Source: a bacterium (GTDB lineage: Bacteria > UBA6262 > WVXT01). Taken from it: a stretch of DNA of 39,659 nt. Location of the stretch: NCBI GenBank assembly GCA_011773355.1, contig WVXT01000057.1, forward strand, positions 1-39,659, in the 5' to 3' direction. Within the stretch, counting starts at the first letter, position 1, and every line of letters starts with the position of its first letter. Position numbers and translations under genes: made by a program. This document shows, one piece after another, positions 1 to 39,659 of this stretch. A model generated the notes under the pieces. The model was given only the letters and a program-made list of their open reading frames with translations. It was not told where the DNA came from and ran no database searches.

Positions 1-5
1 ACGTT

Positions 6-12
6 CCTCCTT
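6..12 (-). promoter_or_regulatory. Shine-Dalgarno for a gene beyond the left edge
   Basis: Read on the minus strand, AAGGAGG lies at 12-6 and is followed by only five more bases before the window ends. This is a full-strength ribosome binding site, so another minus-strand gene probably starts just outside the window, downstream of cysK. The gene itself cannot be seen. Confidence 0.45.
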
Positions 13-30
13 ATTCGTCGGAACAGCGAC

Positions 31-60
31 CCTCCTTTCGCTTCGCTTCAGTCGGTGACC
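31..60 (-). repeat. RBS-containing intergenic repeat, copy A
   Basis: Thirty bases that match 14565-14594 at 26 of 30 positions without gaps. The invariant core on the minus strand is TGAAGCGAAGCG, followed after one variable base by AAGGAGG. In copy B that AAGGAGG is the ribosome binding site of dnaK. Here it lies downstream of cysK and no start codon follows at a suitable distance. It overlaps one arm of the hairpin at 51-75. Confidence 0.55.
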
Positions 61-75
61 TGCCTGCTCACCGAC
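51..75 (-). repeat. 8-bp perfect hairpin downstream of cysK
   Basis: GTCGGTGA at 51-58 is the exact reverse complement of TCACCGAC at 68-75, with a 9-base loop. It lies just 3' of the cysK stop. No T-run follows on the minus strand, so it is not a typical intrinsic terminator. It may stabilise the mRNA 3' end or be part of the adjoining repeat. Confidence 0.5.
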
Positions 76-95
76 CGACCAATGTCTGGAAACAG

Positions 96-1028
96 CTACT
101 TCTCCTGGAAAAGGGGTGTGCTTAAATAGCGCTCACCAAAATCTGGCAGGATAACCACAATCAGCTTGTTCTTATTCTCCGGGCGTTTAGCTACTTCCAG
201 AGCTGCATAAGCTGCTGCCCCTGAGGAGATTCCAGAGAAGATGCCTTCTTCTTGAGCCAATCTTCGCGAAATTCTCATAGCCTGTTCATCGGTTACTTTA
301 AAAACCTCGTCAATGATATTTGCGTTCAGAACTTCGGGGATGAAGCCCGCTCCGATTCCCTGAATCTTATGGGGACCCGGCTTACCTCCAGATAGAACAG
401 GAGAATTAGCAGGCTCAACAGCAATTGCCTTAAACGAAGGCTTTCTCTTTTTTATAACTTCAGCTACACCAGTAATTGTCCCGCCAGTACCTACTCCAGA
501 AACCAGTATATCTACCTTTCCCCCGGTATCTCTCCATATCTCTTCCGCAGTAGTCTTCCGGTGAATCTCAGGATTGGCAGGATTTTTAAACTGTTGAGGC
601 ATAAAAGAATTGGAAGTCTTCTCTACTAACTCTTCTGCTTTCTTTACTGCCCCTTTCATTCCTTCGGCACCTGGAGTCAAAATCAACTCCGCTGCAAAAG
701 CTTTCAGGAGAGCTCTCCTTTCCAGGCTCATCGTTTCCGGCATAGTAAGTATCAATTTGTAACCTCTGGCTGCGCACACAAAGGCTAAGGCAATGCCGGT
801 GTTTCCGCTTGTGGGTTCAATGATAGTGGTCTTCCCCCGTTCAATCATCCCTTCTTTCTCAGCGGCATCAATCATCGCCACACCAATTCTGTCCTTCACG
901 CTCGACAGGGGATTGAAAGCTTCCAGTTTAGCCACTACTGTTGTCCCTAAACCCTTGGTGACTCTATTCAACTTCACCAGGGGTGTGTTGCCAATCGTCT
1001 CAGTGATGTTCTCATAAATCTTTCCCAT
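96..1028 (-). CDS. cysK: Cysteine synthase (O-acetylserine sulfhydrylase, CysK type)
   Basis: A 310-residue fold-type II PLP enzyme, the usual CysK length. It would join a sulfur donor to O-acetyl-L-serine to make cysteine in the cytoplasm. Visible motifs are the PLP lysine in SSVKDR (K45), the TSGNTG substrate loop (72-77), the phosphate-binding GTGGT loop (179-183) and GISSGAA near 265-271. The start is backed by a strong AAAGGAGG site seven bases upstream. It is the last visible gene of the sulfur-carrier cluster, after a 95-nt AT-rich gap. In this setting the donor could be free sulfide or a carrier-protein thiocarboxylate, as with mycobacterial CysM. The family is certain; the donor is inference. 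Confidence 0.93.
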
Positions 1029-1123
1029 TTGTAACCTCCTTTTTATAATTTATTGATTTAGTAATAATTGTTTTTAATTTATGTTACCATTATTATCGGG
1101 TATCTTTTTAAAAAATTTTGTGC

Positions 1124-2272
1124 TTATGCGGAAATCTGAGTTAGACTATCTATGGCGAAATCGACCTCTTCTTTGGTATTAAAGTACCCTAAGCTGAAGC
1201 GAACTGTTCCCTCAGGGAAGGTTCCCAATTTCTTATGGGTATGGGGAGCGCAGTGCAAACCTGTGCGACAGGCAATGCCAAAAGACCCATCCAGAACTGC
1301 TCCTAACTCGGCGGGATTTAAGTCCTTTATATTAAATGAAACAGTTCCTATTCTCATTTTTCCATTCTGGGGACCATAAATTATTGCCTCTCTCATCCCG
1401 GACAATTTTTCTAAGAGATACTTTGTGAGTTCCATCTCCTGCTGTCTAATTTTTTCAATTCCCTCTTTCTGAATAAAAGTTATGCCTGCTCCTAAACCAG
1501 CGACCCCAACAGTATTAATTGTACCTCCTTCAAGTTTAAAGGGTAACTCTTCTGGTTGTAACTCGGATTCGGAATCCACACCACTTCCTCCTTCTCGCCA
1601 GGGTTCTAAATCTACTCTCGGTCCCACATATAAGCCGCCTGTTCCAGGAGGACCAAACAGAGCCTTATGGCCGGGAAAAGCCAAAAGATCTATATTATCC
1701 GTCTCTACATCAATGGGAATTACTCCAGCAGTCTGTGCTGCATCAACCATAAAAATAACACCTTTCTCCTTAGAAATCTTTCCAATTTCTCTAATAGGCT
1801 GTAGACTACCAATAACATTAGAGCCATGTACAACCACAACCAGCCTTGTTTTAGGGGTGAAAGCATTACGGAGTTCTTCTAAATCAACAAATCCATCCTC
1901 AGAGTGGTGGATTCTGGTTATAGTAATTATCCCCTTTTTAAATAAACCTTCTAAGGGTCTGGAGACAGAATTGTGTTCCAAATAAGTGGTAATCACATGG
2001 TCTCCTTTTCTCAATAACCCTTTGATTCCTATATTCAGTGAGTCAGTGCAGTTGAGCGTGAAGATAATTCTGCGATAGTCTTTTATGCTGAAAAATTGAG
2101 CTATCTGGTAGCGTGTCTCCTCAATTATTCTCTCAGCACCCACCGCCATGCGATGGCCAGCCCGGCCAGGATTGGCTCCCCATTTCCGTATGAATTCATC
2201 CATCTTTCTATAGACACTTACTGGTTTTGGCCAGGAAGTAGCCGCATTATCGAAGTATATAGTTCTTTTCAT
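1124..2272 (-). CDS. Cysteine desulfurase-like class V aminotransferase
   Basis: A 382-residue PLP enzyme of the NifS/SufS/CsdA superfamily, most like the group annotated as cysteine desulfurase family proteins. It takes sulfur from cysteine as an enzyme persulfide. The PLP lysine is K203 in FPGHKALFGP, and the persulfide cysteine is C341 in RTGLHCAP, the form with a short loop like SufS. The N-terminal YFDNAATSWPKP motif is intact. It starts two bases after the thiF-like gene stops, with AGGA eight bases upstream. In context it is the likely sulfur source for the MoaD/ThiS-like carrier encoded upstream. Its physiological acceptor is inferred from neighbours only. Confidence 0.88.
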   Translation of the reverse strand: MKRTIYFDNAATSWPKPVSVYRKMDEFIRKWGANPGRAGHRMAVGAERIIEETRYQIAQFFSIKDYRRIIFTLNCTDSLNIGIKGLLRKGDHVITTYLEHNSVSRPLEGLFKKGIITITRIHHSEDGFVDLEELRNAFTPKTRLVVVVHGSNVIGSLQPIREIGKISKEKGVIFMVDAAQTAGVIPIDVETDNIDLLAFPGHKALFGPPGTGGLYVGPRVDLEPWREGGSGVDSESELQPEELPFKLEGGTINTVGVAGLGAGITFIQKEGIEKIRQQEMELTKYLLEKLSGMREAIIYGPQNGKMRIGTVSFNIKDLNPAELGAVLDGSFGIACRTGLHCAPHTHKKLGTFPEGTVRFSLGYFNTKEEVDFAIDSLTQISA

Positions 2273-2274
2273 TT

Positions 2275-3309
2275 TTATGTTCCTATATATTTTGCGTAAA
2301 GTCCTCTTGCCACAGAAAAATCATTGGTCCCTTTTATTATTGCACGGCTATCAGCAAAAAGACTGATTTCATATTGATTGATAGAAAACTTCAAAATATA
2401 CTTATTGAAAGTAACCTTCCCCAACTTTTTTAATCTCTCTGCAAGTTCTTTAAAATCAATCCAGGCAAACGATTTCTGAGTTATCTGTACTGCATTCCTT
2501 CCGCAAAGAGAAATTATCGATGAGCCTTGTTTATCCTCTAAGAATTCAAACTTTCTCTGTTTACAACAAAGACAGTCGAATTTATCCTTTCTATGCTTGA
2601 TGTTAAACTTCTCAAAGGAGCCTTCCCAGATATCAATCGTAATCAAATCTTTGTTTAATGTTTTAAACTTACCAGTTAGATATTTAATTGCTTCTGCTGT
2701 CTCAATTGCAGCAATAATATTGACAATCGGACTTATTACTCCTGCTGTGTCACAGGTTGGAGCCATCCCGGGTAAGGGGGCCGTATCAAAAAGGCAACGG
2801 AAACAGGGAGTCTTACCGGGAATGATATTCATCGTCAGCCCATAAGAGCCTACGCAGGAACCGTAAATCCAGGGAGTGTTTGCTTTTATACAGGCATCAT
2901 TCAACAGGAATCTTACTTCAAAATTATCCGTTCCATCTACCACAAGATTAGCGTCTTCAACAAAAGCCTCAACATTGGTGAAATTAACATCAGCAACTAC
3001 TGCTTCCAGCTTCACCTGGGAATTAATTTTTTTCAATTTCTCCATTGCAGCAATTGCTTTAGGAATGTTTCTTTTTACGTCTTCTTCATCGAAGAGAATT
3101 TGACGCTGCAAATTATCCAATTCCACGAAGTCCCTATCGATTATTTTCAATTCTCCTATCCCTGCACGCACGAGGTTATTGGCAATCACTGTTCCCAGAG
3201 CGCCACAGCCGATGAGAACAACTTTGCTGTGCCTGAGCTTCCTTTGGCCTTGTTCGCCAATTTCAGAAAATAGAATCTGTCTTGAATAGCGATTTAAATT
3301 TTTCTGCAT
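2275..3309 (-). CDS. ThiF/MoeB/HesA-family E1-like adenylyltransferase with C-terminal extension
   Basis: A 344-residue protein whose first 255 residues are a typical E1-like enzyme that adenylates the C-terminal glycine of a sulfur carrier. Visible are the nucleotide-binding GCGALG (34-39), the D-(x)5-DNLQRQ motif near 59-70, K84 of NIPKA, zinc ligands C169/C172 and C246/C249, and a candidate catalytic cysteine C186 in PTCDTAG. MoeB and ThiF are usually about 250 residues. Here an extra domain of about 85 residues follows the second zinc pair; it is not a rhodanese domain, since no CRxGxR-type active loop is seen. AGGAG lies nine bases before the start. Its partner is almost certainly the MoaD/ThiS-like protein two genes upstream. 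Confidence 0.9.
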   Translation of the reverse strand: MQKNLNRYSRQILFSEIGEQGQRKLRHSKVVLIGCGALGTVIANNLVRAGIGELKIIDRDFVELDNLQRQILFDEEDVKRNIPKAIAAMEKLKKINSQVKLEAVVADVNFTNVEAFVEDANLVVDGTDNFEVRFLLNDACIKANTPWIYGSCVGSYGLTMNIIPGKTPCFRCLFDTAPLPGMAPTCDTAGVISPIVNIIAAIETAEAIKYLTGKFKTLNKDLITIDIWEGSFEKFNIKHRKDKFDCLCCKQRKFEFLEDKQGSSIISLCGRNAVQITQKSFAWIDFKELAERLKKLGKVTFNKYILKFSINQYEISLFADSRAIIKGTNDFSVARGLYAKYIGT

Positions 3310-3332
3310 TTCTTCATGCTCCTATTAACTCT

Positions 3333-3572
3333 TTACTCCAATACGTCATGAGTAACCGGCTTAACTTTTATGCCTTTCTTCCTGAGCCACTCTACTGCCT
3401 TATCCAAAGTCTCATCATCGCCATCCAGTTGGATGACCAATTCTCCTGTGGTTTCAGTAACTCTTGCACGTCTGATGTTGAAGATAACATCAAATTTCTT
3501 GGACATTTCCCAGATAACCGGCTGCTTGACCAAATCTTCTGGAAAAATCAAATCGAGTTGTTTTTTAGACAT
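3333..3572 (-). CDS. Stand-alone NIL-domain protein
   Basis: A 79-residue protein that is little more than one NIL domain (ACT-like ferredoxin fold), the domain found at the C-terminus of methionine ABC importer ATPases (MetN) and in some homocysteine-synthesis proteins. A longer reading from a TTG at 3584 is possible, but the ATG at 3572 has GGAGGAGG two bases upstream, and the TTG would lie at the edge of that site, so I chose the ATG. It lies between the sulfur carrier and its E1 enzyme. A role in binding or sensing a sulfur amino acid, or in handling the carrier, is inference. There is no cysteine, so it cannot itself relay a persulfide. Confidence 0.8.
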   Translation of the reverse strand: MSKKQLDLIFPEDLVKQPVIWEMSKKFDVIFNIRRARVTETTGELVIQLDGDDETLDKAVEWLRKKGIKVKPVTHDVLE

Positions 3573-3599
3573 TGCCTCCTCCAATTATATTACAAGCTC

Positions 3600-3872
3600 T
3601 CATCCTCCAGCTATTGCGGGAACTATGGAAACATCGCTACCCTTGGTGATTTTAGTTTTAATCCCATCTTTAAAACGAACATCTTCTCCATTAACAAAGA
3701 TGTTAATGAAGCGACGAATCGCTTTACCATCGTAGATTCTCTCCTTTATACCCGGATATTTCCTATCCAGATCGGAGATCAAATCGATTAGGGTCTCTGC
3801 CTCTGTTTCTACCAGTGCCTGGTTTCCAGTCAGTTTCCTTAAAGGTGCAGGAATTTTAACCGTTGTAGCCAT
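3600..3872 (-). CDS. MoaD/ThiS-family ubiquitin-like sulfur carrier
   Basis: A 90-residue beta-grasp protein ending in Ala-Gly-Gly, the C-terminus that an E1-like enzyme adenylates and thiocarboxylates. The start at 3872 is preceded by AGGAGG with good spacing; the upstream in-frame extension of 11 residues (to 3905) covers that site and is less likely. The sequence contains the usual pattern of a hydrophobic strand, an acidic helix and FVNGEDVRF before the tail. It lies just downstream of the threonine synthase-like gene and upstream of the NIL and ThiF-like genes. It could be a CysO- or HcyS-like carrier for amino acid synthesis rather than molybdopterin MoaD, as no other molybdopterin gene is near. 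Confidence 0.88.
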   Translation of the reverse strand: MATTVKIPAPLRKLTGNQALVETEAETLIDLISDLDRKYPGIKERIYDGKAIRRFINIFVNGEDVRFKDGIKTKITKGSDVSIVPAIAGG

Positions 3873-3940
3873 CTTTTCCTCCTTATGTGAATCCCACCCC
3901 TTCAAAAATCAGGGTCTCAGGGGCTGGATGAATCAGCTTG

Positions 3941-5167
3941 TTACATTCGCTGAAACTCTTCGGTGAATGCTTTGAGAGTGGGGGCAATCTTTTTCGGTCT
4001 ACTCACTGCTTCCGAAACTGCTTCTTGAGTCTTAAGACCATTACCGGTTATGAAAGCAACAGTTAACTCGTCCTTTTTGATTCTCCCTGTTTGCGCTAAC
4101 TTTTTCAAAACCCCCACAGTTACGCCGCCAGCAGTTTCAGTAAATATTCCCTCAGTCTCCGCCAGAACTCTAATTCCCTCTATGATCTCTTCATCATTTA
4201 CCGTTTCAGCAAAACCGCCAGTCTCCTTCATTGTCTTCCAGGCATAGTAGCCATCAGCCGGATTCCCAATAGCTAAAGACTTGGCAATGGTGTTCGGCTT
4301 AACTGGCTTAACAATCTCTGAATTCTCCTTATATGCAGTGACAATCGGCGAACAACCTTCTGCTTGAGCTCCGGAAAATTTCGTTCTAACTTTTCCAATC
4401 AGTCCCAGCATATCGAATTCTTTCAACCCTTTATATATTTTTGTCATCAGGCAGCCAGAAGCCAGAGGAATAACCACATGCTCAGGAGCCTTCCAGCCAA
4501 GCTGTTCAGCAACTTCAAAACCCAAAGTCTTAGAACCTTCTGCATAATAAGGTCTAATGTTTATGTTGACAAAGGCCCAGGGGAAAGTATCTGCGATTTC
4601 ACTGCACAGGCGATTTACCTGGTCGTAGTTTCCTTCTACGCCAATCAAGTTAGGTTGATATATACCCGCTCCTATGATTTTACCTTTTTCCAGATCTACA
4701 GGAATAAACACGAAAGACTTTATCCCCGCATAAGCGCCATACGCTGAGACAGAACAAGCTAAATTCCCTGTGGATGCGCAGGCTACAGTATCGAATCCCA
4801 GCTCTACGGCTCTGGTTATTGCCACTGAAACTACTCTATCCTTAAAAGAATAGGTGGGATTTACCGCATCATTTTTTATATATAGCTTCTCTAAACCCAA
4901 CAATTTCCCTAAATTCCTAGCAGGTAAAAGGGGAGTGAATCCTTCCCCCAGGCTGATAACACTTTCTGTTTCCACAGGTAGTAACTCCCAGTAGCGCCAT
5001 TGTGAGTTTGGACCCGTTTTTATCTTCTCTTTGGAAATATGCGATTTAATCTGCTTATAATTATAGTCTACTTCCAAAGGGCCAAAGCAGAACTCACAGA
5101 CATAAATTGCCTTTGCCTGATATTTCCTTCCACATTCCTTACATTTTAAACCGCTTAGCTTCTCCAT
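3941..5167 (-). CDS. thrC: Threonine synthase-like PLP enzyme
   Basis: A 408-residue fold-type II PLP enzyme of the short threonine synthase class, with an N-terminal zinc ribbon (C9, C12, C24, C27) and the PLP lysine in SFKDR (K109). Threonine synthase converts O-phospho-L-homoserine and water to threonine and phosphate. It leads the sulfur-carrier operon, and no homoserine kinase or dehydrogenase gene is near. That context allows a second reading: an enzyme that accepts sulfur from the carrier and replaces the phosphate of O-phosphohomoserine to give homocysteine. The family call is firm; the alternative reaction is inference. It has a weak GGTGAG ribosome site and a structured leader. Confidence 0.87.
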   Translation of the reverse strand: MEKLSGLKCKECGRKYQAKAIYVCEFCFGPLEVDYNYKQIKSHISKEKIKTGPNSQWRYWELLPVETESVISLGEGFTPLLPARNLGKLLGLEKLYIKNDAVNPTYSFKDRVVSVAITRAVELGFDTVACASTGNLACSVSAYGAYAGIKSFVFIPVDLEKGKIIGAGIYQPNLIGVEGNYDQVNRLCSEIADTFPWAFVNINIRPYYAEGSKTLGFEVAEQLGWKAPEHVVIPLASGCLMTKIYKGLKEFDMLGLIGKVRTKFSGAQAEGCSPIVTAYKENSEIVKPVKPNTIAKSLAIGNPADGYYAWKTMKETGGFAETVNDEEIIEGIRVLAETEGIFTETAGGVTVGVLKKLAQTGRIKKDELTVAFITGNGLKTQEAVSEAVSRPKKIAPTLKAFTEEFQRM

Positions 5168-5207
5168 CTCTCACCAATTCTCAAAAATTCTGAAATCCCC
5201 GGAGTGT

Positions 5208-5244
5208 CCCGACTGGTGGGGACCAACTACCCCCACTTGTCAGG
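5208..5244 (-). promoter_or_regulatory. Stable hairpin in the thrC leader RNA
   Basis: On the minus-strand RNA, GTGGGG pairs with CCCCAC around a 9-base loop (5216-5221 with 5231-5236). A 2x2 internal loop is then closed by a second 6-bp helix (5208-5213 with 5239-5244). One pair of that outer helix is G-U on the minus-strand RNA but C-A on the other strand, which favours a minus-strand transcript. It lies 41 bases upstream of the thrC start. I see no U-run after it, and no T-box or SAM-riboswitch core sequence. Confidence 0.55.
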
Positions 5245-5315
5245 CTGCTGCTCAATCCCAAAGTTTCAACATTTTTAAAATAACTTGACTCTTTTGGTTA
5301 AGAATGTCTGGATAA

Positions 5316-5344
5316 ATTATAATATATATGACTTTCTTTGTCAA
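5316..5344 (-). promoter_or_regulatory. Perfect consensus sigma-A promoter for the sulfur-carrier operon
   Basis: Read on the minus strand, the -35 is TTGACA (5344-5339) and the -10 is TATAAT (5321-5316), separated by exactly 17 bases. Both hexamers match consensus at all positions. Transcription should start near 5309, leaving a leader of about 140 nt before thrC. Confidence 0.85.
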
Positions 5345-5376
5345 GTATAATTTTAAAATTTTTTATTCCTGTCCTG

Positions 5377-5412
5377 AATGGTCAAACTTCTATTATAGTA
5401 TTATAGACCATT
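5377..5412. repeat. Inverted repeat between lepB and the thrC promoter
   Basis: AATGGTC (5377-5383) and GACCATT (5406-5412) are perfect 7-base inverted arms around an AT-rich partly palindromic centre. It lies 40 bases past the lepB stop and could end or punctuate lepB transcription. The T-run directly after the second arm is on the plus strand, which does not suit a minus-strand terminator, so the role is unsure. Confidence 0.4.
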
Positions 5413-5451
5413 TTTCCTTGTATATACCTCCCATCTTTCTACGTATTAAAA

Positions 5452-6222
5452 TTACCTGATTATTCTGATTCTCTTGGGTGGCCAGTATAAGAAAAGTGCT
5501 TTTCCTTTGATACTCCCCCTGTCTAAGGGCCCCCAGAAACGGCTATCATAACTGTGGTCGCGGTTGTCACCCATGACAAAGTAGGAATTTTCCGGGACAA
5601 CAAGGGGAGAAAGATTGTCGCGATTCCTGTACATCACGGGTAACTGCCGGGAGTTGGGATAAACCTTTTCATCTCCATAAATAGCGTATTCTTCTTCCTG
5701 TACTTCACCGTTAACGTAAAGCCTCTTATCTTTTATCTCGATTGTATCTCCCGGCACACCGATACATCTCTTGATGAAATCCTTTTTGGGATCGAGGGGA
5801 AACTGGAATACGATTATTTCTCCCCGTCTCGGTTCCTGAAGGGGGAAGATATATTTCTTACTGAAGGGGAAATGTACTCCGTAAATAAATTTAGCTACAA
5901 AAATATGGTCGCCAATCTTAAATGTATTCATCATAGAACCGGAGGGTATTTTGAATGCCTGAATAATGAAAGACATTATTACCCATGCTAATACAACCGC
6001 TACAAGCCCGGTGTTCACCCACTCTCTGGCCACGTTAACTCTCTTAAGGAGCTTCTCCTTTGCCCTTTTGTTAATCCACCTTAGCAATAGCGTCTGCGCA
6101 CCCAGAATTCCGGCAACTATTATCATCTTCAGTTCGGTCTGCATCTCCGGCAACCTGAAGAAGATAAAAAGTACGGCTGCGACCGTAATCCCGGTGCTTA
6201 GATAATACAGAATGTGCGCCAT
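5452..6222 (-). CDS. lepB: Signal peptidase I
   Basis: A 256-residue inner-membrane serine protease that removes signal peptides from exported proteins. Hydrophobic segments lie near residues 6-22, 32-48 and 71-90. They are followed by the catalytic serine in IPSGSMM (S96), the general-base lysine in FIKRCIGVPGD (K151), and the GDNRDHSYDSR box near the C-terminus. I chose the ATG at 6222 because GAGGAGG lies nine bases upstream; the alternative GTG at 6240 would sit on that site. The ribosome site lies inside the 3' end of lepA, so the two are probably translationally coupled. Confidence 0.93.
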   Translation of the reverse strand: MAHILYYLSTGITVAAVLFIFFRLPEMQTELKMIIVAGILGAQTLLLRWINKRAKEKLLKRVNVAREWVNTGLVAVVLAWVIMSFIIQAFKIPSGSMMNTFKIGDHIFVAKFIYGVHFPFSKKYIFPLQEPRRGEIIVFQFPLDPKKDFIKRCIGVPGDTIEIKDKRLYVNGEVQEEEYAIYGDEKVYPNSRQLPVMYRNRDNLSPLVVPENSYFVMGDNRDHSYDSRFWGPLDRGSIKGKALFLYWPPKRIRIIR

Positions 6223-6226
6223 TTGT

Positions 6227-8065
6227 TTATTCCTCCTCACTAAATTTTAAGAACGTTAGAAAGGCTTCCTGGGGAACGTCTACTTTTCCTAATCTCTTCA
6301 TCTTTTTCTTGCCTTCTTTCTGTTTCTCCAGAAGTTTTCTCTTTCTAGTAACGTCTCCTCCGTATAGCTTTGCAGTTACATCCTTGCGGAAAGCTCTGAT
6401 CGTTTCCCGAGCGATGATTCTATTTTCTATTTTGGCCTGAATGGGCACGGGAATCTGCTGTCTGGGAATTACCTCCTTTAACTCCTTGGCAATCTTCTGT
6501 GCTCGATAATATGCCTTTTCCCGAGGAAGAATTACAGAAAGAGCCTCCACCGGCTCATAATTTATTAGTATTACCAATTTCGCCAGATCTCCCGCCTTAT
6601 AACCAATATGCTGATAATCGAGAGAAGCAAATCCACGGCTTACTGATTTCAGCCTGTCGTAGAAACCGGCGATCATCTCCGCAAGGGGCAATTCGTAAGT
6701 CAAAATTACTCTTTGAGGATTTATATATTTCATAGAAATAAATTTCGACCTTCTTTTCTCCATAAGTTTCATTACCCCTCCCAGAAATTCACCGGGCAGA
6801 ATAATGGTCACCTTGACCAAAGGTTCGGCAATCTCGGCAATCTCACTTTCTGGCGGAAGGTCGGCTGGATTATTTATGTAGATTATCTCCCCTTCTTCCT
6901 CTGGAGAATCTTTTTTCTTCCTCTTTGTTCCTTTAATTTTCTTTATGCGGTAAATTACATTAGGCGCAGTGACAACCAGAGCCAGGTTATATTCTCTTTC
7001 CAGGCGCTCCCTGACTATCTCCATGTGCAGAAGTCCCAGGAATCCACAGCGAAAGCCATAGCCAAGCACCGAGTCCTCTGCCTGGTACTCAAATGAAGCA
7101 TCGTTTAGCCTGAGCCTTTCCAGAGCTTTCTTCAAGTGTTCATAATCTGCCGTATTAACAGGATAGAGGCCGCAAAAGACGAAAGGCTTCACCTCTCTTA
7201 ACCTGCCGTAAGGCTTTATTCCCGGCTTGGATGGATCAATAATTGTATCTCCAATTTTTACACTATGTATATCCTTTATACCGGCAACCAGATACCCCAC
7301 TTCGCCCGCCTCAAGGCTGGGAGCAGATACCATCTTTAGATGGAACACGCCCAGTTCGTCAACTTCAAATTTTTTCCCTGTAGACATCATCTCTATTTTC
7401 ATTCCCTGCCGCAGGGTGCCATCGAATACTCTCACATAAATAACTGCTCCCCGGTAAGGATCGAAGACCGAGTCGAAGACCAGTGCAGAAAGCGGCCCGT
7501 CAGGAGAACCACGAGGAGGAGGGATCTGGTGAACGATCGCTTCCAGCACTTCCTTTATCCCTTTTCCCAGTTTGGCACTTGTCTGTAGAATTGCTGCTTC
7601 ATCCCCGTCCATAATCTCCATAATTTGATGCTTGACGCTTAATATATCCGCATTTGGTAAATCTATCTTATTTATTACCGGAATAATCTTTAGATTATTT
7701 TCATTGGCCAGATAAACATTTGCCAGAGTCTGTGCTTCAACCCCTTGAGCTGCATCAACAACCAGAAGAGTCCCTTCACAGGCAACGAGACTCCGTGCCA
7801 CTTCATAGGTGAAATCAACATGTCCCGGGGTATCGATTAGATTCAGAGTATATTTCTTACCATCGTCAGCAGCATACTCAAGTCTGATCGCTTTTGCTTT
7901 TATGGTAATTCCTTTTTCCCTCTCCAGGTCCATATCGTCCAGAACCTGGTCTCTCATCTCCCTGGCACTTACCGCCTTGGTCAACTCTAAAATCCTGTCG
8001 GCAAGGGTAGACTTTCCATGGTCTATATGGGCAATAATGGAAAAGTTTCTTATGTCTTCCCTCAA
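6227..8065 (-). CDS. lepA: Elongation factor 4 (ribosomal back-translocase LepA)
   Basis: A 612-residue translational GTPase with the G1 motif AHIDHGKST (12-20), DTPGH (78-82) and NKID (132-135), plus the YGGDVTRKRKLLEKQKEGKKKMK C-terminal region typical of LepA. EF4 acts on stalled or mistranslocated ribosomes. It is about 12 residues longer than common LepA, owing to a charged insertion near 376-392 (a lysine-rich run followed by glutamates). Its start codon overlaps the mtaB stop by four bases (ATGA). The order lepA-lepB is common in many bacteria. Confidence 0.96.
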   Translation of the reverse strand: MREDIRNFSIIAHIDHGKSTLADRILELTKAVSAREMRDQVLDDMDLEREKGITIKAKAIRLEYAADDGKKYTLNLIDTPGHVDFTYEVARSLVACEGTLLVVDAAQGVEAQTLANVYLANENNLKIIPVINKIDLPNADILSVKHQIMEIMDGDEAAILQTSAKLGKGIKEVLEAIVHQIPPPRGSPDGPLSALVFDSVFDPYRGAVIYVRVFDGTLRQGMKIEMMSTGKKFEVDELGVFHLKMVSAPSLEAGEVGYLVAGIKDIHSVKIGDTIIDPSKPGIKPYGRLREVKPFVFCGLYPVNTADYEHLKKALERLRLNDASFEYQAEDSVLGYGFRCGFLGLLHMEIVRERLEREYNLALVVTAPNVIYRIKKIKGTKRKKKDSPEEEGEIIYINNPADLPPESEIAEIAEPLVKVTIILPGEFLGGVMKLMEKRRSKFISMKYINPQRVILTYELPLAEMIAGFYDRLKSVSRGFASLDYQHIGYKAGDLAKLVILINYEPVEALSVILPREKAYYRAQKIAKELKEVIPRQQIPVPIQAKIENRIIARETIRAFRKDVTAKLYGGDVTRKRKLLEKQKEGKKKMKRLGKVDVPQEAFLTFLKFSEEE

Positions 8066-9345
8066 TGCAGTATCTCTCCTATGGCAAATCTATAGTTAAC
8101 ATCGTCAATCCTCACAGAAACCAACCTATTCAACTCATCCTCGCTTGCCGGGGCGAGAACTCTGATGTAGTTACTGGAGAAACCGGAATGGAAGACTCTT
8201 CCGTTCTCTCGTTTTCCCTGCACTTTTCTTTCAAAAAGGACCACCAGTTCCTTGTTCAAATACTGCCGGTAAAATTTTTCTCTTAGCTCTTTTTCTAAAT
8301 TATCGAGCGTCCTGCTACGCCGTCTCATCTCGGAAGGAGAGACTCTCCCGGGCAACCTACTGGCCACAGTCCCCGGTCTGGGAGAGAACCTGAATATGTG
8401 CATTTTAGAGAAACCCATTTTGTTCACAAAATCGTAAGTATTGTAGAATCTTCTCTCTGTTTCACCAGGAAATCCCACAATCAAATCAGTAGAAATCCCC
8501 ACATCAGGGATACTCTTGCGCACCATTTCTATAATCTTTTGATAATCACCAGTCGTATATTTCCGATTCATTATCTTCAACACATGGTCGTCGCCACTCT
8601 GCAGGGGGATATGTAGATGGTGGCACATTTTAGAAAAAGATTTCATTGCTGCAATCAAGCCCTGGTTAATATGCAAAGGTTCAATTGAACTAATTCTTAT
8701 TCTCTCCAGCCCTGTTAAAGAATTAAGTTTCTCCAGAAGAGGAACGAGCTTCTGATAATTCCCCAAATTTATGCCACAAAGAACAATCTCTTTATACCCT
8801 GAGTCGACCAAGATGTTAACTTCGCTTAACACCTCGCTAAGGGGTCTGGATGAAACCTCTTTTCTCACGTAGGGAATGATGCAGTAGGAACAGAAGGATT
8901 TGCAACCATCTTGAATCTTTACAAAGGCGCGCGTGTGTTGAGGAAACCTGCTTATAAATCTAAGTTTTCCGTGAGATTCTTCTGTTTCTCTTATTGCAAA
9001 AACTTCTTTTGCAAGACATCCTGCAATATGCCTTTTCTGGGAATTATCAAAGACCTGACATTGAGGAGAAATCTTTTTCAACTCCTGAGGACTTCTCTGG
9101 GCATAACATCCCGTAACCACTACTTTTGCCTTGCGATTCCTTTTCAGAGCAGAACGGATATACTCACGGCACTTCTGGTCAGTCCGCAGGGTGACAGTAC
9201 AGGTGTTAATAAGATAATAATCGGCATCCTGAGAAAAAGGAACTATCCTGAGCCCTCTTTCTGTCAACTCTTCTTCAATAAGGGCTGTCTCGTACTGGTT
9301 AACTTTACATCCCAGAGTATATGTGGCAACACTCTTGCGCCTCAT
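8062..9345 (-). CDS. mtaB: tRNA t6A37 methylthiotransferase MtaB
   Basis: A 427-residue radical SAM methylthiotransferase that converts t6A37 to ms2t6A37 in ANN-decoding tRNAs. The N-terminal UPF0004 domain has cysteines C13, C49 and C80 for the auxiliary iron-sulfur cluster. The radical SAM cluster is C148-x3-C152-x2-C155. A C-terminal TRAM domain covers roughly 365-425. The opening with TLGCKVNQYET (CKVNQ rather than the CQMN of MiaB) favours MtaB over MiaB. It overlaps lepA by four bases. The start has only a weak upstream ribosome site and lies near a palindromic repeat at 9375-9433. Confidence 0.9.
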   Translation of the reverse strand: MRRKSVATYTLGCKVNQYETALIEEELTERGLRIVPFSQDADYYLINTCTVTLRTDQKCREYIRSALKRNRKAKVVVTGCYAQRSPQELKKISPQCQVFDNSQKRHIAGCLAKEVFAIRETEESHGKLRFISRFPQHTRAFVKIQDGCKSFCSYCIIPYVRKEVSSRPLSEVLSEVNILVDSGYKEIVLCGINLGNYQKLVPLLEKLNSLTGLERIRISSIEPLHINQGLIAAMKSFSKMCHHLHIPLQSGDDHVLKIMNRKYTTGDYQKIIEMVRKSIPDVGISTDLIVGFPGETERRFYNTYDFVNKMGFSKMHIFRFSPRPGTVASRLPGRVSPSEMRRRSRTLDNLEKELREKFYRQYLNKELVVLFERKVQGKRENGRVFHSGFSSNYIRVLAPASEDELNRLVSVRIDDVNYRFAIGEILH

Positions 9346-9374
9346 GTTTACCCGCTCAGCCAGTAATGGTTCCC

Positions 9375-9433
9375 GTAGTGCAGGGGCTTATCCCACCCCG
9401 ATTTATCGGGACGCCTATAAAAAGCTACACTAC
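9375..9433. repeat. Cloverleaf-like palindromic intergenic repeat
   Basis: The outer arms GTAGTGCAG (9375-9383) and CTACACTAC (9425-9433) pair at eight of nine positions. Inside lie two small hairpins: GGGG...TCCC at 9383-9394, and CCCGAT-TT-ATCGGG at 9397-9410. The result folds like a three-way junction. It occupies most of the gap between mtaB and the PAC2 gene. The inner CCCGAT/ATCGGG hairpin recurs at 14612-14626. It looks like a REP-type element rather than a gene. Confidence 0.55.
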
Positions 9434-9466
9434 TACTCAATTCTTGCCAATTTGGTGCCGAATAAT

Positions 9467-10426
9467 TTAATGGTGACCTTTCTTGAACAGGTCGAGGAAT
9501 TTATCCTCATACTGCTTATATATGTCCCACCTATCCAGTTCTGCTTTTAATTCTCTTGCCTTGGAAATGTCTTTCTTTGCTTCCTGGAAGAGTTTCTGGA
9601 TCTTTTCTTTAGCAGAATCTGGAATCTTGGTGTGGGCGCCAAGACTCTCTTTTATTTTCTGAATCTCCTCATCGCTTATAGGTTTCTTTTGCTCATGCAC
9701 TCCATGGATCTTGAAGTAATCGACAAATTTGCCAATTTCCTCTTCCAATTGCTTTGCCTGGGAATCGAGCTCCGAAGTGTCTAGCTCTAACCCCACCATT
9801 TTGCACAGGACTTCCAGAACTGCCTTAGAGGATTTAGGATTTTCTATCTGGATAGTATAGTATGGGAGCTCCCCTAACAAGCAGATGCCCTGAAACCCTT
9901 TCTCCTTGGCCACTGCTAATAGTAAGCCGTTCATGCCGCTGATTTGCCCCTGGTTCATTAAAGATACCCCGTAATCTCTAAAATCCTTTGCCAGGGAAGA
10001 ATGGGTTACCACTCCCCAAACTTTGGGCTCGTTAGTATGCTCCATAACCGAAGGCATAGCTGCAAAAGTATACACTCTCTCCACGCCAAACTTCCCCACC
10101 AGATCCAAAATTTCACAAGCAAATTCGTACTCTTTTTCCAGGGAAGGTTGGGCTTCGCCCAAAAAAATTACCAGGTCATGGACAACCTTTTTGTCTATCC
10201 AGTAGTAGAACTTGCTCTTGGGAAATTTCGGTATTTCTATTATGTTATCCTTGATAGAGGCACCCACAGGGTGGAAGAATCCACCAGCTTCAATCTCTCC
10301 GAATTCCTCTGCCCCCAATTTTTCCCTCAGGTAGGTCGCTGCTTTTAGTGCCACGTTCCCCATGCCCGGCCATGCTGCAACCAGATAAGGACTATTCAAT
10401 TTAGGCTCCTTTTGAAGTTTGAACAT
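9467..10426 (-). CDS. PAC2-family protein (proteasome assembly chaperone-like fold)
   Basis: A 319-residue soluble protein of the PAC2/DUF75 family, with VAAWPGMGNVA near the N-terminus and a conserved GLLGELPYY-like segment (here ICLLGELPYYTIQ). Bacterial and archaeal members are named after the eukaryotic proteasome assembly chaperone 2, but their role is not established. The last 110 residues are charged and probably helical or coiled-coil (SDEEIQKIKES, AKEKIQKLFQEAKK). The ATG at 10426 has AAAGGAG at good spacing; an upstream in-frame ATG at 10450 is less well supported. No proteasome gene is in the window. Confidence 0.8.
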   Translation of the reverse strand: MFKLQKEPKLNSPYLVAAWPGMGNVALKAATYLREKLGAEEFGEIEAGGFFHPVGASIKDNIIEIPKFPKSKFYYWIDKKVVHDLVIFLGEAQPSLEKEYEFACEILDLVGKFGVERVYTFAAMPSVMEHTNEPKVWGVVTHSSLAKDFRDYGVSLMNQGQISGMNGLLLAVAKEKGFQGICLLGELPYYTIQIENPKSSKAVLEVLCKMVGLELDTSELDSQAKQLEEEIGKFVDYFKIHGVHEQKKPISDEEIQKIKESLGAHTKIPDSAKEKIQKLFQEAKKDISKARELKAELDRWDIYKQYEDKFLDLFKKGHH

Positions 10427-10450
10427 TCCTTTCTCCTTTCTAAACACCAT

Positions 10451-10653
10451 AAATAAAGTTCATAAAGCACTTTAACATTTTCGTAAAGAACCAATAAATA
10501 CTTATATTCTCGGTCATAGCAAAGACATAATAAATTACTTTAAGTTTATATTAAGTAACCCGTGTTTGTTTCCAATCTTCCAACAATAGGAACCTCTGGG
10601 CCAGCTGTTGATAACCAATAACCTGGCACCTTTTCCTGCCGCCCCTGTCCCAA
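10451..10653. other. Intergenic gap between rsmE and the PAC2 gene
   Basis: This 203-nt stretch is AT-rich on the PAC2 side (about 10451-10560) and more balanced on the rsmE side. I see no strong terminator hairpin with a T-run and no convincing promoter, although the AT-rich half is where a PAC2 promoter would be expected. A frame of 79 codons crossing from rsmE (10790 to 10551) has no sign of selection and is not called. Confidence 0.4.
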
Positions 10654-11424
10654 TTAGGCCAGGTCTCCTGATTCGTAAAGGGCTGTGATGGCAACAACCA
10701 GTCCTGCAGTTTCTGTGCGCAGTATCCTGGAGCCCAGAGTGACCGGGACCAGTCCCATCTTCTTTGCCTGTTCCACCTCTTCCGGAGCAAATCCGCCTTC
10801 AGGACCGATAAATATAGCCAGAGCTAACTTAGAGACACCACCACCCACGCCACTTCTCAGCACCTCTCTTAAGCGACTCTTCTCTTCCATTTCCCAGGCG
10901 ATTATGCCCATCGGGAACTTTCTCGCTGAAAATTCCCTCAATGCCTGTGAGAAATCTAAAACAGGACCAACTTTGAGTATGGTGCTTCTACCAGATTGCT
11001 TTGCCGCTTCCCGGGCAATCTTCTGCCAGCGAAGGGTTTTCTGTTTAATCTTCTTGTAATCGAGTTTTACTATTGTTCTTTCAGTAGTTACGGGGACTAT
11101 TTCTGAAATACCGATCTCCGTAGACTTCTGGATAATGAAGTCGAGCTTATTCCCTTTGGGAACCGATTGGAAGAGAGTTATCTTGAGTTTCGGTTCTGTT
11201 TCCCTTCTTCTTTGGGTGATTATCTCTGCTTTTACCCTGGGAAGCCCTGCGGATCTATCTATCTCCAAAATTCTCACCCTGAATCCATTCCCATAGCCAT
11301 CAAAAATATCTATCATATCTCCTTTTCTTTTCCTGAGAACAGTTATGATATGCTTGGCTTCACTCCCGGTAATCAAAACTTCATTGCCCTTTATACCTTT
11401 TGAAGATACAAAAAAATGGGGCAT
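10654..11424 (-). CDS. rsmE: 16S rRNA m3U1498 methyltransferase
   Basis: A 256-residue SPOUT-family methyltransferase that methylates N3 of U1498 in 16S rRNA using SAM. Visible are the N-terminal PUA-like part (GSEAKHIITVLRKRKGD), the RsmE signature QSVPKGNKLDFIIQKSTEIGI, and the knot region IGPEGGFAPEEVEQA followed by LGSRILRTETAGLVV. The ATG at 11424 opens the conserved MPHFFV start; a TTG six bases upstream is possible. It follows dnaJ after a 63-nt gap in the heat-shock operon. In many Firmicutes prmA lies between dnaJ and rsmE; here it does not. Confidence 0.94.
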   Translation of the reverse strand: MPHFFVSSKGIKGNEVLITGSEAKHIITVLRKRKGDMIDIFDGYGNGFRVRILEIDRSAGLPRVKAEIITQRRRETEPKLKITLFQSVPKGNKLDFIIQKSTEIGISEIVPVTTERTIVKLDYKKIKQKTLRWQKIAREAAKQSGRSTILKVGPVLDFSQALREFSARKFPMGIIAWEMEEKSRLREVLRSGVGGGVSKLALAIFIGPEGGFAPEEVEQAKKMGLVPVTLGSRILRTETAGLVVAITALYESGDLA

Positions 11425-11487
11425 TGTCAAAAACCCCTTTAAAGAGTGGTAAATCTGAAAGTTCGGGCTCCGTGATTCTCGGACTTC

Positions 11488-12627
11488 TCACTGACCGAAC
11501 ATTTTTTTAAAAATTCCCTTACTCCGTTCACGTTCCAGACTTCGGAACTCTTCCAGCAATTTCTTTTCCTCAGAAGTGAGCTTGGTGGGCACCTGCACAA
11601 TCACCTTTACATACTCATCCCCCTGACTTCTACCATGAAGGCTGGGCATCCCTTTGCCCTTGAGTTTAAATACTTTATTTGTGGGTGTGCCTGAAGGAAC
11701 ACGCATTTTCACACTACTTTTTAGAGTGGGAACTTCAACCTCTCCGCCAAGGCAAGCGGTGGTAAACAGTATGGGAACCTCTGTATACAGGTCGTCTCCT
11801 TCTCGCTCAAAAATCTTATGGGGCTTTACATGGATTACCACATAGAGGTCTCCACTGGGACCCCCCAGTTCTCCCGCCTCGCCTTTTCCCCTAACCCTTA
11901 TACTTGTTCCTGTATCCACTCCTGGGGGAATCTTCAAAGAAATAGAAGAACTCTTCTTGACTTTGCCTCGGCCATTACATACCGCACAGGGCGTCTCAAT
12001 GACTTCACCCGAGCCTCGGCAACGGCTACAGGTCTGGGAAAAACTGAAAGTAAAGAATCCTCCTCTGCCATAACTGACCTGTCCCGTACCCTGGCATTGT
12101 GGACAGGTCTTCTTTCCTGTCCCTGGCTTGGCACCAGAACCTGCACATTTGGAACAGGTGACCGTATGGAAAATTTTGACTTCTTTCTCAGTCCCCGAGG
12201 CTGCCTCTTCCAGGGTTATGCTTTGAGTATATTCCAGGTCGGCGCCTCTGGTAGCTCTTCTCCTCCTGCCCCTGCCTGTGCCAAAGAAATCGAAAAGGTC
12301 GCCAAAAATCGACTCTCCAAAACCGAACCCACGCAAGATATCTTCAAAGCCACTAAAATCCGCCCCACGGAAAATATCTTCATAAGTGTAAGTGGCGTCA
12401 ATCCCCGCATGGCCGAACTGGTCGTACTGGACTCTCTTCTTGGGGTCAGAGAGCACAGCGTATGCCTCGGATATCTCTTTAAACTTCTCCTCTGCTTCTT
12501 TCTTCTTCTCCGGGGCCACTTTATCAGGGTGGTACTGCAGGGCCAAACTACGATATGCCCTCTTTATCTCATCCCCAGAGGCATCCCTGCTTATCCCCAA
12601 AACCTCATAATAATCCCTTTTGGCCAA
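11488..12627 (-). CDS. dnaJ: Chaperone DnaJ (Hsp40)
   Basis: A 379-residue class A J-protein that delivers clients to DnaK and stimulates its ATPase. The J domain has HPD at 33-35. A glycine/phenylalanine-rich linker with many acidic residues covers about 72-120, followed by a short run of arginines. Four CxxCxGxG zinc motifs begin at C158, C175, C200 and C214. The C-terminal substrate-binding domains follow. Length is standard. It lies 31 nt after dnaK in the HrcA-controlled operon. Confidence 0.97.
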
Positions 12628-12658
12628 ACCTTTCTACCCCCGTAATGACTGTAAAAGT

Positions 12659-14557
12659 CTATTTCTTCTCTTCACCTTCGTCTTTCTCTTCGTATTCAGC
12701 CTCAATTACATCTTCTTTTCCTTTTTTCTTTTCCTCTTTTTTCTCCTCTTTCTTTGTCTCTTTCTCTTCCGGCTTTGCTTCCCTTTTCTTCGCTGCCTCC
12801 TTATAGACCTCCTCAGCCAATCTATGGGAAGCCTGGCTAAGTTCTTCCTGAGTCTTTTTTATCTTTTCCAGGTCTTTTCCCGCCAGAGCATCCTTTGCCT
12901 CTTTCAAGGCTTTCTCTATTTTCTCTTTCTCTTCTTTGGAAACTTTATCCCCATACTCCTTTAATGACTTTTCTGTGGAATAGATTACTGTGTCCGCCTG
13001 ATTTCTCAGCTCAGCTTCCTCTTTTCGCTTCTTATCCTCACTGGCAAATTTCTCCGCCTCCTTAACCATCTTCTCTATCTCTTCCTCAGCAAGTTTCATG
13101 GGAGCGGTAATTTTCATACTCTGCTCTTTGCCTGTTCCCAGGTCTTTTGCGGTTACATGAAGAATGCCGTTGGTATCTATATCAAAAGTCACTTCAATCC
13201 GCGGCACCCCACGAGGAGCAGGGGGTATACCTACGAGCTGAAACGTCCCCAGTTCAGTATTATCCCTGGCCATGGGCCGTTCTCCCTGGAGGACATGGAC
13301 ATCTACTGCTGGCTGGTTATCTGCTGCCGTAGAGAAGATTTGACTTCTCTTGGTAGGAATGGTGGTGTTTCTTTCAATCAGTTTTGTGAATATTCCTCCC
13401 AATGTCTCTATTCCCAGGGAAAGAGGAGTTACGTCCAGGAGAAGGACTTCCTTGACATCTCCAGTAACCACTCCCGCCTGGATAGCAGCCCCCATAGCCA
13501 CGCATTCCATAGGGTCAATCCCTCTTTCTACCTTTTTTCCCACGAGGTTCTCCATAAAGCGCTGAACAATGGGCATCCTTGTGGGCCCTCCCACCAGAAT
13601 TATGCGGTCGATTTCCTTAGGACTGGTCTTGGCATCCTGCAGGGCCTGGTCCACTGATTCCCGGCACTTCTCCACAGTGGGGGTGACCAGCTCCTCTAAC
13701 TTCGCCCTACTTAAACTCTTTATCAGGTGCTTTGGTCCAGTAGCATCAGCAGTAATGAAGGGAAGGTTAATTTCCGTGGTAAGGGTAGTGGAAAGCTCAA
13801 TCTTTGCCTTTTCTGCTGCCTCCCTCAGCCGATGGAAAGCCATCTTGTCATTCCTCACATCTATGCCCGTCTCCTTCCTAAATTCTTCTGCTATATAGTC
13901 GATTATAGCATTATCCATATCTGTCCCGCCAAGCTGGGTGTCTCCGGAAGTTGCTCTCACTTCAAAGCCGCTGGTCTCTTTTGCCTTATCGTAGAACATC
14001 TCCAGTATGGTAACGTCGAGAGTCCCTCCCCCAAAGTCGAAGACCATAATCTTCTGTTCCTTTCCCGCCTTGTCTATTCCATAGGCTAAAGAAGCTGCTG
14101 TTGGTTCATTGATAATCCTCTCCACCTCTAAACCGGCAATTCTACCCGCATCCTTCGTAGCCTGTCTCTGATTATCGTTGAAGTAAGCAGGGCAGGTAAT
14201 TATGGCCTTATCTATTTTTTCGCCCACGAATGCTTCTGCGTCCTCTCTTATTTTCTGCAGTATGAACGCGGATATCTCCTGAGGAGTATACTCCTTTCCC
14301 AGAATCTTATACTTGTGGTCAGTACCCATCTTTCTCTTTGCCGCCATGACTGTTCCTTCTGGATTGGAGACCGCTTGTCTCCTGGCAGGCTCTCCCACAA
14401 GTCGATGTCCATCCTTGGTAAAAGCGACATAAGAAGGAAAAGCCTTTCCACCGAGGGTTGTACCCTCGGCGCTGGGAATAATTGTAGGTTTTCCTCCCAG
14501 CATAACTGCTGCCGCAGAATTAGAGGTTCCCAGATCAATACCTATTATCTTTGCCAT
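12659..14557 (-). CDS. dnaK: Chaperone DnaK (Hsp70)
   Basis: A 632-residue Hsp70. The nucleotide-binding domain opens with [15 protein letters not shown] and contains [13 protein letters not shown] and [10 protein letters not shown]. The substrate-binding domain starts near residue 390 after [17 protein letters not shown]. The lid is followed by a lysine/glutamate-rich tail and the EAEYEE-like C-terminus. It has a full-strength AAGGAGG ribosome site at 14571-14565, which is part of a repeated sequence. The 108-nt gap after grpE is unusually long for this operon and holds palindromes. Confidence 0.98.
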
Positions 14558-14564
14558 TTAATAA

Positions 14565-14594
14565 CCTCCTTACGCTTCGCTTCATTTGGTCACC
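14565..14594 (-). repeat. RBS-containing intergenic repeat, copy B
   Basis: It matches copy A at 31-60 at 26 of 30 positions with no gap. On the minus strand it ends with AAGGAGG, the Shine-Dalgarno of dnaK, seven bases before the ATG. The shared core is TGAAGCGAAGCG. Either the repeat brought its own ribosome binding site to dnaK or it arose by duplication of a leader. Confidence 0.55.
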
Positions 14595-14610
14595 CGTTCC
14601 GATTCACTAA

Positions 14611-14638
14611 TCCCGATTTCATCGGGATTTCATCGGGA
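14611..14638. repeat. CCCGAT/ATCGGG palindrome with a tandem second arm
   Basis: TCCCGAT (14611-14617) and ATCGGGA (14621-14627) are perfect 7-base inverted arms with a 3-base loop. A second ATCGGGA at 14632-14638 offers an alternative partner. It lies between grpE and dnaK. The same CCCGAT/ATCGGG pair forms the inner hairpin of the element at 9375-9433, so this looks like a dispersed repeat motif. Alternative pairing near the dnaK start could affect translation; that is inference. Confidence 0.5.
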
Positions 14639-14665
14639 CCCCCCTTATGAAATCAACTCAGTCTC

Positions 14666-15205
14666 CTATTTTTTAGCCTTGGCTACTACTACCAAAGCTG
14701 GCCTTATAACTCTATCATGGAGGAGGTAACCAGGACGTATCTCCTTTATTATCTCGTTATCCTTATGCTTATCCGATTCTTGATACTCAACCGCATGATG
14801 CAAATCTGGGTCAAACTTTTCTCCCTCAACCTTTAATCTTTTTAACCCTTCCTTTTCCAGTATCTCTTTAAACTGTTTATGAATTAATTTTACTCCTTCT
14901 TTAATCGACTTAGCTTCGTTTTTCTCATCTTTGGTTGAATGTAGCGCGAGGTCTAAACTATCCAGTATGTTAAGTAACTTAACCACCAGTTCCTGCTTAC
15001 CAAATTCAACCAATCTTTCCTTCTCTTTTTCTATCCTCTTTCGATAATTGTCGAACTCCGCCTTAAGCCTCAAAAGCTGGTCATAGTAGCTATCAGCTAA
15101 TTTCTTCTTCTCTTCAAACGATTGTCTTAATATCTCCAGTTCACTCAGTTTATTTTCCAAACGGAAATCTATTGGCGGTTGTGAAGGCTTTTCTCCACAT
15201 TTCAT
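14666..15205 (-). CDS. grpE: Nucleotide exchange factor GrpE
   Basis: A 179-residue GrpE that releases ADP from DnaK. A long N-terminal coiled-coil (about 15-70, including YYDQLLRLKAEFDNYRKR) precedes the four-helix and beta-wing domain with FDPDLHHAVEY and a C-terminal LLHDRVIRPALVVVAK. It starts seven bases after hrcA ends. The N-terminal acidic tail common in other GrpE proteins is short here. The start is the ATG of MKCGEKP; no better in-frame start is seen nearby. Confidence 0.95.
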   Translation of the reverse strand: MKCGEKPSQPPIDFRLENKLSELEILRQSFEEKKKLADSYYDQLLRLKAEFDNYRKRIEKEKERLVEFGKQELVVKLLNILDSLDLALHSTKDEKNEAKSIKEGVKLIHKQFKEILEKEGLKRLKVEGEKFDPDLHHAVEYQESDKHKDNEIIKEIRPGYLLHDRVIRPALVVVAKAKK

Positions 15206-15212
15206 TAGATAT

Positions 15213-16259
15213 TTATCCTCCTTCTGGGTTTAGTACATTATTAACAACTTTGGCTACGAAATCGACCAAAGCTACCATCTTGGGATATTCCATTCTCTTA
15301 GGCCCGATTATTCCTAATGCCCCTACTACTTTATTTCCAGATTTATAGGTAGAACTGACTAAACTGAAATCTCTTAATTCGGGATACAAATTCTCCCTTC
15401 CAATTAGCACCTTTACACCCTCACTCTTGACCAGTCTTCTCACAATATCGAGAATTATCCTTTTCTCTTCTATGGCACGAAAAATGGACCCCAGCCCGGC
15501 GTAATCATATAAGTCTTCCTTAACAGAGGTTAGGATATTAGCCGAACCTTCCAGATATATTTCCGACTCTTCGGAAGTGAAAGCTTGACCTATCAAGCCC
15601 TTTGCCGCCTGTAGTAGATTGAGGTACTTATCAGATTCCTGTTCAATTATCCTGTTCATCTCTTCTTTCATCTGAGATAAGGACAAACCAGATAGTTTCT
15701 CATTTAGTAACTTAGAAATTCTATATAGTTGAGTCCGTTTCAGGTCGTAGCTCACTTGGATAGTCTTGTGTCTGATCAACCCGGCGCGAGTGACAAGCAC
15801 AGCCAATATCTTTTTCCCTCCTAAGGGGACCAACTCGATATGTTTAACGAAACTCCTATCCAGCGTAGGACTCAATATAAAGCCAGCGTGATGAGAGATA
15901 AGAGATAACATCTTACTCGTCTGCCGCATCACTTCTTCCAGCTCTCTTTTCTTTGCTCGATATTCCTTCTCGATGCGCTTTTCTTCTTCCTGAGTTAACT
16001 TTTGCCCCTCCATCAAGCAATCCACATAAAAACGGTAACCCTTATCCGTAGGAATTCGACCCGCCGAAGTATATGGATGAGTCAAATACCCCTCTTCTTC
16101 CAGCTCTGCCAGAACATTGCGAATAGTAGCGGAGCTAAAAGGAAAATCGTAATCCCTGACAATCATCTCCGAAGCCGCAGGTCTCGCTGTCCTCACATAA
16201 TGACGAATTACCACTTGTAATATTTTCTTTTTTCGTTCCCCAAAACTGTTCATATTCAT
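15213..16259 (-). CDS. hrcA: Heat-inducible transcription repressor HrcA
   Basis: A 348-residue repressor that binds CIRCE operators and needs GroEL for activity in well-studied bacteria. The N-terminal winged helix includes SSATIRNVLAELEEEGYLTHPYTSAGRIPTDKGYRFYVD (about 40-76), typical of HrcA. The rest is the GAF-like and dimerisation domain, with the VGALGIIGPKRMEYPKMVALVDFVA ending. It is the first gene of the operon it controls and lies 14 bases after the CIRCE at 16274-16299, so it is self-regulated. Starts at 16259 or 16253 (second Met) are both possible; the ribosome site is weak. Confidence 0.96.
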   Translation of the reverse strand: MNMNSFGERKKKILQVVIRHYVRTARPAASEMIVRDYDFPFSSATIRNVLAELEEEGYLTHPYTSAGRIPTDKGYRFYVDCLMEGQKLTQEEEKRIEKEYRAKKRELEEVMRQTSKMLSLISHHAGFILSPTLDRSFVKHIELVPLGGKKILAVLVTRAGLIRHKTIQVSYDLKRTQLYRISKLLNEKLSGLSLSQMKEEMNRIIEQESDKYLNLLQAAKGLIGQAFTSEESEIYLEGSANILTSVKEDLYDYAGLGSIFRAIEEKRIILDIVRRLVKSEGVKVLIGRENLYPELRDFSLVSSTYKSGNKVVGALGIIGPKRMEYPKMVALVDFVAKVVNNVLNPEGG

Positions 16260-16273
16260 CGCTTACCCCAAAA

Positions 16274-16299
16274 TTAGCACTCTTAAGAGGGAGTGCTAA
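16274..16299. promoter_or_regulatory. CIRCE operator (HrcA binding site) with 8-base spacer
   Basis: The arms TTAGCACTC (16274-16282) and GAGTGCTAA (16291-16299) are perfect consensus. The spacer is eight bases, whereas the standard CIRCE has nine. It lies between the promoter and the hrcA start and begins at about the predicted transcription start, as expected for a repressor site. Confidence 0.95.
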
Positions 16300-16305
16300 T
16301 GCTTA

Positions 16306-16335
16306 AATATAACATAAACAGCCCCAACTTGTCAA
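16306..16335 (-). promoter_or_regulatory. Sigma-A promoter of the hrcA-grpE-dnaK-dnaJ-rsmE operon
   Basis: Read on the minus strand, the -35 is TTGACA (16335-16330) and the -10 is TATATT (16311-16306), with 18 bases between and a TG one base before the -10 (extended type). The predicted start near 16299 coincides with the first base of the CIRCE arm. Confidence 0.82.
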
Positions 16336-16484
16336 GCACACCAGCCCGCCAACTCATAAAAATCAGAGCTGGTTGATCGCCTGGTCATCTCTTCCTTTAG
16401 CCAACTATTTCCCCTGAAAAGTCCACCCAGAGAATCAAGACCAACTCGGTGAACAGTATTCATAATTTTCTGTATTTTCCAATC

Positions 16485-17381
16485 TCATAATTTAATCCTG
16501 GTAGAAATTCCCACCAGAATAAGCTCCCCAAAACTAATCCATATTCGGGACAGAACGGAAAGTAAAATGGCCAAAGATATGGGGAAAAAGTTACTCAGCA
16601 AAAGCGCGAGAACACTTTCTCTCACGCCCAATCCCCCGGGTACGAACAAAGCTATCGCTCCCATAGTTGTAGAAATTGAGAATGAACCTGCAAGGATAGG
16701 GACTGTAGGCAAAGCAATGAATGTGGTAGAATTTATTAGAAAATAAAAAGCAATGCCAAAACTGAGCCACATAAGACAATAATATAGCATCATGCCACAT
16801 ATCTGAGAAAAGCCTAGATCTATTCTTATGGGCCCTTTCTTCACTAACTGTAAGAAAATATTTATGATTCTCGTGAAAACCCTCGGGTGGATAACAATAA
16901 AAAGTATTATAACAACAATTATTAATAAAAATGGATTGATATGTATTCGGAACCCGGGAAAAATTGAAAGCCCGACCAAGAAAATAAACATGCCACTTAT
17001 TATGGTCAATGCCATTTCCAGTACCATAGAAATAAAGGCTTTGCTAGCAGATACACCCAGTTGTTGACAGAAATACATCCTTCCTACAATTGTCCATATT
17101 TTACCAGGTAAATATTTTCCTAATTGAGAATAAAATATGATCTTAAGAGCCTTAAGAAACGATAAAGAAACACCAAGTCCTCTTAAAATTAATTTCCATC
17201 CAAAAATAAACAAAAGAAAAAATATAAAAAGGAATAAGATAGAAACACTTAGTAAGGGGACATTAAAATGTAATTGCTTAAAATCTATCTGACCCCAATT
17301 TCGATATATTGTCCTTACCAAAAAATAGAATATCCCTAAAATTACTACAATTTTTAAACTAGCCCTATTAATTCTCTTCAT
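16485..17381 (-). CDS. Flippase-like membrane protein (lysylphosphatidylglycerol synthase TM domain family)
   Basis: A 298-residue integral membrane protein with about eight hydrophobic segments, resembling the UPF0104 / LPG_synthase_TM family. The conserved features include YFLVRTIYRNW near the N-terminus, GKYLPGKIW near residue 92, and GALALFVPGGLGVRES-like sequence (here AIALFVPGGLGVRESVLALLL). Members include MprF membrane domains and transporters proposed to flip lipid-linked sugars. It lacks any cytoplasmic catalytic domain. It follows the radical SAM gene directly and ends the polysaccharide cluster. Substrate unknown. Confidence 0.78.
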   Translation of the reverse strand: MKRINRASLKIVVILGIFYFLVRTIYRNWGQIDFKQLHFNVPLLSVSILFLFIFFLLFIFGWKLILRGLGVSLSFLKALKIIFYSQLGKYLPGKIWTIVGRMYFCQQLGVSASKAFISMVLEMALTIISGMFIFLVGLSIFPGFRIHINPFLLIIVVIILFIVIHPRVFTRIINIFLQLVKKGPIRIDLGFSQICGMMLYYCLMWLSFGIAFYFLINSTTFIALPTVPILAGSFSISTTMGAIALFVPGGLGVRESVLALLLSNFFPISLAILLSVLSRIWISFGELILVGISTRIKL

Positions 17382-17383
17382 TA

Positions 17384-18796
17384 TTAATCTTTTCTTTGCA
17401 TAGACCGAAAGAGTCTATTTGCTTGTGCTTTGAGAGGACTGGGAATTAAGGCCCTCAACATTGTGAGATAATAGAAGCAATAATCGTAAATTAAAGTCAA
17501 CAATGCTTTTTTAAAATTTCTGTCTTTCAAAATCCTATACCGAAAAAGTATCTTCTCCCAATAAATCCTAGTCCGGGAAATTTGAGGATATTTCACTATG
17601 GAAAAGAATTGATGAGAGTAAGGTAATATTTTACCATCGTACCACTTCTTTTCAATGCATAAGCGATTCAATTGGGTCCCATGATATGGTTGGAATATGG
17701 AGACTTGTAAAAACGTTGGTTGTATGCTTTTATTTAGCTCAATTGATTCTCTAATATGAGATATTGTCTCATAGGGTATCCCGATCATATTAAATGAGTA
17801 AGTAGCCAATCCTTCCTTTCTGCAAATTTCAAAGGAGGTGGCCAATTTCCTATTGGATATCCTTCTATTTAAAACTTTCTCCCTTATCCATTCAGAACCA
17901 CTCTCAATACCGATGTTTATAGAACTACATCCGCAGTCTTTTAGATATCTGCAAATTTCTGGGTTGAGAGATTCCGCTCTGAAATTACAGCAAAAATCTA
18001 AATTAGAATTTCTGGGAAATTTCTGTCTAAATTCTACTAGCCATTCCAACGAGGATGGAAATACGTCATCCAGAAAAGATATGTGTTTTATCTTATATTT
18101 TTTACAAATATCATTTAGCTCGTTGACAACATTATTCACTGATCTCGTTCTTACAAATTTTCCTTTTCTTTTATATAGATTTTGTAGAATGGGATTGATG
18201 CAGTAGGTACATTGATAAGGACACCCGCGAGAAACGATCATATCAATGGCTCCATCCCGGGAAGAAATATACCTTTCTATATCAAAGATATCCCGATCTG
18301 GAAATGGAATCTCATCTAAATCTTCTACCAGGCCACGAACATCATTCTTTTTGATTATTCCATCTTTTTTAACCCAGATATTCTTAATGTCGTCAATGCG
18401 TTCTTTGTTTTCCATTTTCTGGCAGAGTTCGACCATTGCTCCTTCTCCTTCTCCAACACACACCAAATCCACACAATCCTTTCTAATCACTTCCTCTGGA
18501 GCAACCGTTGGATGAACTCCTCCAAAAATAATTTTTGGCTCACCGCCGAAGTACTTCTTTAGTTTCCTTGCAATCTTTAGACAAAAAATGAATTCCCCAC
18601 TTCTAACTGAGAAAGCAACCAAATTTGGGTCAAATTTACTAACGGCTGAAATAGCATCTTTTATCCTGGCACCCCAGGTATAGTCTACCAACCTAGTGCT
18701 GTGACCATGTGCCTTCAAACAAGCAGATAAATACGCTATACCCAATGAAACATTTTCCTGGCGCATTAAATTTGGATATACAAATAAAACTTTCAT
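17384..18796 (-). CDS. B12-binding-domain radical SAM protein (470 aa)
   Basis: The N-terminal part (1-145) resembles a cobalamin-binding Rossmann domain (KVLFVYPN, IIFGGVHPTVAPEE, CVGEGEGAMVEL). The radical SAM domain has C192-x3-C196-x2-C199 in SRGCPYQCTYC. A helical C-terminus of about 130 residues follows. Proteins of this architecture carry out methylations, ring formations or other radical steps on lipids, sugars or natural products; the substrate here is unknown. It lies in the AT-rich end of the polysaccharide cluster, next to a methyltransferase and a flippase-like protein, and has a paralogue at 19614-21095. Confidence 0.85.
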   Translation of the reverse strand: MKVLFVYPNLMRQENVSLGIAYLSACLKAHGHSTRLVDYTWGARIKDAISAVSKFDPNLVAFSVRSGEFIFCLKIARKLKKYFGGEPKIIFGGVHPTVAPEEVIRKDCVDLVCVGEGEGAMVELCQKMENKERIDDIKNIWVKKDGIIKKNDVRGLVEDLDEIPFPDRDIFDIERYISSRDGAIDMIVSRGCPYQCTYCINPILQNLYKRKGKFVRTRSVNNVVNELNDICKKYKIKHISFLDDVFPSSLEWLVEFRQKFPRNSNLDFCCNFRAESLNPEICRYLKDCGCSSINIGIESGSEWIREKVLNRRISNRKLATSFEICRKEGLATYSFNMIGIPYETISHIRESIELNKSIQPTFLQVSIFQPYHGTQLNRLCIEKKWYDGKILPYSHQFFSIVKYPQISRTRIYWEKILFRYRILKDRNFKKALLTLIYDYCFYYLTMLRALIPSPLKAQANRLFRSMQRKD

Positions 18797-18810
18797 TTCC
18801 CGATTCCATT

Positions 18811-19548
18811 CTATTCAGTCATAATTTTAGTACATCTTACTGCATACATATGGCCATTTTTCGGTAAAATTCTTCCCAAAAACCAATCAATTGGTTGAAG
18901 TGCTTTAAAAATTGGATGAACTAGAAAAGATGGTGCCATATACTTCCCTCTTCCCATGGGAGGGTAATACCAAATACCACGAATCTCTTCAATTCTGAAA
19001 TGGCGATTTAATTGTATTTTCAAGTTCCCTGGAGTATACCAATTATCAATCGGTTGGTTCCCTGCAGTTACAGAATGTCTGGTTATAAATTCAGCTAATT
19101 TTCTAAACATCCCATAAAAACTATACCAATTCGGGACTGTAATAATTACAGTTCCCCTTTCACACAATACTCGTTGAAATTCGAACAACATTTTATTGGA
19201 ATCGACAACGTGTTCCATAACTTCGCTACAGACAATGCAATCAAAAAAGTTGTTGGCAAATGGTAGATAACAGGCATCAGCAACAAAATAAGTATTGTGT
19301 GGAAATCGTTTCTTTGCTATCTTAATTGCAATCGAAGAGATATCTATGGCAATTATTCTTTCCCTTGTAATTGACAGATCCTTCTCTGAGCCACATCCAA
19401 CAATAAGTATTTTCTTATGCGTTCGATTGTCTTTCCTTAAAAATTTCCGAATTACATTTACTCTAATATCCTGTTTCATCTCTTCAATCTTAGTCGTTCT
19501 TTTCTGAATTGTATAGAATTTATCATAAAAATTACTTATTTTGTTCAT
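18811..19548 (-). CDS. Class I SAM-dependent methyltransferase (Methyltransf_11 type)
   Basis: A 245-residue soluble protein with the methyltransferase motif I ILIVGCGSEKDLS (about 48-60), an acidic AIDIS at the end of strand 2, FVADACYLPFANNFFDCIVCSEVMEHV, and the post-motif region VLCERGTVIITVPNW. This is the pattern of small-molecule or lipid/sugar methyltransferases, such as those modifying quinones or glycolipids. It lies between two B12-binding radical SAM genes. The target is not recognisable. Its third-position and overall composition are AT-rich like its neighbours. Confidence 0.82.
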   Translation of the reverse strand: MNKISNFYDKFYTIQKRTTKIEEMKQDIRVNVIRKFLRKDNRTHKKILIVGCGSEKDLSITRERIIAIDISSIAIKIAKKRFPHNTYFVADACYLPFANNFFDCIVCSEVMEHVVDSNKMLFEFQRVLCERGTVIITVPNWYSFYGMFRKLAEFITRHSVTAGNQPIDNWYTPGNLKIQLNRHFRIEEIRGIWYYPPMGRGKYMAPSFLVHPIFKALQPIDWFLGRILPKNGHMYAVRCTKIMTE

Positions 19549-19613
19549 CGGCTTTTTGATAAATAGTTTTCTAGAGTCTCTTACACCTTGCCACCTTTTC
19601 TCTTTAGCCCCAA

Positions 19614-21095
19614 TTACTTTTTCTTATTAAGCATAGTATTGACCAACCACTCAACATATTCCTTCTTTCGTTTACTCTTACTAATTACCTTAAGATACCT
19701 GATATCCATTATAAATAGTAGCTCTTTAATAATTCCCTTAAGATAATTTTTGTTCAATCTAAATGATAAGTCGTGCACATTGGGAAATTCTTTCCATAAA
19801 TCCATTAATAGCGCATTTAATTTTATGTCATGCTGTGAGAATTTACATTTTGACTCGATAAAGTTAATAAACTCCTTGAACGATACTTTAGACGACAATT
19901 TTGAATAGTCCCTGGGAGACAATTCTGTCTGAATCTCCTTGTATAGATCCGTGCCCGGGAAAGGAGTAGTAACGTTAAAAATATTTAAAGTGGCATTTAG
20001 CTGTCTCGCTAGATTAATGGTTTGTTGAATATCTTCCTCGGTTTCTCCAGGCGTATTGACCATGAAATTAGCAAATCGTCTCATATTGTGTTTTCGACAG
20101 ATATTAAATCCATTTCTAATTTGCGATACTGTCATATCCTTTCTGAGTATATCCAATATTCTTTGCGAACCTGATTCTACTCCAAAATCTATCTGGATAC
20201 ATCCAGCCTGTCTCATTTCTTTGATCAAGTCCTCGGAAATTAGGTCTGTCCTCGTTTCACATCCCCAGACCAAATCCAATCTCCTTGATCTTAACTCCTC
20301 ACAAATATTTAACACGTGCCGTTTATTTATCGTGAAGGTATCATCGTAAATGTAAAAACCATCTATTCCGTAATTGTTCGCAAGAAATTCAATTTCGTCA
20401 ACCACATTCTTTGCGCTTCTTTGTCTTACTTTCCTTCCAAAAACGCTCTTATTGCTACAAAATTTACATCTAAATGGGCATCCCCTGCTTGTAAAAATAA
20501 AGAACGCAGAAAGTAAAATACCTCTGACGGCATAAATATTTGGAGAAGTATAATAATTCATAGGTACTTTATTAAACGCAGGAAATGGAAGTTCATCAAG
20601 GTTATTTATTGGAAGGCGGCTTTCTGTTCTAACAATCTGATCACCATTAAACCATGCTATTCCAGATACATTCCATAAGTCTCGCTTATTTTTGACCGCC
20701 TTTAGTAGCTCAGCAAGTGTAACTTCGCCTTCACCGATGACAACAAAATCTATAGGACTTGCGTTACCCAGAAAATCTTGCGGAGAAACTGTTGGATGTA
20801 TCCCACCCACAACGACATAGCAATCAATTTCATTTTTTATTTCTTTACTTATGGTTATAGCCTCTTCCACTTCTGTTGAGAGACAAGTAATACCTACCAT
20901 AATAGGACTTGTTTTTTTAATCCTTTCTATGATTTTATTAGATATTTCTTCGTCACCATAACCCTTGATGTCTATAATATCTGCCGTAATTCCTTCTCTT
21001 TCAAGATATGATGCTAAATACATCAGTCCCAGAGAAGGTCGTGGACTCTTTGCTCTACTTGGAGGTGCTATTAAAATGACGTCTGTTTTGGACAT
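19614..21095 (-). CDS. B12-binding-domain radical SAM protein (493 aa)
   Basis: Same architecture as the 470-residue gene downstream. An N-terminal cobalamin-binding-like domain (VILIAPPSRAKSPRPSLGL, VVGGIHPTVSPQDF, FVVIGEGEVTLAELL) precedes a radical SAM core with C206-x3-C210-x2-C213 in SRGCPFRCKFC. The sequence GFNICRKHNMRRFANFMVNTPGETEEDI is typical of the family. The last 130 residues differ from the paralogue, so substrates probably differ. A HpnJ/BchE-like anaerobic radical chemistry is likely. The substrate is unknown; a lipid- or sugar-linked compound is the natural guess from the neighbours. Confidence 0.85.
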   Translation of the reverse strand: MSKTDVILIAPPSRAKSPRPSLGLMYLASYLEREGITADIIDIKGYGDEEISNKIIERIKKTSPIMVGITCLSTEVEEAITISKEIKNEIDCYVVVGGIHPTVSPQDFLGNASPIDFVVIGEGEVTLAELLKAVKNKRDLWNVSGIAWFNGDQIVRTESRLPINNLDELPFPAFNKVPMNYYTSPNIYAVRGILLSAFFIFTSRGCPFRCKFCSNKSVFGRKVRQRSAKNVVDEIEFLANNYGIDGFYIYDDTFTINKRHVLNICEELRSRRLDLVWGCETRTDLISEDLIKEMRQAGCIQIDFGVESGSQRILDILRKDMTVSQIRNGFNICRKHNMRRFANFMVNTPGETEEDIQQTINLARQLNATLNIFNVTTPFPGTDLYKEIQTELSPRDYSKLSSKVSFKEFINFIESKCKFSQHDIKLNALLMDLWKEFPNVHDLSFRLNKNYLKGIIKELLFIMDIRYLKVISKSKRKKEYVEWLVNTMLNKKK

Positions 21096-21110
21096 ACTAA
21101 ATCTTCTTCC

Positions 21111-22376
21111 TCATAAATTATTCTTTTCTATCCCACAATCCAACATGAATGCTTCTTTTATGACCTTTTCGTATCTCTTGCTTATTTCTTCCCATCTATA
21201 TGTACGCGCAGTGAGGCGCGCTCTCTTGCCCATTTCTTTAAGGTCAAATTCGGTAAGAGCATTCACAATTTTTTCGGCGATATCCACAGGATTTTTGGGA
21301 ATCGTCAATAATCCGTTATATCCATCCTTCACCGACTCAGGTATACCCCCGATATCGCTGGCGATTACTGGTTTCCCACAGGACATCGCTTCTAATATTA
21401 CCATCCCTAATGTTTCAGTATGGCCATATCTATCAAATATGGAAGGTACAATTAATAAATCACAAATGTTAAAATAATCAATTAATTCATCATGTTTCTT
21501 AACTCCTAAGAACGTTACATATGAGGGAAGATTTAACTTAGTTACTTTCATTTTTAGTTTCTTCTCTAAATTACCGGTACCTATGATTAATAATTTTACA
21601 TCCGGTAATCTATCGGTAACTATTTTCATTGCATCGATTAGATATTCTACCCCTTTCTTTTCAACCAATCTTCCAACAAAGAGCAAAATATGTTCTCTCC
21701 TTATCTTATATTTTTCTCTTAATTTAGCCTGATCCTTTGGAACAAAAATATCCGTATCTATCCCCATAGGACAGACTATTGCTTTCGTGTTATAACCTAT
21801 TAACTTATCTAAATTTGATCTTACGAAAGAACTTACCGTGATGATACGATCGCTATTCCTCACTATAAATCGAGCGATGTATTTTCCGAAAGGAAATCTC
21901 TTTAGAGCAAATAATCCGGCCGCATGGACTGTGAGTATGTGGGGCAGCCCAAAAATTTTTCTGATTAGCGCGCCGTTTAATCCCTGGGTAACCATCCAGT
22001 GTGAATTTACAATATCTATTCTTTCTTTGTTTACGAGCCACATTAGAGAAAACAGTTGGAAAAAGGAATAGAAAGGTAATTGAAGTCTGGCTAATAAACT
22101 ATGCCGCATATTGGTGGGAAGTCCAGAACCGTAGCAAAGTCTTTGTAATGTGAATGGAAAAAAATAAGAAAATCTATAAACTTTGATTTTATCTAATTCT
22201 TCGGATCTCTTAACCCTTGGGGCATGGGGAGCGAGAACAAATATTCCCAACTTTCGTTTTATTAATTCTTTAGTTAAACATAGAATAAAATTACCAGATA
22301 AATCTCCTTTATCTCTTGGAAATGCGCTGGTTAATATGCAAATCTTGAACCTGTAGTTTTTTTTACCATTATCCAT
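21111..22376 (-). CDS. Glycosyltransferase family 4
   Basis: A 421-residue GT-B enzyme that transfers a sugar from a nucleotide donor to a growing glycan or lipid acceptor in the cytoplasm. Visible are the N-terminal acceptor domain (ICILTSAFPRDKGDLSGNF, IVNSHWMVTQGLNG), the central HILLFVGRLVEKKGVEYLIDAM, and the donor-binding ETLGMVILEAMSCGKPVIASDIGGIPE with its EX7E-type glutamates. It sits between the ATP-grasp gene and the radical SAM gene. Donor and linkage cannot be read from sequence. Confidence 0.9.
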   Translation of the reverse strand: MDNGKKNYRFKICILTSAFPRDKGDLSGNFILCLTKELIKRKLGIFVLAPHAPRVKRSEELDKIKVYRFSYFFPFTLQRLCYGSGLPTNMRHSLLARLQLPFYSFFQLFSLMWLVNKERIDIVNSHWMVTQGLNGALIRKIFGLPHILTVHAAGLFALKRFPFGKYIARFIVRNSDRIITVSSFVRSNLDKLIGYNTKAIVCPMGIDTDIFVPKDQAKLREKYKIRREHILLFVGRLVEKKGVEYLIDAMKIVTDRLPDVKLLIIGTGNLEKKLKMKVTKLNLPSYVTFLGVKKHDELIDYFNICDLLIVPSIFDRYGHTETLGMVILEAMSCGKPVIASDIGGIPESVKDGYNGLLTIPKNPVDIAEKIVNALTEFDLKEMGKRARLTARTYRWEEISKRYEKVIKEAFMLDCGIEKNNL

Positions 22377-22430
22377 TCATAAACACTTATCCTTCTTGAT
22401 GCGTTTCAAATAGTGTATATCTATTTTTAA

Positions 22431-23639
22431 CTATTTCTTGATCAGTTCTCCAGAAATAGTCGCTCTCCCGGTAAGCACCTGTTCAAAGGATTCAAAGGCA
22501 GCTCTCAACGCTCCCAGAATCGGAAATGGGTCATCTTTGGAGATAATGTCATAATACATATTACGGAATTTGAAAAATTCGAGAAGTGCTTCCATTTTCT
22601 TGGGTGAATGCCGAAGAGAACTCACCAACCAGAGCAGGTCATTGGGAATTAATAAGCGGCATTTTATACCGATTTTATATTTAGTTACCGGTTCAACATC
22701 TCCTTCAGTAACCATTTTGTGTAATAGATAAGGAAAATCGACTCCGCTAGCTATAGCCAGTGGCAGAGAACCCCACCATCTTCCATTGACTTCTATTAAT
22801 TTGAACTTATTGTCTCGATTATCCGACCTAAACTCTACCATTGCTACCCCATGCCAATTCATCGCCTTAAGCAGTCTCAGTCCCAATTCCTTAATTTCTT
22901 CATCATAGACGCTTTCTCTCAAAGTGCTCGCTCCACCTGTAACTGGATATTCTCGTAGTCTCCTGTGAGCAAAAATTGCTCTTGGTTCTGAATGATTAAG
23001 CAAAGCAAAGAAACCATAACTGTCTCCCGGAACATATTCCTGAATGAATGGAAGGGGTGATTTCTCAGAAATCTTTTCATATTTTATTTTCAACTCAGTA
23101 GAGCTAAAAACGTAATTTTGTCTGGTTACTTTTGTTCTTATTAATCCTCCCTTAATCCATCTGAGTTTTCGTCTGGGCTTGATTACTACCGGAAATTCCA
23201 TCTCTTTTCCTATCTTGTCAACTTCTTCTTGGTCTTTAGGAAAATAAGTTTTCGGGCAGGGAATACCAACTTGTCTGGCTATTTGCAAAGTTTGAGCTTT
23301 ATCATCGGCTTTTCTTACTGTTTCATAGTCAGGAATAGGTATCTTCGTATAAGGAAGGAATTCGTGCTTATGTTCGGAAATGGGTAACGTAGTTTCACCC
23401 GCCACCGGGTAAACCACATCATACTTTCCTCGTTTTACCTCTGTTAGTATACTTTGTAAAAAAAAATCTCTATCTATTTCCGGTGCAGGATACTTTATGC
23501 GAGATCTGCAATATTTGGATATACCTGCCGTGCAAAATTTTATTCTTTCACCAACAGTAACATCTATATCCTTTTTTCCCAACGACCTCACTATAGCCAA
23601 TGCGGCAGATTTTGCTCCTTCTAAAACCAGAACTCTCAT
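22431..23639 (-). CDS. ATP-grasp enzyme (carboxylate-amine ligase-like)
   Basis: A 402-residue protein with the pre-ATP-grasp fold MRVLVLEGAKSAALAIVRSLGK, the ATP-grasp lysines in FPVVIKPRRKLRWIKGG, and the metal-binding HGVAMVEFRSDNRDNKFKLIEVNGRWWGSLPLA. The first Met of this fold at 23639 directly follows the deacetylase stop (TAAaATG), so I prefer it to an upstream start at 23693 that would overlap the deacetylase by 53 bases. Such enzymes form amide or ester bonds using ATP. Here it may attach an amino acid or other acid to a sugar or lipid. The substrate is unknown. Confidence 0.85.
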   Translation of the reverse strand: MRVLVLEGAKSAALAIVRSLGKKDIDVTVGERIKFCTAGISKYCRSRIKYPAPEIDRDFFLQSILTEVKRGKYDVVYPVAGETTLPISEHKHEFLPYTKIPIPDYETVRKADDKAQTLQIARQVGIPCPKTYFPKDQEEVDKIGKEMEFPVVIKPRRKLRWIKGGLIRTKVTRQNYVFSSTELKIKYEKISEKSPLPFIQEYVPGDSYGFFALLNHSEPRAIFAHRRLREYPVTGGASTLRESVYDEEIKELGLRLLKAMNWHGVAMVEFRSDNRDNKFKLIEVNGRWWGSLPLAIASGVDFPYLLHKMVTEGDVEPVTKYKIGIKCRLLIPNDLLWLVSSLRHSPKKMEALLEFFKFRNMYYDIISKDDPFPILGALRAAFESFEQVLTGRATISGELIKK

Positions 23640-23640
23640 T

Positions 23641-24573
23641 TTAGTTCTTCTTCTCCTGTTGGATCCTTTCCCAAATATTTCTACAAGTTCCAAATTCAGT
23701 TCCTATGTGGGAAAGAATATATCTGATTCTTCTCTCAATACAAATTCCTTTCACAAACCAATAGAAAGGCCTATGTAGTGAAAAATTACCAGGAAACTTT
23801 TCTGTACAAATATCAATGGGATGAAAATAGAAGACGGTGTGACCTCTCTCGAGGCATTGTTTCAGGCCAGCCATAATACACTTAGCTCCAAAAAATCTCA
23901 AGAAAGGTCCCCCAGCAGTGGGAAATCTTAATCCCATCACATTCCAGAATGGCCAGGGTATCTCCAGAATCCTCTTCTCATCTCCGACTTCCAAGCTTCC
24001 CCGTTTAGGATAATAAGGAGCCGTTTCCACCCTCTTGGGTTTAGAATCTAATTTGTTGGAAAGTGAATTCAAAGATACGCTGGAGTCATACTTATATCCT
24101 GCTTTTTCCAAACAGTCGAGCATCCAGCCAGCGATATAGGCGTTAGGGGCTCTAAAACCAATTATCTCTTGCCCGGCTACCTCCGCCAGTTTTTTCTTTC
24201 CCTCAGTTACTTGAGATTCGAACTCGTCCCGGGAAACTAACGGCTTTTTTGTCCTGGGATCCAGAAAGCATATGTGATGAAGTCCATGGCATGCAATTTC
24301 GTGCCCGCGATTCACAATCTTTTCCAAAAGCCCAGGGTAATAGTTCACCACATCCGCCACTACAAAAAAAGTAGCCCGCACACCCAAATCGTCGAAGAGA
24401 TCGAGCACTCTTTTTGTGGAATCGCTGAGAAAATCATATCTCCCTTTCCATTTGCTGAAAAAATCATCCACAGAAACATAGCGGGAAAACGGTGAACCCG
24501 TCACAGAAGGAATGTGATACCAATCTTCGACATCTACAGTAACAGCTAACATTGATTCTTTTTTATCACTCAC
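23641..24573 (-). CDS. Polysaccharide deacetylase (NodB-type, carbohydrate esterase 4)
   Basis: A 310-residue NodB-fold protein. Visible are the catalytic VTVDVEDW (11-18, as in XrtA/EPS-associated deacetylases), the metal-binding HGLHH (96-100), RAPNAY near 145, and the late YFHPIDI segment. It has no signal peptide, so it probably acts on a lipid-linked or nucleotide sugar in the cytoplasm, or on glycolipid at the membrane face. It overlaps the GT2 gene by four bases (ATGA), so the two are probably co-translated. It would remove N-acetyl from a hexosamine; the exact substrate is inferred. Confidence 0.88.
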   Translation of the reverse strand: MSDKKESMLAVTVDVEDWYHIPSVTGSPFSRYVSVDDFFSKWKGRYDFLSDSTKRVLDLFDDLGVRATFFVVADVVNYYPGLLEKIVNRGHEIACHGLHHICFLDPRTKKPLVSRDEFESQVTEGKKKLAEVAGQEIIGFRAPNAYIAGWMLDCLEKAGYKYDSSVSLNSLSNKLDSKPKRVETAPYYPKRGSLEVGDEKRILEIPWPFWNVMGLRFPTAGGPFLRFFGAKCIMAGLKQCLERGHTVFYFHPIDICTEKFPGNFSLHRPFYWFVKGICIERRIRYILSHIGTEFGTCRNIWERIQQEKKN

Positions 24574-25520
24574 TTGAGATCCTTATTATATTCCATATCG
24601 AACCACATAGCAAACAGAAGAAACTGCAATCCCGCAATAATCATCAAAGCCCCAAAAAGAACGCTAGTAGCTGCAACACGGCCTACAAATAGCCTGTAAA
24701 AGAACATGTAGAATCCAAACAACGTCCCCCCGACAGTACCAGGGATTCCAAAAAGATAGAAGAAGACCAAAGGGTGAAAATCTCTGATAATATACTTTTC
24801 TTTCATTCTCCAAAAGAACATCTTTGAGAGCAAGAAGGTGAGGGTGAAAGCAATTTTCCATATTTTCACACCGGATTTCTCACCAATATTGTAGATGGCT
24901 TTAACTGATACATCCTTTACGCGAAAATAATGGACATTCAACCTGACCAGAAAATCATTAGGCATACCAAATCTCCCATAAACTCTATCCAGGTTTATAA
25001 CCTTAAGAACTTTAAGAGAAGTAGCAGTATAGCCGCACTGAAAATCTGCCACGTGCCAATATCCCGACACAATTTTGGTAAGTAGCGAAATGAAAGCATT
25101 CCCCAGATATCTCGTTTTGGGCATCATCTGCCAGGTACCACCAGTAATCAGCCTGTTACCTTTTGTGTAATCTGCCTGGCCATCAACCAAAGGATCGAGT
25201 AATTGGGGAAGGTCTGCGGGGTCCATTTGAGCATCGCCTGCCATAACCGCGGTAACATCAATATTGTTATCTCTAGCCCATTTATAACCAGTAATTATTG
25301 CTTTGCCCACTCCCTGGTTTTTATTATGCTCTAATAAAATTAACCGCCCACTCAATGCCTCCTCAAATTTTCTCACTCCTTCCACCGTATTGTCTTTGCT
25401 TGCATCATCTACAACCACTACCTTATCCACCCACTGCGGCATCGTTTCCAAAACTCTGCCAATAAGTTCCTGTTCATTATAAGCTGGTACAACTACAGCA
25501 ACTCTCTTTTCTCTATACAT
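24570..25520 (-). CDS. Glycosyltransferase family 2 with C-terminal membrane helices
   Basis: A 316-residue DPM1/GtrB-like enzyme. The GT-A domain has VVVPAYNEQELIGRVL, VVDDASKDNT and the metal-binding GDAQMDP. About residues 230-305 hold two or three hydrophobic segments that would anchor it in the inner membrane. Such enzymes transfer a sugar from a nucleotide donor to a polyprenyl phosphate or a lipid acceptor. GGAG lies at good spacing before the ATG. It is followed by the deacetylase with a four-base overlap, a pairing that fits sequential action on one glycolipid. Confidence 0.9.
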   Translation of the reverse strand: MYREKRVAVVVPAYNEQELIGRVLETMPQWVDKVVVVDDASKDNTVEGVRKFEEALSGRLILLEHNKNQGVGKAIITGYKWARDNNIDVTAVMAGDAQMDPADLPQLLDPLVDGQADYTKGNRLITGGTWQMMPKTRYLGNAFISLLTKIVSGYWHVADFQCGYTATSLKVLKVINLDRVYGRFGMPNDFLVRLNVHYFRVKDVSVKAIYNIGEKSGVKIWKIAFTLTFLLSKMFFWRMKEKYIIRDFHPLVFFYLFGIPGTVGGTLFGFYMFFYRLFVGRVAATSVLFGALMIIAGLQFLLFAMWFDMEYNKDLK

Positions 25521-25559
25521 AGTTTCTCCTTTTGTAATCCATCTTTTTGCCCGGAGAGA

Positions 25560-26150
25560 TCACTTCACTCTGTTTACTTGTTCCCCTTTCTTTTCATATG
25601 ATTTTTGACAGCTTTGACACTCTGCCTTATCATTAGTAAATTGTAATTTTGTCCCACATTCACACATCCAACCCTGAATCCTTGCCGGATTACCATAAGC
25701 CAATCCATAATCCGGAACATCTTTTGTTACTACTGCACCTGCTCCAATGAGTGCATATGTTCCTATAGTAATACCGCAGAGCACTGTTGCATTGGCTCCA
25801 ATGGTTGCTCCTCGCTTGACTAAGGTTTTCCCGTATTCATCTAATCTACGAGGATAGTCAGAACGAGGATTAATCACATTGGTAAATACCATAGATGGAC
25901 CGCAAAAGACGCTGTCTTCTAAAGTGACATTCTTATATACAGAGACATTGTTTTGAATCTTAACATTGTTTCCGATTTTTACGTTACTATCTATATATAC
26001 ATTTTGACCAATTTTACAATTTTCACCAATGTCTGCTCCTTTCATAATGTGAGAAAAATGCCATATCCTGGTGCCTTTCCCTATGCGAACCGATTCATCC
26101 ACATATGCAGATTCATGCACAAAAAAATCTTTTTTATCCTCTTGGCCCAT
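25560..26150 (-). CDS. WbpD/WlbB-like hexapeptide N-acetyltransferase
   Basis: A 196-residue left-handed beta-helix acyltransferase with repeated hexapeptides (VRIGKGT, CKIGQNV, VKIGNNV, ATIGANA) and the WHFSHI motif seen in WbpD-type UDP-sugar 3-N-acetyltransferases. A C-terminal CECG...CQSC pattern suggests a small zinc ribbon, which the common forms lack. It follows the Gfo/Idh gene by five bases. With the aminotransferase and dehydrogenase it would build a UDP-2,3-diacetamido-2,3-dideoxy-uronic acid. Confidence 0.85.
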
Positions 26151-26154
26151 CTGT

Positions 26155-27162
26155 CTATTCCTCCAATTTCATTAAAACTCCGTAATTCTCCATCGACTTC
26201 TGGGCTGCCTCCAGTACACGCACCACACGCAAGCCATCCACTCCGTCACTCAAGGGGCATTTGTTCTCCCTAATACATTCTAAGAAGTGCTGGACCTCAA
26301 TTTTAAGGGGCTCCTTCATATCTATTTTTGGTATATTGATGTCGCCAATCCTTAATGTAATAGACTCTCCGTAAGTAGCGTATTTTCCCGGAGATTCGGC
26401 TCCTTTATCATATATCTTAATCTTTTCAGAACTTTCCATGTCATCAAATACGGCCATCTTCTTACTTCCTACAATCGTGAACTTCCTGATTTTATGTGGG
26501 TCAAGCCAGCTAATGTGAACCTGGGCCATTCTTTTATCTTTAAAATGTAGGTTTACAAAGACAACGTCCTGTATATTTTCTTGCAGATAAGATTGTCCCA
26601 GAGCATTCACACTTTCTGGTTCTTCTCCTAAAAGATAGAGGACAACCGATATATCATGAGGGCCAAAACTCCATAGCGCATTTTCGTAACGCCTTATTTC
26701 CCCTAAATTTACTCTCTGGGAGTAAATGTAGTATATCTTCCCTAAGTCTCCGCTATCTATGAGCTCCTTCAATTTAGCAACTGCAGGATGGTACTCAAGT
26801 AAGTGTCCAACCATAAGGACGCGATTCTTAGCTTTGGCCGTGTCAATCAAGTCTTCACATTCCTTGCTATTGAGAGCTAACGGCTTCTCCACAAATACGT
26901 GTTTACCAGCGAGCAGGAATTCCCTGGCAATCTCATAATGATATTGCGCCTCGGTTGCTATGGCAATTGCTTCTAACTCAGGACTTCCCAGTAAGGATTT
27001 ATACTCCTGGGTTGTATTTATGTTCGGAAAAGACGCTTTGATAGAATCGAGACGCTCTCTTTTCTTGTCGCAAATTGTATGGAGATTACAGCCCGGTAGT
27101 TCAAAAAAGACCCTGGCCAGGTTGGGGCCCCAGTATCCCGCACCTATAAGTGCTACATTCAT
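26155..27162 (-). CDS. Gfo/Idh/MocA oxidoreductase (WbpB/WlbA-like)
   Basis: A 335-residue NAD(P)-dependent oxidoreductase. The Rossmann motif is [15 protein letters not shown] (1-15), with FVEKPLALN near 92 and the catalytic-region [12 protein letters not shown]. In the WbpB/WbpE/WbpD pathway the enzyme oxidises C3 of UDP-GlcNAcA before transamination. The start codon overlaps the stop of the GT-C gene by one base (TAATG). The adjacent acetyltransferase and the aminotransferase two genes upstream support this reading. WbpA (UDP-GlcNAc dehydrogenase) is not in the window. Confidence 0.85.
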
Positions 27163-29834
27163 TATCTTCTCCTTTCTTCAACTGCGGATGCCTGTTGCAG
27201 ATTTGTTAGCATGTTCCTGTAATTATCATTGCCGGGAGCTAATTTCACCGCTATCTCCAGTTCCTCTATTGCCTGTTCATACTTTTTCATCTCAGCGTAA
27301 ACGAAACCCAAATTCCCGTGACCCTGCGCTGAATCTGGGTTCAATTCTATTGCTTTTTTGAAACTCTTTGAGGCATTGGTTAAATCTCTCTTCTGAAAAT
27401 ACAAGTACCCTAAAAGTAAGGCGACCTCAGAGTCATAGGGATTGAGAGCAAGTGAGCGGTTACACTCTTTTATGGCTTGCTCAAGGTTTCCTTTCCTCAT
27501 ATGTGCGAAGCCAAGATTGAAATGAATTACTGCTGAATTGGGCATTATTTTATTTGCTTTTTGCAGGAGATTGAAAGCTTGATCTATTTCATTTCGAGCA
27601 ATTCGGTTTCTGGCTTCCATTATATAACCATCCACCTCGGTAAATTCGTAAAACTCTATATAATTAATTCTTTTATCTCTTTCTCCTTCTTTTTCGTATT
27701 TAACCTCAAAGAGATAAACATCTTTCTCGGTATGAATTAGTTTCAGATTATTCTTCCAAAACTTGTGGAAAATTGGGAAATCGTCGCCTTGCCAATCGAA
27801 AATTTTGTAACCTTTTAGACGATATCCTTCTCTTCGATTATACAACACATGGGTAATGCCCAAGTTCTTAAGTTTTTCCAACAACTCATCACTATCCTTG
27901 CAAAATCTCACCAATCTGGTAACAATACTGTGGGGGTCCTCAGCCAGACTGGTCACAAAATCTCTCTGGCAATAATAACCTCTCGCTTCGCCTATAAACA
28001 AGACCTTTGCGTCCAATGGTAAATCCTGATTAATATACTTGACTACTGGATAATAATAGGGCATTAAATTCCTGCCTATGCTATCCCTATACAAATATTC
28101 CTCCCTCGATTCCCTACCCAAAACCACACCCCAGGGGTCCTTATTTGTGGTAAGTATAATTAAACTCCAACCGATATTATTTAGCATCATAAGGAAAACA
28201 AGAAAAACAACTATCTTTGTAAAGTATCTATTCTCCTTTTCAACTTTGAACGGGAAACAGGAAATTATTATTGCAAATAAACTAAGTCCGGAAATAAAAT
28301 ATCTTAAATTTCTGCTAGCTAACAAACTCCAGGTAATGAACCAAGCTGAACCTAAAAAAATCAAGAATTTAGTTGCACTGTCTTTTCTTAAAAAGAACAA
28401 CAAAGGAAGAAGATATAAAAATATAGGGCCAACGAAAGAATTGGAATCATTGCCTTTCTTCGTAAGAGTCCAGGGAAATATCAACCATTCTTTTATATTC
28501 CTTGTAGGAAAGACGCCCCATTTTTTATTCTTCTTGTTCAAATATATTGTATTATCCAAAGGTGTATATTCGGTGCCAAAATAGAGATTTTTAGTTTTGA
28601 ATATGCTAGTCAGAAGGGGATTGAATGGATTGTTCGTATAAATGGTATTCTTTATTAACCAAGGAAAAAATAGAGCTGTAGCTACCGCACAAAATAGAAA
28701 AGTTTTCTTAAAGGCCGTTTTTATTTCTTCTTTATGTACCATTATTGTTGCCAGGAAAACAGAAATAGCAAATAGAAGAAAGCTATACATAGCCGTATAT
28801 TTTACTCCCATAGCCAAACCACTAAATATACCAGCCGCGATTAACCAACCATTTCTAACCGTTTTTGGTTTTTTGTCTATTCTGTTTGTGACAAACCAAT
28901 TCACCAGAGCGAATACTGCCAGAAGCTCGAAAAAAGTTAGACTAAGTTCGATACCTGTAACGCGGGATTGCATAGCAACCATAGGAATCGTGTAAAATAT
29001 AGCTGCTGCCACTAATCCTACTCGATAGTTAAAATACCTGCGGCCAAATACGTAAACGGCGAAAACTACAAGTATCCCCATTATCCAGTGTATGAGTTTT
29101 GCAAGAATATCTGTTCCCAATAAGAGACTTAAGGTGTATAACATTTGCATATTTTGCGGGAAACCAGAAGTGAAAATTGTTTCGATATACCTTATCCCAT
29201 GATTTATCTTGTACAGGGCAGGAACTGCCAAATGAAACACTAAAGAGTCGTAGAATACTTCCGGGACCAGAGCTCCGGCTAAATTTATTATTGCAGCTAC
29301 TCCCAGCATTCCCCAAAAAAATATAGTAAACATTGTGGGTCTGGGTTTGGGTGAGGATAATCGAGGTTTCTGTAGTTTAAACTTTTTAACTTCAAAAAAT
29401 GAAAAAACACTCAATATTCCTAATACGCAATAGATTACCCAGGTATAATATAATTTCAAAATGCCCAGAAAGAACATCATCAATGACAAAGAACCAAATC
29501 CCAAGCCTAAAGCAAAAATAATGCTTTCTAATATAGATTCTCCTTCAATCCTTAATAACTTTAAAATCTTCCTGCCAATGCCAAAAGCAACCATACAAAT
29601 TATTCCCAGGCCTACGAACAACAAAAAGTGGTAAGCTGTTAAGGAAATGAATCTGCCTAAACTAAAGTTATGTGGATATCGGAGATTGGAAAGGATACGA
29701 ACTAACCAGTTGAAAGAAATCAGAAAATTACCTTTAATAAAATAGTTGTGATATAAAAAATACGTCCAAAAAATATAGAAACCTGAAAGGACAATAATTG
29801 GAACCTTTAAACCATTCTCTATTTTTTGTTTCAA
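27162..29834 (-). CDS. GT39-like membrane glycosyltransferase fused to a TPR domain
   Basis: An 890-residue fusion. Residues about 10-560 hold roughly a dozen hydrophobic helices with the first-loop signature [19 protein letters not shown] typical of GT-C (PMT/GT39-like) transferases that use lipid-linked sugar donors on the outer face. A soluble loop domain of about 180 residues follows ([17 protein letters not shown]...), then three to four TPR repeats from about 745 to 880 ([52 protein letters not shown]). The fusion is in frame and its overlaps with both neighbours (ATGA upstream, TAATG downstream) leave no gap. TPRs on the outer side may bind a glycan-assembly or target protein; that is inference. 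Confidence 0.85.
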
Positions 29835-30928
29835 TTTTTTCCCTTTATTATCTCCACAATTTTCTTAATTTCATCCTCAGTCAATTCGGGAAACATGGGA
29901 AGAGAAAGCAGTCTTTCCGAACAGGCCTCAGAAACGGGAAAATCGCCCTTCTTATAACCAAGGTATTCATAAGCCTGTTGCAGGTGCAAGGGAAGAGGAT
30001 AATGGATGGCTGCGGAAATTCCATTCTCCCTTAGCCTTGAATATAACCCTTCTCTCTTATCTGTGCCAATAACATATAGGTGGTAAACGTGCCTGGCATA
30101 TTCCATTTCCCGTGGAGTTTCAACTCCGCTCCCTTTGAGTAATTCATCATACAATCTGGCATTTTTTCTTCTCTTCTCTGTCCATTCCTCAAGATGTCTC
30201 AACTTTACCCGCAGTATGGCAGCCTGAATTGCGTCCAGTCGATAATTATAACCTTCCATTTGATGGTAATATTTTTTCTGGTATCCGTGATTCCTCAATA
30301 AATTCATCTTTTCTACTAATTCCTTATTATTGGTGACTGCCATGCCCGCGTCTCCATAGGCACCCAGATTTTTTCCGGGATAGAAGCTGAAACAGGCGAT
30401 ATCTCCCAGACTCCCCACCCTCTTCCCCCTGTACTCAGCACCGTGAGCCTGGCAGGCATCTTCAATTACAATGATATTGTGCTTGTTAGCAAGCTCCCTA
30501 ATCTTATCCATATCGGCAGGTTGACCGAAGAGATGAACAGGGATAATTGCCTTGGTTCTTTCCGTAATTGCCCCTTCAATCTTCTCTGGATCCATAGCAT
30601 AACTTCTATCCTCAATATCTACGAAAACAACTTTCGCTCCAGTTTGAGATATTGCTTCCGTTGTAGCAATAAATGTATAGGGAACGGTAATTACTTCATC
30701 GCCTTGCTTTATTCCCCAAGCTACCAGTGCCAGGTGAAGAGCGGTAGTTCCCGAACTTGTTCCCACTCCGTATTTGACTCCACAAAATTTTGCGAATTCA
30801 TTCTCAAACCCTTGCACGTTTTCTCCCATAATAAAGGCACTTTTATCGATGACTTCCTGAATAGCGCCGTCGATCTCCTTCTTAATAGACAAGTACTGAC
30901 GTTTCAAATCAACCAGAGGAATATTCAC
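29831..30928 (-). CDS. DegT/DnrJ/EryC1/StrS aminotransferase (WbpE-like)
   Basis: A 365-residue PLP sugar aminotransferase. The PLP lysine is K186 in [15 protein letters not shown]. Other family marks are [11 protein letters not shown] (59-68), the HLFGQPADM segment (132-140) and [12 protein letters not shown] near 240. It would use glutamate to convert a UDP-3-ketosugar to the 3-amino sugar. It is the first gene after the terminator at 30997-31049 and so starts the polysaccharide cluster. AAAGGA lies upstream of the ATG. GnnB of lipid A synthesis is in the same family, so a part in lipid A cannot be excluded. Confidence 0.9.
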
Positions 30929-30996
30929 TCAAAAAATCCTTTCAATTTCCCAGCTAACAATCCGCTGCAATAGATTTACAGTTCACTAAACACAAA

Positions 30997-31049
30997 AACC
31001 CAAAAAGATAATGTCCGACAATGTCACCCCGCTCTTATCTCTTTGGGTT
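30997..31049 (-). terminator. Intrinsic terminator after the lpx-nfeD-floA operon
   Basis: On the minus strand, a 15-bp stem with one G-U pair (31049-31035 with 31011-30997) encloses a 23-base loop, followed directly by TTTTGTGTTTAG. It lies 47 bases past the stop of the small membrane protein and just upstream of the aminotransferase. Confidence 0.82.
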
Positions 31050-31095
31050 GTTCCTTCTCATTTTTCAGCTAACAATTCAAGAAAAGATATAATCC

Positions 31096-31551
31096 TCAGC
31101 GAATCCTCCTGAACGGCCTTTTTGCCCTGGGAGGACCAAGAATCTCCGCAAGGAGTATTCCCTGTCCTAGGGTCTCTAAATCGTCTAACTCGATTTTCAG
31201 TTCTTCCTCTTCAGGGCTCGTTGGTAAAACTGGACGTTCCATAAATTCTATTCTGGGTACTTCCTTCCCTTCAATAGGCTCAAATAATTGTGGCTCCTCC
31301 ACTGGAGGCAGAACAATAGGAGGCTGTTCACTAACAGGAATGGTTTCTTCTTCACGCTTCCAGAGTTCAAAAACACTCCTTACCTCTTCTTCCGCAAATA
31401 CCTCCTCTTTCTTCTCTTCAGGTTCTCCATAAGCTGCCTTTCCCTTTTGCAGACGTTCCCTCTCCCTGCGAGACCTTTTCCTTAATAAACTACCTGATAT
31501 CAGCCATATCAGCGCTAAAACTACCCAGAAAATTACCTCTATCCCTTCCAT
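31096..31551 (-). CDS. Small membrane-anchored hypothetical protein, proline/glutamate-rich
   Basis: A 151-residue protein I do not recognise. One N-terminal helix (about residues 3-20, IEVIFWVVLALIWLISGSL) is followed by an arginine/lysine-rich stop (RKRSRRERERLQKG). The rest is acidic and rich in glutamate and proline, with no cysteine and little predicted fold, ending in a basic RAKRPFRRIR tail. The ATG at 31551 has GGGAG five bases upstream; the GTG at 31557 overlaps that site. It lies after floA and before the terminator, so it may belong to the FloA/NfeD membrane-domain module. It is probably a cytoplasmic, disordered membrane-tethered protein. Confidence 0.65.
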   Translation of the reverse strand: MEGIEVIFWVVLALIWLISGSLLRKRSRRERERLQKGKAAYGEPEEKKEEVFAEEEVRSVFELWKREEETIPVSEQPPIVLPPVEEPQLFEPIEGKEVPRIEFMERPVLPTSPEEEELKIELDDLETLGQGILLAEILGPPRAKRPFRRIR

Positions 31552-31557
31552 ACCCAC

Positions 31558-31838
31558 TCCCTGCGAGACAAATGCAGCTTCCTGCTTCGATTACTCGCTT
31601 ACTACCATTTAAAAGATATTTCGTGAAGAGCTTTTGGAATTTCAGGCAAAAAACGAGGGCCACCTATGCCCCTAATGCGAGGGAATTTGGTCTAGCGAGC
31701 ATTAGAATTTTTAGCCAAAAATCGAAGATTAGGGTTTATCCGAAACTGACCGAAGGGAATTTCGGTAAACTCCTGAGATTTTTGGCGGTGCTCAAAGAGC
31801 AAAAAATTGTCAGCGAGCAAACCAAATCCCGAGCATAC
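31558..31838. other. Structured 281-nt spacer between floA and the small membrane gene
   Basis: No credible reading frame. It holds several inverted repeats: a 10-bp perfect pair GCCAAAAATC (31714-31723) / GATTTTTGGC (31777-31786) enclosing a 6-bp hairpin ACCGAA/TTCGGT (31749-31766), and a separate 7-bp pair CTAATGC (31672-31678) / GCATTAG (31699-31705). GGAATTT-type words recur across it. It may be a structured RNA or a decayed repeat element. I see no terminator T-run. Confidence 0.45.
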
Positions 31839-32831
31839 TCACTTCTTTTCTTTCTTTTCCGGTCTTCCTGCCAGAGACTCCCTCATTTTTGTATCTGCTT
31901 GAATGTTCTTGAGATTGTAGTAATCCATAAGTCCCAGACGACCCTCTTTGAAAGCATAAGCGATTGCTTTAGGAACTTCAACTTCAGCTTCCACAACCTT
32001 TGCTCTCATCTCCTCGACAAGAGCTCTCATCTCCTGCTCCCGAGCCACGGCCATTGCTCTTCTCTCTTCAGCCTTGGCTTTAGCTATCTGCAGGTCAGCC
32101 TCTGCCCGTCTCTGTTGTAATTCTGCTCCGATATTCTTACCTACATCCACATCGGCAATATCTATGGAGAGAATTTCATAGGCTGTACCCGCATCCAGTC
32201 CTTTTTCTAATACTTTCTGAGATATCAAATCTGGATTTTCCAGAACTCTCTTATGGGTCTCTGCAGAACCGATGGTGGTAACAATGCCCTCACCAACTCG
32301 AGCAATAACCGTATCCTCCCCTGCCCCTCCCACTAATCTCTCCAGGTTTGTTCTCACTGTTACCCTCGCTTTGGCCAAGAGTTGAACGCCGTCCATGGCT
32401 ACAGCGTCAACTGTCGATTTACCTTTTGAGGGATCGGGAGCATCGATTACCTTGGGAATTACACTCATATGGACTGCCTCTAAAATATCTCTTCCGGCAA
32501 GGTCGATTGCTGCACCACGCTTGAAGTTCAAGGGTATATTCGCCTTATCAGCAGCAATCAGTGATTGAACTACTCTCATTACATTTCCTCTTGCCAGGTG
32601 ATGGGCTTCCAGTTCACTGGTCTCTATTTTCAGACCCGCTTTAACCACCATAATCTTTGCATTGACTATCAGGGCTGGAGGAATGCCCCTCAGCTTCATT
32701 CCTAAAAGATTAAAGATAGAAATGTGGGCGCCTGCTGCCACAGCCTTGATCCAGATGTTCAGAAAGTAGAGAAAAATTATGGCAAAGATAATTCCAACTA
32801 TTATCACCAAGCCAATTAAAAACTGTACCAT
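31839..32831 (-). CDS. floA: Flotillin-like protein FloA
   Basis: A 330-residue membrane scaffold protein of the YqfA/FloA family. An N-terminal hydrophobic hairpin (1-50) is followed by the SPFH-like core ([34 protein letters not shown]) and a glutamate/alanine-rich coiled-coil ([34 protein letters not shown]). Length is the usual 330 residues. FloA proteins organise membrane microdomains and are commonly encoded beside NfeD, as here. It follows the short nfeD gene by 49 bases. Confidence 0.95.
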
Positions 32832-32880
32832 TTCTCACCTCCCATAATTTACTGACATCATTTATAGCCTCTCATACAAT

Positions 32881-33363
32881 TCAAGAGACTTTTTCTTCTT
32901 CTATTTTTCTGACTACAACTCTATTTCCTTCCAACATCACCACCTTTATCTTACAATCCTTAGGTAAAAATACTCCCTCGGTTACCACGTTAACTTTTCT
33001 ACCATGAATTAATGCTTTACCGGAAGGTCTTAAGGTAGTTAGCGAAACACCAGTTTTACCCTTTAAGTCTTCTAAATTTCCCGAGGTAGAGCGAAAGCCT
33101 TTTTCTGTTGACTGAAGGAAAAGTTTCCTGGACAGTCTGGTCTTAGTACCAAATCTCATTACTAAATAGACGCTCACCATAGCCAACACCAGACCGCCAA
33201 CTAAAAAATACGAACCTCCCACGCTACCAAGTCGGACAAAAGCAGTCCACATGGAGCCAACAATTAACAAGAACCCAATCGTTCCCAGAATCCCTCCAGG
33301 AACAAAAACTTCAAGACAGATTAGAATCAAACCTGCCAGATACAAGAATAAACTTAGCTTCAT
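32881..33363 (-). CDS. Short NfeD-family membrane protein
   Basis: A 160-residue protein with two or three hydrophobic segments (about 3-68) and a C-terminal OB-fold NfeD domain (about 90-155, FRSTSGNLEDLKGKTGVSLTTLRPSGKALIHGRKVNVVTEG). It lacks the serine-protease domain of the long form. Its OB domain is visibly paralogous to that of the upstream long NfeD (shared EKGFRS, LTxLRPxGKA and EGNRxVV words). NfeD OB domains work with flotillin/SPFH proteins; the downstream neighbour is floA, 49 bases away. Confidence 0.88.
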   Translation of the reverse strand: MKLSLFLYLAGLILICLEVFVPGGILGTIGFLLIVGSMWTAFVRLGSVGGSYFLVGGLVLAMVSVYLVMRFGTKTRLSRKLFLQSTEKGFRSTSGNLEDLKGKTGVSLTTLRPSGKALIHGRKVNVVTEGVFLPKDCKIKVVMLEGNRVVVRKIEEEKVS

Positions 33364-33374
33364 TTCTTCTCTTC

Positions 33375-34730
33375 TTACCCCAGTTCAGAGACTACTATTC
33401 TGTTTCCTTCTACTTTTATTACTTTTACCTGTTTTCCCTTCTCTATAAGTTCGCCTTCGCTTACCACGTCCACAATCGTGTCTCCAAATTGAGCCTTACC
33501 CACAGGCCTGAGCATTGTCAATGTCATACCCTGTTTCCCCAAAAACTTTTCCAGCTTCGCTGGCGCAGAACGGAATCCTTTTTCTCTCTTTTCTTCCGTA
33601 GTCAAAATTAATTTACTCAAAAGAGGAAATTTGGGCATAAACCTAAAGCTAAGACTGGCTACCAGAAAAGTGGCAATCAGGGAAGCAGCTACCACGTAAG
33701 TTGCCTGGAGGAGGCGCGAAATATCTACAGGCGTCTTGGGCAAAGGCTCTTTAACCAGAGAGAGAAAGAGACTGGCCACAATAAGCAGGATACCGGATAC
33801 TCCGGCAACGCCGAAACCAGGGATAACAAATAATTCCAAAGCTAGTAAAATTACTCCCAGAAGAAACAGAAGCGGCTCAGTCCATCGGGCCAGTCCTACC
33901 ATATATTGGGCACCAAAGAAAAGCGCCAAACAGATAAGCCCAATTGTGCCACTCACTCCCCAGCCGGGGATCCTCAATTCAAAAAATATCCCTAAAAGTC
34001 CGAAAGTAAGAAGGAGACCACTTACCACCGGGTGTGTAAGAAACCTTACCAGGTTCTCTGACCAGGTTAATGAAGCCCTCACTACTTGTCCGTCTTCTAA
34101 GTCGTAAAGAGTAAGAATCTCCCCAATTTTTGAAACCTTATGTTCTGCCAGTTTAAGTTTCAAGGCCTCTTCTGTGGTAAGAGTCAGAAGCTTACCTTTC
34201 TCGATTACCCCTTCTATTTCTACATCCGGGTCAACCATAGCTTCTGCCAAGGTTGCGGGATGGTTATTTCTTTCTGCCGTAGATTTAAATTCTTTTCGCA
34301 CGTAGGAAATTGTCTTTTCATCAGTAGGCTGCGCCTTTGCAGCTCCCGGGGCCATGACTACAGGAGTGGCTGCTCCAATGGTACTACCCGGAGCCATAAC
34401 AATAGACTGACAGGCAAGGCTTATCAGAGCTCCTGCAGATATTGCTCTTCTGTTAACAAAAGCAACCGTCTTTATATCACTTTCAAAGAGAGTATCCCTG
34501 ATCTCAGTGGCTGCGTCTACCCTCCCGCCGAAAGTCTCCAGTTCCAGGATGATACACCGAGCCTTTTTCTGTTTCGCTTCACCGACTGCTCGCCTGACGA
34601 AACTGGAAAGCCCCAGGTCTATTAATCCTTTAATGGGAATGACATAAACATCACTCTGGGGCTGGCCAAAAAGGGATGAGTGACTGAGCAAAAAAAAGCC
34701 CATAAAAATTAGAAGGATTTTGATTCTCAT
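33375..34730 (-). CDS. Long NfeD-family membrane-bound serine protease (ClpP-class)
   Basis: A 451-residue protein with an N-terminal signal sequence (about 1-22), a ClpP-class protease domain (25-215) with the nucleophile in RRAISAGALIS (S98) and a candidate general-base lysine in TDEKTISYV (K139), four or more membrane helices (230-370), and the NfeD OB-fold domain (about 380-450). The order matches long NfeD proteins such as archaeal 1510-N/C fusions and Bacillus YqeZ. The start overlaps the msbA stop by four bases (ATGA). It acts at the membrane, probably on stomatin/flotillin-type partners such as the FloA encoded here. Confidence 0.92.
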   Translation of the reverse strand: MRIKILLIFMGFFLLSHSSLFGQPQSDVYVIPIKGLIDLGLSSFVRRAVGEAKQKKARCIILELETFGGRVDAATEIRDTLFESDIKTVAFVNRRAISAGALISLACQSIVMAPGSTIGAATPVVMAPGAAKAQPTDEKTISYVRKEFKSTAERNNHPATLAEAMVDPDVEIEGVIEKGKLLTLTTEEALKLKLAEHKVSKIGEILTLYDLEDGQVVRASLTWSENLVRFLTHPVVSGLLLTFGLLGIFFELRIPGWGVSGTIGLICLALFFGAQYMVGLARWTEPLLFLLGVILLALELFVIPGFGVAGVSGILLIVASLFLSLVKEPLPKTPVDISRLLQATYVVAASLIATFLVASLSFRFMPKFPLLSKLILTTEEKREKGFRSAPAKLEKFLGKQGMTLTMLRPVGKAQFGDTIVDVVSEGELIEKGKQVKVIKVEGNRIVVSELG

Positions 34731-36481
34731 GTAAGAGAGAAATCCTCCCTAAATTGCAAATCGTAAAGTTTTTTATACAATCCACTCCTCTCAATTAACT
34801 CGTCGTGCTTTCCTACTTCTACAATTCTGCCACGGTCAATGACAATAATCTTATCTGCTTTTCGGATTGTTGACAGACGATGTGCTATTACTAACGTGGT
34901 GTGGTCCTTCATCAAGCGATCCAATGCTTCCTGAACTAAAAGTTCGGATTCTGAATCTAACGAAGAGGTTGCTTCATCGAAAATCAGGACTTCCGGGTTT
35001 TTTAGGATTGCCCGGGCAATAGCGATTCGCTGTTTCTGTCCGCCGGATAACTTAACTCCTCTCTCGCCGATAATAGTCTCGTAACCCTGGGGAAGGTTCA
35101 TTATAAACTCATGAGCATTGGCTATGCGCGCCGAGGCTACAATCCTCTCAAAGGAAGCTTCCGGATCGCCATAGGCGATATTATTTCTTACCGTATCATT
35201 GAACAGAATGGTTTCCTGCGTGACAATGCCCATCTGTCCTCTCAAAGATTTCAAGGTTACCTCTCTTATATCCAGACCATCGACTGTAATTTTTCCCTTC
35301 GTAGGGTCGTAGAAACGAGGAATCAGATTGGCTATGGTAGTTTTTCCACCCCCGCTGGGGCCAACCAGGGCTAATATTTCTCCCTTGGAAACTTCCAAAT
35401 CAATGTCCTCAAGTACAAGGTCATTTTCTCTCGAAGAACCCTGTTGGGGATAGGAAAAAGAAACGTTTTCCAGGACTATCTTTTTTCTCAAGGAGGGAAG
35501 GACTTTAGCATGGGGAAGCTCTGCTACAAAAGACTTTGTATCTAAAACATAAAAAATTCTTTCACTGGCAGCTAAGGCTTGTTGAATCTGTTCGTTGAGG
35601 CTGGCAAAATTCTTTACCGGTTTATACATAGAAGAGATAGCACCAATAAAAGCGAAGAATGTCCCCATAGTACTTCTTCCGCTTATCACCTCGTAACCGG
35701 CAATAGCTAAAACGCTGGCCATCCCCAAAGTCGCAATAAATTCCATAACTGGCGATTGAATGGCTACTACCCGCATCGCCTTCATAATAATCTTAAAGAA
35801 ATTACTATTCTCCAGTCTAAACTTTTCAGCTTCTGTCTTCTCCATACAGAAAGATTTAACCATCTTTATTCCCATGATTTTTTCCTGGAGTAAAGAATAG
35901 ATATCAGCCATCTTCTCCTGGCTCTTTCTGCTTATCTTCCGCAATCTTCTCCCAAAATTCCTTAAAGGTAGGGTAACCAGAGGAAAAACAATCATAATTA
36001 CGATTGCCCACCGCCAATGCAGATAGAAAAGAAGCGCAGTCAAGCCGATGACGGTTAAACCTCCACGAATCAAATTTGCCGGAACACTGACAATTGCCCT
36101 TTGCAGCAACATAACGTCATTAGTTAACCGGGAAATAATCTGACCCGTCCTCTGACGAATAAAATAGTCCAGAGAGAGACTTTGCAGGTGGCTGTAAAGT
36201 TTATTCCTTATGTCCATTATTGCTCTTTGTCCAATATACGACATGAGATAAGATTGATAATATTGAAATAATCCTTTAGCCAAAGCACAACCAACGATAA
36301 TTAGAACAATATAAGGAATAATCTGGGCATTTTTTTGAGCAAAGATTTTGTCGAACGTCGGCTTTATCATATACATTAGAAGCGAAGTCAGCCCGGCAAC
36401 TAAAGCCATACAAACCATCGCCTCCAGGAAACGTATCCTGTAGGGTTTAATATATGCAAATAGTCTTTTCAAAAGGTTCAT
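34727..36481 (-). CDS. msbA: MsbA-type lipid A/lipid exporter (ABC transporter, fused TM and ATPase)
   Basis: A 584-residue half-transporter. The six-helix type I exporter domain covers about 15-310. The ATPase domain has Walker A GPSGGGKTT (374-382), the LSGGQ signature (478-482), Walker B VLIFDEA (498-504) and the H-loop in VIAHRLSTI. It follows lpxB with one base of overlap (TGATG), which supports a lipid A/LPS core flippase rather than a drug or peptide exporter. No lpxK or waaA lies beside it, in contrast to many Gram-negative loci. Confidence 0.88.
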   Translation of the reverse strand: MNLLKRLFAYIKPYRIRFLEAMVCMALVAGLTSLLMYMIKPTFDKIFAQKNAQIIPYIVLIIVGCALAKGLFQYYQSYLMSYIGQRAIMDIRNKLYSHLQSLSLDYFIRQRTGQIISRLTNDVMLLQRAIVSVPANLIRGGLTVIGLTALLFYLHWRWAIVIMIVFPLVTLPLRNFGRRLRKISRKSQEKMADIYSLLQEKIMGIKMVKSFCMEKTEAEKFRLENSNFFKIIMKAMRVVAIQSPVMEFIATLGMASVLAIAGYEVISGRSTMGTFFAFIGAISSMYKPVKNFASLNEQIQQALAASERIFYVLDTKSFVAELPHAKVLPSLRKKIVLENVSFSYPQQGSSRENDLVLEDIDLEVSKGEILALVGPSGGGKTTIANLIPRFYDPTKGKITVDGLDIREVTLKSLRGQMGIVTQETILFNDTVRNNIAYGDPEASFERIVASARIANAHEFIMNLPQGYETIIGERGVKLSGGQKQRIAIARAILKNPEVLIFDEATSSLDSESELLVQEALDRLMKDHTTLVIAHRLSTIRKADKIIVIDRGRIVEVGKHDELIERSGLYKKLYDLQFREDFSLT

Positions 36482-37662
36482 CAGTTGCTCGCTGTGGCCT
36501 CCTCCAGAATAATTTTTGCCGCTCTCTTAGATGCCCCGGGAGTACCTAATTTTTGTTTAACTCTTTTAAGTTCTTTTCTGGTCTCTCGCATAAGGCCTGG
36601 ATTACTCAACCAGTGGCAGGCTACCTTAGCAATCTCCTCCGCACGGGCCTTTTGCTGAATAAATTCAGGAACTACCCTCTTTCCCGCTACAATATTGGCC
36701 AGACCAATTCTAGGAATTCTTATCAGAAGTCGCGCCAGTAGATAACTGAAAAGTGAAACCTTATAAATTATGATCATGGGAATACCCAGACAGGCATTTT
36801 CCAGAGTAGCTGTCCCCGAGGCTACCAGAGCCAGGGTCATCGTTCTTCTTATATTATAATCTTCATCACGCACTACCAATAAGGTAAGAGGCGTCTTTTC
36901 CTCTTTCTTAACTCGGTTAGAAGTATTAGTTTCAAATTCTGTTATGCGCTCTCTTATGTAAGTCATAGGTATATTTTCTGCTAGAGGTAAAACAAATTGT
37001 GCTTTCCTGTTTTCAGCTATTTTTTGAGAAGCCTCTAACATAACTGGAAGAAGACGCTCTATCTCCTGTTTTCTGCTTCCGGGCATCAGCCCAATAATGG
37101 GGAAACTAGGGTCGAGCCCGTACTTTTGACAAACTTCTTCTTTACTTTTAGTCGGTTGAATATTATCCAATAGTGGATGACCCACAAAAGAAACATTCAC
37201 CCCGGCCTTCCTGTATGTTTCTTCTTCAAAAGGAAATATCACCAGCATCTTATTAACCAATTCTGCTATATCCTTGATTCTCCCATGCCTCCAGGCCCAG
37301 ATTTGGGGGCCAATGTAGTAAATCAAAGGAATCTTCAACCTCTTCGCCAAGCCTGCCAATCTCAAATTGAAACCAGGGTAATCGATCAACACAATTATAT
37401 CCGGCCTTTCCTTTATCAAGAATTCCTGTGTCTTCCTATAGACATGCCGCAGAGCTCGGATATTATTAATTGCTTCACTAAATCCCACTATTGCCAGTTC
37501 AGTAAGTTTATCCAGAAGTTTTACTCCAGCCCTCTCCATTCTTTCGCCACCCAATCCAGATATCTCTATCTCGGAAGATATTTCTCTTAAGGCATTCACC
37601 AAATTTGCTCCGTGCAAATCTCCCGAGGGGTCACCGGCGACAATGAATATTTTCTTAACCAT
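36481..37662 (-). CDS. lpxB: Lipid A disaccharide synthase
   Basis: A 393-residue GT19 enzyme that condenses UDP-2,3-diacylglucosamine with lipid X to form the lipid A disaccharide at the inner membrane. Visible are the opening IFIVAGDPSGDLHGANL, IVGFSEAINNI, IDYPGFNLRLA, IGPQIWAWRHGRI, LPGSRKQEIERLLPVM, and the donor-site SGTATLENACLGIPMIIIYK. A stretch near 245-270 (TSNRVKKEEKTPLTL) is somewhat longer than usual. It lies between the Gfo/Idh gene and msbA in the lpx operon. Confidence 0.96.
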   Translation of the reverse strand: MVKKIFIVAGDPSGDLHGANLVNALREISSEIEISGLGGERMERAGVKLLDKLTELAIVGFSEAINNIRALRHVYRKTQEFLIKERPDIIVLIDYPGFNLRLAGLAKRLKIPLIYYIGPQIWAWRHGRIKDIAELVNKMLVIFPFEEETYRKAGVNVSFVGHPLLDNIQPTKSKEEVCQKYGLDPSFPIIGLMPGSRKQEIERLLPVMLEASQKIAENRKAQFVLPLAENIPMTYIRERITEFETNTSNRVKKEEKTPLTLLVVRDEDYNIRRTMTLALVASGTATLENACLGIPMIIIYKVSLFSYLLARLLIRIPRIGLANIVAGKRVVPEFIQQKARAEEIAKVACHWLSNPGLMRETRKELKRVKQKLGTPGASKRAAKIILEEATASN

Positions 37663-37665
37663 GGC

Positions 37666-38601
37666 TTATCCTGAATTTTCCCTAATTTTTTTCAGAATTT
37701 CCAAGCCAATTTCCAGAGCGTCACGACCGTGCTTGCCAGAAACCAAGGGCTTCCTGCCTCTCTCCACACATTGGACAAAATGTGTCAACTCTTCTCTCAA
37801 GGGGTCTGTCTTCTTCAGTTGTGGTCTCAAAATCTTCATATCCTTCATTGATTTTACTTCTTTTCCCTTTTTTTGATAAATCTTTAAACTCTGTTTAACA
37901 TAATCCAATGAAATATATACGTCCTTTTGGAATATTCTAATCTTGCGAAACTTTTCCAAGGAAACCCGACTGGCCGATATATTAGCCACGCAGCCATTCT
38001 GGAAATTAATTCTGGCATTGGCAATATCTTCATTCCGAGAAAGGATACTACCGCCGATAGCGTCAATACTTCTCACTGAGGAGCGTACTAAATACAGCAC
38101 AATGTCGATGTCGTGAATCATCAAGTCCAGCACTACTCCGATGTTGGAAGTGCGCGGGTCATAAGGTCCAAGTCTGTACGCTTCGATAAACTTTGGCTCC
38201 TTAATATATTTTTGCGCTTCTACTATTGCGCTGTTAAACCGTTCAATGTGCCCGATCTGTAAAATCAAATTCTTCTTGCGCGCTATACTCAACAGGTCTC
38301 CCGCTTCTTCCAAAGCAGGAGTAATTGGCTTTTCTATCAGACAGTGCACGCCTCTCTTCAGAAAATCCTTGGCCACAGGATAATGCAGCTCGGTGGGCAC
38401 TACAACACTCACTGCATCGACTTTATCGAAAATCTCTCCATAGTTTGCGTACGGCGTTGTACCATATTCTCGAGCGAGCTTCTCTCTTCTTTTTTGGTCA
38501 ATATCTACAATTCCCGTCAACTCTACATCTGGTATCTGCGAATAAATCCGGGCATGATGCGCACCTATATGGCCGACTCCAATCACACCAACTCTAACCA
38601 T
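37666..38601 (-). CDS. Gfo/Idh/MocA oxidoreductase in the lpx operon
   Basis: A 311-residue NAD(P)-binding oxidoreductase (RVGVIGVGHIGAHHARIY, then CLIEKPITP near 95, GHIERFN near 117 and DLMIHDIDIVLYL). The ATG at 38601 has GGAGAG upstream; the TTG at 38613 overlaps that site and is not preferred. Its place between lpxI and lpxB matches that of gnnA in bacteria that make lipid A from UDP-GlcNAc3N, where GnnA oxidises C3 and GnnB transaminates it. No gnnB is adjacent, so the GnnA reading is possible but unproven. Related genes of unknown role are common in lpx operons of several phyla. Confidence 0.85.
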   Translation of the reverse strand: MVRVGVIGVGHIGAHHARIYSQIPDVELTGIVDIDQKRREKLAREYGTTPYANYGEIFDKVDAVSVVVPTELHYPVAKDFLKRGVHCLIEKPITPALEEAGDLLSIARKKNLILQIGHIERFNSAIVEAQKYIKEPKFIEAYRLGPYDPRTSNIGVVLDLMIHDIDIVLYLVRSSVRSIDAIGGSILSRNEDIANARINFQNGCVANISASRVSLEKFRKIRIFQKDVYISLDYVKQSLKIYQKKGKEVKSMKDMKILRPQLKKTDPLREELTHFVQCVERGRKPLVSGKHGRDALEIGLEILKKIRENSG

Positions 38602-38666
38602 TTTTCTCTCCAAAACGCTCCCATAAACCCGAGGGGCTACACCACATTTGCTATCTCTGTTGATTT

Positions 38667-39494
38667 CTAACTTTCTTTTTCTTTTATTGCCACCAGGGAA
38701 ATGCCATTCTGATTGGCACTTTTAACCACTTTCTCTCTATCCAGTAATATTGTATTGCGGGCACTAAAGGCGAGCACCTTTGCTTTGGCCTGTTTCAATA
38801 CTTCTACTGTCCTCTCACCAACAATGGGAAGGTCAAACCTCCTATCCTGCTCGGGTTTACTTACCTTGACTACCACAACGTCTCCTCTACCTAATCTCCC
38901 TCCCCTCTTTATGGTGCGGTCTGTTCCCTCCATTCCTTCCACTGCTAAAACGGCCTGGTCCTTGACTACAACTGTCTGCCCGATGTCCAGGCCGGCAATC
39001 TCTTTAGCCATCTTATGACCAAACTCGATATCTCGCCATTCCCTTTGCGTAGGTTTGCGTCGGGTCAAAATACCGGGAGAAGGCAAAAGGTGGGAAAGAT
39101 AGGTAGCTGAATCCATTAGTTCTATCCCCTCCCTCAACAACTCATCAGCCACTGCTCCCAGTAGAGAATTAGCCTTCTTATCCTTCACTCCCGCCAAAAG
39201 AGCCATAGCTCTTGCGTCCAGCTTTACCTGACTGAACAGGCGGGTATGTCTAACCTGCCCGGCCATCACCGCCCTGGTTATCCCTTCTTTCTTACAAATC
39301 TCAATCAGATCACCCAATTGTCCGACATTCACCCAGTGAATTCTATCTACTAAATTTTGCAGTCTGGGACTCGTTTCTTTCTTTATTGCCAGAGCGACTA
39401 CCTCTGCTCCTACTCTCTTCGCTTCTTGTGCAAAAATCAAAGGGAATTTCCCATTACCAGCAATCAATCCAATTTTCCTATTCTCTATCTTCAT
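38667..39494 (-). CDS. lpxI: UDP-2,3-diacylglucosamine pyrophosphatase LpxI
   Basis: A 275-residue protein of the LpxI (DUF1009) family, which hydrolyses UDP-2,3-diacylglucosamine to lipid X and UMP in lineages that lack LpxH. Visible are the N-terminal KIGLIAGNGKFPLIFAQEAK, AVMAGQVRHTRLF near 97-109, LLPSPGILTRRKPTQREW near 140 and the C-terminal GRGDVVVVKVSKPEQDRRFDLPIVGERT. It overlaps lpxA by a shared ATGA (stop and start). Lipid X goes to the LpxB two genes downstream. Confidence 0.94.
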   Translation of the reverse strand: MKIENRKIGLIAGNGKFPLIFAQEAKRVGAEVVALAIKKETSPRLQNLVDRIHWVNVGQLGDLIEICKKEGITRAVMAGQVRHTRLFSQVKLDARAMALLAGVKDKKANSLLGAVADELLREGIELMDSATYLSHLLPSPGILTRRKPTQREWRDIEFGHKMAKEIAGLDIGQTVVVKDQAVLAVEGMEGTDRTIKRGGRLGRGDVVVVKVSKPEQDRRFDLPIVGERTVEVLKQAKAKVLAFSARNTILLDREKVVKSANQNGISLVAIKEKES

Positions 39495-39659
39495 TCCTTG
39501 CAGATTCCCCTTTCAGATTCTTTAATAAAGGAGATCATATGGAGCAGTTCATCGGAAATGTTTGACTCTTTCTCCAAAACATTCAAAGCTTGCGTGGTGT
39601 TCAATTTTGAGCGGAAGAGAACCTTGTAAGCTCTCTTCAGCTGGGCTTTAACATGCTTG
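39491..39659 (-). CDS. lpxA: UDP-N-acetylglucosamine acyltransferase, C-terminal fragment
   Basis: The last 55 codons of a gene that runs in from the right edge. The sequence LKRAYKVLFRSKLNTTQAL is characteristic of the C-terminal helical domain of LpxA, the enzyme that starts lipid A synthesis by acylating UDP-GlcNAc. The TGA stop overlaps the lpxI ATG. The N-terminal beta-helix domain is outside the window, so intactness cannot be judged. Confidence 0.9.
   Translation of the reverse strand, partial: KHVKAQLKRAYKVLFRSKLNTTQALNVLEKESNISDELLHMISFIKESERGICKE

Follow-up and report, generated by a model that had tools for sequence, protein, structure and literature searches.

The spacer behind floA in the window, by which we mean the whole 39,659-nt stretch of contig WVXT01000057.1 that was analysed, is probably one partly degraded member of a family of short palindromic repeats, non-autonomous and specific to its genus, that would have spread as DNA behind stop codons. 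The sequence-only reading had proposed a structured RNA in the floA operon. The fold that it noticed is real and recurs in other copies of the element, but the notion of an RNA kept by the floA operon did not hold, given that the spacer has matches at 35 places in its own genome and that the floA spacer of one congener carries no copy. What replaces this false lead, a floA riboregulator, is a repeat family that has no Rfam match and fills many operon gaps in the genus. In what follows G000 is the window's own genome (1.33 Mb, 84% complete), G001 to G003 are congeners and G004 is an outgroup.

Anatomy of the floA spacer and of the repeat units

The identity of FloA was confirmed by a Pfam match (7.9e-151) and by NCBIfam. 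In the congeners the next ORF begins with an ATG (MEGIEV..), the equivalent of which in the window is at 31551, and the window ORF probably starts there as well, rather than at the GTG at 31557. Because the downstream start was placed at this conserved ATG, the spacer is 287 nt long (31552-31838) and not 281 nt as first described; that it is non-coding stands. The neighbouring genes in the window are indeed tightly packed, but long gaps are common elsewhere in the genome: over 298 kb of G000, 74 of the 241 gaps between co-directional genes measure at least 100 nt. The features, in the order of transcription, are these:

31839-32831, minus strand: floA, the gene upstream of the spacer (Pfam and NCBIfam), whose stop codon abuts the repeat element.
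31669-31838, minus strand: A core, a palindromic module that begins GTATGCTCGGG directly behind the floA stop and ends ..CGCATTAGGGG, aligned with 20 further copies from G000, G001 and G002.
31790-31800, no strand assigned: side hairpin GCTCTTTGAGC (sense), from the A alignment.
31777-31786, no strand assigned: left arm, in sense order, of the 10-bp perfect pair GCCAAAAATC/GATTTTTGGC, paired in nearly all aligned A copies.
31731-31774, no strand assigned: apical hairpin, version (i) GAAATTCCCTTCGGTCAGTTTC; two further apex versions occur in other copies.
31714-31723, no strand assigned: right arm of the same 10-bp pair, from a repeat search and the A alignment.
31607-31668, minus strand: right arm of a B element (..TTTTTTGCCTGAAATTCCAAAAGCTCTTCACGAAATATCTTTTAAAT), the left partner arm being missing here; 31609-31624 is the arm with 2 mismatches.
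31552-31606, minus strand: non-repeat leader that reaches the next start codon, by comparison with the congeners.
31096-31551, minus strand: downstream ORF of 151 aa from the congener-conserved ATG, with no Pfam match.

The inverted repeats reported earlier were all recovered: the 10-bp perfect pair (31714-31723 with 31777-31786), the hairpin nested within it (31731-31745 with 31760-31774, 73% complementary) and 7-bp repeats at 31670-31676/31728-31734 and at 31672-31678/31699-31705. An additional outer pair, matched at 9 of 10 positions, joins 31682-31691 and 31821-31830. Folded as RNA, the plus strand of the spacer, which is antisense to the operon, gave -81.3 kcal/mol (z -2.91, matched by none of 200 shuffles), and the transcribed strand gave -79.6 (z -1.86, matched by 8 of 200), which puts the sense strand just mildly above chance. 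No gathering-level Rfam match was found in the window, and nothing meaningful in the spacer at E up to 1.

Read in the direction of the genes, the family consists of three recurring units. The A unit, a palindromic core about 160 nt long, runs from TATGCTCGGGATTTGG to CCAAATCCCNTCGCATTAGGGG; its apex hairpin comes in three versions, and the unit is also found alone (for example at L011, L017 and L020). The B unit forms one long hairpin with imperfect pairing, about 180-200 nt in length and running from ATTAAAAGATAGTTTGTTCATCGC to CTCTTCACAAACTATCTTTTAAT; it is short, non-coding and present in many copies, and has terminal inverted repeats (ATTTAAAAGATAGTTTGT / ACAAACTATCTTTTAAAT), features by which MITEs are recognised. 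Between the arms of the C unit (GGATGAAGGGATAGTT / AACTATCCCTTCATCC) lie A, B or palindromes of other kinds. Chimeric copies are common, among them A between B arms, C with A or B after it, and A with the right B arm alone, which is the arrangement of the window copy. Its surviving right B arm is unpaired and differs from the common arm; by the alignments this copy is an A core that has lost its left B arm. Mean column identity among copies is 78% in B and 69% in A.

In G002 and G003 a further insert, D, of about 150 nt (..GGTGACAG..GTGAACGCCAGAGGGGTGAAACCCCTATGGAAGTATTCCCGAAGGGAATATCT), sits within A or B copies (L058:1340-1500, L044:1320-1500, L125, L126 and L132); it had no Rfam match in L058, L044 or L049. 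By eye, D looks like the end hairpins of an IS605-type element. Another arm-linked palindrome, TGGAGTCCTCCCGAAAGGGAGG..CCTTGCTTTCGCAAGGACTCCA, was seen at L142, L146, L149, L151 and L152, and the same sites in G000 hold A, B or remnants.

Copies in the genus and their insertion sites

A search for other copies in the genome, which the sequence-only reading had itself suggested as a check, proved decisive: comparison of the spacer with G000 gave 46 rows, of which 35, the window's own among them, have E values up to 3.2e-4. All three congeners also carry the element, with 14, 17 and 15 matches, and it is absent from both genomes searched of the neighbouring family in the same order; among 54 further genomes three gave scraps of 25-30 nt and nothing more. 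The 16-nt arm, with up to 2 mismatches, occurs 50, 30, 61 and 39 times in G000 to G003, and a reversed-pattern control 5, 1, 3 and 4 times. Separated by end, the arm counts are 26+24, 14+16, 30+31 and 20+19, against controls of 4+1, 1+0, 2+1 and 4+0. The B arm was also found in record DAOVHK01. A search of named genomes with the arm returned five stretches, whose sources are two MAGs labelled 'Clostridia bacterium' and a contig of Gammaproteobacteria (L110); this contig has no A or B repeat and was rejected as a carrier, its match being taken as chance. The arm pattern had no match among viral contigs. Across these searches the family appears to be new and confined to the genus, and ordinary in kind.

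Orthologous gaps were compared. The rplR-rpsE gap is 33 nt in G001 and G003, 207 nt in G000, where it holds B, and 314 nt in G002, where it holds A within B arms. The rplE-rpsN gap is 24 nt in G001, 258 and 279 nt in G000 and G002, both with A; in G003 it measures 110 nt and consists of other hairpins. At tuf-rpsJ and rplW-rplB the occupant is A in G000 and B in G002, and in the outgroup all four gaps are 12-23 nt. A third clean pair, at the start of a gene that by eye is ftsA-like, is filled in G001 and empty in G000. Since orthologous sites are filled in one genome and empty in another, the copies are inserted DNA, a further trait shared with MITEs. A candidate target-site duplication of 3-5 nt (TTTA or TTA) can be read at two of the three pairs and is ambiguous at the third, and so is not established.

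The content of the floA spacer also differs among relatives, which counts against an RNA kept by the operon. In G002 the left junction behind the stop codon is identical, and the copy has a different apex and a D insert. In G003 (L083) there is no A, and the spacer holds an unrelated palindrome, TGTCATTGCGAG..CGCAATGACA, also given as TGTCATTGCGAG..CGCAATGACAG, which we take to be a widespread repeat type. The window copy is 96% identical to a paralogue in G002:C21 and 94% to one in G000:C52, but only 83% to the copy at the G002 floA site, and it therefore seems that interiors have been exchanged among copies or that sites have been re-invaded.

Orientation of the copies and gene strand bias

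Of 76 places, many of them orthologous sites and hence not independent, 75 have the element pointing the same way as the gene upstream of it (43/44 in G000 and 32/32 in the congeners). These are the final counts, made after reading frames had been taken into account; as first called they were 41/44 and 30/32, and the frames reassigned the upstream genes at L007 (pth), at C82:16351 (behind moaB) and at two places in L133. The congener set omits L107, a duplicate of L132:4210, and L111, which has no upstream gene. Orientation also agrees with the local GC skew, at 42/44 places in G000 and 33/33 in the congeners; several element bounds in the orientation and GC-skew sets were placed by hand. The sole reversed copy, G000:C24:8443-8640 (L072), lies between genes that Pfam assigns to an IMS-family (dinB-like) polymerase and a phosphoribosyltransferase (pyrR-like). 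By eye, a promoter-like TTGACT..TATATT adjoins it.

The same data reveal an extreme gene strand bias in this lineage. In hand-chosen stretches (the window and L158-L171 of G000; L180-L193 of G002 and G003), each scored against its own majority strand and with no mapped origin, ORFs of at least 150 aa, called with no composition score, lie on the majority strand in 235 of 242 cases in G000 (298 kb), 130 of 133 in G002 (160 kb) and 77 of 81 in G003 (100 kb), and codon-scored genes do so in 257 of 260 cases in G000. GC skew in these stretches is 0.12-0.23. For some Bacillota, PMC11237797 gives a whole-chromosome gene strand bias of up to 85%. Because about 97% of the genes are on one strand, the directions of transcription and of replication are confounded. 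In one stretch, C47, two genes oppose the GC skew and the element between them is oriented with the genes, a discordance that may reflect a recent inversion. Were lagging-strand copies to be found, the strict orientation could serve to test fork-linked insertion against filtering by transcription. A preference for co-directional gaps was dropped as remarkable in itself, the gene layout offering almost nothing else.

Covariation, rival explanations and known systems

The arms of B are paired in 96.0% of cells over 41 pairs in 22 copies, and they co-vary: 14 pairs and 43 cells have changed on both sides, against 6.4 and 11.9 in shuffles, none of 500 being as good, and slid partners gave 1-4 pairs. 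In A (21 copies) double changes occur in 2 of 34 pairs. On the sense strand G-U cells do not exceed A-C cells in either unit (11 vs 22 in B, 11 vs 14 in A; pooled 22 vs 36, p 0.087), a balance that is non-significant and points the wrong way for selection on a sense RNA. RNA selection is therefore unsupported despite the covariation of B, and the check by covariation that had been suggested for the candidate RNA showed almost none in A. Correction at the DNA level between the arms of quasi-palindromes, by template switching, is established, and by analogy it would explain the B-arm covariation with no need for RNA selection.

It was nevertheless reasonable to consider that the element has been co-opted as RNA, a hairpin in the operon mRNA that stabilises, processes (through RNase III or E) or separates neighbouring messages, with selection keeping the sense orientation behind stop codons. 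Both the almost invariable co-direction with the upstream gene and the well-paired, co-varying B arms would suit such a role, as would the C47 stretch, where orientation tracks transcription and not GC skew, though the possible inversion there weakens the point. We consider this explanation unlikely, given that the sense fold is less distinctive than the antisense fold, that the G-U and A-C counts lean in the wrong direction, that one arm is missing in the window copy and in several others, and that in congeners the corresponding sites are either vacant or taken up by unrelated palindromes. A cis-regulatory RNA or riboswitch particular to the floA operon, suggested by the position in the operon and the fold, has next to no probability left: copies stand behind dozens of unrelated genes, the window has no gathering-level Rfam match, and an RNA specific to floA is ruled out by the copy number together with the absence of a copy from the G003 floA spacer. 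A bidirectional terminator or attenuator is also very improbable. Some copies do show a hairpin followed by a T-rich stretch, but the signal in a crude scan is inconsistent (in B, 5 sense and 10 antisense of 22; in A, 10 sense and 8 antisense of 21), there is no clear reason why reversed copies should have been purged, and copies lie inside ribosomal operons whose downstream genes need transcription. Integron attC sites are palindromes that stand behind genes in uniform orientation, with ends RYYYAAC/GTTRRRY; these were rejected, the ends of the present element being unlike those and ribosomal operons not being cassettes.

Movement as REP/BIME elements by a RAYT (REP-associated tyrosine transposase) was also considered, and transposition of the HUH type would account for the orientation. 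Matches to Y1_Tnp, the HUH family, number 8 in G002 and 11 in G003. Six such proteins were tested: the IS200/IS605 model suited three, and for the other three RAYT was the best model, one of these falling below the cut-off. GTAG-led, REP-like hairpins stand in tandem beside RAYT genes at L178:1198-1340 (G003) and L179:1332-1974 (G002), and these flanking hairpins, too, favour the idea. However, repeats of types A to D are all absent from the 8 Y1 loci examined, out of 19 found, Y1_Tnp gave no match in either G000 or G001, and A and B lack the GTAG tetranucleotide at the hairpin foot by which REPs are defined; movement by a RAYT is accordingly quite improbable. DDE_3 and DDE_Tnp_1 gave no match in any of the four genomes, of which G000 is 84% complete, and the 20 arm loci that were inspected had palindromes of other kinds or ends that had diverged, with no transposase between matching ends. 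A TnpB-like ORF was seen by eye in L148, not flanked by arms.

The non-autonomous repeat that we favour is not free of difficulty: no transposase with matching ends emerged among the three families searched, covariation would also be expected of a selected hairpin, and so strict an orientation is unusual for a plain MITE. The copies are well diverged (by the column identities given above), so an old family whose transposase has been lost is plausible. A trans-acting enzyme would once have moved the units and would now be lost, or unrecognised, in G000. Pairing of the arms would be kept by arm-to-arm correction of the DNA through template switching, together with conversion between copies, and the hairpin would simply be included in the operon transcript, between floA and the gene that follows. 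For the near-fixed orientation the best explanations are insertion coupled to the replication fork or to transcription, or else loss of reversed copies, and among such explanations we tentatively place single-strand (HUH-type) insertion first. A more elaborate scheme, possible but doubtful, supposes that the palindromes nest and can insert only in line with transcription or with the replication fork. Placed immediately after stop codons in operons all over a genome where antisense genes are nearly absent, they would build 'Russian doll' hairpins (B enclosed by C, A by B arms, and D within A), and arm-to-arm and copy-to-copy conversion would maintain them without a transposase of any searched family.

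Among known systems, RUP and BOX of Streptococcus pneumoniae, as described in PMC3049150, are likewise short, non-coding, palindromic, multi-copy and intergenic, modular in the case of BOX, lack a transposase of their own and are transcribed when in operons. The pneumococcal repeats are over-represented between convergent genes (PMC3049150), whereas the present family occupies co-directional gaps in near-fixed orientation, in a genome almost without convergent gaps, and a matching IS was not found for it. REP/BIME elements and REPINs with their RAYTs (PMC3116915) are also palindromic and extragenic, with paired arms that nest into larger hairpins, and RAYTs are present in two of the congeners; the units here differ in being about 160-250 nt long and in having no GTAG foot, no adjacent RAYT and, in G000, no Y1_Tnp. 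Membership in REP/BIME thus fails on the GTAG foot and on RAYT linkage. The family behaves like an interspersed repeat of the MITE or BIME type, and may belong among the MITEs. ERIC and Correia elements are hairpin elements able to sit inside operons and alter the fate of the mRNA, in the case of ERIC in an orientation-dependent manner. By description the present family resembles them as an operon-borne hairpin element, and it belongs to a different host group.
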